From Pelagibacterium nitratireducens (GTDB taxonomy: Bacteria; Pseudomonadota; Alphaproteobacteria; Rhizobiales; Devosiaceae), in NCBI RefSeq assembly GCF_037044555.1, contig NZ_CP146275.1:2274501-2338500 (forward strand): 64,000 nt of DNA. The letters run 5' to 3'. Under the pieces are notes generated by a model. That model was not told the origin of the DNA. It made no database searches and was given only the letters and a program-made list of their open reading frames with translations. Positions within the stretch are counted from its first letter, which is position 1, and each line of letters begins with the position of its first letter. Positions 1 to 64,000 of the stretch are shown here, one piece after another. Position numbers and translations under genes: made by a program.

Positions 1-183
1 CATCACCGAGCCCTGCGCCTCGAGCACGGCCCTGGACACGATGTTTTCCGACGCGATCAGTTCAATCTCGTGCTGCTGGCGGCCGAGTTCGTCGGCAATC
101 GCCTTGGCAACCACCGGATCGTGGTCGGCAATGGTGCGCGTGAAGAAATCGGGAAAAAGCGGTGCTGTTGCGGTGGCGCTCAT
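1..183 (-). CDS. glyA: Serine hydroxymethyltransferase, N-terminal part (cut by window edge)
   Basis: Translating the minus strand from the ATG at 183 gives about 61 residues that include the block [20 protein letters not shown], a hallmark of the N-terminal region of GlyA. The enzyme is PLP-dependent and cytosolic, and converts serine plus tetrahydrofolate to glycine and 5,10-methylene-tetrahydrofolate. The rest of the gene, including the PLP lysine, lies to the left of the window. It is the last gene in a leftward run after the L,D-transpeptidase and the DUF6898 gene, with about 96 bp between them. Identification rests on family knowledge of this very conserved segment. Confidence 0.9.
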
Positions 184-279
184 GGGCGGGCCCTCGACCT
201 GTTGCGGAAAGATGCTGGTGGCAAGCAAGCGCGATCCGCATAGCACGGAGGCTCCTGCGATTCCAAGCACAGATCGGGC

Positions 280-507
280 CTAACGCGCCTGCGGGTTCTC
301 TCGTTCGATCCGGCGGCGCAGCTTGGCGAGCGCGAGGTTCTTCATCTGGGCTTCGGTGGCCGTGGTCGGCGCTATGGCCACGACCTCGATGCCGGTCTCG
401 ACATCGATGGCGGCGACGCGGATCTGGGGACCGGCCTGACGGAACTCGAAAAGCACCTCGCGGCCTGCCCCCATATCAAAAATCCCCGCTGTTGCCCGGT
501 CAGGCAC
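280..507 (-). CDS. DUF6898 family protein
   Basis: A 75-residue protein from a GTG start at 507 that overlaps the end of the upstream L,D-transpeptidase gene by 8 bp, which suggests translational coupling. The body (EVLFEFRQAGPQIRVAAID then EVVAIAP and a basic C-terminal helix LALAKLRRRIER) resembles the small DUF6898 proteins of Hyphomicrobiales. It has no signal peptide or membrane segment and should be cytosolic. Its function is unknown; the family assignment is from memory of the sequence pattern. Confidence 0.7.
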   Translation of the reverse strand: MPDRATAGIFDMGAGREVLFEFRQAGPQIRVAAIDVETGIEVVAIAPTTATEAQMKNLALAKLRRRIERENPQAR

Positions 508-1765
508 TGATTTCGGGGAAATCGACCTTGCCCTGAGCGTCGTACTCGTAAACGTCGTCGCGGAAGCTTACGACGCCGTTCCGGTTCGCCCAAGCGGTAA
601 AATAGGTCATGAAGATCGGCACGGGATTGGACACGGCGGCATCGATCCGCTCACCGGAGGCGAAGTTGGCGTTCACATCAATGATGTCGTACCCGGAATC
701 GCGCAGGATCCAGGCAACGAACTCGGCCACATTGGCGACGCGGACGCAGCCCGAGGAATGGAAACGTGCATTTTCCGCGAACAAGCCCTGCTGGGGCGTA
801 TCGTGAAGATAGACGGCGTGCGGGTTGTGGAAGTTGATCTTGACGTGGCCCATCGAGTTCTGGGCGCCCGGATCCTGCCGGAACGTATAGTTCGTGGCCT
901 CTTCGGTCGACCAGTCGATGGCGCTCTGGGGCACCTCGTTGCCGCTGCCATCGAGGATGCGGATCGAGTACTCGTCGAGGTAATTGGGGTTGTCGTTGAC
1001 CAGCCCGATGATGTCGCGGCGAATGATCGAGACCGGCACCGTCCAGAAAGGATTGAAATTGATCTGGTGGATGCGGCTGCGCAGGATCGGGGTCTGGCGG
1101 TCGATCTTGCCGACCACGGCCGTATGCCGGCGCGCCACCTGCCCGCCCTCGGTGGCCTCGATGGCGGCGGCGGGAATGTTGACGTTGACGTAACGGTCCT
1201 CGAGCTTGCCTTCCAGGCCGCGCACGCGCTCGATGTTGAGCTTGATCTGGTTGAGGCGGGTCGAGGCCGGAACCTTCATGGCCCAATAGGTGTATTCGTC
1301 GACCATGCCGTTGATCTGCAGGCCGTGCCGTGCCTGAAAGCCGCGAACCGCGCCGTCCAGTTGGGCGTCGAACTCGTCCGACAAAGGCGTGTCGCGCGGC
1401 AGGTCGCCGGTGTGTGCCAGATAGGTCCGCAGATCGCGCACCGGGGCGCGATCCGATCCCAGACCGAGCCGGAAAATCGATTCAGGCATGTCGGGCCAGC
1501 CGCCGATGGCGTTGAGGCGCTCGTAATACTCGGCAACACGCTGCAGATTGTATTCGGTATCGACCGAAATGATCGGATCGGTTCCGCCAATGGCGTTCAT
1601 GGCCGTGCTGGAATTGAGCTCCAGCTGTTCCTGCGTCACCACCTTGCGGCCGCCGCCGAAGAGCGATTGAGACAGAGCGGGCATCGGAAAAGCCGCCGTC
1701 GCCGCAAGGGCGGACAGACCCGTCACGACCGAACGCCGATTGAGTTTTCCTTTTAAGTCGCGCAT
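500..1765 (-). CDS. L,D-transpeptidase (YkuD family), Tat-type signal
   Basis: A 421-residue exported enzyme expected to form 3-3 peptidoglycan cross-links or attach proteins to peptidoglycan in the periplasm. The N-terminus has a twin-arginine-like signal (NRRSVVTG, residues 9-16) followed by a hydrophobic stretch ending near residue 33. A peptidoglycan-binding-like segment lies around residues 105-165. The YkuD catalytic block near residues 321-342 has H321, H336 and the nucleophile C340 in HSSGCVRV. The linked MarR-type gene at 2017-2517 resembles LdtR, known in Liberibacter and Sinorhizobium to regulate an L,D-transpeptidase, so this is probably the ldtP counterpart. The next gene overlaps its 3' end. 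Confidence 0.92.
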   Translation of the reverse strand: MRDLKGKLNRRSVVTGLSALAATAAFPMPALSQSLFGGGRKVVTQEQLELNSSTAMNAIGGTDPIISVDTEYNLQRVAEYYERLNAIGGWPDMPESIFRLGLGSDRAPVRDLRTYLAHTGDLPRDTPLSDEFDAQLDGAVRGFQARHGLQINGMVDEYTYWAMKVPASTRLNQIKLNIERVRGLEGKLEDRYVNVNIPAAAIEATEGGQVARRHTAVVGKIDRQTPILRSRIHQINFNPFWTVPVSIIRRDIIGLVNDNPNYLDEYSIRILDGSGNEVPQSAIDWSTEEATNYTFRQDPGAQNSMGHVKINFHNPHAVYLHDTPQQGLFAENARFHSSGCVRVANVAEFVAWILRDSGYDIIDVNANFASGERIDAAVSNPVPIFMTYFTAWANRNGVVSFRDDVYEYDAQGKVDFPEISA

Positions 1766-1951
1766 CGCGTAAGTTCACCTATCGAGAGAGCCGGGAAGCC
1801 GAGCGGTCCTTTTGCCCGATGGCGCGCAAGACCACAACGCCGCTCACCGGACTTTGACCACCTTGCAGCTGGCTAAGCTGTCCAATGGAAAATCCGGAAT
1901 GCGTCATATATCGACAACCGCCAGCTAGAAAGAGTTTGCGGCGCAAATGAG

Positions 1952-1977
1952 AAACGCCGGCCCCGGAGCCGGCGTTT
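1952..1977 (-). terminator. Hairpin terminator after ldtR
   Basis: A perfect 10-bp inverted repeat (AAACGCCGGC ... GCCGGCGTTT) with a 6-nt loop lies 40 bp beyond the ldtR stop codon. On the minus strand it is followed by a short T-containing stretch. It probably ends the ldtR transcript before the L,D-transpeptidase promoter. Confidence 0.6.
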
Positions 1978-2016
1978 GCCATGTCAGTGTGGCGGCAAAG
2001 CCACAATAAAGGATGT

Positions 2017-2517
2017 CTAGAGCTTGTAGAGGATCTGATCGACCCAGAAACGCTCGAGGCGCGAGAGGGCGGTGTTGAGCCCGGAAAAGTCCGATTCGCC
2101 CAGTCCACCGACCTTTTCGATCGAGTTGAGGTGGCGGTCGTAGAGTTCGTCGATCACCTCGGCGACCTCTTCACCCTTGGGCGTGAGGCGGATGCGCACC
2201 GAACGGCGGTCGGTCTTGGAGCGTTCCTGGAAGATATAGCCGGTATCGACCAGTTTCTTGAGGTTGTACGAGACATTCGAGCCCAGATAATAGCCCCGGG
2301 TGCGAAGTTCGCCGGCTGTCAATTCGCTGTCGCCGATGTTGAACATCAAGAGAGCCTGGACCGGGTTGATGTCGTCCCATCCCATGCGGTCGAACTCGTC
2401 CTTGACCAGGTCGAGGAGCCGGCGGTGCAGGCGTTCGACGCGGGATACGGCCTCGAGATAGAGCGGCTTTAAGCTCCTGGGTTCATCGGCCTTTGCAGCG
2501 GAAAGATTGTTAGCCAT
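2017..2517 (-). CDS. ldtR: MarR-family regulator, LdtR-like
   Basis: A 166-residue winged-helix regulator. The ATG at 2517 is preferred because AGTGAGGCAGAACCA supplies a ribosome site just before it; an upstream TTG at 2571 is possible but weaker. The core (VERLHRRLLD, DEFDRMGWDDINPVQALLMF, LTAGELRTRGYYLGSNVSYN, RSKTDRRSVRIRLTPKGEE) closely matches LdtR of Liberibacter/Rhizobiales as I remember it. LdtR is known to control L,D-transpeptidase and stress genes. Its location directly upstream of the YkuD gene on the same strand agrees with that role. A hairpin follows the stop codon, so the two genes are probably separate transcripts. Confidence 0.85.
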   Translation of the reverse strand: MANNLSAAKADEPRSLKPLYLEAVSRVERLHRRLLDLVKDEFDRMGWDDINPVQALLMFNIGDSELTAGELRTRGYYLGSNVSYNLKKLVDTGYIFQERSKTDRRSVRIRLTPKGEEVAEVIDELYDRHLNSIEKVGGLGESDFSGLNTALSRLERFWVDQILYKL

Positions 2518-2777
2518 TGGTTCTGCCTCACTGTAATTTTTTAGCGCGATTTTTCGCGTCTGTGAGGGCAATCTAGCGGGCTGCCGATAAGATCGGTTTA
2601 AGAGACAGCCTTAATGTTATCTTACGGGGAAACTTGAGTTTTTTTGGTTTTCAGTTCCTTACACCCGTATCGAAAACTGTAACCTTTACGGCTCGTTACG
2701 AAGGCAAAGCCCCGGATGGCGTGACGCCCACCGGACACCCGGACGGCTGTCCATCGCCCGACGGGCAACGCCCGTTC

Positions 2778-3167
2778 CTAATCGGCCAGCTGTCTTTGCA
2801 CCCAAAGCTGGGCGAGCGCCAAAAGGGCAAAAGTTGCCAGCATGACCCCAAGTTTGAAGATAAAACTCCACAAACCCAAACTAACCCAATTGCTGCCCGC
2901 CAGATAAAAGCCGATCTCGATGACCAGCGAGGCGGCGAGCACGATGGCGCCCCATGACGATTGTATCCACAAGCCGACTGAGGCGAACAGGCGCATCAGC
3001 GTCAGCGCCGAGAGCAGCACGAAGCCCATGGTTCCCATGAGGACGACGGGACTTGCCGATCCGCTCCCCAGACCGAGCAGACGCGCCGCGTCGCCGAGCC
3101 CGATGAACAGGCTGAGCAGCGCCAGTATGCGGGCAACCAGCCCGAGCGGTTCGTTTCTGAAATCCAT
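2778..3167 (-). CDS. DUF6163 family membrane protein
   Basis: A 129-residue protein with about four hydrophobic segments (around residues 10-30, 42-62, 68-90 and 98-122), hence an inner-membrane protein of unknown function. It resembles small Hyphomicrobiales proteins classed as DUF6163. It reads leftward and is divergent from hemB; the 210-bp space between them holds a long palindrome that could affect either gene. The ATG at 3167 is preceded on the coding strand by a GGGGAATGTTCC stretch that could serve as ribosome site. Confidence 0.72.
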   Translation of the reverse strand: MDFRNEPLGLVARILALLSLFIGLGDAARLLGLGSGSASPVVLMGTMGFVLLSALTLMRLFASVGLWIQSSWGAIVLAASLVIEIGFYLAGSNWVSLGLWSFIFKLGVMLATFALLALAQLWVQRQLAD

Positions 3168-3297
3168 GGAACATTCCCCGGTCAGCCTGAGCTAACGTGA
3201 TTTGGGCGGACGGGACAAGTTCTGATTGGCCCTCCCGCGTCGTCTGGTCCCTTTGCGCAGCGATTGCAGGCTGATATTGAGCGGATCGAAATTGTTT

Positions 3298-3326
3298 TTG
3301 ACGTGGCCTCGTTGTCTTCATCTGAT
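3298..3326 (+). promoter_or_regulatory. Candidate sigma70-type promoter of hemB
   Basis: TTGACG at 3298-3303 and TCTGAT at 3321-3326 are separated by 17 bp. They match the -35 and -10 consensus at 5/6 and 4/6 positions. The expected transcription start falls near 3333, inside the palindrome listed separately. Read by eye; no start-site data. Confidence 0.45.
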
Positions 3327-3349
3327 TTGACCCGTCAAATCAGATGAAG
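3316..3349. promoter_or_regulatory. Perfect 15-bp inverted repeat upstream of hemB (operator candidate)
   Basis: CTTCATCTGATTTGA (3316-3330) and TCAAATCAGATGAAG (3335-3349) are exact reverse complements around the 4-nt centre CCCG. The repeat ends 28 bp before the hemB ATG and overlaps the best -10 box. If transcription starts near 3333, the left arm is not in the RNA, so a protein-binding operator is more likely than a leader hairpin. The binding factor is unknown. Confidence 0.6.
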
Positions 3350-3377
3350 CGAGACACTATGAAGACTGGACGGATCG

Positions 3378-4385
3378 ATGAGCTTTGAAAAGCACGACAT
3401 GGACTTTCTCGGCGGGCGGCGGTTGCGCAGGCCGCGCATGGCGGGCTGGAGCCGCAGCCTTGTGGCCGAGAACGTGCTGACCCCTGCCGATCTGATCTGG
3501 CCGATCTTCGTGGTCGAAGGGCAAAACGAGCGCCAGCCGGTTGCGACCATGCCGGGGGTGGAGCGCTTGAGCATCGATCTGGCGGTAGAGGCGGCCAGGG
3601 CTGCGCATGCCGAAGGCATTCCGGCCATGGCGCTGTTTCCCAACACCGATCCTTCCAAACGCACCGAGGACGGCATCGAGGCGACCAATCGCGACAACCT
3701 GGTGTGCCGCACGCTCTCGGCCATCAAGGACGCGGTGCCCGACATCGGGCTGGTGGCCGATGTGGCGCTCGATCCTTACACCAGCCACGGCCATGACGGG
3801 GTGATGGCGGGCGAAGAGATCCTCAACGACGAGACCGTTTCCATCCTCGTCAAACAGGCGCTGGTTCAGGCGCAGTCCGGGGCCGACGTGATCGCGCCCT
3901 CCGACATGATGGACGGGCGCATCGGGGCGATCCGCGCAGCGCTCGACGATGAGGGTTTCGAAAAGACCATAGTCCTTTCCTATGCCGCCAAATACGCCTC
4001 GGCGTTCTATGGCCCGTTCCGCGACGCCGTGGGGTCGGGCGCCCGGCTCAAGGGCACCAAGCTCTCCTACCAGATGGACCCGGCCAATGCCGAAGACGCC
4101 ATCCGCGAGGTGGAGCAGGATCTGGCCGAGGGCGCCGACTGGATCATGGTCAAGCCCGGCATGCTCTATCTCGACATCTGCCGCATGCTCAAGGACCGCT
4201 TCGACGTGCCGGTGTTCGCCTACCAGATCTCAGGCGAATACGCGATGATCGCCCACGCGGCGCAGGCCGGCATTCTGGACCGCGAGGCCGCGATGGCCGA
4301 AAGCCTGATGGCCTTCAAGCGCGCCGGCTGCTCGGGGATTCTCACCTATTTCGCGCTGGACATGGCCCGTAAGATCAACGGGTAG
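3378..4385 (+). CDS. hemB: Delta-aminolevulinic acid dehydratase (porphobilinogen synthase)
   Basis: A 335-residue cytosolic enzyme that condenses two 5-aminolevulinate molecules to porphobilinogen, the second common step of tetrapyrrole synthesis. Family landmarks are RLRRPRMAGWSRSLVAEN near the start, the metal/allosteric region DVALDPYTSHGHDG, the Schiff-base lysine region SYAAKYASAFYGPFRDA and the second active-site lysine in DWIMVKPGMLYLD. Length is normal. The metal-site segment reads DVALDPYTSHGHDG rather than a cysteine-rich zinc motif, which fits the magnesium-type enzymes of alphaproteobacteria. It is probably a single-gene transcript under the palindromic element upstream. Confidence 0.97.
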   Translation: MSFEKHDMDFLGGRRLRRPRMAGWSRSLVAENVLTPADLIWPIFVVEGQNERQPVATMPGVERLSIDLAVEAARAAHAEGIPAMALFPNTDPSKRTEDGIEATNRDNLVCRTLSAIKDAVPDIGLVADVALDPYTSHGHDGVMAGEEILNDETVSILVKQALVQAQSGADVIAPSDMMDGRIGAIRAALDDEGFEKTIVLSYAAKYASAFYGPFRDAVGSGARLKGTKLSYQMDPANAEDAIREVEQDLAEGADWIMVKPGMLYLDICRMLKDRFDVPVFAYQISGEYAMIAHAAQAGILDREAAMAESLMAFKRAGCSGILTYFALDMARKING

Positions 4386-4461
4386 GACCCGGGATGGGTC
4401 GCGGACCGTCCGCATCCCGATCAACCGCGCCAGAAAAGCGCGGTCGCCGCCCTTGGCAGGC

Positions 4462-5298
4462 TCAATGCCCGCCTTCGACTATGTCGGAGATCGCCTGGCG
4501 AATAATGTCTGGGCTGTCGATAACAATCGTCTCGTGAGCGCTCTGCTCCGCGAGCACATATTTGCGGTTCGGCGCACCAGCTGTAAAACTCTGGTGGGCG
4601 GCTCGCCACGCATCGGCCACGGGACCCTCTTCGCCGAACGGAGTCTCCTCCGCCCCGATGACGACGACCGGGACCGAAACTGGCCAAACTGCCCTGTGGA
4701 AGGCGCGCGAGACCTCCTCAAAAGATTGAGCCACGGCAATCAGTTGCCGATTTGCTGGGGTAGACGGGGCATCCTCAAGCTCGGCGATCATTGGAGTGTA
4801 TTCAGCGGATAGGGCCGCGACCATGTCATCGGTGTAGAAGTCAGGCACATTGGCGTCCACCAAGACGACACCCTTGAACCAGGACGGCTGCTGAATGGTC
4901 AGGAATGTGGCGATTTCACCGGCGATCGAGTGGGAAACCAGAACCACGTCCTGGGTCGCCCCAAGCTCGCGGAGCCCAGTCTCCAGATCGTCGGTTGCAG
5001 CGTCGAGGTCCCAAGGTCCCGGCACTTCATCGCTCGCGCCCATGCCAGCCCGGTCATAGGTAATCACTTTTGACCCGGTGCGCTCTGCCAGATCGAGCGC
5101 AAAGCCCGTCCAATAAGACGAATCGTTGCCGCCACCAGCATCGAGGACAATTACCGGATCTGCGCCTGGAATGATGTTGAAGGCGAGCCTGTGGTCGCCA
5201 TTGGAGATCATTCGGCTTTCAATCTCGTTCGATAAAGGGGCCGCAGCCGACGATAGAAAGAGCAGCACCCCCAGGCCCGCAGCTTTAAGAAATATCAT
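4462..5298 (-). CDS. Secreted alpha/beta-hydrolase-fold protein
   Basis: A 278-residue protein starting at the ATG at 5298, seven nt after an AGGG ribosome site; an ATG at 5304 is too close to it. The first 20 residues (MIFLKAAGLGVLLFLSSAAA) form a signal peptide, so it should be periplasmic. The fold is recognisable from an HG-like loop (DAGGGNDSS), YDRAGMGAS, the nucleophile elbow VSHSIAG with Ser124, the acid candidate in LVDANVPD and the C-terminal His in SAHETI. The elbow is S-H-S-I-A rather than G-x-S-x-G. Substrate is not predictable; the gene stands alone between hemB and the merR-type gene, which reads the same way. Confidence 0.82.
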   Translation of the reverse strand: MIFLKAAGLGVLLFLSSAAAPLSNEIESRMISNGDHRLAFNIIPGADPVIVLDAGGGNDSSYWTGFALDLAERTGSKVITYDRAGMGASDEVPGPWDLDAATDDLETGLRELGATQDVVLVSHSIAGEIATFLTIQQPSWFKGVVLVDANVPDFYTDDMVAALSAEYTPMIAELEDAPSTPANRQLIAVAQSFEEVSRAFHRAVWPVSVPVVVIGAEETPFGEEGPVADAWRAAHQSFTAGAPNRKYVLAEQSAHETIVIDSPDIIRQAISDIVEGGH

Positions 5299-5524
5299 GG
5301 TCATGCCCTGTGTTGAATTGATGATGCTGCAACGTGCTATATCGCGTCGCAACAAGAAACACTCTCAGTCCTAGCTGCCGAGTGCGACAGTTGATTGCCC
5401 TCGGACGAGAAACCACGCCATTTATCTCGCAATGACCGCATCGGTCGCGCCCTGCCCGTCCATGCCGCCCCCAAGCCTCTTATTTCCACAACCGGCCGCA
5501 TCACCACCATCATGCCCCTCTCCC

Positions 5525-5929
5525 CTAACCCGGCGGCGTCGACAGCGTCTCAATAACCCGACATTGGGCGATCCGGCCCTGCCGGCATTGGTCGAGCATG
5601 GTGGACAGTTCGGCCTTCAGCGCGGTCAGCCGCGAAATGCGCAGTTCGATTTCGGCAAGGCGGCCCGAGGCGATGGCGTCGACCTGGGCGCAGGACTGGT
5701 CGGGGTTGTCCTGCAGGCCCAGCATGGCGCGGATGGATTCGATCTCGAAGCCGAGTTGGCGCGCGTGGAGGATGAAGAACAGCCGGCGCACGCTTTCATC
5801 ATCATAGAGGCGCCGATTGCCCGCCGTGCGGACCGGTGGGGGCAGCAGGCCGATCTGCTCGTAATAGCGGATGGTGGGGACTTTGACCCCGCTGCGGCGC
5901 GCGGCCTCGCCAATCGGGAAATCTTTCAT
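5525..5929 (-). CDS. MerR-family metal-responsive regulator
   Basis: A 134-residue protein with an N-terminal MerR winged helix (FPIGEAARRSGVKVPTIRYY), a central dimerisation helix and cysteines at SCAQVD and in the C-terminal QCRQGRIAQCRV, resembling the metal-binding Cys of CadR/ZntR/PbrR-type sensors. It is divergent from a cation-diffusion-facilitator gene, and the 67-bp space contains a promoter with the overlong spacer typical of MerR targets. It probably activates the transporter when a divalent metal (Zn, Cd, Pb or Co) is in excess. The metal cannot be decided from sequence alone. Confidence 0.9.
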   Translation of the reverse strand: MKDFPIGEAARRSGVKVPTIRYYEQIGLLPPPVRTAGNRRLYDDESVRRLFFILHARQLGFEIESIRAMLGLQDNPDQSCAQVDAIASGRLAEIELRISRLTALKAELSTMLDQCRQGRIAQCRVIETLSTPPG

Positions 5930-5936
5930 TTCACGC

Positions 5937-5967
5937 TTGCTCCTCTAGTCGCTGGAGATTCTAGCAT
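5937..5967 (+). promoter_or_regulatory. MerR-type promoter with 19-bp spacer and dyad
   Basis: TTGCTC (5937-5942) and TAGCAT (5962-5967) are separated by exactly 19 bp, longer than the usual 17 and diagnostic of MerR-activated promoters. The spacer contains the dyad CTCTAG-TCG-CTGGAG (5943-5957), in which five of six positions pair. It points at the transporter gene starting at 5997. Confidence 0.7.
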
Positions 5968-5996
5968 CGGAGCGATTTGAATGGAAAGGGGCTCCC

Positions 5997-6641
5997 ATGA
6001 GCGGATCGTGCTGCAATCACAACGACGCGGATCAAGCGGCGAGAGCACAGGCCGACACAATTTATCGCCGCGTCCTGTGGGCCGTGCTGGCGATCAATGC
6101 CGTGATGTTCGTTGTCGAAATCGGCGCCGGCATCGCCTCGCGCTCGGCATCGTTGCAGGCCGACGCGGTCGATTTTCTCGGCGACGCGGCAAACTATGGC
6201 ATCAGCCTTTTCGTGGTGGGGCACGCCCTGCACATCCGCGCCCGGGCATCGCTGGCCAAGGCGCTGACCATGGGCGCATTCGGGATTTGGGTGCTGGGCG
6301 TTGCCGGCTGGAACGTCATGACCGGGGCAACGCCCCATGCCTATACGATGGGCATCGTAGGGTTCAGCGCCCTTGCCGCCAATGGAGCGAGCTTTGGCCT
6401 GCTTTGGCGCTTCCGCGAAGGTGATAGCAACATGCGCTCGGCGTGGATCTGCACGCGCAACGACGTGGTGAGCAATATCGCCGTGCTGCTGGCCGCGCTG
6501 GGCGTGTTCGGGACCGGCACGGGCTGGCCGGACGTTCTGGTGGCGTCGATCATGGGCATTCTGGCGCTTCAAGGGGCGACGGTCGTCACCAGGCAGGCGC
6601 TTGCCGAGTTGCGGCCATTCAGTGTGCGGCCCGCCGAATAG
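5997..6641 (+). CDS. Short cation diffusion facilitator (CDF) transporter
   Basis: A 214-residue inner-membrane protein with about six hydrophobic segments. Metal-site aspartates are visible in LQADAVDFLGDAANY (around residues 54-68) and in RNDVVSN (around 155-161), the two CDF signature positions. The N-terminus SGSCCNHND has two Cys and a His that could take up metal. It lacks the usual C-terminal cytoplasmic domain of roughly 300-residue CDF proteins. A good site (AAAGGGG) precedes the ATG. It should export a divalent metal in exchange for protons, under the divergent MerR regulator. Confidence 0.88.
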   Translation: MSGSCCNHNDADQAARAQADTIYRRVLWAVLAINAVMFVVEIGAGIASRSASLQADAVDFLGDAANYGISLFVVGHALHIRARASLAKALTMGAFGIWVLGVAGWNVMTGATPHAYTMGIVGFSALAANGASFGLLWRFREGDSNMRSAWICTRNDVVSNIAVLLAALGVFGTGTGWPDVLVASIMGILALQGATVVTRQALAELRPFSVRPAE

Positions 6642-6698
6642 CGAGCGCTGAACGCACGGCCGGTGATCGGGCTGGCGTCCGGGCGCGTATAAAACGCC

Positions 6699-7391
6699 AT
6701 GACCGAAGCCACGCAAGCCCTCATCATAGGTTCGACAGGCGGGATCGGGCGCGCGCTCGTCGAACAGGTTCGCGCCTCGGGACGCTACGATCTGGTCACC
6801 GCCCTGTCGCGGTCCAGCAGCCCGGCGATCGATATCACCGACGAGGCCTCGATCGTATCGGCCATCGATGCGGTTGCGGGCCAAGGCGTGCTGCGGCTGG
6901 TGATCCTTGCAACCGGCTTTCTGCATCACGGCGCCATCGGGCCCGAAAAGGCCAACAGGCACTTGCGCGGCGAGGCTCTTGCGCAGGCGTTCGCCGTCAA
7001 CACCATCGGCCCGGCCCTTGTCCTAAAGCACGTCCTGCCGCTCCTGCCCCGTTCGGGGCGTTCGGTGGTCATGGCGCTTTCGGCCAGGGTGGGCAGCATT
7101 TATGACAACAGGCTGGGGGGCTGGCACAGCTATCGGGCATCCAAGGCCGCGCTCAACCAGATCGTGCGCACCTGTGCCATCGAATTGGCGCGAACCCATC
7201 GAGACGCCGTTCTGGTCGCCATGCATCCGGGAACCGTCGATACGCCGCTTTCGCGGCCGTTCTCCCGGTCGGGCCTCGACGTGCAACAGCCCGAGGACGC
7301 CGCCGGAGCGATCCTTGCGGGCCTCGATACATTGACCCCATCGGAGTCCGGGCAATTTTTCGACCGGACCGGCAAACGATTGCCCTATTGA
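6699..7391 (+). CDS. SDR-family NAD(P)-dependent oxidoreductase (C-factor-like)
   Basis: A 230-residue Rossmann-fold protein. The cofactor motif is GSTGGIGRAL near residue 11; the active-site Tyr and Lys are in YRASKAALNQ around residue 146, preceded by the catalytic Ser in MALSARVGSI. The motif HPGTVDTPLSRPF resembles the C-factor/CsgA-like branch of short-chain dehydrogenases. The substrate is unknown. It stands alone between the CDF gene and the RDD gene, all on the plus strand. Confidence 0.88.
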   Translation: MTEATQALIIGSTGGIGRALVEQVRASGRYDLVTALSRSSSPAIDITDEASIVSAIDAVAGQGVLRLVILATGFLHHGAIGPEKANRHLRGEALAQAFAVNTIGPALVLKHVLPLLPRSGRSVVMALSARVGSIYDNRLGGWHSYRASKAALNQIVRTCAIELARTHRDAVLVAMHPGTVDTPLSRPFSRSGLDVQQPEDAAGAILAGLDTLTPSESGQFFDRTGKRLPY

Positions 7392-7469
7392 GCCGGGAAA
7401 TCGTGGCCGTGGTCTTGTCATCGACGCCGACTGTACCAACATAATTCTCAACTTGAGGAGCACTGACCG

Positions 7470-7997
7470 TTGGCAACCGATTTTCTGGGGCGCATGCTGC
7501 GCCACGACCTTCCCAATCCCAACACGTCGCCCGAATTGTTCGACGGGATTCTGACGCGTCGGGTTATGGCTTTTCTGATCGACTGCGTCATCATGGGCGC
7601 GGCGATCCTCATCGTCACTCTGGTTGCCGGCATTCTGGGCATTTTCACGTTCGGTCTGACCTGGCTGTCCATCCCGCTGATCGTTCCGCTGACCTTTGTT
7701 GTCTATTACGCGGTGACGCTGGGTTCGGCGTCTCGCGCCACGCTGGGCATGCGGGCCACCGATATCGTGCTCACCCCGACGCGGGAGACGACGCTGGACG
7801 GGTGGATGGCGATGATTCATGTCGTGCTGTTCTGGATTTCGTGTTCCATCCTGACCCCGTTTATCGTTCTGATCGGGCTGTTCACACCGCGCCGCCAATT
7901 GCTGCACGATCTGGTGCTGGGCACCATGATGGTCCGCCGCTCGCCCATGGTACGGCACTGGCAGACCTACGCCCGTGCGGGCGACGCCGCCCAATAG
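7470..7997 (+). CDS. RDD family membrane protein
   Basis: A 175-residue protein. The start is a TTG at 7470 placed 9 nt after a clear GAGGAG site; the first internal ATG is eight codons later. The RDD core is visible as RRVMAFLIDCVIMGAA, followed by further hydrophobic segments and the second conserved part RATLGMRATDIVLTP. RDD proteins are poorly characterised inner-membrane proteins, some linked to ion exchange or protein handling. A hairpin terminator follows. Confidence 0.85.
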   Translation: MATDFLGRMLRHDLPNPNTSPELFDGILTRRVMAFLIDCVIMGAAILIVTLVAGILGIFTFGLTWLSIPLIVPLTFVVYYAVTLGSASRATLGMRATDIVLTPTRETTLDGWMAMIHVVLFWISCSILTPFIVLIGLFTPRRQLLHDLVLGTMMVRRSPMVRHWQTYARAGDAAQ

Positions 7998-8025
7998 GGC
8001 TCTTTCATCGCACTTTCGATCCGCA

Positions 8026-8060
8026 AAAAGCGGTGTCCGGCTCCTGCCGGCGCCGCTTTT
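8026..8060 (+). terminator. Hairpin after the RDD gene
   Basis: Arms AAAAGCGG (8026-8033) and CCGCTTTT (8053-8060) enclose a second pair CCGG/CCGG with a CTCCTG loop. The right arm ends in TTTT. It lies 29 bp after the RDD stop codon. Confidence 0.5.
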
Positions 8061-8111
8061 GAGATTTGTCGCGTTGCACAGCGGGTTCGGTGCGATTACT
8101 ATTGAATCCGA

Positions 8112-8144
8112 GCCGTTCGTTTTTCTGAAAAAGGCTTGAACGGC
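8112..8144 (+). repeat. Imperfect inverted repeat upstream of bpt
   Basis: GCCGTTC (8112-8118) pairs with GAACGGC (8138-8144), and an inner TTTTT/AAAAA pair lies between them. It sits about 70 bp before the bpt ATG and could be a leader hairpin or an operator. No partner protein is evident. Confidence 0.3.
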
Positions 8145-8214
8145 TTGAAATTTTCGGTTTGCCGCTGCTCATCGAGTGGCGTCGGACACCCCTGCGGGCC
8201 AAGCGAGTACCCTC

Positions 8215-8973
8215 ATGGACCATACGCCGGAAAGCGCGCAGTTCTTTCTGACAGCCCCTTCGCCCTGTCCCTATCTCGAGGGCAGGCAGGAACGTAAGCT
8301 CTTTACGCACCTGTCCGGCCGGCGCGCCGCGGCGCTGCATCATTTGTTGTCCGATCACGGGTTCCGGCGTTCGCAAAACCTGATCTACCGCCCGGCATGT
8401 CTCGATTGCGACGCCTGCCAGTCGGTGCGTGTGCGCGCAGTCGATTTTTTCCCGGCCACCCGCCACCGGCGCAATCTCAAGCAAAATTCCGATATCGTGG
8501 CCGAAATGGTGGCCCCCATCGTTTCAGCCGAGCAATACGGGCTGTTCAAGCGCTATCTCGATGCGCGGCACGATGGCGGCGGCATGACCCAGATGAGCTA
8601 TCTCGATTATGAGTTCATGGTCGAGGACACACCCGTCCAGTCCGTGCTCATCGAATACCGGCTGGCCGAGGACGGGCCGGACGGGGTGGCGGGCCAGCTT
8701 GTCGCCGTGGCGCTGACCGACCCCCTGCCCGACGGGCTTTCCATGGTCTACAGCTTTTTCGATCCGGCGCTGTCGCGTCGGGGCCTGGGCACCATGATGA
8801 TTCTCGACCATATCGCCCGCGCCCGCGTCGCCGGTGGCTATCTCTATCTGGGATATTGGGTCAAGGATTCCCCGAAAATGGCCTACAAGGCCGCCTTCCA
8901 GCCCCTTGAGGTGCAGCGCGGCTCGCGCGGCTGGGTGGACCTCGACCCAGAGACCGGCGCGGAACCCGAATAG
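8215..8973 (+). CDS. bpt: Aspartate/glutamate leucyltransferase (arginyltransferase family)
   Basis: A 252-residue enzyme from the ATG at 8215; an in-frame GTG at 8176 would add 13 residues without family support. It transfers leucine from Leu-tRNA to proteins with N-terminal Asp or Glu, feeding the bacterial N-degron pathway through ClpS/ClpAP. Family signatures are PCPYLEGRQERKLFTHLSG, the cysteine-rich YRPACLDCDACQSVRV and the GNAT-like C-terminal half with LGYWVKDSPKMAYKA. Its stop codon is followed immediately by the next start, so the two genes are probably cotranscribed. Confidence 0.92.
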   Translation: MDHTPESAQFFLTAPSPCPYLEGRQERKLFTHLSGRRAAALHHLLSDHGFRRSQNLIYRPACLDCDACQSVRVRAVDFFPATRHRRNLKQNSDIVAEMVAPIVSAEQYGLFKRYLDARHDGGGMTQMSYLDYEFMVEDTPVQSVLIEYRLAEDGPDGVAGQLVAVALTDPLPDGLSMVYSFFDPALSRRGLGTMMILDHIARARVAGGYLYLGYWVKDSPKMAYKAAFQPLEVQRGSRGWVDLDPETGAEPE

Positions 8974-9993
8974 GTGGGCTCCATAGGCAAGATACTGGCC
9001 GCGCTGGTTGCCGCAGGCTATCTTTTGGTGTGCTGCCTTGTGGCGGGCATGGCGATCGTTGCGGTGCTGGGCTTTATCTACCCGGCCATGGATCTGTTCA
9101 ACCACATCCAGCCGGTGCTGTTTTTCGGCCTTCTGGCGCTGCTCGTTGCCAGTCCGGTCTTTGTGCGCTTCCGCGCCCTGCGCGCCCTGGCGCTGAGTAT
9201 CGCGGCGACGGGGTTCGTGGCTTCGAGCGCCATCTACATTCCCGAACTGGTCACCGGCCTTGTTACCCGCACCACTGTTGCGCAGGCAGAGCAGACCTAC
9301 AGGCTGATGACCTTCAACGTGTTCGGGCGCAATGAGGAACCGGAAGCGATCGTTGCCAACATCACCGGGGTCGATCCCGACATCGTGGCGCTGCAGGAAT
9401 ACAGCCCCGGCCTGCGAAGCGTGGTTCATCCGCTCCTAACCGAGCGCTATCCCCATTTCCAGTACTGCGCCGGCGGCGAGCGGGCGTTTGTGGGCCTCTA
9501 TTCACGGCTGCCGTTCGAGCCGCTCGATGCGGATGCCTGCTCATCCTCGATCATGAGCACCGACCGCACGGCGCGGATCATCGTGCGTTTCCAGACCGAG
9601 GCCGGCCCAGCCTTTTCGCTGGCCACGACCCATAATGACTGGCCGGCCCCCGTCACCCGGCAGGCCGAGCAGTTCGCAACGCTGCGCGAGGCGCTTTCGA
9701 CGGTCGAGCCGCCGCTGATCCTTGTGGGGGATTTCAACTCGACGCCCTGGTCCTATGCCCTGCGCGGGTTCGTAAGCGCTGCGGGAATGATGCGCCACAC
9801 CTACAACCTGCCGACCTTCCCAACGCTCTGGTACTATCTGCGCGACTGGCGGGCGATGTTCCCCATCCTGCCTATCGACCATGTGATGACGCGCGGCGCC
9901 ATCGCCATCCACGACCTGCGCACCGGCGAACCGAGCGGCAGCGACCACCTGCCGATCATCGTGGATTTTTCGGTTGAGAGTGAGGGGCCTTGA
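8974..9993 (+). CDS. Endonuclease/exonuclease/phosphatase (EEP) family membrane protein
   Basis: A 339-residue protein with a GTG start directly after the bpt stop. Three hydrophobic segments occupy roughly residues 5-90, anchoring an EEP domain presumed to face the periplasm. Motifs are MTFNVFGRN, the metal Glu in VALQEYSPG, VGDFNSTPWS and the C-terminal SGSDHLPIIVDF with the catalytic Asp-His. Such proteins are often annotated as endonucleases but may be phosphodiesterases acting on lipids or envelope substrates. The substrate is unknown. Confidence 0.85.
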   Translation: MGSIGKILAALVAAGYLLVCCLVAGMAIVAVLGFIYPAMDLFNHIQPVLFFGLLALLVASPVFVRFRALRALALSIAATGFVASSAIYIPELVTGLVTRTTVAQAEQTYRLMTFNVFGRNEEPEAIVANITGVDPDIVALQEYSPGLRSVVHPLLTERYPHFQYCAGGERAFVGLYSRLPFEPLDADACSSSIMSTDRTARIIVRFQTEAGPAFSLATTHNDWPAPVTRQAEQFATLREALSTVEPPLILVGDFNSTPWSYALRGFVSAAGMMRHTYNLPTFPTLWYYLRDWRAMFPILPIDHVMTRGAIAIHDLRTGEPSGSDHLPIIVDFSVESEGP

Positions 9994-10027
9994 GCGTCGG
10001 TGAGGCACACCACGCTCAGCCAATCCC

Positions 10028-12280
10028 CTACCCCACAAACCTGTTGTTGCGCGGAAAGCCTGTGGGGGGCTGACGGCCGGCCTGGGCGCGGTCGCCGATC
10101 CAGTCGAGCAGTTCTTCCATCGATTTCGAATAGTTCCGGCCCGAGGAATCGGTCCAGGTCAGCCCATCGGCGGAATTGAACAGCTTGGCATCTGAAATGC
10201 CGCCATCCTTGTATTTCTGGAGCCTGACGCCCTTGCCGCGGCTCATTTCGGGGAGTTGGGCGGCAGGGAAGACCAAAAGCTTGCGGTTCTGGCCGATGAC
10301 GGCCACCGTATCACCCTCGGCGCGCACGCAAAGCTTTGCCTCGCCCTTGCCCGAGACGTTCAGCACTTGCTTGCCCTTGCGGGTGTTGGCAATCAGATCG
10401 TCCTCGGCGACGACGAAACCGTTGCCAATATCGGAAGCGATCAGGCGTTTGGTGCCGGGCTTGTAGACGAACAGATCGACTATATCCTGGCCCTCTTCGA
10501 TATCGACCATGATGCGGACCGGCTCGCCATGGCCGCGCCCGCCGGGCAGTCTGTCGGCGCCCAGGGTATAGACCTTGCCGCCGGTGGTCAGCATGAGCAA
10601 TTTGTCGGTCGTCTCACACGTCAGCGCCAGCTTGAGCCGGTCGTCGGACTTGAAGGTCTGGGCCGAGGCATCGTTATTGTGGCCCTTGAGCGCGCGAATC
10701 CAGCCCTTCTGCGACAGGATCACGGTGATCGGCTCACGCTCGATCATCGCGGTTTCGATGTCGGCAAGATCGGTCTGGGGCGCGGCGGCGAACTGGGTGC
10801 GACGACGGCCGAGCTTTGTATCGCGACCGTAGGATTTTTTCAGCTCACCGATCTCGGTGGTGATGACGCCCCACTGCTTTTTCTCGGACGCCAGAATGGT
10901 CTCGATGTGGGTCTTTTCCTCGCTGAGCTTGTCGAACTCGGAGCGGATCTCGATTTCCTCGAGCTTGTGCAGGCTGCGCAGGCGCATATTGAGGATGGCG
11001 TCGGCCTGGACGTCCGAGAGGTCCCATTTGGCCATCATCGTGGCCTTGGGCTCATCCTCCTCGCGGATGATTCGGATCACCTCGTCGAGGTTGAGATAGG
11101 CAACGAGATAGCCGCCCAGCACTTCGAGGCGGTGCTCGATCTGGCCGAGGCGGTAGCGCGAGCGGCGGACCAGCACGTCCTTGCGGTGATTGAGCCACGC
11201 CTTGAGCACCTGCGCAAGATTCATCACGCGCGGAATCTGGCCCATGTCCAAAACGTTCATGTTCAGCGAGAACCGGCTTTCGAGCTCGGTCAGCTTGAAC
11301 ATCGACTCCATGAGCAACACGGAATCGACGGTGCGGGCGCGCGGCTCGAGCACCAGCCTTATGTCCTCGGCGCTTTCGTCGCGCACGTCCTTGAGCAGCG
11401 GCAGGCGGCGGGCCAGCAGCAGTTCTGCAATCTTTTCGACCAGCCGGGACTTCTGCACGCCATAGGGGATTTCGGTGATGACGATGTTGTAGGTGCCCCG
11501 CCCGCTGTCCTCGACCTCCCATTTGGCGCGCACGCGGAACCCGCCGCGGCCGGTGGTGTAGGCCTGTTCGGTCGCCGCCGGATCGTCCACGAGAATGCCG
11601 CCGGTGGGAAAATCGGGACCGGGAACGAAGCGGATCAGGTCTTTGGCCGTCGCTTCGGGATTGGAGAGGATGTGCAGGCAGGCGTCGCACAATTCGGCGA
11701 CGTTGTGGGGGGGAATATTGGTTGCCATGCCCACGGCGATGCCGCTCGAGCCGTTGGCCAGCAGGTTGGGAAAGTTGGACGGCAGGACAACGGGCTCTTC
11801 GTCCTCGCCATCGTAATTGGGGCGGAACTCGACGGCGTCCTCGGTGATCGCTTCGAGCAGACGTTGCGCGACCTCGGTCATCCGGCTTTCGGTATAGCGC
11901 ATGGCCGCCGCGCTATCGCCGTCGATCGAGCCGAAATTGCCCTGCCCGTCGACCATCGGGTAGCGAACGGAAAAATCCTGCGCCATGCGCACCAGCGCGT
12001 CATAGACCGACTGGTCGCCATGGGGGTGAAACTTACCGATCACGTCACCAACGATACGCGCCGATTTCTTGTAGCCCTGGGCCGGGTCGAGCTTCAAAAG
12101 CCGCATGGCGTGCAGGATGCGGCGGTGGACGGGCTTGAGCCCATCGCGGGCATCGGGGAGCGCGCGCTGTGTGATGGTGGAGATGGCATAGGAGAGATAG
12201 CGCTCTTCGAGCGCACTCCTCAGATCGACTATGCCGTCCTTTTTTCTGTCATCACGGGGCGGATCGATAACATCGGCCAT
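10028..12280 (-). CDS. parC: DNA topoisomerase IV subunit A
   Basis: A 750-residue type IIA topoisomerase subunit that, with ParE, decatenates daughter chromosomes. The breakage-reunion domain starts at [20 protein letters not shown]; the catalytic Tyr lies in [10 protein letters not shown] around residue 125, and the quinolone-resistance region [17 protein letters not shown] is near residue 85. C-terminal beta-pinwheel blades include [20 protein letters not shown]. ParC rather than GyrA is favoured by length and the lack of a clear GyrA-box. It reads leftward, last in a broad run with recO and era. Confidence 0.95.
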
Positions 12281-12392
12281 TGGCCATCCTTTTCAGGGCA
12301 AGCGAATCAGATGGGCAGTATAGTCAAAGGTGCTCGAAATTGCCGGATTGCGTGGGGCTTTTGTGGAAAACCAGCCGGCATCGAACCGAAAT

Positions 12393-12415
12393 CCGCGCCG
12401 GCGTGACCGGCGCGG
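12393..12415 (-). terminator. GC-rich hairpin after the small secreted protein gene
   Basis: CCGCGCCGG (12393-12401) and CCGGCGCGG (12407-12415) form a perfect 9-bp stem with a 5-nt loop, 14 bp beyond the stop codon at 12429. The downstream T-tract is weak. Confidence 0.5.
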
Positions 12416-12428
12416 TGGCAGCGTTCGA

Positions 12429-12758
12429 TTATTGAGCGACCAGCGTGTAGCTGCCGAGTTCGCAGATATCGATTTCGAATTCTTCGAGTTCAGGGCCTTC
12501 TGCGGTCTCGAAACGGAAATCGTAAAGGCATTGGTCCGAACCGTCGCCGATGAATACGGTGCCGTTGTAGCCGGATTCGAGAACGCCGATCTCTTCAAGG
12601 AGATCGTTGCCCCAGTTTTCCTCGTTGGAGGGGGAGGCATAAAAATAGGTCAGCGTGTAGCCCGAATCGTTGGTGAGCGTGAACTCGACGTTCTGGGCAA
12701 GCGCCGGCGTGGAAACGAGGGCCGTGGCGGCCAGGATTGAAAGGATGGTCTTTTTCAT
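12429..12758 (-). CDS. Small secreted protein of unknown function
   Basis: A 109-residue protein with a signal peptide (MKKTILSILAATALVSTPALAQ) and a mature part of about 87 acidic residues containing two Cys (QCLYDF and DICELG) that may form a disulfide. The mature sequence (VEFTLTNDSGYTLTYFYASP) looks like a compact beta-rich domain. GAGGACGAAATG gives a good ribosome site. It has its own hairpin downstream and is probably an independent transcript. I do not recognise a characterised family. Confidence 0.75.
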   Translation of the reverse strand: MKKTILSILAATALVSTPALAQNVEFTLTNDSGYTLTYFYASPSNEENWGNDLLEEIGVLESGYNGTVFIGDGSDQCLYDFRFETAEGPELEEFEIDICELGSYTLVAQ

Positions 12759-12859
12759 TTCGTCCTCAAAAGCTGCGTGTTGCAGCGAGGCTTGGGTAGC
12801 CTGCCTTCAAGATCCGCGCCAGTGGACTTTGAATCAATCCGCAACGATCGAGCGTCTTG

Positions 12860-13576
12860 TCATTCCGCCGTAAGGTGCCGCACCAGCCAGTCGCGGGTGG
12901 AGGGGTGCTCGATCTGGCGCGGTGCCCAGACGTGGCGGTCGAGGAAATAGCAGGTGAGCGTGAAGGCTGCGGCGACGTCGCCGGGCGTGGGATCTGCGGA
13001 GCCGGAGAGAAAGGCCGGCAGCGCGAAAAGGCGGTCGGTATAGGGCGCTGCGGCCTCGGCACAGACTGCCCTGCCCGTTTTTGGCGAAACATGGGTCAGG
13101 TTCTCGTGCACGCCGGTCACCGCGCAGGTTTGAAGATCCAGCCCGAAGCCCAACTCTTCGAGAAGGTACATCTCGAACCGCGCCAGTTCGGCGCCGAGAT
13201 CGATCGCGGCCCGTTCGTCATCGATCAGCGAAACGACGCCGCGCAGCAATTCGTCATGCGGATCGCGTTCGGGCAAAAGGCGCAGATGGTCGGCGAGCAG
13301 TTGGAGAAGATAGAGCTTTTGGCGGTCGGCAAGGATTTCGGCGGCGCGCAGGCGGGTCGCTTCGGCGGTGAAGGTGCCAAGATGGTCTTCGAGGCGGGCC
13401 CGCCATGTCAGCTGGGCTGAGTTGCCGGCCTGCAGGAACGCGGCGTGCTTTGGCGAGCGCCCGCCGCGCACAAGGCCGAGACAACGCCCGTGACCGGGCA
13501 CCATGGCTTCGAGGATGAGCGCGGACTCGCCATGCCGCCTGACACCGATGATAAGACCTTCAGAGGACCATTCCAT
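12860..13576 (-). CDS. recO: DNA repair protein RecO
   Basis: A 238-residue protein that loads RecA at SSB-coated gaps together with RecR. The start at 13576 gives MEWSSEGLIIGVRRHGES, the normal beginning of alphaproteobacterial RecO with its OB-fold; a site GGAA lies just upstream. LVRGGRSPKHAAFLQAGN and the helical C-terminal half are typical. The cysteine pair in LQTCAVTG and GRAVCAEA is what remains of a zinc-binding region. It is downstream of era on the same strand, the usual order. Confidence 0.93.
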   Translation of the reverse strand: MEWSSEGLIIGVRRHGESALILEAMVPGHGRCLGLVRGGRSPKHAAFLQAGNSAQLTWRARLEDHLGTFTAEATRLRAAEILADRQKLYLLQLLADHLRLLPERDPHDELLRGVVSLIDDERAAIDLGAELARFEMYLLEELGFGLDLQTCAVTGVHENLTHVSPKTGRAVCAEAAAPYTDRLFALPAFLSGSADPTPGDVAAAFTLTCYFLDRHVWAPRQIEHPSTRDWLVRHLTAE

Positions 13577-13653
13577 ACGCATTTTCCATGGCGGAAATCG
13601 ACCTTCGACGCCCCTCACCCTCGGCAACCCCGGCCGCCGACCAAAATCTCAGC

Positions 13654-13755
13654 GTCACCCCGGCCACCGAGCCGGGGTCCAGTACGCTCAGCGCCCAGCG
13701 TAAGCCACAAGCGCTCCCGGTTACTGGATCCCGGGTCGGGCCCGGGATGACGGTG
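13654..13755. repeat. Composite palindromic intergenic repeat (family A)
   Basis: Two hairpins face each other: GTCACCCCGGCCACCGAGCC with its completion GGGGTCCAGTA on the left, and TACTGGATCCCGGG ... CCCGGGATGAC on the right. The same layout recurs at 43976-44074 and 47729-47827, with single hairpins at 21406-21754. This copy separates era from recO. Confidence 0.75.
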
Positions 13756-13797
13756 GTTGATTTGGCGGGCACGGTGTCCACCGTGTCAGACCAAGCC

Positions 13798-14709
13798 CTA
13801 TTTCGTCCAGTCGAGCCCCATTTCGCGGTAGCGTTCAGGATCGTCGGCCCAGTTGGCGCGGACTTTGACGAACAGGAACAGATGCACGTCGGTTTCGAAC
13901 ATCTCGATCAGTTCCTTGCGCGCTTCGGCGCCGATGGTCTTGATGGTCTGTCCCTTGGCGCCCAGCACGATCATCTTGTGGGTGTCGCGGGTGACGTAGA
14001 TCACCTGCTCGACGCGGTAGGAGCCATCCTTCTGGATCTTGAAGCTCTCGGTCTCGACGGTCGCCTGATAGGGAATTTCGTCGTGGATGCGCAGGAACAG
14101 CTTTTCGCGCGTCACTTCGGCGGCGGTCAGCGCCATGGTCAGATCGGTCAGATGCTCTTCGGGGAAGTGCCATTCTTCGAGGGGCGCCTTGTCCCGGCAC
14201 CATTGCACGAAATCGCCGACCCCGTGTCCGCGCAGGGCCGAGATCATGAAGGTGGTCTCGAAATTGACCTTCTCGTTGATCTTTTGGGAAAGCCCCAGCA
14301 ATTCCTCGTGCTTGACCTTGTCGATCTTGTTGAGCACCAGAACCTTGGGCTGGCGGATATTGTCGAGTCCGTCGAGCAGCGCTTCGATTTCGCTATTGAG
14401 CCCCTTCTGCGCATCGATGATCAGGGCCACCATGTCGGCATCCCCTGCCCCGGTCCAGGCCGATTGCACCATGGCGCGATCGAGCCGGCGCTTGGGCGCG
14501 AAAATGCCCGGCGTGTCGATAAAGACAAGCTGGGATTCCTCGATGGTCAGAACGCCGCGCACCTGGGCTCGGGTGGTCTGGGCCTTGTGGGTGACGATGG
14601 ACACCTTGGTGCCCACAAGCGAATTGAGCAGGGTCGATTTGCCCGCGTTCGGGGCACCGACCAGGGCGACGAAACCGCATTTTGTCGCCATATCTTTAGC
14701 TTCACTCAT
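13798..14709 (-). CDS. era: GTPase Era
   Basis: A 303-residue GTPase that binds 16S rRNA and assists 30S maturation. Starting at the ATG at 14709, which overlaps the rnc stop as ATGA. G1 is GAPNAGKST near residue 18, the switch region is THKAQTTRAQVRGV, G3 is DTPGIF, G4 is NKID and a C-terminal KH domain contains VIYVTRDTHKMIVLGAKGQ. The overlap with rnc and lepB upstream implies a lepB-rnc-era operon. Confidence 0.96.
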   Translation of the reverse strand: MSEAKDMATKCGFVALVGAPNAGKSTLLNSLVGTKVSIVTHKAQTTRAQVRGVLTIEESQLVFIDTPGIFAPKRRLDRAMVQSAWTGAGDADMVALIIDAQKGLNSEIEALLDGLDNIRQPKVLVLNKIDKVKHEELLGLSQKINEKVNFETTFMISALRGHGVGDFVQWCRDKAPLEEWHFPEEHLTDLTMALTAAEVTREKLFLRIHDEIPYQATVETESFKIQKDGSYRVEQVIYVTRDTHKMIVLGAKGQTIKTIGAEARKELIEMFETDVHLFLFVKVRANWADDPERYREMGLDWTK

Positions 14710-15413
14710 TGGTCGGCCTTCCACACGCCTTCGCGCAGCAGGAACTTTTCGGCCGCCTGATGCTCGGCCAGTTTTTTCGAGGTGCCGGTCGCCGCGATCG
14801 CTTCAAAGCCGCGCACGGAAACCGAGATGGTAAAGACCGGCGCGTGATCGGGTCCCGACCGCGCCGTTTCGACATAGGCGGGCGGCTCGAGCCCCTTGGC
14901 CTGCGCCCATTCCTGCAGTGCGGTCTTGGAGTCCGCACGGCGCGCCTGGGCCACGTCCAGATTATCACCGAACATGCGGTCAACGAAGGTATAGGCGGGA
15001 TCGATGCCGCCATCGGCATAAATTGCGCCGATCACCGCTTCGCACACATCGCCCAGAATGGCGTCCTTGTCGGCGCCGCCGGTGCGCGCCTCGCTCTCGC
15101 CGAGCCGCACGTACGAGCCCATATCGAGCTTGCGGGCCACCCTTGCGCAGGTTTCCTTGCGAACCAGCGAATTGAGGGTTCGCGAAAGCTCCCCTTCATT
15201 GGCCTTGGGCAGCCGCTTGCACAGCATGTCGGCCACCACCAGCCCGAGCACCCTGTCGCCAAGGAACTCGAAGCGCTGATAGGAATCGGCGGTGCGCTTT
15301 GAGGGCGATACGGCGCTCGAATGGGTCAGGGCGCGCAACAGCAGGGCGGGGTCGTTGAAAACATAGCCCAGCCTTGCCTCGAGCGTCTCGCGATCGCGCG
15401 CCCTCAAGCTCAT
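14706..15413 (-). CDS. rnc: Ribonuclease III
   Basis: A 235-residue double-strand-specific endoribonuclease for rRNA processing. The start at 15413 overlaps the lepB stop by ATGA and removes 33 unsupported upstream residues. The catalytic signature is RFEFLGDRVLGLVVADML, the second acidic cluster is DKDAILGDVCEAVIGAIY, and a dsRNA-binding domain occupies the last ~70 residues (DSKTALQEWAQAKGLEPPAY). Translationally coupled to lepB and era. Confidence 0.96.
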   Translation of the reverse strand: MSLRARDRETLEARLGYVFNDPALLLRALTHSSAVSPSKRTADSYQRFEFLGDRVLGLVVADMLCKRLPKANEGELSRTLNSLVRKETCARVARKLDMGSYVRLGESEARTGGADKDAILGDVCEAVIGAIYADGGIDPAYTFVDRMFGDNLDVAQARRADSKTALQEWAQAKGLEPPAYVETARSGPDHAPVFTISVSVRGFEAIAATGTSKKLAEHQAAEKFLLREGVWKADQ

Positions 15414-16177
15414 TGATAAACCGAAGTGAACATACGGTCGAACCGGACATTGCCCGGCCAGCGCCAGATCTGCCAGGGCGGAATATTGTCCTGAATCGAG
15501 AAGAAGCGCCATTGGGCCTTGCCCACGAAATTTTCGAACGGCACGTAACCGACCGAAGACAGCGAGCGGGAGTCGAGCGAACGGTCGCGGTTGTCGCCCA
15601 TCATGAAATAATGTCCCGGCGGCACTGTATAAACGCCGGTGTTGTCGAACTGTGCGTTGTCGGAAATCTCCTGGGTGACGTAGCTCACGCCATTGGGCAG
15701 GGTTTCACGATACTCGGTCACCGGAATGTCGACGCCGGTGCTGTCGCGGTCGACGGTGGTGCCGACCTCTTCACGCGGCACGGTTTCGCCATTGATGGTC
15801 AGCCGTCCGTCGATCATCTGGACTTCGTCGCCCGGCAGGCCGATGACGCGCTTGACGTAGTTTTCGCTCTGGGGCACGGGCCGGATCACCGCGATATCGC
15901 CGCGCTGGGGGGCGTTGCCCATGATGCGCCCGTTCCAGGGCACCTCGGAATAGGGCAGCGAATAGCGCGAATAGCCATAGCTGTATTTGGACGCCAGAAT
16001 GTAGTCGCCAATCATCAGATTGGACTGCATCGACGCAGTGGGGATGGAAAACGGCTCGAAGGCGAAGGTGCGGAACACCAGAGCAATCAGCAGCGCCTGA
16101 ACGATGATGACGATGGTTTCGCGAAGTTCGCCCTTGCCGGTTTTCTTCTTGGCGGCGTCCGACATAGGGGTGCTCAT
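15410..16177 (-). CDS. lepB: Signal peptidase I
   Basis: A 255-residue inner-membrane serine protease that removes signal peptides from secreted proteins. One N-terminal membrane helix (ETIVIIVQALLIALVFRTF) precedes the catalytic Ser in IPTASMQSNLMIGDYI; the general-base Lys lies in NYVKRVIGLPGDEV and box E is MGDNRDRSLDSR. It heads a compact leftward operon with rnc and era. Confidence 0.96.
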   Translation of the reverse strand: MSTPMSDAAKKKTGKGELRETIVIIVQALLIALVFRTFAFEPFSIPTASMQSNLMIGDYILASKYSYGYSRYSLPYSEVPWNGRIMGNAPQRGDIAVIRPVPQSENYVKRVIGLPGDEVQMIDGRLTINGETVPREEVGTTVDRDSTGVDIPVTEYRETLPNGVSYVTQEISDNAQFDNTGVYTVPPGHYFMMGDNRDRSLDSRSLSSVGYVPFENFVGKAQWRFFSIQDNIPPWQIWRWPGNVRFDRMFTSVYQ

Positions 16178-16200
16178 GGGTTGGAAATCTCGGGAGTTTG

Positions 16201-16620
16201 TTACGGGAGCGGCCGGGCCGGGTCAACCGGGAGCGCCTCGATGATCACGAAGGCTTGCGCCATGCCGTTATCGTCGGTGATCGAGACATGGATATGGGGC
16301 TGATGCCCCTCGGGAACAAGCCTTGCCAGCATTGCCGCGGCCCCACCGGTCAGCTTCATCGTGGGCTTGCCGCTGGGCAGATTGACCACGCCCATGTCCC
16401 GCCAATAAACACCGCGTGACAGCCCGGTCCCCAGCGCCTTGGCGCAGGCTTCCTTGGCGGCGAACCGCTTGGCATAGGACGCGGCGCGCAGCCGCCGCCT
16501 GTCCGATTTGGTTCGCTCGATTTCGGTAAAGCAACGCCGGGTAAACCGCTCGCCGAACCGTTCGAGCGTGCGCTCGACATGGGCGATCTCGCAGATGTCG
16601 TTGCCCAGCCCGATAATCAT
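16201..16620 (-). CDS. acpS: Holo-[acyl-carrier-protein] synthase
   Basis: A 139-residue phosphopantetheinyl transferase activating acyl-carrier protein for fatty-acid synthesis. Motifs are [20 protein letters not shown] at the start and [17 protein letters not shown] around residues 50-66. Its ATG overlaps the pyrE stop by 4 bp, so acpS is coupled to pyrE. The final ~15 residues extend slightly past the usual family end. Confidence 0.95.
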
Positions 16621-17201
16621 TGCAGGCCCCTGCTCCCCGGTTTCACCGCCGGCATAGCGGCCAATTCGGGCGGCAGGTTGTCGGGCGAATAGGCGGGCAC
16701 CTTGTATTGGGTCAGCGACACCAGCGGCACGCCGACATCGGCCTCCCCGCCCGAGCGGTCAACGATACAGGCCGCCGCGATCACGTCGGCGCCCAGTGCC
16801 TTGATCGCATCGATGCATTCGCGGATCGAGAGGCCCGTCGAAACGATATCCTCGACGATGATCACCTTTTCGCCCGGCGCGACCGAAAAGCTGCGGCGCA
16901 ATTCGAACACGCCGTCGACGCGCTCGGTGAAGATGGCCGGCACGCCCAGATGGCGCGAGGTTTCGTAACCGGGAATGATGCCGCCGACCGCAGGCGAGAC
17001 GATCTGGGAGACGTCGCCATACCCTTCGGCCCTGATCTTTTCGGCCAGCGCCTTGCAGAGCTTTTCGGCTTTGTCGGCAAACATGAACACGCGGTTCTTT
17101 TGCAGGAACACCGGCGAGCGCAGGCCCGAGGACAGGATGAAATGGCCTTCGAGCAACGCATCGCAGGAGCGGAAAATATCGAGGACTTCGTCCTGGGTCA
17201 T
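16617..17201 (-). CDS. pyrE: Orotate phosphoribosyltransferase
   Basis: A 194-residue enzyme converting orotate and PRPP to OMP in pyrimidine synthesis. The PRPP-binding loop reads [20 protein letters not shown] around residues 110-129; [17 protein letters not shown] and [18 protein letters not shown] are family blocks. It overlaps rsh upstream and acpS downstream by 4 bp each, indicating a single rsh-pyrE-acpS transcript. Confidence 0.95.
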
Positions 17202-19489
17202 TGGGGTTCGGTCTCCATTGTCTCTTGGGTTCCCGCTTCGAGCGCGCCTTCCATGCCCGAAATGGCATTGGACTGAACCATTGTGGCGCGCTGGACCCGC
17301 GACAGGCCCGGTGTGCGTTTGAGCGTTGCCAGGACGTCTGTCAACTGCGTCAGATCGTGCACTTCGAGCTCGAAGATGAGCTCGTGGGAATCGGCGGCAA
17401 GCGCCCGCATGGCCAGATTGGAGATATTGGCATCGCAGGCGGCAATGGCGCCGGTGATCTGGGCGAGCGATCCGGGGCGGTTCTGGGAATACATCGAAAC
17501 CACGACCTTGAACCGCGCCTCGGGCTTTCCGGCCATGTCCCAGCGCACGTCGATCCAGCCCACATCCTTGTCATGGAAGGCGGCCAGTGCCTCGGATTCC
17601 ATGGGATAGACTTCCATGTGGCCGGACTGGTGGAAGATGCCGATGATGCGGTCTCCGGGGACGACGCCTTCACGCGAGATATCGACGGGCATGTTGAAAT
17701 CGAACCCGACCATCGTGGCGAATTTCTTGATGGCGGTGTGCTGTCCACCGGGCATGCGGAACTTGAAATATTGCGCGTTGCGTAGGGCGAACCATCCCTC
17801 GGCGTCATTGGCCACCGGCAGCACCAGCCGCCCCTTGCGCCGCCGCTTGCCCTTGAGCGCGGTGGTTTCGCGCGCCAGATCCTCGGCCGTGATGCGCCCC
17901 TCGCCGATGGCGGCGAGCATGGAATTGCGGTCAGCGATCGAAAAACGATTGGCCAGCGCGACGATCTCGTCCTCGTTGAGCTCGAGCGACTCGCGCTCGA
18001 TCACCGCCATCAGCACCTGCTCGCCCAGCGCAATCGCCCGCGCAAAAGCACCCTGGCGCACGGCGCGACGAACCGCCGAGCGCGCCTTGCCGGTCATGGC
18101 GATGTTTTCCCAATTGGGCGGCGGGGTATGGGCCGCATCGCGCAGGATTTCGACTTCATCACCCGAATGAAGCTGGGTGATGAGCGGCATCACCGTGCCG
18201 TTGATCTTGCACCCCACGCAGGTATCGCCGACATCGGTGTGCACGGCATAGGCGAAATCGATCGGCGTGGCGCCGCGCGGCAAAGCGATCAGCCGTCCGC
18301 GCGGGGTAAAGCAGAACACCTGGTCCTGGAACAGTTCGAGCTTTGTGTGTTCGACGAATTCTTCGGGGTTATCGCCCTCGGTGAGCCGGGCAATGGTCGA
18401 GCGCAGCCAGTTATAGGCCTGGCTTTCCTCTTCCAGCCTGTGCATGTCGCCGGAAATGGCTTCCTTGTAGAGCTGGTGTGCGGCGATGCCGAATTCGGCG
18501 ATGGCGTGCATTTCCTGGGTGCGGATCTGCAGTTCGACGCGCTGGCGGCCGGGACCGACGATGGTGGTGTGGATCGAGCGGTAATCGTTGGCCTTGGGGA
18601 CCGAAATGTAATCCTTGAACCGGCCCGGCACGACCTTCCAGCTCGTGTGGATGACGCCGAGCGTACGGTAGCATTCGTCGATCGTGTCGACGATCACCCT
18701 AAAGCCGATCATGTCGGAAAGCTGTTCGAGGGCAATCGCCTTGCGCTCGATCTTCGAATAGATCGACCAGGCCGATTTGAGCCGCCAGGACACCTTGGCC
18801 TTGATCCCCTGCCCGGCCAGATGCTCTTCGAGCTCGCTACGGATTTCCGCGACGATCTCGCGGCTGGAAATCTCCATCTGCGACAGGCGCGAGGTGATGG
18901 CATTGTAGTGCTCGGGGTAGAGCGACTTGAACGCCAGATCCTCAAGCTCGTTGCGCATGTCCTGCATACCCATGCGTCCGGCGAGCGGTGCATAGATATC
19001 CATGGTCTCCTGCGCGATGCGGCCGCGCTTGTGGACGGGCATGAACTCGAGCGTGCGCATGTTGTGCAGGCGATCGGCCAGCTTGACCAGCAGCACGCGC
19101 ACGTCCTGGGAAATGGCCAGCAGCAGCTTGCGCAGGTTTTCGGCCTGGGCTTCTTCGCGGGAGACGAGGTTGAGGCGCTCGATCTTGGTCAGCCCGTCGA
19201 CGATCTGACCGATCTCGGTGCCGAACATCTCGTCGATCTCGGCGCGGGTGGCGTCGGTGTCCTCGATGGTGTCGTGCAGAAGCGCCACGGCGATGGTGGC
19301 ATCGTCGAGCTTGAGATCGGTGAGGATGGCGGCGACTTCGAGCGGGTGGGCGAAGTAGGGGTCACCCGAAGCGCGGGTCTGGCTGCCATGCTTTTGCATG
19401 CCGTAAACGTAAGCCTTGTTGAGCAGGGCTTCGTCGGCATTGGGATTGTAGGCCAGAACGCGTTCGACGAGTTCGTACTGACGCATCAT
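17198..19489 (-). CDS. rsh: Bifunctional (p)ppGpp synthetase/hydrolase (Rsh)
   Basis: A 763-residue stringent-response enzyme. The start at 19489 ([14 protein letters not shown]) follows a GGAG site; an upstream extension of 83 codons lacks any family likeness. The HD hydrolase domain has [13 protein letters not shown] near residue 72 and [13 protein letters not shown]. The synthetase domain includes [20 protein letters not shown], followed by a TGS domain ([20 protein letters not shown]), a zinc-finger/helical region and a C-terminal ACT domain. As the sole RelA/SpoT homologue in many Hyphomicrobiales it should make and degrade (p)ppGpp. rpoZ lies just upstream. Confidence 0.95.
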
Positions 19490-19589
19490 GCGCCGGGGTA
19501 CTCCAGGCAAATTCAAGTTCACAAACTGCAAAGGCGCCGGGCCGGAGCCTGACGCCTTCACAAACACTATAGGGAAAGGCTTGCGCCGA

Positions 19590-19958
19590 TCAATCGTCGC
19601 GACGCTCGGGGGGCGCCAGCGACTCGATGCCGCGGAGCAGCTCTTCTTCGGAAATGGTGTCGAACACCGGACCTTCTTCGTCCGAAGAGGTTTCGATGCG
19701 CGGCGCGGTGTCCATTTCCGGCTCGTCGACTTCCACATACTTCTGGAGCGAGTGGATCAGATCTTCCTGCAGATCGTCGGGCGAAATGGTGCCATCGCCG
19801 ATTTCACGCAGGGCGACGACGGGGTTCTTGTCGTTGTCGCGATCCACGGTGATCTGGCCGCCCGAGGAGATCATGCGGGCGCGATGGGCGGCCGCAAGAA
19901 CCAGCTCGAAGCGGTTCGGAATCTTTTCAATGCAATCTTCTACGGTGACGCGTGCCAC
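19590..19958 (-). CDS. rpoZ: RNA polymerase omega subunit
   Basis: A 122-residue subunit that aids RNA polymerase assembly and contributes a (p)ppGpp site. A GTG start at 19958 with GGAG eight nt upstream gives [20 protein letters not shown], the standard omega N-terminus. ARMISSGGQ and [14 protein letters not shown] follow, then an acidic C-terminal tail typical of alphaproteobacteria. It is immediately upstream of rsh, a conserved pairing. Confidence 0.95.
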
Positions 19959-20148
19959 AGCCGGTCTCCATTGCTTTAGGGGAGTTGCCGTTCTCTTACA
20001 CGAGGGCCTTGGTGATGACAAGCGGGGGTTTGCCCCGCCCGATCATCTTAATTTGACGCCCGGAATGAACTTCTGTCGGGTTTGCCGCGTTGAGCCATGT
20101 GAACGATTGCAATTTTTCTACCGATTTTTGTTTGGAGCTTTTGTCCAT

Positions 20149-20715
20149 ATGTTCGATTCCCGGGAAAAGGTCGTGCTGTTCATCGACGGCGCCAACCTTT
20201 ACGCGACGTCCCGAGCGCTTGGTGTCGATATCGACTACAAGCGGTTGCTCGGTGAGTTTCAGGACACGGCCTACCTGCTGCGCGCTTACTATTACACCGC
20301 GCTCGTCGAGGATCAGGAATATTCCTCGATCCGGCCGCTGATCGATTGGCTGGACTACAATGGCTACGCGGTGGTGACCAAGCCCGCCAAGGAATTTGTC
20401 GACGCGCAGGGGCGGCGCAAGATCAAGGGCAATATGGATATCGAGTTGGCCATCGATGCGCTCGAGATGTCCGCCCATTACGATCACCTCGTCCTGTTTT
20501 CAGGCGATGGAGATTTTACCGCGCTGGTCGCCGCATTGCAGCGGCGCGGCAAAAAGGTGACCGTCGCTTCGACGCTGACCACGCCCACGCCGATGATTTC
20601 GGACGATCTGCGGCGCCAGGCCGACTACTTTCTCGAAATCGCCACCCTGGTCAAGACGGTGGGCCGCCCGCAGGTTGACCGCCAGCAGGTCGCCAGAGAG
20701 GATGTTTCGCCCTGA
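20149..20715 (+). CDS. NYN (LabA/DUF88) domain protein
   Basis: A 188-residue protein from the ATG at 20149 with GGAG twelve nt upstream. The PIN-like NYN fold shows acidic residues at LFIDGANLYATSRALG (residues 10-25), KGNMDIELAIDALEMS and LFSGDGDFTALVAALQRRGK, the pattern of metal-dependent nucleases. It probably acts on RNA, but no substrate is known for this branch. Its last 14 bp overlap the likely start of the uracil-DNA glycosylase gene. Confidence 0.88.
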   Translation: MFDSREKVVLFIDGANLYATSRALGVDIDYKRLLGEFQDTAYLLRAYYYTALVEDQEYSSIRPLIDWLDYNGYAVVTKPAKEFVDAQGRRKIKGNMDIELAIDALEMSAHYDHLVLFSGDGDFTALVAALQRRGKKVTVASTLTTPTPMISDDLRRQADYFLEIATLVKTVGRPQVDRQQVAREDVSP

Positions 20716-21382
20716 TTCTTGTGCGAGACTGTCCTTGGCGCTCCCGACCAATCCACCACCAGATTGTCCGCTCTGTCCGCGACTGGCCGAGTTTCGGCAC
20801 GTCAATCAGCACCAGTTTCCAGATTGGCACAACGCGCCGGTGGACAATTGGGGCGATGCCGCCCCCCGCCTGCTGATCGTCGGGCTGGCGCCGGGGCTGC
20901 GCGGGGCGAACCGCACCGGGCGCCCGTTTACCGGCGATTACGCTGGCGATCTGCTCTATGCAACGCTCAAGAAATTCGGGCTGGCGACCGGCGAGTTCGA
21001 AGCCGATCCCAATGACAGCCTGCAGCTCGTCGATACGCTGATCGTCAATTCCGTGCGCTGCGTCCCGCCGCAAAACAAGCCGACCGGGCCCGAAATCGCC
21101 ACCTGCCGACGGTTTCTTGTCGCCACGATCGAGGCCAATCGTCAGGCAAAGGCGTTCTTTGCCCTTGGCCGCATCGCCCACGAATCGCTGCTCAGCGCCC
21201 TGGGAGAGCGCCGCGCCGCCTTCCCGTTCGGCCACGGCCGCGCGCACCGGCTGAGTGACGGCCGCACGCTGATCGATAGCTTCCACTGCTCGCGCTACAA
21301 CACCAATACCGGGCGGCTGACGACCGAGATGTTCGAGGACGCGATGAGCAAGGCGAAGGCTGCGATAACGGCAGAAGGCTGA
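20702..21382 (+). CDS. Family-5 uracil-DNA glycosylase (UDGb) with Fe-S cysteines
   Basis: About 226 residues; the exact start is uncertain (ATG 20702 chosen, overlapping the NYN gene). It should excise uracil and other deaminated bases from DNA. Motif A is GLAPGLRGANRTGRPFTGDY and the second motif is SFHCSRYNTNTGRLT, both of the UDGb type. Cysteines in DCPLC, SVRCVPP and IATCRRF make the four Fe-S ligands of families 4/5. Position A has Ala-Pro-Gly in place of an acidic residue, normal for UDGb. Confidence 0.85.
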   Translation: MFRPDSCARLSLALPTNPPPDCPLCPRLAEFRHVNQHQFPDWHNAPVDNWGDAAPRLLIVGLAPGLRGANRTGRPFTGDYAGDLLYATLKKFGLATGEFEADPNDSLQLVDTLIVNSVRCVPPQNKPTGPEIATCRRFLVATIEANRQAKAFFALGRIAHESLLSALGERRAAFPFGHGRAHRLSDGRTLIDSFHCSRYNTNTGRLTTEMFEDAMSKAKAAITAEG

Positions 21383-21793
21383 GCGTCCACCTCCGGCGCC
21401 GGGGGTACTGGATCCCGGCTCAAGGCCGGGATGACGGTGGTGGCGAGGGCAATGTCGTGACAACTCTCACTGTCGCTGTCCCGGACCCGATCCGGGACCC
21501 AGCGGATTTTCCAGGCTACCCGTGGATATTGGAGCGCACATGGGCTCCGGCCCTCGCCGGAGTAGCGAGGGGGAGGAGAGCCGCGACCGAAGCCATCTGC
21601 GCTGCCGTTTACTGGATTCCGGCTCAAGGCCGGAATGACGGTCGTGTGGAACATTGTGCAAGGAAAGGCGACGGCTCTGCGAGGGGCCGCTTCTGTTTGG
21701 CACAGGAGCATCCCTACCCCCTTGGTCATCCCGGACTTGATCCGGGATCCAGTACGCTCGGCATTCGAGCAGGCCCGACCGTCCGAGGCCAGA
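21383..21793. repeat. Gene-free stretch packed with family-A palindromic repeats
   Basis: This 411-bp gap between the UDG and smpB genes has no credible ORF. It contains at least four family-A hairpins: 21406-21435 (TACTGGATCCCGGC ... GCCGGGATGAC), 21478-21502 (GTCCCGGACCCGATCCGGGA), 21610-21639 (TACTGGATTCCGGC ... GCCGGAATGAC) and 21725-21754 (GTCATCCCGG ... CCGGGATCCAGTA). A further hairpin GGCTCCGGCCCTCGCCGGAG lies near 21544. The convergent orientation of the flanking genes suggests that some act as terminators. Confidence 0.75.
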
Positions 21794-22273
21794 TCAGCCC
21801 TGCTTCAAGATCCGCTGTTTGTCGCGCGCCCAATCGCGATCTTTCTGGACGTCGCGTTTGTCGTGGGATTTTCGGCCCTTGGCGAGCCCGATCAGCAGTT
21901 TGGCCATGCCGCGATCGTTGAAATAGAGTTTGAGCGGCACGATGGTGTTGCCCTGCCGCTCGACGCCCTTGGCGAGCTTGTCGAGTTCGCGGTGCGAGAC
22001 CAGAAGCTTGCGGCGGCGCTTTTCGTCGTGGTTGAAGCGGTTGGCCTGCACATATTCGGGAATGTTGGCATTGATCAGCCAAAGCTCCCCGCCCTCGGGC
22101 GACACGTAGGATTCGGCGATCTGGGCCTTGCCGTTACGCAGGGATTTCACCTCTGTCCCGCGCAGCACGATGCCGGCCTCGATGGTGTCGAGAACCTCAT
22201 AATCGAACCGGGCACGGCGGTTTTCGGCCACCATGCCGGTTTCGAGCAGACCTTTTTCTTTCTTCGGTGCCAT
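21794..22273 (-). CDS. smpB: SsrA-binding protein
   Basis: A 159-residue RNA-binding protein that partners tmRNA in rescue of stalled ribosomes. Family blocks are [56 protein letters not shown] and the basic tail [17 protein letters not shown]. It starts 11 bp after the dapA stop on the same strand, probably one transcript. I could not locate an ssrA gene in the window. Confidence 0.96.
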
Positions 22274-22283
22274 TACTTATCGA

Positions 22284-23162
22284 TCAGTTGATGAGCCCGG
22301 CGTGGACCAGTGCGGCGTCGATGGCCGCGCGGGTGGTTTCTGTCACCGGAACCAGCGGAAGCCGGATTTCGTCGCCGAACAGGCCGAGCCTGGACGCGGC
22401 ATATTTGACGCCCTGCGGGTTGGGCTCGATAAACAGTGCCTTGTGGAGCGGTGCCAGCCGATCCTGAATGGTGAGCGCGGTGCTGAAATCTCCAGCCTGA
22501 CAGGCGGCCTGAAACGCCGAGCACAGCCTTGGCGCAACGTTGGAGGTGACCGAAATGCACCCCCTGCCCCCATGGGCGTTGTACCCCAGCGCGGTAATGT
22601 CCTCGCCCGAGAGCATGACGAACTCCGAGCCCAGCGCAGCGCGCGTCATTGTCGCCTTGCTCATGTCGGCGGTCGCGTCCTTGACGCCGACGATATTGGG
22701 GCACGCATCGCGCAGGCGCTTCATGGTGTCGACGTTGATATCGACCACCGTGCGGCCGGGCACCGAATAGAGAATGACGGGCAGGCTGGTCGCCTTTGCA
22801 ATCGCTGAAAAATGCTGGAACAGACCCTCCTGGTTGGGCTTGTTGTAATAGGGCACGATGGTCAGAATGCCATCGGCGCCGGCCTTTTCGGCAAACTGGG
22901 CGAGATGGATGGCTTCACGCGTCGAATTGGAGCCGGCCCCGGCGATGACGGGAACGCGCTTGTCCGCTACTTCGATGGCGATCTCGATGACGCGGCGATG
23001 TTCCTCGTGGCTGACCGTGGGGCTTTCGCCGGTGGTTCCCACCGGCACCAGACCGTTGGTGCCTTCCTCGATCTGCCATTTGACGAAGCGCGCCATGGCG
23101 TCTTCATCAACAGCACCCTTATGGAACGGCGTTACCAACGCCGTGATCGACCCGGAAAACAT
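22284..23162 (-). CDS. dapA: 4-hydroxy-tetrahydrodipicolinate synthase
   Basis: A 292-residue lysine/diaminopimelate pathway enzyme condensing pyruvate with aspartate semialdehyde. [14 protein letters not shown] is the substrate-binding region, [14 protein letters not shown] carries the active-site Tyr, and the Schiff-base Lys is in [12 protein letters not shown]. Length is normal. It precedes smpB in a two-gene unit. Its upstream side holds a pair of family-B repeats. Confidence 0.96.
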
Positions 23163-23540
23163 GTGAGACAGTCCTTGATTTTCGACAGTAGGCGCGCCTG
23201 GCAGCCGCCTTTAACGAGATTATCGCGCTCCCAAAGAAAGCGCTTCAACTTTCTATTTTTGTCGCGCTTCCGAACCCAAAATTGGTCCCCACTTCTGCTG
23301 GAAGCACTCCAACATTTTGTTTTGTCGCGCTTCCGAACAGCAAAAGTGGTGCCCACTTTTGCTGGAAGCACTCCAGTATCGCCCTCGATCCCTAAGGGGA
23401 TGTTTCTTGATGGCGCGGGATGACGGTTTTGTCACCCCAGAACTGGCGCACCATAATGGCACTTGCATGGCGCGACAAGGAGGGCCACGGCCTCACGCTC
23501 ACCGCGATTGCCTGCGCCGCCGGGCGTGGTATGAAGCATC
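23163..23540. repeat. Intergenic stretch with two family-B palindromic repeats
   Basis: This 378-bp divergent space has no credible gene. Two direct copies of an inverted repeat occupy 23261-23310 and 23324-23374; each begins GTCGCGCTTCCGAAC, has an AAAAGTGG/CCACTTTT-type core and ends GCTGGAAGCACTCC. The first copy is degraded in the core. A partial copy precedes them near 23222. The remaining ~160 bp before the alpha/beta-hydrolase start shows nothing I can name. Confidence 0.65.
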
Positions 23541-24500
23541 ATGTTCAAGCGCGCAACTCCCCTGCCCCAAACACAGCTTTTTTCCGACCTTCCGGTCAGG
23601 ACGATCACCTGCGGCAGTGCCAGTACACAGATTGCCGTGCATGTTCATGGCGAGATTTCCGATGATGTGGTCCCGATCGTGTGCCTGCCGGGCTATGTGC
23701 GCAATATGTCCGATTTCGCCGGACTGCCCGCCGCGATCAACCGGCTGCCCGGTACCGGCTTTAGCTTCATCCTGATCGATCTGCCCGGTCGGGGCCGGTC
23801 GTCGTACATGGGCAAGGGTGCGCGCTATTCCACGCTCGCCGATGCCGATTGCGTGCTTGATGTGATGGCGGCGCTCGACGTGCCGCGCGCCGTTCTGGCC
23901 GGCGAAGGCCATGGCGGCCAGGTCGCCATGATCATTGCCACGCGCCGTCCCCTTGCCGTTGCCGGAACCATTCTGATCGACGCCGGGCCGGTGACCGACC
24001 CGCGCGGGCTGGTGCGCACGCGCAACAATTTTCGCCATTTGACAGCGCTCAGATCGGCGCCGGCTTGCCGGGCTGCGCTACGCAAGATCCTGAGCACCGA
24101 TTATCCGGGCGAGTCCGAGGCGCGGCTCGACGGGTTCGCCCAGCGCATTTATGCCGAAGACGGGCGCGGAAAGCTGCGCCCGCTTTTCGACAGCCAGTTG
24201 ATCGCCCAGCTCGAACAGTTCGAATTCGACGACGTTCTCGAACCGCAATGGCAATTGTTCGATACGCTTTCCCACGTCCCGCTGATGATCGTGCGCTCGC
24301 AACTGACCGATCAGGTGCGGCGGGCAAGTTTTGACGAGATGGTGCGCCGGCGCCGCGACGCGGCAACGCTGGTCATATCCGACCAGGGATCGCCCGCCCT
24401 TCTCGAAGATGCCGAGGAACATCAGGCCATGGCGGCATTCTTGCGCGACATATGCCGGGCAGATGAGCCTGATGTCGGCGACAGGGCCGCGTCTGCCTGA
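23541..24500 (+). CDS. Alpha/beta-hydrolase-fold protein lacking the nucleophile serine
   Basis: A 319-residue cytosolic-looking protein. The fold shows in IVCLPGYVRNMSDFAGL, LIDLPGRGRSSYMGKG, MIVRSQLTDQVRR and a C-terminal helix. At the elbow, residues 121-126 read GEGHGG where active relatives have G-H-S-x-G-G, so Gly123 replaces the catalytic Ser. A His candidate near the C-terminus is in EEHQAMAAF. It may be a pseudoenzyme or use another mechanism. The start has only a weak ribosome site. Confidence 0.8.
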   Translation: MFKRATPLPQTQLFSDLPVRTITCGSASTQIAVHVHGEISDDVVPIVCLPGYVRNMSDFAGLPAAINRLPGTGFSFILIDLPGRGRSSYMGKGARYSTLADADCVLDVMAALDVPRAVLAGEGHGGQVAMIIATRRPLAVAGTILIDAGPVTDPRGLVRTRNNFRHLTALRSAPACRAALRKILSTDYPGESEARLDGFAQRIYAEDGRGKLRPLFDSQLIAQLEQFEFDDVLEPQWQLFDTLSHVPLMIVRSQLTDQVRRASFDEMVRRRRDAATLVISDQGSPALLEDAEEHQAMAAFLRDICRADEPDVGDRAASA

Positions 24501-24524
24501 CATCGACGCCCCAACCGCGCACGC

Positions 24525-24953
24525 TCACTCCCGGCTGGCGGCCTTGGCCAGCGCCTTGGCCTGTGAGACCCATTTTTCCCGCTCGATGCGGCCCTTGAAG
24601 GACAGTCGGGCGTTCATCATGGCGATGGATTTGGCGTTCCAGGCGGCAATCTGGCTGAAATGATACACACCATTGTGGTGCAGAACCGATTCAAGTTTGG
24701 GGCCTATCCCCTTGATTTTCTTGAGATCGTCAGGTTGTCCGCCAATCGGTTCATTGAGCAGGCCAAGCGCTGGGTCGCCGAGGTCGGGCCGTTCGGGCGC
24801 AACCGGCGTTTGAGATTGATCGGGCTGGGCGACCGGTTCGGCGCGCCGGCTGGGCCCGAACATCCGCTTGAGCAGATATCCGACAAGACAGCCGATGAAA
24901 AAGGCGGCGAGCAGCAGCAGCGCGCTGGGAAGGATGTGCGGCGTGGGATCCAT
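24525..24953 (-). CDS. Membrane-anchored helix-hairpin-helix protein
   Basis: A 142-residue protein: an N-terminal membrane helix (SALLLLAAFFIGCLVGYLL), a proline-rich linker of about 40 residues, then a HhH-like domain (DDLKKIKGIGPKLESVLHHN) continuing GVYHFSQIAAW. The same C-terminal module is appended to ribosomal protein L21 or NuoE in other Hyphomicrobiales. Function is unknown. The start at 24953 follows a family-B repeat, and the two genes upstream on this strand are a mini membrane protein and an OmpA-family protein. Confidence 0.75.
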   Translation of the reverse strand: MDPTPHILPSALLLLAAFFIGCLVGYLLKRMFGPSRRAEPVAQPDQSQTPVAPERPDLGDPALGLLNEPIGGQPDDLKKIKGIGPKLESVLHHNGVYHFSQIAAWNAKSIAMMNARLSFKGRIEREKWVSQAKALAKAASRE

Positions 24954-24977
24954 GGACTTGCTTTCAAATTCTTGTTT

Positions 24978-25027
24978 GCCGCGCTTCCGGACCGGAAAAG
25001 TCTGCAGCTTTTCCTGGAAGCATTCAA
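24978..25027. repeat. Family-B palindromic repeat
   Basis: GCCGCGCTTCCGGACCGGAA ... TTCCTGGAAGCATTCAAC is a diverged copy of the repeat at 23261-23374. It fills nearly the whole space between the mini membrane protein gene and the HhH gene and overlaps the end of the former by 4 bp. Confidence 0.6.
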
Positions 25028-25131
25028 CGCCCCTCTTCGGGTGCGCCGTACCATCCGGTCGCAATGCCGATCAGCACGGCCAGAACCAGAAATGGCCAGT
25101 TGATGGCGATCAGATATGCTATGTCACTCAC
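25024..25131 (-). CDS. 35-residue single-pass membrane protein
   Basis: A GTG at 25131 preceded by AGAGGGGG at good distance begins a 35-residue frame: a short acidic start, one long hydrophobic helix (IAINWPFLVLAVLIGIATGW) and a polar tail. It lies between the OmpA-family gene (62 bp upstream) and the HhH gene on the same strand. Its size, membrane helix and ribosome site support a real mini-protein. Function unknown. Confidence 0.6.
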   Translation of the reverse strand: MSDIAYLIAINWPFLVLAVLIGIATGWYGAPEEGR

Positions 25132-25192
25132 TGCCCAAGCCCCCTCTTTCCGGTCGGAGCCCTGCCTTTGCGGCGGCTCACATCCGGCATTG

Positions 25193-26404
25193 CTATTGCG
25201 CAATGTCTTCGAAGCTGAAGACGATGCGCCGATTTTGCGCCTTGCCCGCCGCCGTTTCGTTGGACGCAACGGGAAGACTTGCCCCATAGCCGACGGCGAA
25301 AAGGCGCTGGGGGTCGATCCCCTGCGCCACCAACCGGTCGACAACCGCCTCGGCACGGCTGAGGGACAAAACCAGATTGGTTTCGTCGCGCCCATCGGCG
25401 TCGGTATGTCCTTCTACATAAACCGGCTGCGCAGGGCAAATGGCCAGTACTGCGGCGATATCGGCAATAAGGCTCTCGGACGACGCCGTCGGGGTCGTGC
25501 GGCCCGAGGCGAAGGAAATTGCGTTGTCTTGCGTGAGCGCGGCCAGCTGCTCACGGCACTGTGTAGCTTCCGCCTCGAGATTTGCATTCGCGGCAGCGTC
25601 CCCATCCGGAACGATCGGATCGGCGGGAGCAATGTCCTGCTGTTCCTGGACGAACGCCTGATCTTGTTGGCTGTCCTCATCGACCGGCGCTTGCCGTTCG
25701 GTCGTTCCTTCCGTGGGGACGATGTCGTCGGACAGCGGCTGTTCGCCGGTCGCGTCGTCGGCCTCGACCTCGGGCTCGGGCTCGGGCACCGTATCGGCTG
25801 TAGATTGCGTGGACGCCTCGGCATCCGCCGTTTCGATAATCTCCGTTATATCTTCGCGTGCTGGCTCGCTTTCCTCAAGCAGGCCTTCAACCGACTCCAT
25901 GACATCCTCACCGATCGGCTCTGGGGGCTGGACGCTTTCAGTTTCGCCACCTCCCGGCCCTTCGACCGCCACGACCCATTCCGCACCGTCGCCGGCAGAT
26001 CCAAGAGCTTCGATCAGCGCATCGCGACTCGCATCGGGCCGCAATGTGCCCGTCGCCGTCCATTGCCCCTCGCCATAGGCAATCGATCCGTCTTCCAGCA
26101 TCTCGCTGGCCGCTATGGCTTTCATCGCATCACGCAGGAATCCCAGCGGCGCGCCGTCGGCAATCGTCATGCCGTCATCGTCGATCCCTGCCTGTCCGGA
26201 AAGAATCGTCGCGACCGACTGGTATGGCACATTGCCATTCAGCGTGATGTCGCCGGCATCGATCTGCACGGCCCAGACAAAGGCATCGCCGGACCCAATC
26301 TCCGCTGTCTCATCGAGTGATTGATACTGCGCATGCGCCGCCTGGATCGGGGTCAATACGATGACGGCGGGCAGGACAAAAAAGAGCAAGCGGGGAAAAG
26401 TCAT
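25193..26404 (-). CDS. OmpA-family outer-membrane/peptidoglycan-associated protein
   Basis: A 403-residue protein with a signal peptide ending near residue 26 (VLTPIQAAHAQ). The middle, roughly residues 150-265, is very acidic and low in complexity. The C-terminal OmpA domain contains FASGRTTPTASS, VYVEGHTDADGRDETN and LSLSRAEAVVDRLVAQGID, expected to bind peptidoglycan non-covalently. The N-terminal half may form a BON-like or beta domain. Probably the first gene of a unit with the mini membrane protein and the HhH protein. Confidence 0.88.
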   Translation of the reverse strand: MTFPRLLFFVLPAVIVLTPIQAAHAQYQSLDETAEIGSGDAFVWAVQIDAGDITLNGNVPYQSVATILSGQAGIDDDGMTIADGAPLGFLRDAMKAIAASEMLEDGSIAYGEGQWTATGTLRPDASRDALIEALGSAGDGAEWVVAVEGPGGGETESVQPPEPIGEDVMESVEGLLEESEPAREDITEIIETADAEASTQSTADTVPEPEPEVEADDATGEQPLSDDIVPTEGTTERQAPVDEDSQQDQAFVQEQQDIAPADPIVPDGDAAANANLEAEATQCREQLAALTQDNAISFASGRTTPTASSESLIADIAAVLAICPAQPVYVEGHTDADGRDETNLVLSLSRAEAVVDRLVAQGIDPQRLFAVGYGASLPVASNETAAGKAQNRRIVFSFEDIAQ

Positions 26405-26534
26405 TCAAAGCCAATAGGTTTACGCCGCGTGCCGCGGCAATGTCGGTCGACTCGGGATTTCGAGGTTCAGTGTAAAGCATTTTGGCCGCCGACGAAGCCA
26501 GTCCAGCCCATCATTTCCGGCTCAACGCAAAAGA

Positions 26535-26560
26535 AAAGGCCCGGCAAACGCCGGGCCTTT
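26535..26560 (-). terminator. Rho-independent terminator of the porin gene
   Basis: A perfect 11-bp stem (AAAGGCCCGGC / GCCGGGCCTTT) with loop AAAC (plus-strand reading), followed on the minus strand by TTCTTTT. It lies 30 bp after the porin stop codon. Confidence 0.88.
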
Positions 26561-26589
26561 CCAAACAATCGCCTCGAGGCGAAGAGTTC

Positions 26590-27765
26590 TTAGAACTCTT
26601 TGGAAGCTTCGAAGGTCAGCTTGTAGTGGTCGTCGGTGTCGGCGAACACGTTCAGGCTGGTTTCGAAACCGCCGCCCGGTGCGTAGGTCACACCAGCAGC
26701 GCCGTAGATGTAGTCAGCGCCGCCGTTGTCGGTGTAGCCGAGTTCAGCGTTGGCAGCGATGGTTTCGGTGACATCAACGTCAACACCACCGTAAACGGTG
26801 AAGATATCGACAGCGACGTCTTCCTGGTAGCCGGCGCCGAGATAGACGGCAACGGTTTCAGTGGCGTCGAACGAACCTTCACCAGCAATGCCCCAATCGT
26901 TGTCGCCAGCGATTTCGTCGATGAACGCGTCAACGTCGAGCGTGAACATGTCGAGCGTTGCAGTGGCACCGAGCGAAGCAATGTAGTCACCGCTATCATC
27001 AAAGATCACAGCAGCGCGAGCTTCGAACGAATCGAACTCTGCAGTCAGAGCGGCATAGAAGTTGACCGGATCAGTGGCACCATAAAGGTCGCCAAGGAGA
27101 ACGGCAGCTTCAGCCGAGAACATGCCGCCGTCATATTCGACGCCGAGCAGTGCAGTGCCGTCGCCGTCGAGGTCTTCGAGACCGGCGATGACGGTGAAGC
27201 CATCAGCAACCAGCGATTCGATGGTGATGACGTGGCCGCCCTGAGCAACGGTGTTGGACAGTTCGCCTTCGTCGAGATCCCAATCGAAATCGCCGTGCTC
27301 GTCGCCACCATAGGTGCGGTCGAGAACTTCGGTGTCGAGGATCTTGTCCTTCAGACCGGCCGAAAGAACGGTGGTGTCACCGAACTGAACATAGGCCTGA
27401 TCGACAACGGGATCTTCCGAATAGGTGTGAACGAAGCCGGTAACGGTTTCGGTGTCATCATCAACGAACGAGATGAAGGCAACGGCAGCGCCGGCGTCGG
27501 TCTGGGTGGTGGCTTCGAAGGCCAGTTCCCAATCGACGTTCGAAATGATTTCGTAGCCGGTGATATCCTGGTGCGTATATTCGTACGACACTTCACCCGA
27601 GATCGACAGGCAGGTGTCGTCGGATTCGATGGTCAGGCCCGAGATGCCGTAGGCATCGCAAACGCCGAGCGACACGAAAGTCGCCGGAATCGGATCAGCG
27701 GCCTGAGCACCCGTCGACAGGGCCAGAACAGCTGCAGAACCCAGAAGAAGGCTCTTAAGTTTCAT
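26590..27765 (-). CDS. Porin (Porin_2-type, Hyphomicrobiales)
   Basis: A 391-residue outer-membrane beta-barrel. The signal peptide is MKLKSLLLGSAAVLALSTGA plus QA. The mature start has the Cys pair of this family (LGVCDAYG and DDTCLSISGEV), then alternating beta strands rich in Asp and aromatic residues, and the protein ends in Phe, as needed for BAM-dependent insertion. Highly acidic loops may fit a marine or saline habitat. Codons are strongly biased to common ones, in keeping with high expression, and a strong terminator follows. Confidence 0.9.
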   Translation of the reverse strand: MKLKSLLLGSAAVLALSTGAQAADPIPATFVSLGVCDAYGISGLTIESDDTCLSISGEVSYEYTHQDITGYEIISNVDWELAFEATTQTDAGAAVAFISFVDDDTETVTGFVHTYSEDPVVDQAYVQFGDTTVLSAGLKDKILDTEVLDRTYGGDEHGDFDWDLDEGELSNTVAQGGHVITIESLVADGFTVIAGLEDLDGDGTALLGVEYDGGMFSAEAAVLLGDLYGATDPVNFYAALTAEFDSFEARAAVIFDDSGDYIASLGATATLDMFTLDVDAFIDEIAGDNDWGIAGEGSFDATETVAVYLGAGYQEDVAVDIFTVYGGVDVDVTETIAANAELGYTDNGGADYIYGAAGVTYAPGGGFETSLNVFADTDDHYKLTFEASKEF

Positions 27766-28161
27766 AATTGACCTCCAAAGTCAGTCATTCAGTTTGTTTG
27801 TGCCGGGCTATCCGGCAGTTTGTCGAAACGCGACCACATTATTGTTGGTGTCGTGTGTTGCCGTCGCGTTGCGACCGACAAACGATCCCATGCATGGATT
27901 CGCAAGACCCACTCTAGCGATGCCGGTTGGGTTCGCAACAGCCGTTCGCCCTGTTCAACGGCCATTCGGGAGGGTTGCGGGACCAATGTTGCAAAATGTC
28001 CACACATACGGAAACCACTCGTTAACACTTGAGGCAATCATTGTTTACGAGTCCTTTATCTATCGCCTGCGACAGACTGGGACGAACCGGTTTCGCAAAA
28101 CAGCCACATTGGTGATGTGCTTGGGTTTCAAGCGCCACTTCGTATAATCGCAGGATTTCTC
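27766..28161. other. 396-bp divergent intergenic region, porin / secreted protein
   Basis: No ORF with a credible start is present. It must contain the porin promoter on the minus strand, which I cannot place with certainty. A TATAAT box lies at 28143-28148 with TTGGGT 16 bp upstream (28121-28126), pointing right; its predicted start would fall near 28155, just before the TTG start of the next gene. Confidence 0.5.
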
Positions 28162-28797
28162 TTGTCCGACCGAACATCATTGTTGTCAGGCGCATTCGCT
28201 GTGCTGCTGGCCGTCTCGGTGGCCGGCCAGGCATCGGCGCAGAGTGGCGCGGCGGACGTCGACCAGATGCTGGCCGATGCAGATGCTCTGGTCGTGAGCA
28301 CCGATGTCACCACGCGGTGTGCCCTTTTCGATGATTCCATCGTGTACCTCACGCCACTCGAACAGGTGGCCGCCCAGATCCGGCTCGGCGAAATCGCCAC
28401 CGCGGCCGCAGAGACGATCGAGGACGCGCCGCACCGCATTGCCCGGATGCGGGCCGAGGCGGCAGCGATAGCCTGCGGCGATCCCGACCTCACGCCCTAT
28501 ATGGATTTCGGGCGGCAGACCGCGCGCGACGTCATCGATATCGCGCTGTTCGCCTGGCGGTCGATCGACGTTCCGGGCTGCAACTATTTCGCCGATGACG
28601 ATTTCATGCGCGCCGCCGAACGGGCCACCACGGCTGCGGAGCAGGCAACGATCGAGGGCGCGGCCAACCGCGTCACCTATATCGAGCAGCGCGGCGCGGC
28701 TTGGGCCGAAATTTTTGCCACCAATTGCGCCAATCTCGGCTTTGAGCCGGTGGAGACCCTGCCGGGCCAGATCGCCCTGGCACTGCCCACACAATAG
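28162..28797 (+). CDS. Secreted protein of unknown function
   Basis: A 211-residue protein. The TTG at 28162, six nt after AGGA, gives a clean signal peptide (TSLLSGAFAVLLAVSVAGQA plus SAQ); longer starts at 28117 lack a ribosome site. The mature part is helical and alanine-rich with four Cys (TRCALF, AIACGD, PGCNYF, TNCANLG), consistent with two periplasmic disulfides. No family is recognised. A tRNA-Ala gene follows 54 bp downstream. Confidence 0.72.
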   Translation: MSDRTSLLSGAFAVLLAVSVAGQASAQSGAADVDQMLADADALVVSTDVTTRCALFDDSIVYLTPLEQVAAQIRLGEIATAAAETIEDAPHRIARMRAEAAAIACGDPDLTPYMDFGRQTARDVIDIALFAWRSIDVPGCNYFADDDFMRAAERATTAAEQATIEGAANRVTYIEQRGAAWAEIFATNCANLGFEPVETLPGQIALALPTQ

Positions 28798-28851
28798 TCG
28801 CCATTCACCCCTTCCAGCCTGCGCGATATTGCGCTAAACCGATCCCCGAAT

Positions 28852-28927
<76 letters not shown>

Positions 28928-28958
28928 TTTTTTCTCTCACGGGCCGCACCGCTCACGG

Positions 28959-29200
28959 CATGACGCGCTTGAACCGCGCTATGCCGCTCACTGGCCCTCC
29001 GAGGGGCGGCGAACGGTCGCCGGGGTCCTCGGCTCCGCCTCGTCCATTTTGTCTCGCGGCGCGCACCACGGCGGGCATGACGGCGCTGAAACCGCGCTTA
29101 TGCCCTCCGCTGCGCCTGCGACGGCGCGGCGAAAACGTTCGCCGGGGTCCTCGACTCCGCCTCGTCCGTCCGTCTCAAGGCCGCTCGACGGCATGACGGG
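28959..29200. repeat. Tandem ~117-bp repeat downstream of tRNA-Ala
   Basis: Two diverged copies start with CATGACGCGCTTGAA (28959) and CATGACGGCGCTGAA (29076), 117 bp apart; a third copy begins at 29192 (CATGACGGG) and breaks off at the next gene. Shared internal blocks include CGCCGGGGTCCTCGRCTCC and GCCTCGTCC. No coding potential is evident. Confidence 0.7.
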
Positions 29201-29209
29201 ACCAGGGCC

Positions 29210-30877
29210 TCAAGCCTTGTCCCGGGCCGCCTGTCGCAGCTTGGTGAGAGTGGTTCGGGGCGTGATCGCCTCGGGATCGAGTTTGAGGTCGATCACCGCC
29301 GCCTTGCCCGATGCCAATGCACGCTCCATCGCCGGGGCAAACTCAGCGGTCGCGTGCACCGTTTCGCCATGCGCGCCGAAGGCTTTTGCGTAGGCTGCGA
29401 AGTCGGGGTTGACCAGATCGGTGGCCGAAACGCGCCCCGGGTAATGGTTTTCCTGGTGCATGCGGATGGTGCCCAGAATGCCATTGTTGAAGACGATGGT
29501 GACCGGTTTGGCACCGGCCGACATGGCCGTGGCGAGATCCTGTGCGCTCATCAGGAAATCGCCGTCCCCGGCAAAGCAGACCACCGGCGTTTCGGGCTGG
29601 ACAATCGCGGCGGAGATGGCGGCGGGAAACCCATAGCCCATTGACCCCGAGGTCGGGGCCAGTTGTGTGCCAAGGCGGCGATAGCGATGGAAGCGGTGCA
29701 GCCAGACCGAGAAATTGCCCGCGCCATTGGTGTATATCGTTTCAGCCGGCATATTGGCCTCGAGCCATTCCATCACCGCGCCAAGCTGGATATCGCCGGG
29801 ATTGGGCGGACAGACCTGCCATTGGGCATAGGCCGCATGGGCAGCCTCGCCGGACCCGGCCCAGGCCGGAGACGCAATCGGGGCAAGGATCTCGAGCGAT
29901 TTGGCAAATTCGCGCGGGGTGGCGTTGATGGCCAGCGCGGGATGATAGACCCGGCCCAATTCCTCGGGATCGGGATGAACATGGACAAGTCTCTGTTTGG
30001 GCACGGGTATGTCGAACAGTGTATAGCCCCCCGTCGTCATTTCCGTCAGCCGGGCACCGACAACGATCAGCAAATCCGACGCCTTGATGGTTTCGAGCAG
30101 TTTGGGATTGGGCCCGATGCCCAGATCGCCCGCATAGAGCGGATGGGAATTGTCGAACCTGTCCGCACGGCGAAAGCTGGTAGCGACCGGCAGCTGGTTG
30201 GCTTCGGCAAATCGCTGGATGGCGGAAACAGCCTCGGCATCCCAGGGGGCGCCGCCGAGCAGCATCATGGGGCGCTGCGCCTCGGCCAGCATGTCTGCCA
30301 TTGCGTCAAGTTGATCGGCGCCCGGCCAGCTTGCCAGCGGCGTATAGGCCAGCGCATCGGGCACGTCGGCCATCTCGGTCAGCATGTCCTCGGGCAGCGC
30401 GATGGCCACAGGGCCCGGCCGGCCGCTGGTTGCCACCCTGAAGGCGCGGGCGATCAGTTCAGGCAACCTGGACGTGTCATCGACCTGTGCGGTCCATTTG
30501 GTGACCTGCCCGAACATGCGGCGATAATCGATCTCCTGGAACGCTTCGCGCTCGATCTGGTCGCGCGCCACCTGCCCGATAAACAGAATCATCGGGGTGG
30601 CGTCCTGCATGGCCACATGCAGGCCGGCGCTGGCATTGGTCGCACCGGGACCCCGCGTCACCATGCAGATGCCGGGGCGGCTGGTGAGCTTGCCATGGGC
30701 CTCGGCCATCATGGCCGCATTGCCTTCCTGCCGGCAGGTGACCGTCTTGATCTGCGGTGCATCGTAGAGCGCATCGAGCACGGCGAGATAGCTCTCACCC
30801 GGCACGCAGAAAACGTGGTTGGCGCCGTGAATCCTGAGTTGATCGACGAGTATCTGTCCGCCGGTGCGGTTTGCCAT
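29210..30877 (-). CDS. Thiamine-diphosphate-binding enzyme, acetolactate-synthase-like
   Basis: A 555-residue ThDP enzyme. The N-terminal pyrimidine-binding domain has the catalytic Glu in VTCRQEGNAAMMAEAHGK and the block TRGPGATNASAGLHVAMQDA; the C-terminal domain has the ThDP/Mg motif GDGDFLMSAQDLATAMSAG. Architecture matches acetolactate synthase large subunits, glyoxylate carboligase and benzoylformate decarboxylase. No small regulatory subunit is adjacent, so a catabolic decarboxylase or carboligase role is likelier than branched-chain synthesis. It is divergent from an Lrp/AsnC regulator that may control it. Confidence 0.85.
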   Translation of the reverse strand: MANRTGGQILVDQLRIHGANHVFCVPGESYLAVLDALYDAPQIKTVTCRQEGNAAMMAEAHGKLTSRPGICMVTRGPGATNASAGLHVAMQDATPMILFIGQVARDQIEREAFQEIDYRRMFGQVTKWTAQVDDTSRLPELIARAFRVATSGRPGPVAIALPEDMLTEMADVPDALAYTPLASWPGADQLDAMADMLAEAQRPMMLLGGAPWDAEAVSAIQRFAEANQLPVATSFRRADRFDNSHPLYAGDLGIGPNPKLLETIKASDLLIVVGARLTEMTTGGYTLFDIPVPKQRLVHVHPDPEELGRVYHPALAINATPREFAKSLEILAPIASPAWAGSGEAAHAAYAQWQVCPPNPGDIQLGAVMEWLEANMPAETIYTNGAGNFSVWLHRFHRYRRLGTQLAPTSGSMGYGFPAAISAAIVQPETPVVCFAGDGDFLMSAQDLATAMSAGAKPVTIVFNNGILGTIRMHQENHYPGRVSATDLVNPDFAAYAKAFGAHGETVHATAEFAPAMERALASGKAAVIDLKLDPEAITPRTTLTKLRQAARDKA

Positions 30878-31225
30878 GTAAAGGCTCCTGAACCCTGTGT
30901 GGTTATCCCCTACCGAGAGAGGGCAGGTCTTGTCGAGGCCGGCTTGGCATCAGGCCGCCGCGAGGACCCTCGGAACATTCAATCGAGTCCGCGACTTGGC
31001 AAGGGTTTTTCACAAAGCGATTCCAAACGGCCACCCGACAGGATCGATACTGGAAACCGGGTGCCCGAGCCGCCGGCGCATGTTTATTGCCATGAACCGG
31101 TTCGGCTGGGTCAGGATCGGATGCTCTGCCCCATCGAAGCGGAGAACTTGACTTCATTCTCCGACTATCGCGTAATGATTGAGACTTCTATCCTATCATT
31201 TTGCACATATTGAGGAGACGATTAC
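30878..31225. other. 348-bp divergent regulatory region, ThDP enzyme / Lrp
   Basis: No credible gene. The right part carries the promoter candidate of the Lrp gene listed separately, wrapped by the inverted repeat GGAGAA-N10-TTCTCC (31141-31162). The AT-rich stretch 31175-31215 before the Lrp ATG could bind Lrp. Nothing distinct was seen in the left 200 bp. Confidence 0.45.
31148..31176 (+). promoter_or_regulatory. Candidate promoter of the Lrp/AsnC gene
   Basis: TTGACT (31148-31153) and CGTAAT (31171-31176) have a 17-bp spacer and match consensus at 5/6 and 4/6 positions. The -35 box lies inside a 6-bp-arm inverted repeat, which suggests repression by a bound regulator, perhaps autoregulation. 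Confidence 0.45.
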
Positions 31226-31696
31226 ATGGACGAGATGGATCGCAAGATACTGGCGGTGGTCCAGGACGACTCGTCCCTGTCGGTCGCCGATATGGCCGAA
31301 AAGGTGGGCCTGTCCCACACCCCCTTCTGGCGGCGTCTCAAGCGGCTCGAAAAGGACGGCGTCATCAAGGAGCGGGTCTCGATCCTCGACCAGCACAAGC
31401 TTGGGCTCGACATCACCGTCTTTGCCCACATCAGACTCAAGGAGCACGATGAGGAAACGCTTGAGGCGTTCGAGCGGGACGTGGCGGGTTACCCCGAGGT
31501 GGTGGAATGTTATTCCATGAGCGGGGAGACCGACTATGTGGTGCGTGCGCTGGTCGCCTCGATTGAGGAATATGAGCGGCTTTTGAAGCGCAAGCTGTTG
31601 CATTTGCCCGGCGTTGTGGCCATCAACTCCCATTTCGCGCTCAAATGCATCAAGCTCACCACCAAGCTGCCAATCGCTGCACAAACAGAGCGCTAG
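31226..31696 (+). CDS. Lrp/AsnC-family transcriptional regulator
   Basis: A 156-residue protein with an N-terminal helix-turn-helix (MDRKILAVVQDDSSLSVADM, then AEKVGLSHTPFWRRLKRLEK) and a C-terminal RAM/effector domain (GYPEVVECYSMSGETDYVVR). GGAG nine nt before the ATG is a strong ribosome site. The SGETDYVVR turn is the amino-acid-binding loop of the family. It is divergent from the ThDP enzyme gene, so regulation of that gene by an amino acid is plausible. Confidence 0.92.
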   Translation: MDEMDRKILAVVQDDSSLSVADMAEKVGLSHTPFWRRLKRLEKDGVIKERVSILDQHKLGLDITVFAHIRLKEHDEETLEAFERDVAGYPEVVECYSMSGETDYVVRALVASIEEYERLLKRKLLHLPGVVAINSHFALKCIKLTTKLPIAAQTER

Positions 31697-31744
31697 ACGG
31701 GAAACGGCCTCACGTCCCGGATGACTGAATAAGAGGAGACGGCT

Positions 31745-32494
31745 TTGAAAATTCTAGTCCCGGTCAAGCGGGTGCTCGACGCCAACATCACCGTGCGGGT
31801 GAAGTCGGACGGAACGGGCGTCGATCTCGCCAACCAGAAAATGAGCATGAACCCGTTCGATGAAATCGCCGTCGAAGAGGCGATCAAGCTCAGGGAAGCG
31901 GGCATCGCGACCGAGATCGTCGCCGTTTCCATCGGCCCCGCCCAGTCGCAGGATACGCTGCGCACGGCGCTCGCCATGGGCGCGGACAGCGCCATTCTGG
32001 TCAAGACCGACGAGACCGTAGAGCCACTGGCGGTGGCCAAAATCCTCAAGAAGATTGCCGAACAGCAAAGCCCCGATCTTGTCATCATGGGCAAGCAGGC
32101 CATCGACGACGATTCCAACCAGACGGCGCAGATGCTCTCGGCTCTGCTCGGCTGGCCGCAGGCGACCTTTGCCTCCAAGGTCGAAATCGCCGACGGCAAG
32201 GCCACAGTGACCCGCGAAGTCGATGGCGGCCTCGAAACGCTCGAACTCGCCCTGCCCGCCGTCATCTCCACCGATCTGCGGCTCAATACCCCCCGTTATG
32301 CCTCGCTGCCCAATGTGATGAAGGCCAAGAAAAAACCGCTCGAGGAAATCGACGCGGCCAGCCTCGGCGTGCCGCTGGCACCGACCTTGAGCGTCCTTTC
32401 GACCGCCAAACCGGCTGAGCGCAAGCCCGGTTCGATGGTGGGTTCGGTGGCCGAACTCGTCGAAAAGCTCAAGACGGAGGCACGGGTGCTATGA
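31745..32494 (+). CDS. etfB: Electron transfer flavoprotein, beta subunit
   Basis: A 249-residue AMP-binding subunit of the heterodimeric ETF that passes electrons from acyl-CoA and other dehydrogenases to ETF-ubiquinone oxidoreductase. TTG start preceded by GAGGAG. Landmarks: [58 protein letters not shown] and [20 protein letters not shown]. The gene overlaps etfA by 4 bp. Confidence 0.96.
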
Positions 32495-33420
32495 GCATTC
32501 TCATCCTCGCAGAACACGACAACTCCACCCTCGCCGTCGCGACCGCCAAGGCCGTTGCCGCTGCGCGCAAGATCGGTGGCGACATCGATGTGCTGGTGGC
32601 CGGGTCCGGTTGCGGCCAGGTCTCCGAGGCTGCGGCAAAGCTCGATGGGATCGCAAAGGTTCTGGTGGCCGACAGTGACGCCTACGCGCACCAGCTTGCC
32701 GAGCCGGTGTCTGAACTGCTCGTCCATCTGGCGGCTGGTTACAGCCATATCGTTGCCGCCGCGACGACCGCGGGCAAGAACGTTATGCCCCGCGTCGCGG
32801 CATTGCTCGACGTGATGCAGGTGTCCGATATCACGGCGGTGCTGTCCGAGAAGCGCTTCGAGCGGCCCGTTTATGCCGGTGCGGCGATCCAGACCGTCGA
32901 AGCCACTGCAGACAAGATCGTTCTCACCGTGCGCGCCTCGGCGTTCGACGCCGTGGGGACAAGCGGTTCGGCCGCTATCGAAGCTATCGATTTTGCCCCC
33001 TCGGCGCCGAAGGTCAAATTCGTCTCGCGGGACGCGGCGGTCAGCGCCGGGCCGGAACTCGCCAATGCGCGGATCGTGGTTTCCGGCGGGCGGGCACTGG
33101 GCTCGGAAGAAAAGTTCAACGCAATCATCAAACCGCTGGCCGACAAGCTCGGTGCCGCCATGGGCGCTTCGCGCGCCGCCGTGGACGCCGGCTATGCGCC
33201 CAATGACTGGCAGGTGGGCCAGACCGGCAAGGTCGTCGCCCCCGATCTCTATATCGCGGTGGGCATTTCCGGCGCGATCCAGCATCTGGCGGGAATGAAG
33301 AATTCCAAAATCATCGTCGCCATCGACAAGGACCCCGAAGCTCCGATTTTCGGCGTGGCCGATTACGGGCTGGTGGGCGATCTGTTCGAGCTGGTGCCGG
33401 AACTGACCAAGGCGCTTTAA
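32491..33420 (+). CDS. etfA: Electron transfer flavoprotein, alpha subunit
   Basis: A 309-residue FAD-binding subunit. The C-terminal FAD domain contains [20 protein letters not shown], then [20 protein letters not shown] and [23 protein letters not shown] overlap with etfB assures coupled synthesis. A strong terminator follows, so the operon is just etfBA (no 3-hydroxybutyryl-CoA dehydrogenase gene as in some relatives). Confidence 0.96.
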
Positions 33421-33441
33421 GCGCCCTGTCTTGTCGCAAAA

Positions 33442-33475
33442 GGGCGGCGCCATAGCGCCGCCCCTTTCTTTTTTA
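33442..33475. terminator. Rho-independent terminator after etfBA
   Basis: A perfect 9-bp stem GGGCGGCGC/GCGCCGCCC (33442-33463) with loop CATA, followed by CTTTCTTTTTTATT. It ends etfBA; it lies next to the vWA stop codon from the other side and may serve both convergent genes. Confidence 0.88.
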
Positions 33476-35755
33476 TTCCACGGTGATCGGGGAGCGTCCC
33501 AGCACCGACTGGTTGGCAACATCGAGAAAGCGCACCTCGTAGGTGCCCGGCTCATCGGGGATGGTCAGTTTGGTCGCCTTCTCGCTGCTCGCGGACTGCG
33601 CCTCGATCCAGGCGAAATCGGCCTGATCGGCCCGGGCCAGCGAGATGCGCGCGCCCTCGACATCGGCGGTCCAGGTCACAAGGATCGTTTCGCCCGGCGC
33701 TGCCGAAGGCGGCACATCGAGGCCGGCACCGAAATCGATGGCACTGCCCTCTTCGAGCACCTCGACGGGCGTCGAGGCCATGGTGAGACCGCCTTGATCG
33801 AGCACGTAGCGCACCTCATAGAGCCCCGGATCGGCCGGCGCCGTGAGGTCTTGTTCGGACGCATCGCTCACGCGGCGGTAGTCGGTATAGCTCCCTTCCT
33901 CGGCTCCGGCGGGGACAATCGTCACATAGTCGCTGCCGTTGATCGCGCCGGTATAGCCGACCGAAAAGCGCTCATTGGCGATCACCACGGTGGGGGCCGA
34001 AACGCTCACATCGCCCGCCACGACCTCGACCGGGGTCGACGCCATGGTCCGTCCGCCCTCGTCGAGCACATAGCGCACTTCATAAAGGCCGGTCTCGGCG
34101 GGCGCCGTCAGCTCCTGCTCGGACGCATCGCTTACACGTCTGTAGTCGGTATAGCTGCCTTCCTCGGCTCCAGCGGGGACGATTGTGACATAGTCGCTGC
34201 CGTTGACGGCTCCCGTGTAGGTCACGGTAAACCGCGAACCGATGGTCACCGTTTCGGGGGCGGAAACCGTCGTCTCGCCCTCAACGACCTCGATGGGCGA
34301 TGAGGCCAGGGTCCGCCCGCCCTCGTCGAGCACGTAGCGCACTTCATAAAGGCCAGGCTCGGCGGGCGCCGTCAGCTCCTGCTCGGACGCATCGCTTACC
34401 CGCCGATAGTCGGCATAGCTGCCTTCCTCGGCCCCCATGGGGACTATGGTGACGTAGTCGCTGCCATTGACAGCCCCTGTGTAGCCGACAGTGAAGCGGG
34501 CGCCCACCGTTACGGTTTTGGGAGCGGAAACCGTGGTTTGCGGCTCGACCACCTCGATCGGTGTCGAGGCCATTGTCCGCGCGCCCTCGTCAAGGACGTA
34601 GCGCACTTCATAAAGGCCGGCGTCCGCGGGAGCGGTCAGTTCCTGTTCGGACGCATCGCTTACCCGCCGATAGTCGGCATAGCTGCCCTCCTCGGCCCCG
34701 ACCGGAACGATGGTGACATAATCGCTGCCATCGACAGCGCCTGTATAGCCCACTGTAAACCGGGCCCCGGTGGTGACCGTTTCGGGTGCGGTGACGGTAA
34801 CGTCGGCATCGACCACCTCGACCGGGGTCGAGCCGGCCGTTTCGCCTGTGCTCTCAAAAACATACCGCACTTCGTAAAGCCCGGTTTCGGCCGGCGCCCT
34901 CAATTCCTGCTCGGAATCGTCGCGCACGCGCTGATAATCGCCATAGCTTCCTTCATCGGCACCGACCGGGACGATGGTGACATAATCGCTTGCCTCGAGC
35001 GTCGGCGCCCAGCTCACGGGGAACCGCATGCCGACCGTTACGCTGGCCGGCGCCTTGATATCGACCTGAGCGACTTCAGGTTCGGGTTCCGGCTCTGGCT
35101 CGGGTTGCGGCTCGGGCAAGGGCGCCTCCTCGATCACCTGCTTGACCTCGGCCAGGGCGTCGGCCAGTTCGCCGGCATTGGATGCGGGCACGAAGATGCC
35201 GCCCGTGTTTTCGGCTATGCAGGAAAGCTGAGCGTATTCCTCGGACGCCACGTCAAACCCGATGACGTGGGTGGTGAACGCGATGCCGCGCTCTTCAAGA
35301 TGGGTCGCGAGCGCGCAGGGGTCGGCCTCGCAATTTTCGATGCCGTCTGAAATCAGAACCACAGTGGCGGGGTTTTCGAGATAGACCAGTTCTTCTGCTG
35401 CATGCTCGACGGCAGCCGAGAGCGGCGTGCGGCCCAGCGGGTTGATGGCGTTGACCGCATCACTGAAAGTGGCGGGCGAAATCGGTTGCGGTGCAATTAC
35501 CGTTTCAATGTCCCCGCAATCGCCCTCGCGGCGATGGCCGTAGGCCACGAGTCCAAGATTGGTCTCGTCCGGCCACTGGTTGACAAGGTCCCCCAGCACC
35601 TCGCGGGCAATCTCGATCTTGGTGACGCCCTCGATCTGGCCCCACATGGATCCCGAAGCGTCATAGACCACCATGACGTCCTGTGCCGGAGCCTGGCCAG
35701 CCCCCAGCCCGACAGCGAGCGCTGCTGCCATCACAAATGTTTGTATGCGTCTCAT
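33473..35755 (-). CDS. Secreted von Willebrand A protein with five tandem 88-residue modules
   Basis: A 760-residue protein from the ATG at 35755 (AGGGGACGAGG upstream); 52 further upstream codons are not supported. A signal peptide ends near APAQ (residue 25). A vWA domain follows (MIDAS DASGSM at 32-37, SDGIE at 136-140), then a Pro-Glu linker (around 211-229), then five beta-rich modules of exactly 88 residues (235-674) and a diverged sixth module to the end. Modules share SDYVTIVP, EEGSY, DYRRV and LYEVRYV. It looks like a periplasmic or surface protein binding by metal-dependent adhesion; the partner is unknown. Confidence 0.85.
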   Translation of the reverse strand: MRRIQTFVMAAALAVGLGAGQAPAQDVMVVYDASGSMWGQIEGVTKIEIAREVLGDLVNQWPDETNLGLVAYGHRREGDCGDIETVIAPQPISPATFSDAVNAINPLGRTPLSAAVEHAAEELVYLENPATVVLISDGIENCEADPCALATHLEERGIAFTTHVIGFDVASEEYAQLSCIAENTGGIFVPASNAGELADALAEVKQVIEEAPLPEPQPEPEPEPEPEVAQVDIKAPASVTVGMRFPVSWAPTLEASDYVTIVPVGADEGSYGDYQRVRDDSEQELRAPAETGLYEVRYVFESTGETAGSTPVEVVDADVTVTAPETVTTGARFTVGYTGAVDGSDYVTIVPVGAEEGSYADYRRVSDASEQELTAPADAGLYEVRYVLDEGARTMASTPIEVVEPQTTVSAPKTVTVGARFTVGYTGAVNGSDYVTIVPMGAEEGSYADYRRVSDASEQELTAPAEPGLYEVRYVLDEGGRTLASSPIEVVEGETTVSAPETVTIGSRFTVTYTGAVNGSDYVTIVPAGAEEGSYTDYRRVSDASEQELTAPAETGLYEVRYVLDEGGRTMASTPVEVVAGDVSVSAPTVVIANERFSVGYTGAINGSDYVTIVPAGAEEGSYTDYRRVSDASEQDLTAPADPGLYEVRYVLDQGGLTMASTPVEVLEEGSAIDFGAGLDVPPSAAPGETILVTWTADVEGARISLARADQADFAWIEAQSASSEKATKLTIPDEPGTYEVRFLDVANQSVLGRSPITVE
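33734..35053. repeat. Five in-frame direct repeats of 264 bp
   Basis: The anchor CGGACGCATCGCT/CGGAATCGTCGC occurs at 33856, 34120, 34384, 34648 and 34912, every interval exactly 264 bp. The first four of these copies by coordinate (modules 2-5 of the protein) are highly alike at DNA level, while the one nearest the vWA domain is diverged. Confidence 0.9.
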
Positions 35756-36063
35756 CCTCGTCCCCTTGGCGATGCGAAGTCCTCGCAGTGCAGCGGCCAA
35801 AATGAGCACAAGCAAAAGGCAATTCAGGCCGCGCGCGCAGTAAACGCAATTTTTGAACGCCTGACAATCGCTGCGGGCGGGACCGCGGCACCCCAAGACA
35901 AGGGACCTCAAAAGAGCCGCCGTTAACCAGGAGTTGACGGCCTCTGTTTGGTAGGCGTACGATCAAATCGTACTAGCAAGGGCCTTGTCTGCCGACGCTA
36001 CTGTGCCGGCCAAACATTTCAAGGGAGAGAGCTAGTAACTTCAGGCTTTGGAGGAGGCCTCTT
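35756..36063. other. 308-bp divergent region, vWA protein / PQQ dehydrogenase
   Basis: No credible gene. It contains the palindrome GTACGAT-CAA-ATCGTAC at 35957-35973, listed separately, and a strong ribosome site GGAGGAGG at about 36050 for the dehydrogenase. Confidence 0.5.
35957..35973. promoter_or_regulatory. Perfect palindrome GTACGAT-N3-ATCGTAC (operator candidate)
   Basis: Seven-bp arms with the 3-nt centre CAA, 91 bp before the start of the quinoprotein dehydrogenase gene and about 200 bp from the vWA start. Such odd-spaced perfect palindromes are typical dimer-binding sites. No regulator gene is adjacent. Confidence 0.45.
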
Positions 36064-37818
36064 ATGACCAGAACTAAGATTTTACTTGGCTTTTTGGCGG
36101 TCGCTGCGTCATCGGCATCATTGTTGGCCGTGCAGGCGGCAAGTGCCCAGGACAGCCCGATCGACAACCTCACACCGGTCACCGACGAAATGTTGGTCGA
36201 TCCGCCCGATGGCGACTGGCTGATGTGGCGACGCACCTATGACGGCTGGGGCTACAGCCCGCTTGAAGAAATCAACAAGGACAATGTCGGCGATCTGCAG
36301 CTGGCCTGGGCCTGGGGCATGTCGCCGGGCGGACGGTCGCAGGAAACCCCGCTGGTTCATGACGGTATCTTGTACCTGCAGAATTCGACCCACCTCATCC
36401 AGGCCCTCGACGGGGCCACGGGCGACTTGATCTGGGAGTATGAATACGAGCTGTCCGAAGGGACCAACCCCAGCGGCCAGCGGTCCAAGGCGATCTATGA
36501 AGACAAGCTGATCATCGCAACCCGCGATGCCCATCTGGTCGCGCTCGACGCCAAGACCGGTCAGTTGATCTGGGACAAGCAGGTCGCCAATCCTGAATTT
36601 GGCTACAGCTTTTCGAGCGGGCCGATCGTGGCGAACGGCGTTGTCGTTCAAGGCATGACCGGCTGCGGCGGCGGACAACCCGGCGGCTGCTTTATCACCG
36701 GTCACGACGTCGAGACCGGCGAGGAGCTGTGGCGCGTCAATACGATCGCGCGTGGCGATACGGCCGAAGGCAACAGCTGGAACGGGCTTCCCGTGGAAAG
36801 CCGCCACGGCGGTTCGGCCTGGATCAGCGGGTCTTACGATCCCGAACAGAACCTGATCTTCGCCGGTGTGGGTCAGCCCTACCCCTGGATTGCCGAGATC
36901 AGCGGGCTGCTGCCTGAAAGCTCGGAAGAAGGCGTTACCAACGACGCTCTCTACACCAACTCGACCCTGGCCATCGTGCCGGAAACGGGTGAGCTGAAAT
37001 GGTATCACCAGTACCTGCCCAATGACTCGCTCGACCTCGATTATGTCTATGAGCGCATGCTCATCGACCTGCCGTTCAATGGCGAGGACCGTCAGATGGT
37101 GGTGACGACCGGCAAGCTCGGCATCATCGAAGCCATTGACCGGGTATCGGGCGAATGGCTGTGGGCTCAGGAAACCGTGCCCCAGAACGTGGTGGCCTCG
37201 ATCGATGAGGAAACCGGCGAAAAGACCATCAATCCCGACACGATTCCCCATATCGGGGAGACGACGTTCAACTGTCCGGCCGATCCTGGCGGACGGGCCT
37301 GGCAGGCGACAGCCTACAGCCCGCGCACCCAGATGCTCTATCTGCCGACAGTCGAGTTCTGCTCGAACACGACGCCGAACCCGCTCGATCCGGGCGAAAT
37401 CTACACCGGCGGCGGCATGGCGACCTTCGCCCGTGTGCCCCATCCCGATGGTGACGGCAATATCGGCCAGGTCCGTGCGATCGACATGACCGACCAGTCC
37501 GAAGCCTGGCAGTACCGCCAGCGCCCGGCAGTCACCAGCTCGACGCTGCCGACCGGCGGTGGGGTGGTGTTCGTGGGCAGCCTGGACCGCAAGTTCATGG
37601 CGCTCGACGACGAAACCGGTGAAGTGCTGTGGGAAAGCGGACCTTTGAGCAACTCGCTCGAATCCTTCCCCATCAGCTACGAAGCTGACGGCAAGCAATA
37701 TGTTGCCGTCGTTGCGAACTGGGCCTCGGGTCTGGGCCGTCTTGCTTCGCTGACCCCGGACATCCGGCTGCCACCGGACAATCCGGCAACGCTGTATGTG
37801 TTCGCACTTCCCGACTGA
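36064..37818 (+). CDS. PQQ-type beta-propeller dehydrogenase, periplasmic
   Basis: A 584-residue protein with a signal peptide (to about residue 29) and an eight-bladed quinoprotein propeller: repeated ALDGATGDLIW, ALDAKTGQLIWDK, DVETGEELWRV and ALDDETGEVLWES. It resembles the PQQ-dependent alcohol dehydrogenase branch with the separated cysteines TGCGGGQPGGCF (C201, C209) instead of a vicinal pair. At the usual catalytic ALDPDTG position it reads AIVPETG, so residue 305 is Val where Asp is expected. It should pass electrons to the cytochrome c gene nearby. The substrate is unknown; no PQQ synthesis genes are in the window. Confidence 0.85.
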   Translation: MTRTKILLGFLAVAASSASLLAVQAASAQDSPIDNLTPVTDEMLVDPPDGDWLMWRRTYDGWGYSPLEEINKDNVGDLQLAWAWGMSPGGRSQETPLVHDGILYLQNSTHLIQALDGATGDLIWEYEYELSEGTNPSGQRSKAIYEDKLIIATRDAHLVALDAKTGQLIWDKQVANPEFGYSFSSGPIVANGVVVQGMTGCGGGQPGGCFITGHDVETGEELWRVNTIARGDTAEGNSWNGLPVESRHGGSAWISGSYDPEQNLIFAGVGQPYPWIAEISGLLPESSEEGVTNDALYTNSTLAIVPETGELKWYHQYLPNDSLDLDYVYERMLIDLPFNGEDRQMVVTTGKLGIIEAIDRVSGEWLWAQETVPQNVVASIDEETGEKTINPDTIPHIGETTFNCPADPGGRAWQATAYSPRTQMLYLPTVEFCSNTTPNPLDPGEIYTGGGMATFARVPHPDGDGNIGQVRAIDMTDQSEAWQYRQRPAVTSSTLPTGGGVVFVGSLDRKFMALDDETGEVLWESGPLSNSLESFPISYEADGKQYVAVVANWASGLGRLASLTPDIRLPPDNPATLYVFALPD

Positions 37819-37841
37819 TCGGAAGGTGTAATCTGAGAAGT

Positions 37842-37872
37842 GGGGCGGGCACGGAAATTTCCGGTCCGCCCC
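37842..37872 (+). terminator. Hairpin after the PQQ dehydrogenase gene
   Basis: GGGGCGG (37842-37848) pairs with CCGCCCC (37866-37872), with an inner palindrome CGGAAATTTCCG. It starts 24 bp after the stop codon. No proper T-tract follows, so it may protect mRNA or attenuate rather than fully terminate. Confidence 0.45.
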
Positions 37873-37921
37873 GCCTCTCTTAAGGAGGCCCGGTTTCGAA
37901 ACTGTCTGTTCTCCACACCGA

Positions 37922-38018
37922 TCGCTTCCCCGGCGAAAGCCGGGGCCCATGGGGGGCCGCCGCAAGCGATGGTGGCTCGCCTCTTGCTGCTAGACCCCGG
38001 CTTTCGCCGAGGAAGCGA
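37922..38018. repeat. Long inverted repeat, 24-bp arms, between dehydrogenase and binding protein
   Basis: Arm TCGCTTCCCCGGCGAAAGCC plus GGGG (37922-37945) is the reverse complement, with one mismatch, of 37995-38018. Each arm also folds on itself (CCCCGGC ... GCCGGGG). It resembles family A in build but has its own sequence. Confidence 0.7.
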
Positions 38019-38055
38019 AGAGAGGGAGGGCGATCCGTATTAAGGGAGCTCGAAC

Positions 38056-38901
38056 TTGCCCATTGCTTTGCGCTCGACATTACCGCTTTTGTTCTCGGCG
38101 CTAGCCATGCTCGCAACGAGCACCGCCCCCGCGCAACAGCCCGAATTCTATGACGTGCCCTTCGCGCCCGGCCAGTGGAACATCGGCCAGCCGCTCGATG
38201 CGTCCCATCTGCGCTATTGCATCGACGAGCGCGACCCCGACTGGGAGATTGCTGGCGATATCGCCGATGCCATAGCGGCGGGGTTGCTGCTCGAGCCACA
38301 GCGCTATGTGGTGCAAAGTGACATGGTGCGTGAAGACATCACCAAAATCTACCAGACCCTGCTCGAACATTGCGACGTTCAGATGGGCTTCAAGCTCATC
38401 CCGGACGGTCTGCCCGAATGGGTGATCGCCACCCGGCCCTACTATGAAGCCGAGTATGTTTTCGCGACCACCGACCCCTCCATCGAGACGCTCGGTGATC
38501 TGGCACCGGCAACCCCCATCGCGGCGACGATGGGAACGTCGGCTCACCTGCAATTGTTCACCTATGTCCAGACGCTGGCGCCCGAAGAGCGTTTGCGGGT
38601 CTTTCCAATGGGCACCAACGAGCTTTCTCTCGATTCGCTGCTCAACGGCACCGCTGACGTGGCGCTGGTCTGGGGACCCAGCCTGTGGGCAGCGGAACGC
38701 GAAAATCCCGATCTGCCTCAATTGCACCTGGTCGACCCCAGCCCGATGCGGCCCACGACCCTTGGCGTGGCCGGACTGTTGCTCTCGCAGAACACCTATC
38801 TGCGCACCGCCATCGACCAGGCGATTGCTGCGCTGACAGCGGATGGCACGATTGGCGCCATCCTCGAGAATTACGATTTTGCGGCTACGCCGGCCCGGTG
38901 A
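38056..38901 (+). CDS. Quinoprotein-associated periplasmic binding protein (MoxJ/XoxJ-like)
   Basis: A 281-residue protein with a TTG start after GGGAG, and a signal peptide ending around TAPAQ. It has the two-lobed fold of family-3 solute-binding proteins (LRYCIDERDPDWEIAGDIAD, ATMGTSAHLQLFTYV, DVALVWGPSLWAAE). No ABC permease is adjacent; instead it follows a PQQ dehydrogenase, the arrangement of MoxJ/XoxJ proteins thought to help activate the dehydrogenase. Thus an accessory rather than a transport role is inferred. Confidence 0.82.
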   Translation: MPIALRSTLPLLFSALAMLATSTAPAQQPEFYDVPFAPGQWNIGQPLDASHLRYCIDERDPDWEIAGDIADAIAAGLLLEPQRYVVQSDMVREDITKIYQTLLEHCDVQMGFKLIPDGLPEWVIATRPYYEAEYVFATTDPSIETLGDLAPATPIAATMGTSAHLQLFTYVQTLAPEERLRVFPMGTNELSLDSLLNGTADVALVWGPSLWAAERENPDLPQLHLVDPSPMRPTTLGVAGLLLSQNTYLRTAIDQAIAALTADGTIGAILENYDFAATPAR

Positions 38902-38920
38902 ACGGCCGGCCCCCGGCCCC

Positions 38921-39367
38921 TTACTTCTGGACGATCAGGTTGTTGAGCGATTCCATGTCCGAGGGGAGCGGTTCGCCGTCCGGAAAGCCGTTTTCCTGGA
39001 GAATATAGGCCATCAGATCGGCATAAACCTCGGGCGTATAGCGGCCCGGGGCATTGGGCGGCATCAGGGCGCTCATAAACCCGAACATCGCCGAGGCGGG
39101 CGCGCCATCGGCGAATTTCTGTTCGAATGCCAGGCCGCGCAGGGGCGGCCCCCCGATCAGCCCGCCGCGCAGGTCGTCGCCGTGGCAGTCTTCACAGTCT
39201 CTCTCAAATCTCTCTTCGCCGCGATCGGCTTGTTCGGACGAATAGTGCACAGGGCTGGTGGTGCTCTCGTCCTGCGCATAGCCCTGGACCGGAAGCGACA
39301 GCCCTGAGGCAAAAAGCCCCCCGCTCAGAACCAGCACCGCGACAGGGCTGCGAGTAAACATAGTCAT
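38921..39367 (-). CDS. Periplasmic c-type cytochrome
   Basis: A 148-residue protein from the ATG at 39367, with GGAGG seven nt upstream. Signal peptide to about residue 32 (VQGYAQ). One haem motif CEDCHGDDLRGG near residue 58 and a distal Met candidate in FMSALMPPNAPG. It is convergent with the MoxJ-like gene and is the likely electron acceptor of the quinoprotein dehydrogenase. Confidence 0.88.
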   Translation of the reverse strand: MTMFTRSPVAVLVLSGGLFASGLSLPVQGYAQDESTTSPVHYSSEQADRGEERFERDCEDCHGDDLRGGLIGGPPLRGLAFEQKFADGAPASAMFGFMSALMPPNAPGRYTPEVYADLMAYILQENGFPDGEPLPSDMESLNNLIVQK

Positions 39368-39551
39368 AAATTTCCTCCCTTTGCAGACCAGCTGCCACAG
39401 AGGCCAATCATGAGAGAAGGCATCTTCAACTGGGGCGAGATGGTCCTTGCCTGCCCAGAATGGGCCGACACGAAGGGCATTTGCAAGCACTATATCGATG
39501 GCCGGAGCGTGCCGTGACCGAAGATCGGCATGCAGCGCAGTGGATGCCCGT

Positions 39552-40442
39552 TCAGAGCGCCAGTGGCTGCGCGCCGAGCCGCGATACCGCCCGCGCGCCT
39601 GCCGCAATGGCGGCGGCCATGGCGCCAGCCGGCGTTTCTCCGCGCAGATCGGCGGCAAGAAAGCCGGCCAGAAACGCGTCTCCGGCGCCGGTGGTATCGA
39701 CGATTTTTACCGCCTCGGCCGGCAGCGCGATGGTGTCCATACCTCTTGCGGCGTAGATGGCCCCTTCCCCGCCGCGCTTGAGCACCACACGGGGAAAGAT
39801 ATCGAGCAGAGCCGCGATCTGGCGATCAGGGTCGGTCTGCCCGGTCAGAAGTTGAGCCTCGTCGGCGTTCGGGAAGATGATTTCGGCATCTTGCGCCCAG
39901 CCAGGAAAATTGCCGGGCCCTGCCGCTGCAAGAAAGCCCGTGGAGGCCGGGTCGATGCTCACCGGAATATCTCTTGCCTTGGCCCGCGCGGCGAGCGCCA
40001 TGACGGCGGCGCGGGGTTTTACCTCGAACAGGGCGTAGCCCGAGATGTGCAGGCGATCCATGCCCTCGAGCAGTTCGAACGGCAGATCGGTTTCACCCAG
40101 ATGGGCATTGGCGCCGCGGTCGGTGAGAAAGCTGCGCTCGCCATCGGTATCGACCAGACAGATGAGCGACCCCGTGGGGTTGGCTTCGTCCCCCGCCAGA
40201 TGGGCGGCGACGCCCTGTCCTTCGAAATGACGGCCGAGCCGGACCAGGTCGGAGGCTCCGACGCGGGCGGCGAAATGGGCATCGACGCCCATTGCGGCCA
40301 GCCATACCGCCTGATTGGCGCCCGATCCTCCCGGCATCTGCCGGATTGTTGCCGGCGTATCGGTGCCGCGCGCCACCGGCCCTTCAGGCACAGCCAGAAT
40401 ATCGGTGATGACGTCGCCGACAACCAGGATACGGCCCGTCAT
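39552..40442 (-). CDS. psuK: PfkB-family pseudouridine kinase
   Basis: A 296-residue ribokinase-like enzyme. N-terminal GGSGANQAVWLAAMGVD binds the sugar; C-terminal DTTGAGDAFLAGFLAADL carries the catalytic Asp and anion hole. It follows psuG by 2 bp on the same strand, so its substrate is most probably pseudouridine, phosphorylated to pseudouridine 5'-phosphate. PfkB sequence alone does not settle the substrate; the context does. Confidence 0.85.
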   Translation of the reverse strand: MTGRILVVGDVITDILAVPEGPVARGTDTPATIRQMPGGSGANQAVWLAAMGVDAHFAARVGASDLVRLGRHFEGQGVAAHLAGDEANPTGSLICLVDTDGERSFLTDRGANAHLGETDLPFELLEGMDRLHISGYALFEVKPRAAVMALAARAKARDIPVSIDPASTGFLAAAGPGNFPGWAQDAEIIFPNADEAQLLTGQTDPDRQIAALLDIFPRVVLKRGGEGAIYAARGMDTIALPAEAVKIVDTTGAGDAFLAGFLAADLRGETPAGAMAAAIAAGARAVSRLGAQPLAL

Positions 40443-40444
40443 GG

Positions 40445-41362
40445 TCAGTGACGCTTGACGAGGGCGGCGGCGATCTGCGCGGCGACCTTGGCGTTGTTCT
40501 TGACCAGGGCGATATTGGCCACCAGCGATTTGCCGTCCGTCAATTCGAAAATGCGGTTGAGCAGATAGGGGGTGAGATCCTTGCGGGTAACGCCCTGCGC
40601 CTCGGCATCGGCGATGGCGGCGGCGATGCGCTCGTTGATCTCGTCGGCATCGAGCGCGTCGGCCTCGGGTATCGGGTTGGCGACCAGAACACCCCCAGTC
40701 ATGTTCAGCGCCGCCTGCGTCGCGATCAGGGCCGCAACCTCCTCGGGACTGTCGAGCCGGTAATCGACCCCATACCCGCTTTCGCGCGCGAAGAACGCCG
40801 GGAAGGCGTCGGTGCCATAGCCGATAACCGGAACGCCATTGGATTCAAGCACTTCTAGGGTTTTGGGAATGTCGAGAATCGACTTGGCGCCCGCGCAGAC
40901 CACCGCCACCGGGGTTTGCGAGAGTTCGGTCAGGTCAGCGGAAATATCGAATGTGGATTCGGCACCGCGATGCACGCCGCCGATCCCTCCGGTGGCGAAC
41001 ACCTTTATGCCCGCCATCGCCGCGATCTGCATCGTGGTGGCGACGGTCGTCCCGGCGGTCAGACCCTTGACCAGAATGGCCGCAAGATCGCGCCGCGAGG
41101 CCTTGGCTGCATCCAGACCCGTCTTTGCCAGTGCCTCGAGCGTCTCACCCGCGACGCCCACATGGCACCTGCCGCCGATAACCGCGATGGTGGCCGGCAC
41201 CGCGCCATTGTCGCGCACCACCTGCTCGACGGCCAGCGCCGTCTCAAGGTTCTGCGGATAGGGCATGCCGTGGGTGATGATCGTGGATTCAAGCGCCACG
41301 ACCGGCTGACCATCGGCCAGCGCGTATTTGATCTCGGGAGAGATTTCGAGGAAATCGGACAT
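40445..41362 (-). CDS. psuG: Pseudouridine-5'-phosphate glycosidase
   Basis: A 305-residue enzyme cleaving the C-C bond of pseudouridine 5'-phosphate to uracil and ribose 5-phosphate. The start at 41362 (MSDFLEISPEIKYAL) follows AAGG. Family blocks are VALESTIITHGMPYPQNLET, GGRCHVGVAGETLEALA, TGGIGGVHRGAESTFDISAD and VLVANPIPEADALD. It lies between the DUF1028 gene and psuK; all three read leftward and are probably one operon. Confidence 0.95.
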   Translation of the reverse strand: MSDFLEISPEIKYALADGQPVVALESTIITHGMPYPQNLETALAVEQVVRDNGAVPATIAVIGGRCHVGVAGETLEALAKTGLDAAKASRRDLAAILVKGLTAGTTVATTMQIAAMAGIKVFATGGIGGVHRGAESTFDISADLTELSQTPVAVVCAGAKSILDIPKTLEVLESNGVPVIGYGTDAFPAFFARESGYGVDYRLDSPEEVAALIATQAALNMTGGVLVANPIPEADALDADEINERIAAAIADAEAQGVTRKDLTPYLLNRIFELTDGKSLVANIALVKNNAKVAAQIAAALVKRH

Positions 41363-41436
41363 GAAAGGACCTTGTGCGTTTGCGCGATGCAAACCACAGC
41401 TTTGGGGGATGCGCAAGCGCCGTCGGGCCTGGCTGG

Positions 41437-42075
41437 TCAGCGCCGCGGCAGGGTGGCGAAGAAATCGGCGTAGCCGCCGGCGCGGACTTTCTCGAGAACG
41501 GTCGAGAGGTCGTCGAGGGGATTGAGAGAATAATCAATCCGCACGTCGATGGCCGGATAGGGTTGGTCGGAATAGGTCTTTATCGCCGCCGACTGGATGC
41601 CGCGCGCATCGCCGCCCGCCACATCGCCTGCGGTGAGCGCGGCAAGCAGGCGCAGCTCAAGCGGGCCGCCGGCGCGCGCAAACGCTTCGGCCATGGCGGG
41701 GACGACATCTGTGTTGGCGAGGAGATTTCCGGCGATGGCGATGTCGGTTTGCAGATGCAGGCCCACCGCCTCGGTCAGTCCCTGCCCGCTCCAGCCGGCC
41801 GTTGCGCCGGTGCGGTCCATGACGATCAACTGCCGCCGGTCGCGTTCGGAATCGGCGGTGGTCAGCGCATAGACCACGGCCTCGGCGCCCTGCCCGGCGT
41901 CCAGCGCCGCCAGCCCGTCAAAGGCATAAAGCGGGTTGGTGTAGCCTTGCGTTGCCAACGCCCCCACCCCGGCCCGCGCGTGCGGCACCAACGAGCCGAC
42001 GGCCGGCCCGCCCGTCGCCGTTGCGACACCGAACGAACCGTTTGTACGGTCATGGGCGAGAATTGAGAACGTCAT
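41437..42075 (-). CDS. DUF1028 family protein (Ntn-hydrolase-like)
   Basis: A 212-residue protein beginning MTFSILAHDRTNGSFGVATA, the characteristic DUF1028 start, followed by GGPAVGSLVPHARAGVGALATQ and NPLYAFDGLAALDAG. The family has a predicted Ntn-hydrolase-like fold and often lies near peptide ABC transporters; its reaction is unknown. It is first in a leftward unit with psuG and psuK and shares its control region with the divergent ABC transporter. Position alone suggests amide or peptide hydrolysis. Confidence 0.88.
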   Translation of the reverse strand: MTFSILAHDRTNGSFGVATATGGPAVGSLVPHARAGVGALATQGYTNPLYAFDGLAALDAGQGAEAVVYALTTADSERDRRQLIVMDRTGATAGWSGQGLTEAVGLHLQTDIAIAGNLLANTDVVPAMAEAFARAGGPLELRLLAALTAGDVAGGDARGIQSAAIKTYSDQPYPAIDVRIDYSLNPLDDLSTVLEKVRAGGYADFFATLPRR

Positions 42076-42098
42076 GGGCAGTTTTTCTCCCTGATTGA

Positions 42099-42144
42099 AT
42101 TTATAGCGATAAATGTATTGCCATGTCCATTTATGCTGATAAAT
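42099..42144. promoter_or_regulatory. Two ATTTAT-N4-ATAAAT operator-like palindromes, 30 bp apart
   Basis: Site 1 (about 42099-42114) reads ATTTATAGCGATAAAT; site 2 (about 42129-42144) reads ATTTATGCTGATAAAT. Both have perfect 6-bp arms and a 4-nt spacer, and centres 30 bp apart put them on the same DNA face. They sit between the DUF1028 start (42075) and the binding-protein gene (42354). The GntR/FCD protein encoded at 47852-48655 is the likely ligand. Confidence 0.65.
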
Positions 42145-42227
42145 TCATTAGGAGACCAGCGCCTCCAAGGCAAGCTCCGGGGGCCAAGTCAGAACCGGGC
42201 AACGATCCGGAATACGTAATTAAGTCG

Positions 42228-42336
42228 TCGCGTTCCCGAACCGAAAAAGTGGGAGCCACTTTTTCTCGGAACGCCAGAAGCTGCCAAATCGCGTTCCCGA
42301 ACCGGAAAAGTGGGGGCCACTTTTTCTGGGAACGCT
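42228..42336. repeat. Two tandem family-B palindromic repeats
   Basis: Copies at 42228-42275 and 42289-42336 each read TCGCGTTCCCGAACCG, then AAAAAGTGG or GAAAAGTGG, CCACTTTTTCT and end in GGAACGC or GGGAACGC. Each forms a hairpin with arms GCGTTCCC/GGGAACGC and AAAAGTGG/CCACTTTT. The second ends just before the ribosome site of the substrate-binding protein gene. Confidence 0.75.
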
Positions 42337-42353
42337 CCAAAGGAGAGGTTATC

Positions 42354-43907
42354 ATGAAGAAGCTTTTAGCCGGGGCCGCAATCGCCGTGCTCATGGCCGC
42401 ATCGCCGGTTGTTGCACAGACCCCGCCCAATGTCCTGATCGTGGGCCAGATCGCCGAGCCCCAGACGCTCGATCCGCAGGTTTCCACCGCGGCCAACGAT
42501 TTCCGCATTCTGACCAACATGTTTGAAGGCCTTGTGCGCTTTGCCGAAGGCACGCTGGAAGTCGAGCCGGCCCTGGCGACGGACTGGACCATTTCCGATG
42601 ACGGGCTGGTCTATACCTTCACCCTGCGCGAGGGCGTCACCTTCCACGATGGCACCCCGTTCAATGCCGAGGCGGTCAAGTTCACCTTCGATCGCATGCT
42701 CGACGAGGAACACCCCTATTACGATACCGGCCCCTTCCCGCTTTCGTTCAATTTTGCCGACGTGACCTCGGTGGAGGTGCTCGACGAGTACACCGTCGAA
42801 TTTACCCTGGGCACCCCGTTCGCGCCGTTCATGACCAATCTCGCCACCAACACCGGCGTCATCGTGTCCCCGACCGCCGTTGCCGAATATGGCGAGGATT
42901 TCGGGCGCAATCCGGTGGGCACCGGCCCGTTCAAATTCGAGGAATGGCAGTCCAACACCCGGGTCGTGGTTTCACGCAACGAGGATTATTGGGGCGATCC
43001 GGCCGGCATGGAAACCGTGGTCTTCCGCCCGATCACGGACGCCAACACCCGCGTTGCCGAAATGCTTTCGGGCGGCATCGACATCATGGTGGAAGTGCCC
43101 CCCGACAACGTCTCGATGTTCGCCGAGGACCCCAGCTTTACCGTTTATGACGCCGTTGGTCCGCACACATGGTACGTGATGCTCAACGCCAAGGAAGGCC
43201 CGTTTGCCGATCCGCTGGTGCGCCAGGCCGCCAACTACGCGGTCAACAAGGAAACGCTGGTCAACGACGTGCTTTCGGGCACTGCCGACGTATCCGCCGG
43301 CCCCATCCCCCCGGCTTTCGCCTGGGCCTATAACGATGCCGTCGAGCCCTACCCCTACGATCCGGAAATGGCCGAGCAGCTGCTCGAAGAATCCGGGGTC
43401 GAAGATCTTTCGGTCACCTTCTATGTCACCGAAGGCGGCTCGGGCATGCTCGATCCCATCCCGATGGGCACGGCGATCCAGGCCGATCTCGAAGCCGTCG
43501 GGTTCGATGTCGAAATCGAGACCTATGAGTGGAACACCTTCCTTGCGAACGTGAACCCGGGTCTCGAAGGCAAGGCGGACATGGCCGAAATGGCCTGGAT
43601 GACCACCGATCCTGATACCCTGCCCTTCCTCACCCTGCGCACCGCCGCATGGCCGGAAGACGGCGGGTTCAATTCGAGCTATTATTCCAATGTCGATGTC
43701 GACGAAATGCTCGATCAGGCCCGCATGGAAACCGATCCGGAAACCCGCGCCGCGCTCTATCGCGACGTCCAGCAGGTCGTTCATGACGATGCGCCCTGGA
43801 TCTTCGTTGCCAACTGGAAGCAGAACGCGGTCTCCACGGCCAATGTGCAAGGCTTTGAACTCCAGCCGGACTTCAACCTGCTCCTACGGACCGTGACCAA
43901 GCAGTAG
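42354..43907 (+). CDS. ABC transporter substrate-binding protein, peptide/nickel (family 5)
   Basis: A 517-residue periplasmic protein starting at the ATG at 42354 after AAAGGAGAGG. Signal peptide to about residue 22 (AASPVVAQ). Family-5 landmarks: PQTLDPQVSTAANDFRILTN, LVRFAEGTLEVEPALATDW, TFHDGTPFNAEAVKFTFDRM and NPVGTGPFKFEEW. These bind oligopeptides or other medium-sized solutes. First gene of the rightward transporter operon under the operator pair. Confidence 0.93.
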   Translation: MKKLLAGAAIAVLMAASPVVAQTPPNVLIVGQIAEPQTLDPQVSTAANDFRILTNMFEGLVRFAEGTLEVEPALATDWTISDDGLVYTFTLREGVTFHDGTPFNAEAVKFTFDRMLDEEHPYYDTGPFPLSFNFADVTSVEVLDEYTVEFTLGTPFAPFMTNLATNTGVIVSPTAVAEYGEDFGRNPVGTGPFKFEEWQSNTRVVVSRNEDYWGDPAGMETVVFRPITDANTRVAEMLSGGIDIMVEVPPDNVSMFAEDPSFTVYDAVGPHTWYVMLNAKEGPFADPLVRQAANYAVNKETLVNDVLSGTADVSAGPIPPAFAWAYNDAVEPYPYDPEMAEQLLEESGVEDLSVTFYVTEGGSGMLDPIPMGTAIQADLEAVGFDVEIETYEWNTFLANVNPGLEGKADMAEMAWMTTDPDTLPFLTLRTAAWPEDGGFNSSYYSNVDVDEMLDQARMETDPETRAALYRDVQQVVHDDAPWIFVANWKQNAVSTANVQGFELQPDFNLLLRTVTKQ

Positions 43908-43915
43908 CGGCCTTG

Positions 43916-43954
43916 GGGGTGGGGCTGCCGGCCAGGCGCTTGCGGCCCCGCCCC
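43916..43954 (+). terminator. Intercistronic hairpin after the binding-protein gene
   Basis: GGGGTGGGGC (43916-43925) pairs with GCCCCGCCCC (43945-43954) with one G-T pair. No T-tract. It may stabilise the abundant binding-protein mRNA or partly terminate before the permease genes. Confidence 0.45.
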
Positions 43955-43975
43955 ACCGCTCGCTCACCCACCAAT

Positions 43976-44074
43976 GTCATCCCGGGCGAAGACCCGGGAC
44001 CCAGTACCCGGCAGCCTTCGTGCTAATCCACAAGCGCTGCCGCATACTGGACCCCGGCTCAGGGCCGGGGTGAC
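43976..44074. repeat. Composite palindromic repeat (family A)
   Basis: GTCATCCCGGG ... CCCGGGACCCAGTA on the left and TACTGGACCCCGGC ... GGCCGGGGTGAC on the right, about 100 bp end to end. The left half and middle are nearly the same as 47729-47827. Confidence 0.8.
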
Positions 44075-44145
44075 CAAGGGGGGCATAAAGCACCGCTCGC
44101 TTCCCCAACGAAACGAGCCCCCGCCGCAAAAGAGGAAATGCAGAC

Positions 44146-45093
44146 ATGCCCGGCTATATCCTCAAACGCCTCGTCTCGGCCATTCCCGTCATCATCGGGC
44201 TGTCGGTGATCGTGTTCGGCATCATGGCGCTGATCCCCGGCGATCCGGCGCTGGCCATTCTGGGCTCATATGCCACCCCCGAAAACGTCGCCCGCATCAA
44301 TCGCGAACTTGGGCTGGACCGCCCGGTCTGGGAGCAGTATTTCGTCTGGGTGGGGAATCTGGTGCAGGGCGATTTCGGGCGCTCGTTCATCCTCAACCGC
44401 CCGGTGATCGATGAAGTGCTCGAACGCTTCGGCGCAACGCTGATCCTGGCCGGTGCCTCGCTGGTGCTGTGCTCGATCCTGGGCATTTTCGCCGGGGTCG
44501 TTTCCGCCGTCCGCCAGTTCGGCTGGACCGACCGGATCGTTACCTTTTTTGTCCTGATCGGCATTTCCACCCCCGCCTTCTGGTTGGGGCTGATCTTCAT
44601 TCTGCTGTTTGCCGTGCAATGGCGCGTGCTGCCCGCTTCGGGCATGTACGCGGTCTATGGCGGGGGCGACCTGCCCGACCTTCTGATCCATCTGATTTTG
44701 CCCGCCACCACGCTGGCCATCGTCGCCACGGGCGTCATCGCACGTCTCACGCGGGCGGCGATGCTCGAAGTGCTGCGCCAGGATTTCGTCCGCACCGCCC
44801 GCGCCAAGGGCCTCAATGAACGCGCGGTGATCTATCGCCACGCGTTCAAGGCGGCGCTGGTGTCGATCATCCCGGTGATCGGCATTCAGGCCGGGTTCGT
44901 CATGGGTGGTGCCGTTTATATCGAGACCGTGTTCCAGTGGCCGGGCATCGGGGCGATGCTGGTCAACGCCATTTCCACCCGCGACATCCTTCTGGTGCAG
45001 GGCGGCGTGCTGGTGGTTGCCGTCACATACGTGCTCATCAATCTTCTCGCCGACGTGGCGCAGGCCATTCTGGACCCGAGGCTCAAGACATGA
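44146..45093 (+). CDS. ABC transporter permease (DppB-like)
   Basis: A 315-residue inner-membrane protein with six hydrophobic segments. N-terminal signature MPGYILKRLVSAIPVIIGLS and GDPALAILGSYATPENV; the EAA-type loop is LRQDFVRTARAKGLNERAVI. The TGA stop overlaps the next ATG, so both permeases are made together. Confidence 0.94.
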   Translation: MPGYILKRLVSAIPVIIGLSVIVFGIMALIPGDPALAILGSYATPENVARINRELGLDRPVWEQYFVWVGNLVQGDFGRSFILNRPVIDEVLERFGATLILAGASLVLCSILGIFAGVVSAVRQFGWTDRIVTFFVLIGISTPAFWLGLIFILLFAVQWRVLPASGMYAVYGGGDLPDLLIHLILPATTLAIVATGVIARLTRAAMLEVLRQDFVRTARAKGLNERAVIYRHAFKAALVSIIPVIGIQAGFVMGGAVYIETVFQWPGIGAMLVNAISTRDILLVQGGVLVVAVTYVLINLLADVAQAILDPRLKT

Positions 45094-46880
45094 CCCAGGC
45101 AATCGCGACCGCAGACAATGCGCCTTCGTCGGCCCGGCTCTCAAGCTGGAGCCTGTTGCTCAACAACCGGCTGGCAGCCGGCGGGCTCGTCGTTCTCGTT
45201 CTGATCGGCGCCATGGCGCTGCTCGCCCCGCTCCTGCCCATCCCCGACCCTGACGCCACCCTGCCCGCCAACCGGCTGCAGCCGATCTTTTCGGATGGCC
45301 ATTTTCTGGGCACCGACCATCTGGGCCGCGATATTCTCGCCCGGCTCATCTGGGGTTCGCGGGTCTCGATTGCCGTGGGGCTATCCGCCACGCTGATTGC
45401 GGCGCTGATCGGCTCGCTGATCGGGCTGGTTTCGGGTTACGCGCGGGGCATCACCGACAACATATTGATGCGCGGCATCGATATGCTGATGGCCTTTCCC
45501 TATATCCTGCTCGCCCTGGCCATCGTTGCCGTGCTCGGGCCGGGGCTGCTCAATGCGCTTTACGCCATTGCCGTCGTCAATATCCCCTTCTTTGCCCGTA
45601 ACGTTCGCGGCATCACCGTGGGGCTGGCCAGCCGCGAATTTGTCGATGCGGCCCGGCTTTCGGGCAAATCGCATACGGCGATCCTGTTTTCCGAAGTGCT
45701 GCCCAACGTGTTGCCGGTCATCGTCATCACAATGTCGACGACCGTGGGCTGGATGATCCTTGAAACCGCAGGGCTGTCCTTCCTCGGGCTCGGCGCGCAA
45801 CCACCCCAGTCCGATCTGGGCTCCATGCTGGGCGAAGGCCGGCGGCTATTGTTCAATGCGCCCCATGTTTCGATCATTCCCGGGTTGATGATCTTTGCCA
45901 TCGTCATGAGCATCAACCTGCTGGGCGATGGCGTCCGCGACGTGCTCGATCCGCGCCTGCGGGCCGGCGATCTCACCCGCCCGCTTTCGGTGACGCGGAT
46001 CGAGCGCAAAAAGGCTGCCGAGTCCCAGGACAAGGCAACTGCCATTCTCGACGTCCGCAATCTCGAAACCAGCTTTCAGCGCGGCCGGGCCACCATCCCG
46101 GCGGTCAAGGACATCTCCTTTACCCTCAACAAGGGCGAATGCATGGGGCTGATCGGGGAGTCCGGGTCGGGCAAGTCCGTCACTGCCCTATCGCTGCTCG
46201 GGCTTGTCGCCTCTCCGCCAGGCATCATCACCGGGGGTTCGGTATCCATCGAGGGCGAGGACGTCTTCTCGCGGTCCGAAAGCGGCATCCGGGCGCTGCG
46301 CGGCTCCAAGGTCGCCTATGTGTTTCAGGACCCGTTGACCACGCTTCATCCGCTCTACAGGGTCGGTGAGCAGATCGCCGAAGCCATCACCACCCATCAA
46401 CCGGTCGGCAAGAGTGAAGCCAAAGAGCGGGCTATCGCTTTGATGGAACAGGTGGGCATCCGCGATGCCGCCGAGCGGGTCGATGCCTTCCCGCACGAAA
46501 TGAGCGGCGGGCAGCGCCAGCGCATCGGCATTGCCATGGCGCTGGCCAACGATCCTGACATCATTATCGCCGACGAACCGACAACGGCTCTGGACGTCAC
46601 CGTCCAGGCCAAAATTCTCGACCTGCTTCAGAATTTGCGCCGCGAACGCGGCATGGCGCTGTTGCTCATCACCCACGATTTCGGGGTCGTCGCCCAGGTG
46701 TGCGACCGGGTCGCGGTGATGAAGGACGGCGTTATCGTTGAAAGCGGGACGACGCCGGACGTGCTGCGCGACCCCCAGCACGACTACACCAAAAAGCTCA
46801 TCGCCTGCGTGCCCGAACTGGGCAAGGGCAAGGATTTCCTCGCCACTGTCCGGCCCCTGTTTGCGGAGGGCAAACCATGA
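45090..46880 (+). CDS. Fused ABC permease (DppC-like) and ATPase (DppD-like)
   Basis: A 596-residue fusion. Residues about 20-290 are a DppC-type permease (NRLQPIFSDGHFLGTDHLGR, VDAARLSGKSHTAILF); after a short linker (RIERKKAAESQDK), residues about 310-596 are a nucleotide-binding domain with Walker A GESGSGKSVT, Q-loop YVFQDPLTTLHPLY, signature MSGGQRQRIGIAM and Walker B IIIADEPTTALD. Both halves are intact and in frame with no sign of sequence damage. Fusion enforces 1:1 permease-ATPase stoichiometry. Confidence 0.94.
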   Translation: MTQAIATADNAPSSARLSSWSLLLNNRLAAGGLVVLVLIGAMALLAPLLPIPDPDATLPANRLQPIFSDGHFLGTDHLGRDILARLIWGSRVSIAVGLSATLIAALIGSLIGLVSGYARGITDNILMRGIDMLMAFPYILLALAIVAVLGPGLLNALYAIAVVNIPFFARNVRGITVGLASREFVDAARLSGKSHTAILFSEVLPNVLPVIVITMSTTVGWMILETAGLSFLGLGAQPPQSDLGSMLGEGRRLLFNAPHVSIIPGLMIFAIVMSINLLGDGVRDVLDPRLRAGDLTRPLSVTRIERKKAAESQDKATAILDVRNLETSFQRGRATIPAVKDISFTLNKGECMGLIGESGSGKSVTALSLLGLVASPPGIITGGSVSIEGEDVFSRSESGIRALRGSKVAYVFQDPLTTLHPLYRVGEQIAEAITTHQPVGKSEAKERAIALMEQVGIRDAAERVDAFPHEMSGGQRQRIGIAMALANDPDIIIADEPTTALDVTVQAKILDLLQNLRRERGMALLLITHDFGVVAQVCDRVAVMKDGVIVESGTTPDVLRDPQHDYTKKLIACVPELGKGKDFLATVRPLFAEGKP

Positions 46881-47677
46881 GCAACGCCATCGTCGTAAAA
46901 GACCTGGTCAAAACCTTCGGGGGCAACCGCACCCTGTTTGGTGGCAAGAGCCACGCGGTTCAGGCCGTCAAGGGCGTGACGTTCGAGCTCAAACAGGGCG
47001 AAACGCTGGCCATCGTGGGTGAAAGCGGATCGGGTAAATCGACAATCGCGCGCATGCTGGTCGGGCTCGAAACACCGACCTCGGGCAGCGTCGAAATCGG
47101 CGGCAAAGCCTATGATGCGCTGCAATCGGAAGGCTCGCGGGCCTTCGGGCAGATGATCCAGTATGTGTTTCAGGACCCCGTCGCTTCCTTGAATCCACGC
47201 AAGACGATAGACAGGATTCTTGACGTGCCACTCAACCTGTTGCGCGGCTATGATGCCGACAGGCGCAAGGCGCGAAAACGCGACCTGCTCGACGCGGTGC
47301 AGATGCCCAAGGACACGCTGGAGCGCTATCCGCACGAATTTTCCGGCGGCCAGGCCCAGCGCATCGCCATTGCCCGCGCCCTGGCGGCGGAAGCGAAAAT
47401 CATGGTTCTGGACGAACCGGTCTCGGCGCTCGACGTTTCGGTGCAGGCGCAGGTTCTCTTGCTGCTCGACGATCTCAAGCGCGAGTTCGGGCTGTCCTAT
47501 TTGTTCATCAGCCACGATCTGGCGGTCGTGGAATCGGTCTCGGACCGGGTCGCGGTCATGTATCTGGGCGAGATGGTGGAACTGGACACCGCCGAGAAAC
47601 TGTTTGCCGCACCGGGTCATGACTATACAAGGGAGTTGATTGCCAGCGCGCCCCGGCTGGCCGCAGCAGCCCAGTAA
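46877..47677 (+). CDS. ABC transporter ATPase (DppF-like)
   Basis: A 266-residue ATPase with Walker A GESGSGKSTIARMLVGLE, Q-loop QYVFQDPVASLNPRKTI, signature FSGGQAQRIAIARALA and Walker B IMVLDEPVSALDVS. It overlaps the fused gene by 4 bp and is the second, non-identical ATPase of the peptide-type importer. Confidence 0.95.
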   Translation: MSNAIVVKDLVKTFGGNRTLFGGKSHAVQAVKGVTFELKQGETLAIVGESGSGKSTIARMLVGLETPTSGSVEIGGKAYDALQSEGSRAFGQMIQYVFQDPVASLNPRKTIDRILDVPLNLLRGYDADRRKARKRDLLDAVQMPKDTLERYPHEFSGGQAQRIAIARALAAEAKIMVLDEPVSALDVSVQAQVLLLLDDLKREFGLSYLFISHDLAVVESVSDRVAVMYLGEMVELDTAEKLFAAPGHDYTRELIASAPRLAAAAQ

Positions 47678-47728
47678 GATGTTCCCGACAATCGCGATAT
47701 CCCCAATCATCCCATCCTCCCCACCGCC

Positions 47729-47827
47729 GTCATCCCGGGCGAAGACCCGGGACCCAGTAACCGGCAGCGTCGGCATTTCAGCCGCGAGACCTCAGTGTAC
47801 TGGACCCCGGCTCAAGGCCGGGGTGAC
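47729..47827. repeat. Composite palindromic repeat (family A)
   Basis: Same build and orientation as 43976-44074: GTCATCCCGGG ... CCCGGGACCCAGTA, a unique middle, then TACTGGACCCCGGC ... GGCCGGGGTGAC. It fills the space between the ATPase gene and the GntR gene. Confidence 0.8.
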
Positions 47828-47851
47828 CGGGTGGGGGGTGGAGCAAAAGTT

Positions 47852-48655
47852 ATGAACGCCCTAGACACCCCAATCCCCCTCCGCCGCAAGCGCACCGACG
47901 AAATCGTCGATGCGATCAAGAAGACCATCATCGAGCACGGGCTGCAGCCGGGAGACCGGCTGCCCCAGGAGCGCGAATTGATGGAGCAGTACACAGCGTC
48001 CAAGGGCACGATCCGCGAAGCGCTCAAATCGCTCGAAGTGCAGGGGCTGATCCGCACCCGCACCGGGCCGGGCGGCGGGGCCTTCATCGACACCATGTCG
48101 GAAAACCGGGCGATGAGCCTTTTGTCCAACTATCTGTTCGCCAAGACGGTGACGATTGGCGATATCTACGCGCTGCGCAAGGTGCTCGAACCGCTCGTTG
48201 CCGTGAGTGCGATGGCCAACATGAACGAAATGGCCTACGAGCGGCTCAATGGCATCATCGCAATCTACGATCACGAACCTGCCGATGCCCAGGAGCGCTG
48301 GGACCAGCGCATGGCCGAACTCGATTTCCACGCCGTGGTGGCAGAATACGCCGACAACGCCCTGCTCGCCTTCACCTGCCGCTTCCTGCAGCGGCTTTTG
48401 AAGGATCTGGCCGTCTGTCACGACATCTATGTCCAGCCCAAGCCCGTGCTGCGTGCGCAGGGGATTGAATACCAGCGCAAGATGATCGCCGCCATGCAGG
48501 CGGGCAATGCCGACGCCGTTCACAAGATCATGTCGGATCATATGGCCTACGCCGAGCGTTCCATGCTCGACCTGCAGGCCGAGTTGAACGGGGATTTCCT
48601 CCACGACCCCGTGGCCCGCGGTGGAACCGAGAAACGCAAAAAGAGCATTAAATGA
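47852..48655 (+). CDS. GntR-family regulator with FCD domain
   Basis: A 267-residue regulator from the ATG at 47852. N-terminal winged helix: RRKRTDEIVDAIKKTIIEHG, GDRLPQERELMEQYTASKGT, IREALKSLEVQGLIRTRTGP. The C-terminal all-helical FCD domain has a metal/ligand His-rich set (DFHAVVAEYADN, MSDHMAYAERSM). FadR-subgroup members usually repress nearby transport and catabolic genes until an acid or sugar acid binds. The paired operators at 42099-42144 are its likely targets. It overlaps the M42 peptidase gene by 4 bp. Confidence 0.92.
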   Translation: MNALDTPIPLRRKRTDEIVDAIKKTIIEHGLQPGDRLPQERELMEQYTASKGTIREALKSLEVQGLIRTRTGPGGGAFIDTMSENRAMSLLSNYLFAKTVTIGDIYALRKVLEPLVAVSAMANMNEMAYERLNGIIAIYDHEPADAQERWDQRMAELDFHAVVAEYADNALLAFTCRFLQRLLKDLAVCHDIYVQPKPVLRAQGIEYQRKMIAAMQAGNADAVHKIMSDHMAYAERSMLDLQAELNGDFLHDPVARGGTEKRKKSIK

Positions 48656-49740
48656 TCGACACCGGATACCTCCAGCGCTGTCTGGAGGACCTCGTCAACA
48701 CCCCCTCACCGGTCGGGATGACCGAACGCGCCGCCGTCAAGGTCGCCGCATGGCTCGAAACCATGGGCTATCAGGTCAGCTACACCCGGCGAGGCGTCCT
48801 CAGCGTCACCATCGGCAATGGCCAACCGCGACGGGCGCTGGCGGCCCACATCGATACGCTCGGGGCCATGGTCATCGGCTTCCATCCCAACGGACGTCCA
48901 AAGCTGCGCAACACCGGAACATGGGCGGCGCGGTTTGCCGAAGGGGCGCGCTGCACGATCTTTACCGATACGGGAGAATTGCGCGGCACCATTTTGCCGC
49001 TCAAGGCATCGGGCCATCTGTTCAACACCGAAGTCGATACCCAACCGGCCGATTGGGACAATCTGGAAGTGCGGATCGACGCATTTTCGGAGGCGGACGG
49101 AATATTTCCGCAAAGTTCAGCAATGTCGGGTCACCGAGAGCACAAGTCCACACCTTTTGGCGTCAATGTTGGCGATGTTGTCGCCATTGATGCGCAGCCC
49201 GAATTCCTCGAAAACGGCTTCATCGTCTCGCGCCATCTCGACGACAAGGCGGGCGTTGCGTGCCTGCTCGCGGCGCTCAAACACTTCTCCGACGACGGTA
49301 TTTCACCCTCCGTTCCTGCCCAGGTGATGTTCACGATTTCCGAGGAAGTGGGAATCGGGGGAACGCACGGATTTGGTGAGCAGGTTCAAGAACTTGTGGC
49401 CGTCGACAACGGCGTCACCGGCCCCGGCCAAACCACAAATGACGCCGCCGCAACCATCGCTTTCCGCGATCGGACCGGCCCGTTCGATCTGCCCATCACA
49501 AGGCACCTTCTCGCGCTGGCCCAGGCCAATGACATCGCCCATGTGCGCGACACGTTCCGCTCCTACCGCTCCGATAGCGCAGCGGCAATCGATGCGGGCT
49601 GGGATCTGCGGGTCGGACTGATCTGCTTTTCGCTCGACGCCTCGCATGGCTGGGAGCGTACGCATATCAAGTCACTGGAAGAACTGACGAAATTGATCAT
49701 CGCCTATATCGGCAGCGAACTGGTTCCCCTGCCCGTCTGA
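48652..49740 (+). CDS. M42-family metallopeptidase, resembling the NAGGN-system peptidase
   Basis: A 362-residue cytosolic aminopeptidase-like protein. Metal ligands are visible in AAHIDTLGAMV, SRHLDDKAGVA, ISEEVGIGG, VAVDNG and DASHGWERTH. The sequence (WAARFAEGARCTIFTDTGEL, GTILPLKASGHLFNTEVDTQ, PEFLENGFIVSRHLDD) follows the TIGR03106-type M42 peptidase usually seen beside N-acetylglutaminylglutamine amide genes, but neither asnO- nor ngg-like genes are here. An insertion around residues 150-167 (GIFPQSSAMSGHREHKS) is longer than I recall in relatives. Coupled to the GntR gene and peptide importer, it probably trims imported peptides. Confidence 0.85.
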   Translation: MIDTGYLQRCLEDLVNTPSPVGMTERAAVKVAAWLETMGYQVSYTRRGVLSVTIGNGQPRRALAAHIDTLGAMVIGFHPNGRPKLRNTGTWAARFAEGARCTIFTDTGELRGTILPLKASGHLFNTEVDTQPADWDNLEVRIDAFSEADGIFPQSSAMSGHREHKSTPFGVNVGDVVAIDAQPEFLENGFIVSRHLDDKAGVACLLAALKHFSDDGISPSVPAQVMFTISEEVGIGGTHGFGEQVQELVAVDNGVTGPGQTTNDAAATIAFRDRTGPFDLPITRHLLALAQANDIAHVRDTFRSYRSDSAAAIDAGWDLRVGLICFSLDASHGWERTHIKSLEELTKLIIAYIGSELVPLPV

Positions 49741-50628
49741 ATGGAACGCGCACCGCTTATCCCCGTTATCGCCCTATCTGTCATAATGGATGGGCGACCG
49801 GTGGTCACGCGCGCGGAATCGAAACAGGAGCAGGGCCCGTTTCCTTTGGGTCTGTTGCGCGGGGCGGGCGGCGCACTGATTTTTGCGCTGCCCATGCTTA
49901 TGACCATGGAGATGTGGCAGCTTGGCATGACGCTGGACCGCTGGCGTCTGCTTGTTCTGCTTGTCACCGGCTTTCCGTTCATGATGCTGCTTTCGCGCGA
50001 GATCGGGTTCGAAAGCACCCGCGACTGGCGCCAGGATCTGCGTGATGTGACCATCGCCTATGGCCTCGGCATAGTCACCAGCGCAGCCGTCATGACCGTT
50101 CTGGCCATTTTCGGCAATCCGGCCAGCCTGAGCGAAACGGCGGGCATGATCGCAATTCAGACCTTTCCAGCGGCGCTGGGCGCCATGCTGGCCCGCGGCC
50201 AGTTCGGCGACGATTCCGAACCGGCAAAAAGGGACGAAACCTTCAACGGCCAGATGCTCATCATGGCTGCGGGAGCGCTTTTTCTCTCGCTCAACGTGGC
50301 GCCAACCGAAGAGATGCAACTTATCTCTTTCCGCATGACTCCGTGGCACGCGCTGGCGCTCATCCCGTTGTCTTTGGCGCTCATGCATGCCTTTGTCTTT
50401 GCTGCCTCCTTTGCCGGCGGCAGCGAAATCTCGCCTGAGACGCCGTGGTGGAGCGCGTTCCTGCGCTTTACGGTTTCGGGCTATGCGATGGCGCTGGCAG
50501 TCAGCCTGGCCAGCCTGTGGCTGCTCGGCCAGCTTGATGGGATGAGCTTGCAGCGCGCACTGCGCGTCACCGTCGTCCTCGGCTTCCCAGCAGCCATCGG
50601 GGCCGCCGCGGCCCGACTGATTCTTTAG
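49741..50628 (+). CDS. TIGR02587-family integral membrane protein
   Basis: Up to 295 residues; the ATG at 49741 directly abuts the M42 stop but has no clear ribosome site, and a later ATG at 49786 is possible. About seven hydrophobic segments, with GGALIFALPMLMTMEMWQLG as family hallmark. TIGR02587 proteins are typically next to TIGR02588 proteins, as here. Function unknown. Confidence 0.82.
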   Translation: MERAPLIPVIALSVIMDGRPVVTRAESKQEQGPFPLGLLRGAGGALIFALPMLMTMEMWQLGMTLDRWRLLVLLVTGFPFMMLLSREIGFESTRDWRQDLRDVTIAYGLGIVTSAAVMTVLAIFGNPASLSETAGMIAIQTFPAALGAMLARGQFGDDSEPAKRDETFNGQMLIMAAGALFLSLNVAPTEEMQLISFRMTPWHALALIPLSLALMHAFVFAASFAGGSEISPETPWWSAFLRFTVSGYAMALAVSLASLWLLGQLDGMSLQRALRVTVVLGFPAAIGAAAARLIL

Positions 50629-50637
50629 GAGCGAAAG

Positions 50638-51030
50638 ATGGCATCTGGCGCGAGACAATCAGGCGAGCGGATCGAATGGATCGTTGCGGCGGCAAGCGTG
50701 GTGCTTGTGCTGGCTCTGGCGGGCTTCATTGGCTTTGAGGCCCTGACCCGATCAGGCGGTGAGCCTCGGGTGGAACTCGCACTGGAAGACCGCCTGCCCA
50801 TCGCAGACAGCCATGTGGCGAAAATCAAGGTCCGCAATCGCGGATATGTCACGATCTCGGATGTGGTGATCGAAGGGGTTGTTGCTCTGGAGAGCGGCGA
50901 GACCGAAACGGCCTCGGTCACGCTCGACTACCTTCCCGCGGAAGGCAAAACCGAGGTGGGGCTGGGGTTCTCGCAAGAGATCGATCCGGAGCGGCTCACG
51001 CTCCGGATCGCTGGCTATACTTATCCCTGA
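50638..51030 (+). CDS. TIGR02588-family protein
   Basis: A 130-residue protein with a single N-terminal membrane helix (WIVAAASVVLVLALAGFIGF) and a beta-rich C-terminal part (VAKIKVRNRGYVTISDVVIE) that looks like an immunoglobulin-type or CARDB-like fold outside the membrane. It starts ten bp after the TIGR02587 gene with GGAGCGAAAG as ribosome site, and the two are probably a functional pair. Its 3' end overlaps the convergent aldehyde dehydrogenase by 10 bp. Confidence 0.82.
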   Translation: MASGARQSGERIEWIVAAASVVLVLALAGFIGFEALTRSGGEPRVELALEDRLPIADSHVAKIKVRNRGYVTISDVVIEGVVALESGETETASVTLDYLPAEGKTEVGLGFSQEIDPERLTLRIAGYTYP

Positions 51031-52538
51031 AGATCTGCCGGCAGCAGGGCGTCGGGGATGTTCTGATAGCTGACGGGCCGCAGGAAACGGCGGATCGAAA
51101 GCGTTCCGACCGAGGTATGCCCGAAATTGGTCGAGGCCGGGTATGGGCCGCCATGCACCATGGCATCGGCGACTTCCACGCCGGTCGGGAAACCGTTGGC
51201 CAGCACGCGGCCCGCCTTGCGCTCGAGGATGGGCATCAGGGAACGGCCCAAATCGGTATCGCCCGCATCCATGTGGATGGTACAGGTCAACTGCCCCTGC
51301 AACGACTTGGCGATCTGGCGCATCTGGTCGGCGTCCTTGACGGTTACGATCAGGCCGAGCGGGCCGAACACTTCTTCGCCGAGGTCGTGGTTGGCCAGCC
51401 AGGTGTCGCCATCGGTCTCAAACAGATAGGGTGTGGCGTTGCGCAGGTCGCAGGTCGAAGTCAACAGCTCCTGGACACCCTGTGAGGCGGCAATCCTGTC
51501 GCGGCCATCGCGAAATGCCTTGGCAATGCCGTCGGTCAACATTGTTTGGGGGCCGACTTCGGAGAGGGATGCCTTGGCGGTATCGATAAAGCTCCGGGCC
51601 TCATCGCCCTCGATCACCACGGCAATGCCGGGATTGGTGCAGAACTGGCCCGCACCCATTGACAGCGACCCGGCCCAGCCCTTGCCCATCTCCTCGGCCC
51701 GCGCCTTGAGTGCTTCGGGCAGAACGAACATGGGATTGACCGAGCCCAACTCGCCAAAGAACGGAATGGGTTCGGGACGGGCGGCGCACAGATCGTAAAG
51801 CGCCCTGCCCCCACCGAGCGAGCCTGTGAAGCCCACGGCCTTGATATCGGGGTGCTGGACCAGCGCCTGGCCAACCGAACGGTCACCGCCCTGGACCAGC
51901 GAAAAGACGCCAGGGTGAAGGTCAAGCTTCTTGCGTGCAGCATCGATTGCCTGCGCGACGATCTCGCCGGTGCCCGGATGAGCGCCATGGCCCTTTACGA
52001 CAACAGGACAGCCTGCAGCCAACGCCGCTGCGGTGTCGCCACCGGCGGTGGAGAAGGCCAACGGGAAGTTGGACGCGCCGAACACGGCAACCGGGCCGAT
52101 GGGACGCTGGACCATTTTCAGGTCAGGGCGCGGCGCGGGCTTGCGGTCGGGCAGCGCCGCATCGTGACGGCGATCGAGATAATCGCTCTTCAAAATGTGA
52201 TCGGCAAACAGGCGCAACTGACCGGTGGTGCGGCCGCGTTCGCCTTCAAGGCGGGCGGCGGGGAGCCCGGTTTCCTGGGAGCCGATTTCGGTGATGTCGG
52301 CCCCGCGCGCCTCGATCTCGTCGGCGATCAGATTGAGGAACGCCGCACGATCCTCGCGCGACGAATAGCCATAGGACCAGAAGGCCGCTTCGGCGGCCTT
52401 TGCGGCTTGATCAACCAGTTCGGGCGTTCCGACCGCGAATTCGTGGCTCGGACCCGATGCGGGCTCGGATGCGAAGGTCCCCGCGCCGGAAACCCATTCG
52501 CCCGCGATCAGATGCTTGCCGGATGGGGTGAAACTCAT
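51021..52538 (-). CDS. Aldehyde dehydrogenase, alpha-ketoglutaric semialdehyde type
   Basis: A 505-residue NAD(P)-dependent enzyme. FGASNFPLAFSTAGGDTAAA and VVKGHGAHPGTGEIVAQA are typical of 2,5-dioxovalerate dehydrogenases; the catalytic Glu is in FFGELGSVNPMFV and the nucleophile Cys in MGAGQFCTNPGI. GFTGSLGGGRALYDL is the cofactor loop. It probably oxidises alpha-ketoglutaric semialdehyde to 2-oxoglutarate in sugar-acid or hydroxyproline breakdown. No pathway neighbours are in the window. Confidence 0.88.
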   Translation of the reverse strand: MSFTPSGKHLIAGEWVSGAGTFASEPASGPSHEFAVGTPELVDQAAKAAEAAFWSYGYSSREDRAAFLNLIADEIEARGADITEIGSQETGLPAARLEGERGRTTGQLRLFADHILKSDYLDRRHDAALPDRKPAPRPDLKMVQRPIGPVAVFGASNFPLAFSTAGGDTAAALAAGCPVVVKGHGAHPGTGEIVAQAIDAARKKLDLHPGVFSLVQGGDRSVGQALVQHPDIKAVGFTGSLGGGRALYDLCAARPEPIPFFGELGSVNPMFVLPEALKARAEEMGKGWAGSLSMGAGQFCTNPGIAVVIEGDEARSFIDTAKASLSEVGPQTMLTDGIAKAFRDGRDRIAASQGVQELLTSTCDLRNATPYLFETDGDTWLANHDLGEEVFGPLGLIVTVKDADQMRQIAKSLQGQLTCTIHMDAGDTDLGRSLMPILERKAGRVLANGFPTGVEVADAMVHGGPYPASTNFGHTSVGTLSIRRFLRPVSYQNIPDALLPADLQG

Positions 52539-52657
52539 GGAAAATCTCCGAAAATGGGGGTGGATGGCTGCTGAAAAGCGACCGAGATTAAGTATGATTT
52601 ATTGTCCGCGGAGCCTTTTTACAACCCCGCAATTCGCGCCAGGTCATAAGTTTCCGC

Positions 52658-53263
52658 TCAGATACGGGCGGCGGTCCATTCCACGATCTGACGCAGGATG
52701 GCATCAAGCGCGGTGTTAAGGGCGGCGACGACATTGGCCTGATCGAGTGATGGCGAGGGAACATCGGCGCTGAAGGTCTGACTGGCAATCACCGTGCGGC
52801 TGCGGTCGCTGACGAGTTGTATGGCCAATGCCACGCGGGCCATTGCACCGCCGGCACTGGTATCGAGTTCAAAGGCACGGATATCTGTCGACAGGATCAC
52901 ATCGAGCGCGATGGGGTCGGTCGGCCTGCCGATATTGGTGACCCCTGCGTCGCGAAACGATTGCAGCATGCGGGTCTGGACGAGCAGCGGCAGAGTATCG
53001 GACCACTGGGACTCGCTAAGGTAGCTGAGAACGCCGCCCGGCTGGCGCACAACGATGCGCTGGGTATCGTATGTCGAAATGGTCGCAGGCTCACGCACAA
53101 CGATAGTGCGGTTGCTCCGGCGCGGAACAGGGCCGGGAGCACCTGGGGTCAGATCGTAGGTGACGGGCGCGCTTGCGCCCAGACCAAGGCATCCGGCCAG
53201 GGTCGAGGTGAGCCCGATGGCAGACATCGAGAGAAAGGCGCGGCGGCCGATTTTATTACGCAT
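52658..53263 (-). CDS. ABC-type transport auxiliary lipoprotein (PqiC/MlaB-like)
   Basis: A 201-residue protein with a lipobox LAGC near residue 25, so it should be an outer- or inner-membrane lipoprotein. The mature part resembles the auxiliary lipoproteins that accompany MCE transporters (APVTYDLTPG, RIVVRQPGGVLSYLSESQWS, DTLPLLVQTRMLQSF). It is last in the leftward permease-ATPase-MlaD-lipoprotein operon and probably provides the outer-membrane end of the lipid bridge. Confidence 0.87.
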   Translation of the reverse strand: MRNKIGRRAFLSMSAIGLTSTLAGCLGLGASAPVTYDLTPGAPGPVPRRSNRTIVVREPATISTYDTQRIVVRQPGGVLSYLSESQWSDTLPLLVQTRMLQSFRDAGVTNIGRPTDPIALDVILSTDIRAFELDTSAGGAMARVALAIQLVSDRSRTVIASQTFSADVPSPSLDQANVVAALNTALDAILRQIVEWTAARI

Positions 53264-53291
53264 CTGGCTCGTCCCTTGTTTAACTTTCTTT

Positions 53292-53311
53292 ATCGCGTTC
53301 CCGAACCGGGC
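53292..53311. repeat. Half copy of a family-B repeat
   Basis: ATCGCGTTCCCGAACCGGGC matches the left end of the copies at 42228-42336 but lacks the AAAAGTGG core and right arm. It lies in the 54-bp gap between the MlaD and lipoprotein genes. Confidence 0.5.
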
Positions 53312-53317
53312 CGTTAG

Positions 53318-54985
53318 TCACGGCGCGAAATCGCGCACGGTTTCTCCACCAAACACCAGTGACTGAGGATTGCGTTCGATTTGTTGCATAACGCGGTTGA
53401 ACAGCTCAAGGCTCCGTACTGCCTCGTTGGCGAGGGTCGTATAGGCGCCCAATCCGTTGTTGGTGAAATTTGAAAGTTCCGCCGACAGGGCCAGTGTGCG
53501 CTCGTCGAGCGCGTTGGCCAGACTTTCAATGGAATTGGCCGCAGTTGAAATGTCGGCGATCACCCGCTGGCCTTCAGGTGAGGCGGCGACGGTATTTAGC
53601 GTATCGGACAATTCGCGGATCGAGGTGGCGGCTGCGCTGAAGTCGGCAAACAGCGACTGGCCGTCGTCGGACGCGACCATTCCGTCCAAGCGGTCGATGA
53701 GTTGGCGCAGCGCTGTTGCCGTGGCACCAAATTCCTCGAACAGCATGCGGCCGTCCTCGGTGGTGATCATGCCGTCGATGCGGGCGATGATGGTATCGGC
53801 TCGCTCGGTGGCATTGCCCAGCGTTTCAGTGAAGGTGCGCGTGTTGGTGAGGATCTGATCGACATTGACGGCATTGCTGCCCAGCGCGGTCGAGAAGGAG
53901 TCGATATTGTCCATGGCGCGGGCAATGACGTCGGGGTCCACGGCCGCCGAAGCGCGATCGATCAGGTCCAGCGTGCCCTGCAGACCGTCCGAGACGCCCG
54001 AAAGGTTGGTGGCCAAGGAGCGGGCATCGTCAAAAAAGCCCTGGATGTTGTCCGTGTTATTGGCGAGCGTCTGGGCGAAGGCACCGACGTCTGCCACCGT
54101 CGAGCGAACATCCTCGGGGGGAATGGCCGCCACGATCTCGCGGACCTGAACAGTCAGATCGCGCAATTCGTCGGCAAGCGGACCGATGCGTTCGCTGGTC
54201 GCCGTCATCGACGACAGGAAGCCGTCGACACCCTCGGAGTTGGAGGCCAGCGCCGCAGAAAACGATTCAGCATTGGCAATCGTCCGCGAGAGGTTTTCGC
54301 GGTTGTCGGAAACCAGAAGCTCCAGCTCGGACAGCGTGGCAGTGGCGCTTTCGAGCGCCGTACTGACATTGGAAACGACGGTGTCGAAGTCCGAGCCCTC
54401 GCCTGCCCCCTCGACCAGACCTGCCAACCCGCTGGACAAATCGTCGATGCTGGCAAGGGTGGAGGTGAGCCGCTCTTCGTTGTCCGCAAAAAAGCTGTCG
54501 ATGCGCTCGAAGGTGGATTCGGCGTTGGCGATGATGTCGCGCGCGCCTTCCATTATCAGTTGGAAGTCGGACGCCTCGCCCTGCATCACGGCGATCGTCT
54601 GGCCCGCCTGTGGTTCGAGCCGCCCCGCTTCAAGCGTGCCGCCGAGAAGCTGAATATTGGCAAAGCCCGTCAGCCCTTGCACCTCGAGTATGGCGCGGGT
54701 GTCGTTCATCACCGGAGCGTCTGCTTCCACCGCGATGCGCGCGAGGACCTGGTTGGGGTCCTCGGGATTGATGGAAACCGCTTCGACGGTACCGACCGGG
54801 AGGCCATTGAACAGCACATTGGTGCCCGGCGTCAGCCCCGTGACGGCGCCATCGAAGACGATGCGGTAGGCAGCGCGTTCGGTTACCTGTCCGGCGATCG
54901 AGAACCAGTAGACAAAGCCCATTAACCCAGCGATGACCAGGGTCACAAAGGCGCCGACGATGGCGTAGTTGGCCTTATTTTCCAT
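53318..54985 (-). CDS. MlaD/MCE-domain substrate-binding protein with helical repeats
   Basis: A 555-residue periplasmic protein tethered by one N-terminal helix (YAIVGAFVTLVIAGLMGFVY). The MCE domain (VTGLTPGTNVLFNGLPVGTV, DTRAILEVQGLTGFANIQLL) spans roughly residues 40-130. The remainder is a long helical/coiled region; residues 408-497 hold three exact 30-residue repeats with a DG.xLF..F.A pattern. Long MCE proteins of this kind form hexameric tubes for lipid transfer across the periplasm. Four bp from the ATPase gene upstream. Confidence 0.92.
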   Translation of the reverse strand: MENKANYAIVGAFVTLVIAGLMGFVYWFSIAGQVTERAAYRIVFDGAVTGLTPGTNVLFNGLPVGTVEAVSINPEDPNQVLARIAVEADAPVMNDTRAILEVQGLTGFANIQLLGGTLEAGRLEPQAGQTIAVMQGEASDFQLIMEGARDIIANAESTFERIDSFFADNEERLTSTLASIDDLSSGLAGLVEGAGEGSDFDTVVSNVSTALESATATLSELELLVSDNRENLSRTIANAESFSAALASNSEGVDGFLSSMTATSERIGPLADELRDLTVQVREIVAAIPPEDVRSTVADVGAFAQTLANNTDNIQGFFDDARSLATNLSGVSDGLQGTLDLIDRASAAVDPDVIARAMDNIDSFSTALGSNAVNVDQILTNTRTFTETLGNATERADTIIARIDGMITTEDGRMLFEEFGATATALRQLIDRLDGMVASDDGQSLFADFSAAATSIRELSDTLNTVAASPEGQRVIADISTAANSIESLANALDERTLALSAELSNFTNNGLGAYTTLANEAVRSLELFNRVMQQIERNPQSLVFGGETVRDFAP

Positions 54986-54988
54986 CGA

Positions 54989-55768
54989 TCAGGTCTGCTC
55001 CAGATGGTGCTCGGCGCGTGGGCCGTGGAAGTAATCGACAAGCCAGGGGTCTTCGGATGCCTGCAACTGGGCGAGCGTGCCCACCTGCAACAGTTTTCCC
55101 TGACCCAAAGCGGCGATACGGTCGCAGACTGTAACAAGGCTGTCGAGATCGTGGGTGACCATATAGACGGTAAGCCCGAGCGCCGTCTTGAGGTTCAACA
55201 CAAGTTCATCGAAGCGGGCCGCGCCGATGGGATCGAGGCCGGCGGTCGGCTCGTCGAGAAAAATGATATCGGGGTCGAGCGCAAGGGCCCGGGCCAGAGC
55301 GGCACGCTTTATCATCCCGCCCGACAGTTCGGACGGATATAGGTTTTCCGAATCCGGGCCGAGACCGACGAGATCGATCTTGAAGCGGGCGATTTCGCGG
55401 CGCAGCTTTTTTGGGATGTCGAAATGTTCGCGCATCGGAAATTCGACGTTTTCGAGCACGGTCAGCGAGGAAAAAAGCGCGCCCTGCTGGAACAGGACGC
55501 CCCAGCGGCGCTCTATGGCGACGCGCTGGCTATAGGACAGGCTCGCATAGTCCTCGCCGAACACTTCGATGACGCCGGCGCGTTTGGGCAACAGGCCGAT
55601 CAAGGCACGCAGGGTTACCGACTTTCCCGAGCCTGAAGGGCCGATGACGCCAAGCACCTCGCCCTTGCGCACATCGAGGCTAAAGCCGTCGATGACGTTT
55701 TGATCGCCAAAGCCGACGACGAGATCGCGGATGGAAATAATGGGATCCGGCGTTGCAGCATCGACCAT
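54989..55768 (-). CDS. ABC transporter ATPase (MlaF-like)
   Basis: A 259-residue ATPase with Walker A GPSGSGKSVTLRALIGLL, Q-loop LFQQGALFSSLTVLENVEFP, signature LSGGMIKRAALARALALD and Walker B IIFLDEPTAGLDPIGA. GLDPIGA and the FQQGALF Q-loop are typical of MlaF. It sits between the permease and MCE genes with 3-bp spacing on each side. Confidence 0.94.
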   Translation of the reverse strand: MVDAATPDPIISIRDLVVGFGDQNVIDGFSLDVRKGEVLGVIGPSGSGKSVTLRALIGLLPKRAGVIEVFGEDYASLSYSQRVAIERRWGVLFQQGALFSSLTVLENVEFPMREHFDIPKKLRREIARFKIDLVGLGPDSENLYPSELSGGMIKRAALARALALDPDIIFLDEPTAGLDPIGAARFDELVLNLKTALGLTVYMVTHDLDSLVTVCDRIAALGQGKLLQVGTLAQLQASEDPWLVDYFHGPRAEHHLEQT

Positions 55769-55771
55769 TGG

Positions 55772-56968
55772 TCAGACTCCGATGGCCGCAAAGAACATGG
55801 CAAACAGGCCATCGGCGACGATGACCAGAAAGATCGACCGCACGACCGAGGCCGTTGTGTGGCGGCCCAGGGATTCCGCGCTGCCCTGCACCTTGAAGCC
55901 CTCGTTGGCCGCGACCAGCCCAATGATGACGGCCATGAAAGGCGCCTTGACCATGCCGACAAGGAGAGTTTGCATGTTGAGAGCACCCTGCAACCGGTCG
56001 AGAAAGATATCAAAAGGGATGCCGCCATAAACCAGTGCGACGATGGCGGCGCCCACGAGGCCCGAGAGAGCGCCAATGAAAGCCAGGAAGGGCAGGCCGA
56101 TCAACAGCGCGATCATGCGCGGCAGGATGAGCACCTGATAGGGATCGACGCCCATGACCTTGAGCGCGTCAAGTTCCTCGCGCATCCGCATGGAGCCCAG
56201 TTCGGCGGTTATGGCCGAGCCTGATCGTCCGGCGATCATGATAGCGGCAAGCAGGAGCCCCACTTCGCGCAGCATGAGGATGGCAGCGAGATCGACGACA
56301 TAGATCGCAACGCCGAAATTGTTAAGCTGGAGGATGGATTGCTGAGTGATTATGGCGCCGACCACCACTGAAATCAGCACGACAATGGGCACGGCCCGAA
56401 AGGCGATCAGATCGAGCTGGTTGACCAGTGCGGCAAAGCGGAACGGCGCACGAAAGGTGAGCGTGGCGCCGGCTGCGGCCATCACCCGCCCCAGAACGGC
56501 ATGAATGGCCACCACATCCACCAGCGCGTTGGCCGTCATGCGGCCGAACCCGTCGAATGGCCGTAAGAGCCAGGGCAGCGTGGGCTTGGCCACGGGGGCG
56601 TGCGGCTCTATAGCATTGACGTGGCTGAGCAGCGCTTCCTGCGCCTCGGTGGTGCCGGTGATTGCGGTTTGGACGCCCTGTCCCATCTCGTCACGGCGTC
56701 GCGCCAGAAGGAAGGCCCCGACCGTATCGAGCGCAGTCACGCCGGTCAGGTCGAACTCGAGCCGGGCCGGCACGGAACGGTCCGCAAAGGCGGCCTCGAT
56801 TCGCGACTGGATCTGCTGTGTCCATTGCGTGGTCCACGCGCCGGACAGCCGCGCGACAAGAGCACCGTCAGCATCGGACATCTCGATCTGGGGTTCATCC
56901 ACCTGACTCATGAAGTGCGCGCTTGTCGTTCCGTGCTGGTCGAATCCGAAGCCCTTGGGGCCGTTCAT
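55772..56968 (-). CDS. MlaE-family ABC permease with N-terminal STAS domain
   Basis: Up to 398 residues; an alternative ATG at 56911 (MSQVDEPQI) would remove 19. Residues about 25-120 form a STAS domain (ARLEFDLTGVTALDTVGAFL), the MlaB-like part here fused to the permease. The MlaE domain follows (LNNFGVAIYVVDLAAILMLR, MIAGRSGSAITAELGSMRMR) with about five membrane segments. First gene of the lipid-transport operon that continues to the lipoprotein at 52658. Confidence 0.93.
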   Translation of the reverse strand: MNGPKGFGFDQHGTTSAHFMSQVDEPQIEMSDADGALVARLSGAWTTQWTQQIQSRIEAAFADRSVPARLEFDLTGVTALDTVGAFLLARRRDEMGQGVQTAITGTTEAQEALLSHVNAIEPHAPVAKPTLPWLLRPFDGFGRMTANALVDVVAIHAVLGRVMAAAGATLTFRAPFRFAALVNQLDLIAFRAVPIVVLISVVVGAIITQQSILQLNNFGVAIYVVDLAAILMLREVGLLLAAIMIAGRSGSAITAELGSMRMREELDALKVMGVDPYQVLILPRMIALLIGLPFLAFIGALSGLVGAAIVALVYGGIPFDIFLDRLQGALNMQTLLVGMVKAPFMAVIIGLVAANEGFKVQGSAESLGRHTTASVVRSIFLVIVADGLFAMFFAAIGV

Positions 56969-57125
56969 GTTTTCTTAACATGGAGGAACAGGCTTGTCCT
57001 GACCGGGGTGGCACCGGCGCCCGCGCGCAAGAGAGATGACCGGCAGGTGATGCATTTGTGCACGTCGTAAGGCACCGCTCGGGACATGGCGCCCGGCGTG
57101 GTGTTCTTGCGGTTGGCTGGGAAAA

Positions 57126-57215
57126 TGGCGGAGAGGAAGGGATTCGAACCCTCGAGACAGTTACCCGCCTACGCCCTTAGCAGGGGCGCGCCTTCGACCA
57201 CTCGGCCACCTCTCC
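57126..57215 (-). tRNA. tRNA-Ser (anticodon GCT)
   Basis: A 90-nt class-II tRNA on the minus strand with CCA encoded. The acceptor stem is GGAGAGG/CCTCTCC, the anticodon loop CTGCTAA gives GCT (AGC/AGU codons), and a long variable arm is present, as expected for serine. Confidence 0.95.
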
Positions 57216-57366
57216 GAGGCGGGTGGTAGCCCGGAATGTCGCGGAAGTGCAAGGGGTTTTTGTCGCGAGAGGTGAAAATGGACGGGCGGGGGGCAATTTG
57301 CGGTTCGTGGAACCGGCGGGGCGGGCAAACCGTTTTGAAACCAGCGAACAAAAAGGAGAAGACAAA

Positions 57367-57570
57367 ATGAATCGCGATCAGATGGAAGGCAACTGGAAGC
57401 AGTTTACCGGCAGCGCCAAGGAACAGTGGGGCAAGCTCACTGATGATGACCTTGATGTCGTAGCCGGAAAGCGTGAGCAGCTCGAAGGAAAGATCCAGGA
57501 GCGCTATGGCAAGTCGAAAGACGAAGCCAAAAAAGAGGTCGATAACTGGTTCGACCGCAACGGCTGGTAA
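57367..57570 (+). CDS. CsbD-family stress protein
   Basis: A 67-residue helical hydrophilic protein: MNRDQMEGNWKQFTGSAKEQ, then KLTDDDLDVVAGKREQLEGK and ERYGKSKDEAKKEVD, the full CsbD domain. AAAAGGAGAAG is a strong ribosome site. CsbD proteins are induced by general stress in other bacteria; the molecular role is unknown. A perfect terminator follows, so it is a single-gene transcript. Confidence 0.93.
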   Translation: MNRDQMEGNWKQFTGSAKEQWGKLTDDDLDVVAGKREQLEGKIQERYGKSKDEAKKEVDNWFDRNGW

Positions 57571-57592
57571 GCGCCAAACAGCGCTGAACGAA

Positions 57593-57620
57593 AAAGGCGG
57601 CACCGGTGGGTGCCGCCTTT
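57593..57620. terminator. Rho-independent terminator after csbD-type gene
   Basis: A perfect 12-bp stem AAAGGCGGCACC/GGTGCCGCCTTT with loop GGTG and a downstream CTTTTG. It is 22 bp after the CsbD stop and six bp before the convergent GST stop; it can act in both directions. Confidence 0.88.
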
Positions 57621-57626
57621 CTTTTG

Positions 57627-58334
57627 TTACTTAGCGCGTTGATTGAAAAGAACTTTTTGCGCTTCCCTGTCGTCAGCGAGGTTCATCTGCTGATCCTCGG
57701 GAAGCTTGACCGCCAGACCGCGTTCGACCGCAGGGCGGGCCTTGAGGCGCTGCTGCCAGGCGGCCACATTGGGAAATTCACTTAGGTCCATGCCCTGCTT
57801 TTCCCAGCCGAGCGACCAGCTCAGCGAAGCCATGTCGGCGATGGAATACTCACCAGCGATGTAGTCCTGGCCTTCAAGCTGCTTGTTGAGCACGCCATAG
57901 AGGCGGTGGGTTTCGTTGACGTAGCGATCGATCGCATATTGAATTTTTTCAGGCGCATATTGCTTGAAATGATGGTTCTGACCGAGCATCGGGCCGAAAC
58001 CACCCATCTGCCAAAACAACCATTCGTCCACTTCTACCCTGGCGCGCGGGTCACGGGGATAAAACCGATCGAATTTTTCGGCGAGATATTTGAGGATCGC
58101 GCCGGATTCGAAGACCGAAATGGGCGCACCGCCGGGGCCTTCGGGGTCGACGATGGCGGGAATCTTGTTGTTGGGAGAGACCGCGAGAAACTCGGGCTTG
58201 AACTGGTCCCCCTTGCCGATATGGATGGCGTGAACCGTATAGGGAACACCCAATTCCTCGAGCATTATCGAGACCTTATGCCCATTGGGCGTGGGGAAAT
58301 AATAGAGATCGATGGGTTTGGTCTGCTCGGACAT
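57627..58334 (-). CDS. Glutathione S-transferase family protein (YfcG/YghU-like)
   Basis: A 235-residue cytosolic protein. The N-terminal thioredoxin fold has FPTPNGHKVSIMLEEL and NNKIPAIVDPEG, FESGAILKYLAEKF for glutathione binding; the C-terminal helical domain has YIAGEYSIADMASLSW. TPNGHKV matches the Ure2p-like YfcG/YghU group, which reduce disulfides with two glutathiones. Convergent with the CsbD gene. Confidence 0.9.
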   Translation of the reverse strand: MSEQTKPIDLYYFPTPNGHKVSIMLEELGVPYTVHAIHIGKGDQFKPEFLAVSPNNKIPAIVDPEGPGGAPISVFESGAILKYLAEKFDRFYPRDPRARVEVDEWLFWQMGGFGPMLGQNHHFKQYAPEKIQYAIDRYVNETHRLYGVLNKQLEGQDYIAGEYSIADMASLSWSLGWEKQGMDLSEFPNVAAWQQRLKARPAVERGLAVKLPEDQQMNLADDREAQKVLFNQRAK

Positions 58335-58446
58335 GGGGACTCCAATCTGCCGATTTCAGGTGTTGGACGGCACATCATCGTAATTGACCGATGAATGCAA
58401 GGCCCGGCAAGGAAAAACCGGGGCGCTGGGGCGCCCCGGCATGGTT

Positions 58447-58887
58447 TCAGGCGCGGGCCAGGACCATGTGCGGCTGGCCGTCGCTGGTGCGCGAGGGGGT
58501 TATTCCGTCGCGGTTGACCGTTGCATCGACGCGATGCCGGAAGGCGGAAAAGCTATCGAAAGCAACGACATCGACCGGCTCGTCGAACTGGATGGTCAGG
58601 CGGAACATCTCCCCTGCCCCCAGCGCCTTGACGCCGATGATGGTTCCGGTAAAGGGCTGCTTGAGATAGGTGCCGGAGACCTGCTGGCTGACGGCATAGG
58701 CCGGGCCGCGGGTGACGGGAAGCACGCCGGCGGCGGTGTTCCAGTCCCGGAATCCATGAAATCTCGCAACCATTTCAAGGGCTTGCGATTGCGTTAGAGT
58801 TCGACCGGCGTCGAGCTGGGCGGCACGATACTTGCGCGCCTCGGTCTTGAGGTCGGTCGTGGTCAGATGGGATGCAGGTTTACGCAT
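58447..58887 (-). CDS. Glyoxalase-related protein
   Basis: A 146-residue protein from the ATG at 58887, with GGAG nine nt upstream. The N-terminal block LTQSQALEMVARFHGFRDWN is the characteristic short helical motif of the glyoxalase-superfamily-related domain; the C-terminal part (GTIIGVKALGAGEMFRLTIQ) is beta-rich. Function unknown; no metal-binding histidine set of true glyoxalases is visible. Confidence 0.7.
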   Translation of the reverse strand: MRKPASHLTTTDLKTEARKYRAAQLDAGRTLTQSQALEMVARFHGFRDWNTAAGVLPVTRGPAYAVSQQVSGTYLKQPFTGTIIGVKALGAGEMFRLTIQFDEPVDVVAFDSFSAFRHRVDATVNRDGITPSRTSDGQPHMVLARA

Positions 58888-59163
58888 CGTCAAAGTCTCC
58901 ACGGCGGAATTTTCGTCTTGGGAGCCCGCATTGCCAAGCACCGCCAATGGGTTGGGACGATGTTTGCTGGTTCGCGCGGCCCGGAAAAGCCGGGTTGGCG
59001 TGGAAGACTTCACCGTAGGACATGTGCCCTTGCGGACGGCAGGCGCTTCAACCGAGTGCTCAGATAGGTATGCCGCGACGCTTTGTCAACATGGGCAACA
59101 ATGGCGCCAAAATGTATGGACTTGTGCGTTCGGGAGCCACAGATTGCGCAACATTGTGGGTAT

Positions 59164-59943
59164 GTGGGAATCCCGAAATTGACGTATGTGCTGCTGTTCG
59201 CCGCCGGCTTGCTCGGCGGGATGATCAATTCGCTCGCCGGGGGCGGCTCTTTTGTGATTTTTCCGGCGCTGTTGTTTGCCGGGGTGCCTCCGGTGCTCGC
59301 CAATGCGTCGAACACCTATGCGTGCCTGCCCGGATATGTGACCGGGGCGATCGGCTACTGGAAGCATATCGCGCCGCACAAGGGGCGGCTGGCGCTTTAT
59401 AGCGCGCTGGGGCTGGTGGGAGGATTTCTGGGCGCCGAGGCGCTGATGCGGATTTCGGACGAAGCGTTCTCGGTCATCATTCCCTGGCTGATGGCGTTCG
59501 CGGTGGCGATCTATATTTTCGGGCAACGGATCAACCGGTTCTTTGCCGCCCGCTCGGTGGGCTCGAAACGCGCGGCGCGGGCCGGCGCCATCGGGCTTTC
59601 GGTGCTGCTTTTGGCCATCAGCTTTTATGGCGGGTTCTTCAATGCGGGGCTGGGCATCGTGCTGCTGGCCTGGCTGGCGCTGGCCGGGTTCGAGGACGTT
59701 CATGCGATGAACGGGCTGAAACTGCTGATCTCGGCCGTGGTGTCGGTGGTGGCGGTGCTGCGGTTCGCTGCGACCGGGTCGATTGCGTGGGTCGAGGGCA
59801 GCGTGGCGCTGGCCGGGGCGATGGTTGGCGGGTTCGCGGCGGCGTATTTTTCGCACCTGGTGCCGGCCAAGGTGATCCGGGGGTTTGTGGTTGTGTATGG
59901 GGTGGGGCTGACGGTGTATTTTTTCTGGGGGGTTTATGGGTAG
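59164..59943 (+). CDS. TauE/SafE-family sulfite/anion exporter
   Basis: About 259 residues in seven to eight hydrophobic segments. The start is unclear: GTG at 59164 is chosen, and TTG at 59179 with GGAA upstream is as likely. Family hallmarks are GMINSLAGGGSFVIFPALLF near the start and NAGLGIVLLAWLALAGFEDV in the second half. Such proteins carry sulfite, sulfonates or other organic anions across the inner membrane. The region before it (58888-59163) shows no further gene. Confidence 0.85.
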   Translation: MGIPKLTYVLLFAAGLLGGMINSLAGGGSFVIFPALLFAGVPPVLANASNTYACLPGYVTGAIGYWKHIAPHKGRLALYSALGLVGGFLGAEALMRISDEAFSVIIPWLMAFAVAIYIFGQRINRFFAARSVGSKRAARAGAIGLSVLLLAISFYGGFFNAGLGIVLLAWLALAGFEDVHAMNGLKLLISAVVSVVAVLRFAATGSIAWVEGSVALAGAMVGGFAAAYFSHLVPAKVIRGFVVVYGVGLTVYFFWGVYG

Positions 59944-59964
59944 GCTCGCCTGTTTCCCGTTATC

Positions 59965-60409
59965 TCAGATGCGGGCGGCGGCGGCGCGCATGCCATCGAG
60001 GTCCGGCGCGTCGACGTGGCGATACCGGCCCTCGATGATGCTATAGACACCAAATGCCATGAGCCCCAACGAGATGGCACCGTAGAGGATACGGCCAAAC
60101 GGTAGGGCATAGACATAGTCCAGGGCTTCTTTGGTCCCTGCGGCCTGATCGGGTGAGACGGTCAGGGCCGCGTAGAAGAGAAAGCCGCCGATGATGGCGA
60201 AGATCGTGCCGCGCGCGATCAAACCGATTGCACAGATGGGGTCCATCCAGCGCTTGTGCTGACCGGGCAACCGCACGCGCTTGCGATAGCCGCGCAAGGC
60301 GCCGTACCAGACCTGTACGCCACCGGCGAAGAGAACACCGCAGGCAACAAGACCCAACAGGAACGGGCCGAAGGGCTGCTGGAGCAGCCAAGCCGAGGCC
60401 TGCTCCTCG
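59965..60409 (-). pseudogene. DUF1206 membrane protein, C-terminal fragment (split by IS66)
   Basis: The 3' part of a gene cut by the IS66 element, about 148 codons with no start of its own except through element sequence. It contains the second half of a DUF1206 module (QQPFGPFLLGLVACGVLFAG) and the third (AIGLIARGTIFAIIGGFLFY). Joining it to 62960-63333 restores one frame of 273 codons including stop. Confidence 0.88.
60402..60409. repeat. Left target-site duplication (GCTCCTCG)
   Basis: GCTCCTCG lies directly before the left end of the IS66 element and is repeated exactly at 62952-62959 after the right end. Eight bp is the expected duplication length for IS66. Confidence 0.93.
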
Positions 60410-60529
60410 GTAAGCGAGAAGCCCACCCCGTCTGGTGACGGCCGACATCCGGCGGTATTGGCACCCGAGAATTTGTGATGGGTGTTATGTTCTATGTCTA
60501 CGACTATGCCTGGAGATGGAAGTTTTCAT

Positions 60530-60880
60530 ATGATCGAGGCGGTGCCTGATCGTATGGAGGGCGCGCCTGTCGCTCGGCGGCGCCGGTGGTCGGATGCGTT
60601 CAAGGCCGAGATGGTGGCGCGCTGTCTTGAGCCTGGGGCCAACGTGTCGGCGCTGGCGCGCGAGATCGGGATTTCTCCTTCGCAGTTGTTCGGTTGGCGC
60701 ACCGAGGCATTCAAGCGCGGCGAGGTCGCAAAACGCGATGACGATGCAGGAGTGGTAGCCGCCGCAAGGTCTGAGCGCGGTATGATCGAGATCGTGGTCA
60801 GTGACACGGTGGTCCGGGTTGGCTCCGATGTCGGAGACGCCCATCTGCGGCGGGTAATCCGCGCTGTGCGGTCGGCATGA
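60530..60880 (+). CDS. tnpA: IS66 TnpA (helix-turn-helix accessory protein)
   Basis: About 116 residues from the ATG at 60530; starts at 60482 or 60497 are also possible. RRRRWSDAFKAEMVARCLEP and VSALAREIGISPSQLFGWRT form the HTH of IS66 OrfA. It overlaps tnpB by 4 bp (ATGA). Needed with TnpB for transposition in characterised IS66 members. Confidence 0.9.
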   Translation: MIEAVPDRMEGAPVARRRRWSDAFKAEMVARCLEPGANVSALAREIGISPSQLFGWRTEAFKRGEVAKRDDDAGVVAAARSERGMIEIVVSDTVVRVGSDVGDAHLRRVIRAVRSA

Positions 60881-61221
60881 TCCCTACGGGTGTAAAGGTT
60901 TATCTGGCCAGCCAGCCCGTGGACTTTCGCAAGGGGCCAGACGGTCTTGTTGGTCTGGTGCGCGATGCTGGAGCGGACCCCTTCAATGGCGCGCTCTATG
61001 TCTTTCGCGCCAAGCGGGCCGACCGGATCAAGATCGTGTGGTGGGATGGCACCGGACTTTGCCTTTACGCCAAGCGGTTGGAGAAGGCGGCGTTCTGCTG
61101 GCCGCGGATTGGTAATACTCGGGTGCAGATGAGCTACGCACAGCTGCTGGCACTGATCGAGGGGATGGACTGGAAGCGGGTGCGAACAGTGCCGGTGAAC
61201 CGGCCGCAATCTGCTGGGTAA
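60877..61221 (+). CDS. tnpB: IS66 TnpB accessory protein
   Basis: A 114-residue protein with the IS66 Orf2 block: VKVYLASQPVDFRKGPDGLV, then DPFNGALYVFRAKRADRIKI, VWWDGTGLCLYAKRLEKAAF. Full-length and intact. Followed by a 73-bp gap to tnpC. Confidence 0.95.
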   Translation: MIPTGVKVYLASQPVDFRKGPDGLVGLVRDAGADPFNGALYVFRAKRADRIKIVWWDGTGLCLYAKRLEKAAFCWPRIGNTRVQMSYAQLLALIEGMDWKRVRTVPVNRPQSAG

Positions 61222-61294
61222 ACGTCTGCGGCAGACTGACTCAGGGAGCGCAAAAAGCCAGGCAATCGGGGGTGTTTTGTGCCATGATCGCGGC

Positions 61295-62929
61295 ATGAAC
61301 CCGGCCGATTTGCATGCGCTCCCCGATGACGTCCACGCCCTCAAGGCGATGATCGTGGCGGCCCAGGACAGGGTGGCGTCGGCCGAGCAGCGGCGCCGGG
61401 CTCTGGAAGCTGAAATCGCCGCGCATGAGGCCGAGATTGCCGCCATGAAGGCGGACAAGGCTGCCGACGCGGAAAAGATCGGCCGGCTGGAATCCATCAT
61501 CGCCCTGCTGCAGCGGGCCCAATACGGCACTCGCTCGGAAAAGCTGCGGATCGCCCCCCTTGATGACGAGCAGATGGCTTTCGCCTTTGATGAGTTGCGG
61601 ACCGGTCTTGGCGAGATCGAGGCCAAACGCGAAAAGCAATCCGGACAAGCCGCGCTCCGTCCTTCGCGTCCCCGGAAAGGGTTTGCACCGCACCTGGAGC
61701 GGATCGAGGAGGTGATCGAGCCCGAGGTGCCGGCCGAGTGCGAAGGCCTTGATGCCGTGCGGATCGGTGAGGACGTCACCGAGCGCCTCGATGTGACGCC
61801 GGCCAGGTTCCGCGTCATCGTCACCCGTCGCCCCAAATACGCCTATCGCCTGGCGGACGGCCAGGATCGCATCGCGCAGGCTCCGGCGCCCAACCATCTC
61901 ATTGCCGGCGGCATTCCCACCGAGGCGGTGCTGGCCCAGGTGGCGGTCAGCAAATACGCCGATGGCCTACCGCTCTATCGCCAGGAAGAGATTTACTCTC
62001 GTGATGGGGTGGAGCTGGATCGGTCTCTGATGGCGCAATGGATGGGGCGGCTGAGCTTCGAGCTCGAGCCACTCGCCCACCATGTTCTCAAAACCATCAA
62101 GCTCGGTGAGCGGGTTTTTGCCGACGAGACCCGGCTTCCGACCCTGGCGCCTGGCACTGGCAAGGTGAAAACAGCTTGGCTTTGGGCTTATGCCCGGGAC
62201 GACCGGACCTTTGGAGGATCAAGTCCACCGATGGTGGCCTATTGCTTCGAAGACAGCAGATCAGGCGAATGCGTCGCCCGGCATCTGGACGGCTATCGCG
62301 GGATCCTGCAGATCGACGGCTATGCTGCCTATAACCGACTGGGCAAAGCGAGTGGCGCCAACGACGCCATGACGCTCGCCGGGTGCTGGGCGCACGCACG
62401 GCGCAAGTTCTTCGATCTCCAGGCCAGTGACGGTTCGCCCTTTGCCGGTGCCGTGGTGACGGCGATGGCACCGCTGTGGGCCATCGAAGACGACATTCGT
62501 GGTCACGACCCCGATCTGCGCGCCGCCATCAGAGCCGAGAAGTCCGCGCCGATCGTGAGCGACCTGCTCGCCGTTCTGGACCGGGAACTGCCCCGCATCT
62601 CGGGGAAATCGAAACTGGCCGAGGCGATCCGCTACACGCTCGCCCGGCGTGCCGTGCTCGAACGCTTCCTCTCGGATGGCCGCATCGAGCTCGACTCCAA
62701 TATCGTCGAGCGCGCCATCAGACCCCAGACCATTACGCGCAAGAACAGCCTTTTTGCCGGCAGTGACGGGGGCGGCCGCTCCTGGGCAACCATCGCAACG
62801 TTGCTCATCACGGCCAAGATGAACGATGTCGACCCACATGTTTGGCTCACCCAGACCCTCGAGCGTATCGCCAATGGCTGGCCCAACAGCGACATCGACG
62901 CCCTCATGCCCTGGAACTACGCCGGCTGA
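61295..62929 (+). CDS. tnpC: IS66 transposase TnpC
   Basis: A 544-residue transposase from the ATG at 61295. The N-terminus is a coiled coil (DDVHALKAMIVAAQDRVASA), followed by the linker KLRIAPLDDEQMAFAFDELR, and the DDE core: ERVFADETRLPTL, LQIDGYAAYNRLG, GCWAHARRKFFDL and SNIVERAIRPQTITRKNSLF. Intact, ending 22 bp inside the right end of the element. Confidence 0.96.
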   Translation: MNPADLHALPDDVHALKAMIVAAQDRVASAEQRRRALEAEIAAHEAEIAAMKADKAADAEKIGRLESIIALLQRAQYGTRSEKLRIAPLDDEQMAFAFDELRTGLGEIEAKREKQSGQAALRPSRPRKGFAPHLERIEEVIEPEVPAECEGLDAVRIGEDVTERLDVTPARFRVIVTRRPKYAYRLADGQDRIAQAPAPNHLIAGGIPTEAVLAQVAVSKYADGLPLYRQEEIYSRDGVELDRSLMAQWMGRLSFELEPLAHHVLKTIKLGERVFADETRLPTLAPGTGKVKTAWLWAYARDDRTFGGSSPPMVAYCFEDSRSGECVARHLDGYRGILQIDGYAAYNRLGKASGANDAMTLAGCWAHARRKFFDLQASDGSPFAGAVVTAMAPLWAIEDDIRGHDPDLRAAIRAEKSAPIVSDLLAVLDRELPRISGKSKLAEAIRYTLARRAVLERFLSDGRIELDSNIVERAIRPQTITRKNSLFAGSDGGGRSWATIATLLITAKMNDVDPHVWLTQTLERIANGWPNSDIDALMPWNYAG

Positions 62930-62951
62930 ACGGTCCTGCCTTCTCGCTTAC

Positions 62952-62959
62952 GCTCCTCG
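62952..62959. repeat. Right target-site duplication (GCTCCTCG)
   Basis: The second copy of the eight-base duplication made by IS66 insertion, identical to 60402-60409. Confidence 0.93.
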
Positions 62960-63333
62960 CCCTCGCCACCGCCACCCTGACCAAGGCTCAAAGCCAGGCG
63001 CGCCGCGGTCAAGGTGAGGAAAAGATTGGCGCCACCGCTGATCAGCTGGCCAGCACGCGTCGCGAAGCCCTCGAGGTCATCGTCGCGATTGTCGGCATTG
63101 AGCAGGCCCTGCGCCAGCTTCCAAAGCACATAGCCGAAAAGTCCGATGGCGACGAGGCCAAGCAGGATGCGACCGAAGGGCAAACCCAAAAGGCTCGAGA
63201 GGGCTTCGGACGACCCGTTCGAATCGCGCCCGCCCCAGATCGCCGAGGTCAGGGTGAGCCCGCCCAGCAGCAGATACACCACACCACGCGCCGCGTAGCC
63301 CCACCGGGCCAAGGTCTCGAAATGGTCTGACAT
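62952..63333 (-). pseudogene. DUF1206 membrane protein, N-terminal fragment (split by IS66)
   Basis: From the ATG at 63333: MSDHFETLARWGYAARGVVY, then LPFGRILLGLVAIGLFGYVL (first module) and ATRAGQLISGGANLFLTLTA (second). Translation then runs into the insertion sequence and stops at 62917 after 11 foreign residues, making a 138-residue product with only the first half of the membrane protein. DUF1206 proteins have three such modules and unknown function. Confidence 0.88.
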
Positions 63334-63512
63334 GCTCGCCGTTATCCGTTGAAGACTGGTCGATAACGGTTTTAGGGGTGTTGGTGTTCCGTGAGGTGGC
63401 GATGGCGGGCGGATTGGCGGCGGCGTATTTCCTGTGGGGCGAGTTGGTGGCCAAGTCGTTGTCGAAATCGGTAAGTTCGCAACTCGCACTGTCTCGCGTC
63501 GAAGCATTCACG
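63334..63512. other. Intergenic stretch with a possible gene remnant
   Basis: The plus strand around 63395-63470 translates as MAGGLAAAYFLWGELVAKSL, faintly like GGFAAAYFSHLVPAK in the TauE/SafE protein at 59943. It has no start site or length to be a gene. No other feature is seen. Confidence 0.25.
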
Positions 63513-63947
63513 TCAGAGGCAGACCCCTCCCTGTCTAATCGTTGCCGTGCGCAGTCTGTCGCTGGCATCGTAAGTCAACGTCAAATAGAGTTCATTCCCG
63601 CAAACGACGCCACGGGAACCCGCCGCAAGGCGGAAAACCTGTATCGAAGCGGCTCCTGACGGAAGATCCTGAACCGGCGTATTCCACGCCTCTAGGCCGG
63701 CGTGTGTCAGCTCTCGCTCGATTTCCTGTTTTGGCTCGCCGCCCACAAAGAAACCAGGGATCATGTTCACATCACCATCTCCCCGCCCGACCTCCCTGTA
63801 TTGATACAGGCGCCGTGTGGTTTCGTTCAGCAAGAGATGCGGCGCGTAGGCCGAGTAGGCCATCCAACCCACCGGGAGGGCGAACAGAAGAGTAGTACCG
63901 GTGAGCAACCACAGCGCAACTTTTCGGGACATGCTGATCGTCATCAT
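63513..63947 (-). CDS. Hypothetical protein with one membrane helix
   Basis: Up to 144 residues; ATGs at 63947, 63944 and 63932 compete and none has a clear ribosome site. An N-terminal helix (KVALWLLTGTTLLFALPVGW) anchors a periplasmic part with two Cys (GVVCGNELYLTLTY and the near-terminal GGVCL). No family recognised. The 53 bp to the window end show nothing further. Confidence 0.6.
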   Translation of the reverse strand: MMTISMSRKVALWLLTGTTLLFALPVGWMAYSAYAPHLLLNETTRRLYQYREVGRGDGDVNMIPGFFVGGEPKQEIERELTHAGLEAWNTPVQDLPSGAASIQVFRLAAGSRGVVCGNELYLTLTYDASDRLRTATIRQGGVCL

Positions 63948-64000
63948 TCATCGCGAAAGCTTTAGCAGCTATATACAACTCCGGTCCTAGGTGCCACATG

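Follow-up and report, generated by a model that had tools for sequence, protein, structure and literature searches.

A conserved divergent cassette of a DUF1028 protein and a family-5 importer, and its separable pseudouridine neighbours, in Pelagibacterium nitratireducens

The ABC transporter encoded at this locus shares with the DppABCDF and GsiABCD importers an SBP_bac_5 solute-binding protein (SBP), two Opp-type permease domains and two ATPase domains; it differs from them in the fusion of permease C to an ATPase, in the unconserved Arg and Asp clamps of DppA, and in the presence of a divergently transcribed, predicted Ntn hydrolase and a dedicated FCD regulator. The predicted hydrolase, a DUF1028 protein (family structure 2imh), has the fold of the taspase/asparaginase and proteasome Ntn hydrolases, and its Thr2 falls where many proteasome beta chains have their N-terminal residue; identity to taspase-1 is 13–14%, and we know of no tested substrate for DUF1028. 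The adjoining genes recall psuK-psuG of Escherichia coli: PsuG aligned over its full length with the E. coli PsuG structure 4gij (339.8 bits) and has a Lys where 4gim carries Ala, presumably the catalytic residue changed there, and a PfkB-family kinase gene lies 2 nt downstream of psuG. In contrast to the E. coli system, of which an importer is no part, an importer adjoins these genes, and with 29.9 bits against PRK09850 (cut-off 540) their kinase scores far from E. coli PsuK. A third comparison is offered by the asnO-ngg-M42 trio for N-acetylglutaminylglutamine amide (NAGGN), a dipeptide osmolyte with both termini blocked. The M42 metallopeptidase of the locus exceeds the cut-off of the NAGGN-system model TIGR03106, and the NAGGN operon of Sinorhizobium includes an orthologous importer and FCD gene; unlike the NAGGN system, the genome studied here has no NAGGN amidotransferase over cut-off, and its M42 score is lower.

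The window, a stretch of 64,000 nucleotides, comes from a Pelagibacterium-type genome of 3.85 Mb. All nine genes listed by a previous sequence-only reading are present, with the coordinates, order and strands that it gave:

39552..40442, minus strand: PfkB-family kinase, putative PsuK (PF00294); neighbouring unit, outside the cassette
40445..41362, minus strand: psuG, pseudouridine-5'-phosphate glycosidase (PF04227, 438 bits); neighbouring unit
41395..41417, minus strand: promoter-like element CTTGC-N14-TGTG, 5' of psuG; conserved in psuG loci of the genus
41437..42075, minus strand: DUF1028 protein, Ntn-hydrolase fold, Thr2 at nucleophile position (PF06267, 208 bits)
42099..42114, no strand: putative operator 1, ATTTATAGCGATAAAT; motif with only 2 copies genome-wide, conserved
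42129..42144, no strand: putative operator 2, ATTTATGCTGATAAAT; 30 bp from operator 1
42230..42274, no strand: dispersed palindromic repeat, copy 1, probably no operator; core at 18 genome places
42291..42335, no strand: dispersed palindromic repeat, copy 2; core at 18 genome places
42354..43907, plus strand: family-5 SBP (PF00496, 347.7 bits)
44146..45093, plus strand: Opp-type permease, B subunit (PF00528 and PF19300)
45090..46880, plus strand: permease C fused to ATPase (PF12911, PF00528 and PF00005 in one frame)
46877..47677, plus strand: second ATPase (PF00005)
47852..48655, plus strand: GntR/FCD regulator, presumably acting at the twin operators (PF00392 and PF07729)
48652..49740, plus strand: M42 metallopeptidase (PF05343; TIGR03106 418.6 bits, cut-off 397.75)

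An in-frame ATG of the SBP gene at 42123 falls between both operators and is unlikely to be its start.

The preferred account, with a probability of about 0.75, is that two independent units stand side by side: an FCD-controlled cassette that scavenges a blocked peptide or amide, and psuGK, which is unrelated to it. Computation shows that the units are separable, that cassette and operator are conserved, that DUF1028 has the Ntn fold and Thr2, and that the DppA clamp is missing from the alignment; for the cassette, we infer the chemistry, substrate class, regulator–operator pairing and repression as follows. The transporter, identified as a family-5 ABC importer by an operon that encodes an SBP_bac_5 protein, Opp permeases and both ATPase domains, would import a small solute, peptide-like or amide-bonded, with ends that are probably blocked; the DUF1028 protein, with its Thr2 nucleophile exposed by removal of Met, would open amide bonds of this solute, as would, in part of the species, the M42 peptidase or a carbamoylase-family hydrolase. 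The FCD regulator, presumably a repressor released by substrate or product, would control both divergent transcripts from twin ATTTAT-N4-ATAAAT operators. The second unit, psuG-psuK, would serve standard pseudouridine catabolism from its own promoter, and would have been brought beside the cassette by rearrangement within Pelagibacterium.

The divergent arrangement of DUF1028 on one side and importer, FCD regulator and, variably, M42 on the other was recovered in 27 of the 100 relative loci that were fetched and in 56 of the best 80 named DUF1028 loci, Enterobacterales among them, a cassette locus being defined by DUF1028 plus an SBP more than 55% identical; the sets overlap in species, and among the named loci L177 comes from the species of the window or one very close to it. 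DUF1028 and importer diverged in every cassette locus (27/27 and 56/56). By tblastn matches, on which the counts of cassette genes rest (open reading frame calling in GC-rich loci is rough, with some antisense frames miscalled), the FCD regulator accompanied the cassette in 27/27 relative loci, and M42 was found in 16 and missing in 11. The claim that DUF1028, family-5 importer, FCD regulator and M42 belong together thus holds for a divergent unit kept in Alpha- and Gammaproteobacteria, with M42 as its variable member. A complete cassette was found on an Agrobacterium plasmid and one with a short DUF1028 on a Klebsiella plasmid; no psu genes were annotated within the stretches shown around either. 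Among 13 class-level SBP relatives, 8 had no DUF1028 match, none of the 13 had an M42 match and only 4 had the strict operator, so that enzyme set and operator vary outside the cassette proper. The DUF1028 protein itself has an Ntn-hydrolase fold, and Thr2 stood at the nucleophile position in 63/63 sequences, directly after ATG in 58, TTG in 1 and a sense codon in 4; fold and Thr2 together place it among the Ntn hydrolases, with hydrolase activity and processing as predicted properties.

The control region holds two different palindrome pairs. The ATTTAT-N4-ATAAAT sites at 42099 and 42129 have no other copy in the 3.85-Mb genome, where the pattern read backwards has none; with one mismatch allowed, and within the window only, 1 of 100 shuffles reached 2 matches (mean 0.03). 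Two strict operators were present in 23 of the 27 relative cassette loci, one in 3 and none in 1; the corresponding numbers for the 56 named loci were 49, 7 and 0, and the twin sites were mostly spaced 29–32 bp apart. Where an SBP above 55% was missing, the motif occurred in 0/73 relative loci and in 1/24 named loci, the latter a DUF1028+FCD locus. From this co-conservation, the FCD regulator is presumed to bind these operators. The palindromes of the other pair, GCGTTCCCGA...AAAAGTGG...CCACTTTT at 42230-42274 and 42291-42335, are rejected as probable non-operators: their core recurs at 18 genome places (12 exact, 6 with one mismatch), so that they look more like a dispersed repeat, and the intergenic region examined in the close relative G008 does not contain them; G009 and G011 each have one similar copy there, located across the operators from the position seen in the window.

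The psu genes can be separated from this cassette. PsuG, with its Indigoidine_A/PsuG domain and aligned Lys, is assigned at the sequence level to pseudouridine catabolism; for the kinase, whose best NCBIfam match was a ribokinase model and for which no NCBIfam equivalog exceeded its cut-off, the name PsuK is putative and based on gene context, a homologue adjoining psuG in 30 of 43 fetched psuG loci. Pseudouridine kinases of E. coli and Arabidopsis share only about 21% identity (excerpt of PMC9247573). The sequence-only reading had proposed one pathway in which importer, DUF1028, M42 and psuGK act on a pseudouridine-containing, possibly peptide-conjugated compound, and it has in its favour that psuG adjoins DUF1028 on the same strand, in the window as in 2 of 11 congeners, and that the two lie within 6 kb in 4 further congeners, where a co-directional FecCD-type ABC cassette intervenes (Pfam run on one of the four). 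These 7 genomes, all of one genus, are the only ones, of 45 with both families, in which no more than 6 kb separates psuG from DUF1028; in the other 38 the two are not within 10 kb, being at least 78 kb apart on one contig in 15 and judged unlinked from different contigs in 23. No psuG match was found within the examined stretch of 21/27 relative and 51/56 named cassette loci; among congeners, G001 has psuGK and no DUF1028 match, and G004 the cassette and no psuG match. The neighbourhood survey in relatives therefore upheld the DUF1028/importer/FCD unit and failed to extend it to psuGK; a neighbourhood that relatives do not keep, which the sequence-only reading had itself named as refuting it, is thus what the survey shows for the psu half. 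On linkage the joint pathway is rejected, and we consider it very improbable overall. Several splits of the rpoB tree were weakly supported, and for this reason no firm order of gain and loss is drawn; two gene trees were likewise left out of any dating.

A different connection, regulatory capture without shared chemistry, would have some Pelagibacterium psuGK transcribed by read-through from the DUF1028 promoter and partly responsive to the FCD regulator. The gap of 74 nt, the shared strand and the lack of a strong terminator mean that read-through could put psuGK under cassette control in the genus; the nearest same-strand terminator-like site, with no other nearby, is a 5-bp stem inside the DUF1028 3' end, and the region contains 13 sites of that kind against 9.8 expected. 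Against such capture, as against the joint pathway, counts the promoter-like element of psuG: CTTGC-N14-TGTG occurred in 10 of 11 psuG loci of the genus, whatever stands upstream, and in 0 of 33 others, and single-base shuffles gave a mean of 0.045 of 44 loci (largest 1). Of the 12 genus genomes, 3 have the two genes adjacent and 4 more have them separated by the co-directional cassette, which speaks for capture; the adjacency is interrupted or missing in 9, which speaks against it. Capture is unlikely overall.

With the cassette taken as a unit of its own, the choice of substrate has to be weighed. Import of plain di- or oligopeptides, to be cut by peptidases, would fit the family-5 SBP and Opp-type permeases, which are near GsiB/DppA/HbpA, and the M42 aminopeptidase family. 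We consider it unlikely, because the cassette always has its dedicated Ntn hydrolase but not always M42, and because of the SBP itself: in a pairwise alignment with DppA that is gapped at that place, Ser/Gly stands at the site of the Arg, and a gap at that of the Asp, that clamp the peptide ends in DppA. Between 8z1y and 8z1z, both with a DppA sequence, precisely this pair of sites varies. At the corresponding place the loops EGGSGMLDP and MAEMAWMT.DPD are nearly invariant in 90 SBPs, a set chosen at no less than 55% identity, which favours invariance. By its clamp residues, the SBP does not appear to be a dipeptide-binding protein of the DppA type. The missing clamps would suit a ligand without free termini such as NAGGN, which, or a close relative of which, is the boldest testable substrate candidate; the cassette would then scavenge NAGGN released by other bacteria. 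Besides the TIGR03106 score, this reading draws on S. meliloti, where an orthologous importer (SBP 70%, permease 78%) and FCD gene (45%) lie directly 5' of the NAGGN amidotransferase and ngg, with identical SBP loops; the arrangement, with the NAGGN M42 nearby, was present in 2/2 records examined, one of them with a strict operator copy, and these Sinorhizobium stretches had no DUF1028 match. The best-scoring M42 structure, 2gre, is annotated as a deblocking aminopeptidase. By the amidotransferase model, NAGGN synthesis in the window's own genome is not supported, the two TIGR03104 matches (40 and 21.9 bits) being under the cut-off of 570.1, and this too counts for the reading. On the other side, this importer was near none of 12 NAGGN loci among 151 genomes (one had a different Opp-type importer), and the stretches of the 13 class-level importer relatives held no NAGGN genes; NAGGN is thereby rejected as a general cassette partner and kept as a minority reading, itself unlikely. 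Four cassette M42s scored 419–457 against TIGR03106, compared with 575 and 601 for two trio M42s, and the Sinorhizobium link may go back to one event. In its fullest form, likewise unlikely, the proposal makes the cassette a mobile uptake-and-use system that supplies NAGGN as nitrogen and carbon source to bacteria unable to make it, with DUF1028 as a new proteasome-fold amidohydrolase acting on NAGGN amides and the FCD protein as dedicated sensor, while Sinorhizobium would recover its own NAGGN with the same importer.

An N-carbamoyl or ureido compound (an N-carbamoyl amino acid, hydantoin-derived) is a candidate of similarly low probability. A hydantoinase/carbamoylase-family amidase occurred in the importer-adjoining cluster of 9 of the 13 class-level relatives; these 9 and a Halovibrio enzyme, all picked by eye and then profile-scanned, exceeded TIGR01879 (10/10 scanned). 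In Halovibrio, DUF1028, the carbamoylase-family enzyme and M42 stand in a row, likewise in Natronospirillum by a look at the sequence. Yet no such enzyme was seen, by eye, next to the cassette in those members of the genus and family whose loci were mapped, and one entry of the enzyme family is named deacylase, so that carbamoyl chemistry is not implied. In literature searches with most subscription papers outside their scope, on psuG and ABC transporters, pseudouridine kinases and operons, NAGGN, carbamoyl compounds with GntR regulators, and pseudouridine in rhizobia, nothing among the matches listed described the cassette, as judged by titles and the openings of abstracts, and no paper was found on DUF1028, alone or with pseudouridine.

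Separating the two units does away with a misleading association of pseudouridine with peptides. If the NAGGN reading were true, an osmolyte of known synthesis would gain a route of uptake and breakdown. DUF1028 is a widespread family with a solved structure for which no assigned function was found; the cassette gives it a testable context in which the divergent importer is constant, the regulator nearly so and the operator defined, across two bacterial classes as well as plasmids.

The gene and family scan of the window found the nine genes of the sequence-only reading where that reading had placed them, with correct coordinates, on the two sides of a control region that carries two pairs of palindromes:

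Left side of the control region: DUF1028 gene, psuG and PfkB kinase gene (the latter two, psuGK, at 39552-41362)
Right side of the control region: genes for a family-5 solute-binding protein (SBP), a permease, a permease-ATPase fusion (45090-46880), a second ATPase, a GntR/FCD regulator and an M42 peptidase
Control region, 42099 and 42129: strict operator, ATTTAT-N4-ATAAAT
Window 42230-42335: dispersed palindromic repeat, two copies, core AAAAGTGG-N3-CCACTTTT

The identity of PsuG is secure by sequence comparison (438 bits for the Pfam family, 339.8 bits for the E. coli structure), and one of its lysines aligns with the residue that is Ala in entry 4gim; the PfkB kinase is a putative PsuK by context only, and psuGK constitutes an already known pathway. 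In the importer, Opp-type permease C and its ATPase form a single 596-aa polypeptide, a fusion that appears as one unbroken match in most related cassettes too. A TIGR02587-family membrane protein (49741-50628; 270 bits, cut-off 183.7) is encoded directly 3' of the M42 gene. Homologues that carry species names indicate Pelagibacterium as the genus of the window.

The earlier proposal of a joint psuGK-importer locus is not borne out. Among 151 genomes (that of the window and 150 relatives), psuG was found in 99, DUF1028 in 66 and both in 45; just 7 of these 45, all from the genus of the window, have the two genes on a single contig and at most 6 kb apart. They are at least 78 kb apart on one contig in 15 genomes and on different contigs in 23, where an assembly gap might hide a link in single cases. 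Within the genus, DUF1028 and psuG adjoin directly in three of 12 genomes (the window's own, G006 and G008), and an ABC cassette intervenes in four (G007, G009, G010, G011), seen in these fetched loci:

L071 (7600-12600), L074 (8461-11874), L075 and L076: FecCD/Peripla_BP_2-type ABC cassette between DUF1028 and psuG

Three of its genes in G009 encode an ATPase, a FecCD permease and a Peripla_BP_2 protein by Pfam; the fourth had no Pfam match. Elsewhere in the genus, psuGK and the importer unit are on separate contigs (G003, G005), psuGK occurs in the absence of DUF1028 (G002), the importer unit occurs with no psuG match (G004), or psuG-psuK is flanked by the TIGR02587-family and ALDH genes of the window with no DUF1028 match (G001). 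psuGK and the importer genes can occur apart from each other.

The psuG gene also has an upstream element of its own: CTTGC-N14-T[AG]TG lies no more than 200 nt before the gene in 10 of 11 psuG loci of the genus and in none of 33 psuG loci outside it, and it is kept whether the preceding gene is DUF1028, the FecCD cassette, the TIGR02587-family gene or another. Read-through from DUF1028 into psuGK is possible, since the gap between them is 74 nt and a search near it found no convincing terminator. In two other Devosiaceae loci (L139, 10966-15096; L123, 3209-7238), psuG-psuK lies near an opposite-strand ABC transporter of spermidine/putrescine-like appearance, whose binding protein in L139 is SBP_bac_8; further Devosiaceae psuG loci have an ATPase match at a similar place.

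The importer genes and their divergent partner recur as a conserved cassette. Of 100 loci retrieved from relatives at matches to psuG or DUF1028, 63 gave a DUF1028 hit; a cassette, called from DUF1028 plus an SBP more than 55% identical, was present in 27, all divergent and with the FCD gene, 16 with M42, and six, all in the genus, with psuG within the stretch. A second scan with one genome per species, which shares species with the first, covered the best 80 of 480 confirmed DUF1028 loci and so is biased to near relatives; the cassette occurred in 56 of these 80, always divergent, with the FCD gene in 51 within the available stretch, M42 in 26 and psuG in five, all Pelagibacterium-type (L177-L181). 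These loci include Devosia, Rhizobiaceae, Providencia, Erwinia, Pantoea, Serratia, Ewingella, Rahnella and Halovibrio, and a complete cassette is found on an Agrobacterium plasmid. On a Klebsiella michiganensis plasmid (L293) the cassette lies between IS26 copies, and its DUF1028 is short.

The strict operator accompanies this cassette. Both of its copies in the genome of the window are in the control region, and the reversed pattern has no occurrence genome-wide; with one mismatch allowed, shuffled versions of the window averaged 0.03 matches, and 1 of 100 reached two. Two copies, spaced 29-32 bp, were found in 23/27 relative and 49/56 second-scan cassette loci, one copy in 3/27 and 7/56, and none in 1/27 and 0/56. 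Among loci lacking an SBP above 55% identity, the operator occurred in 0/73 and 1/24; this sole case, L204 from Chimaeribacter, retains DUF1028 and the FCD gene. In the Chimaeribacter loci L204 and L207, only these two genes of the cassette are present, head to head. The longer AAAAGTGG palindromes look like a dispersed repeat, given that their core occurs at 18 places in the genome.

Several clues bear on the substrate, and none of those examined points to a nucleoside. The window M42 scores 418.6 bits (cut-off 397.75) with TIGR03106, the M42 model of the system for N-acetylglutaminylglutamine amide (NAGGN), an osmolyte dipeptide; three further cassette M42s reach 430-457 bits, and two from true NAGGN loci 575 and 601. 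In Pseudomonas, the asnO-ngg-M42 operon is described as engaged in NAGGN production (PMC8070244). In both S. meliloti records examined, an orthologous importer and an FCD gene immediately precede the genes for the NAGGN amidotransferase and ngg, and one of the two records has a copy of the strict operator:

L259 (3794-16018) and L292: S. meliloti NAGGN locus, importer and FCD gene followed by NAGGN synthesis genes, NAGGN M42 upstream

The permease is present in 64 Sinorhizobium plasmid records. Evidence against NAGGN comes from the set of 151 genomes: of its 12 NAGGN loci none has this importer nearby, and one has a different Opp-type importer. In a class sample of 385 genomes, 14, including that of the window, had the SBP at E ≤ 1e-150; the stretches from the 13 others contain no NAGGN genes, which also counts against NAGGN, and show no M42 or psuG; DUF1028 was matched in five, the strict operator in four, and a hydantoinase/carbamoylase-family amidase next to the importer in nine. 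These nine amidases and one from Halovibrio all passed TIGR01879 (10/10 scanned), and in a Hafnia locus an amidase gene is found past the FCD gene, at a distance of about 2.5 kb. Importer homologues on Peteryoungia and Allorhizobium plasmids had no DUF1028 match. In Providencia vermicola (L197, 138-2822) a PLP-dependent (PALP) enzyme, which we take to resemble D-serine dehydratase, adjoins the M42 of the cassette. What the clues have in common is the hydrolysis of amide bonds in a small molecule that is imported.

The window SBP is closest to HbpA/DppA/GsiB-type proteins. DppA grips peptide ends by one Arg and one Asp; the DppA sequences of 8z1y and 8z1z differ at both clamp sites, which supports this role. 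Where DppA has Arg and Asp, the window SBP aligns with Ser/Gly and a gap. The loops at these sites read EGGSGMLDP and MAEMAWMT.DPD. Across 90 SBPs (the window's included, some species twice, all chosen at 55% identity or above, both classes), among them the homologue from the Sinorhizobium NAGGN operon, conservation at the named positions is 93-100%. The replaced clamp residues and conserved loops suggest that these SBPs share one ligand without ordinary free peptide ends.

We infer that, with substrate absent, the FCD protein would occupy both operators and repress both transcripts; a low-level importer would admit the compound, and the compound or a product would release the regulator. DUF1028, whose Ntn-hydrolase fold and Thr2 are shown by computation, as are the operator and the co-conservation of the cassette, might then cut a single amide bond and leave the others to M42 or the carbamoylase-family enzyme, with amino acids and ammonia as the products. 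Such working would be similar to that of other operons for the uptake and hydrolysis of peptides or amides. The cassette differs in its fixed core and operator, of which no description was found in the literature searched.
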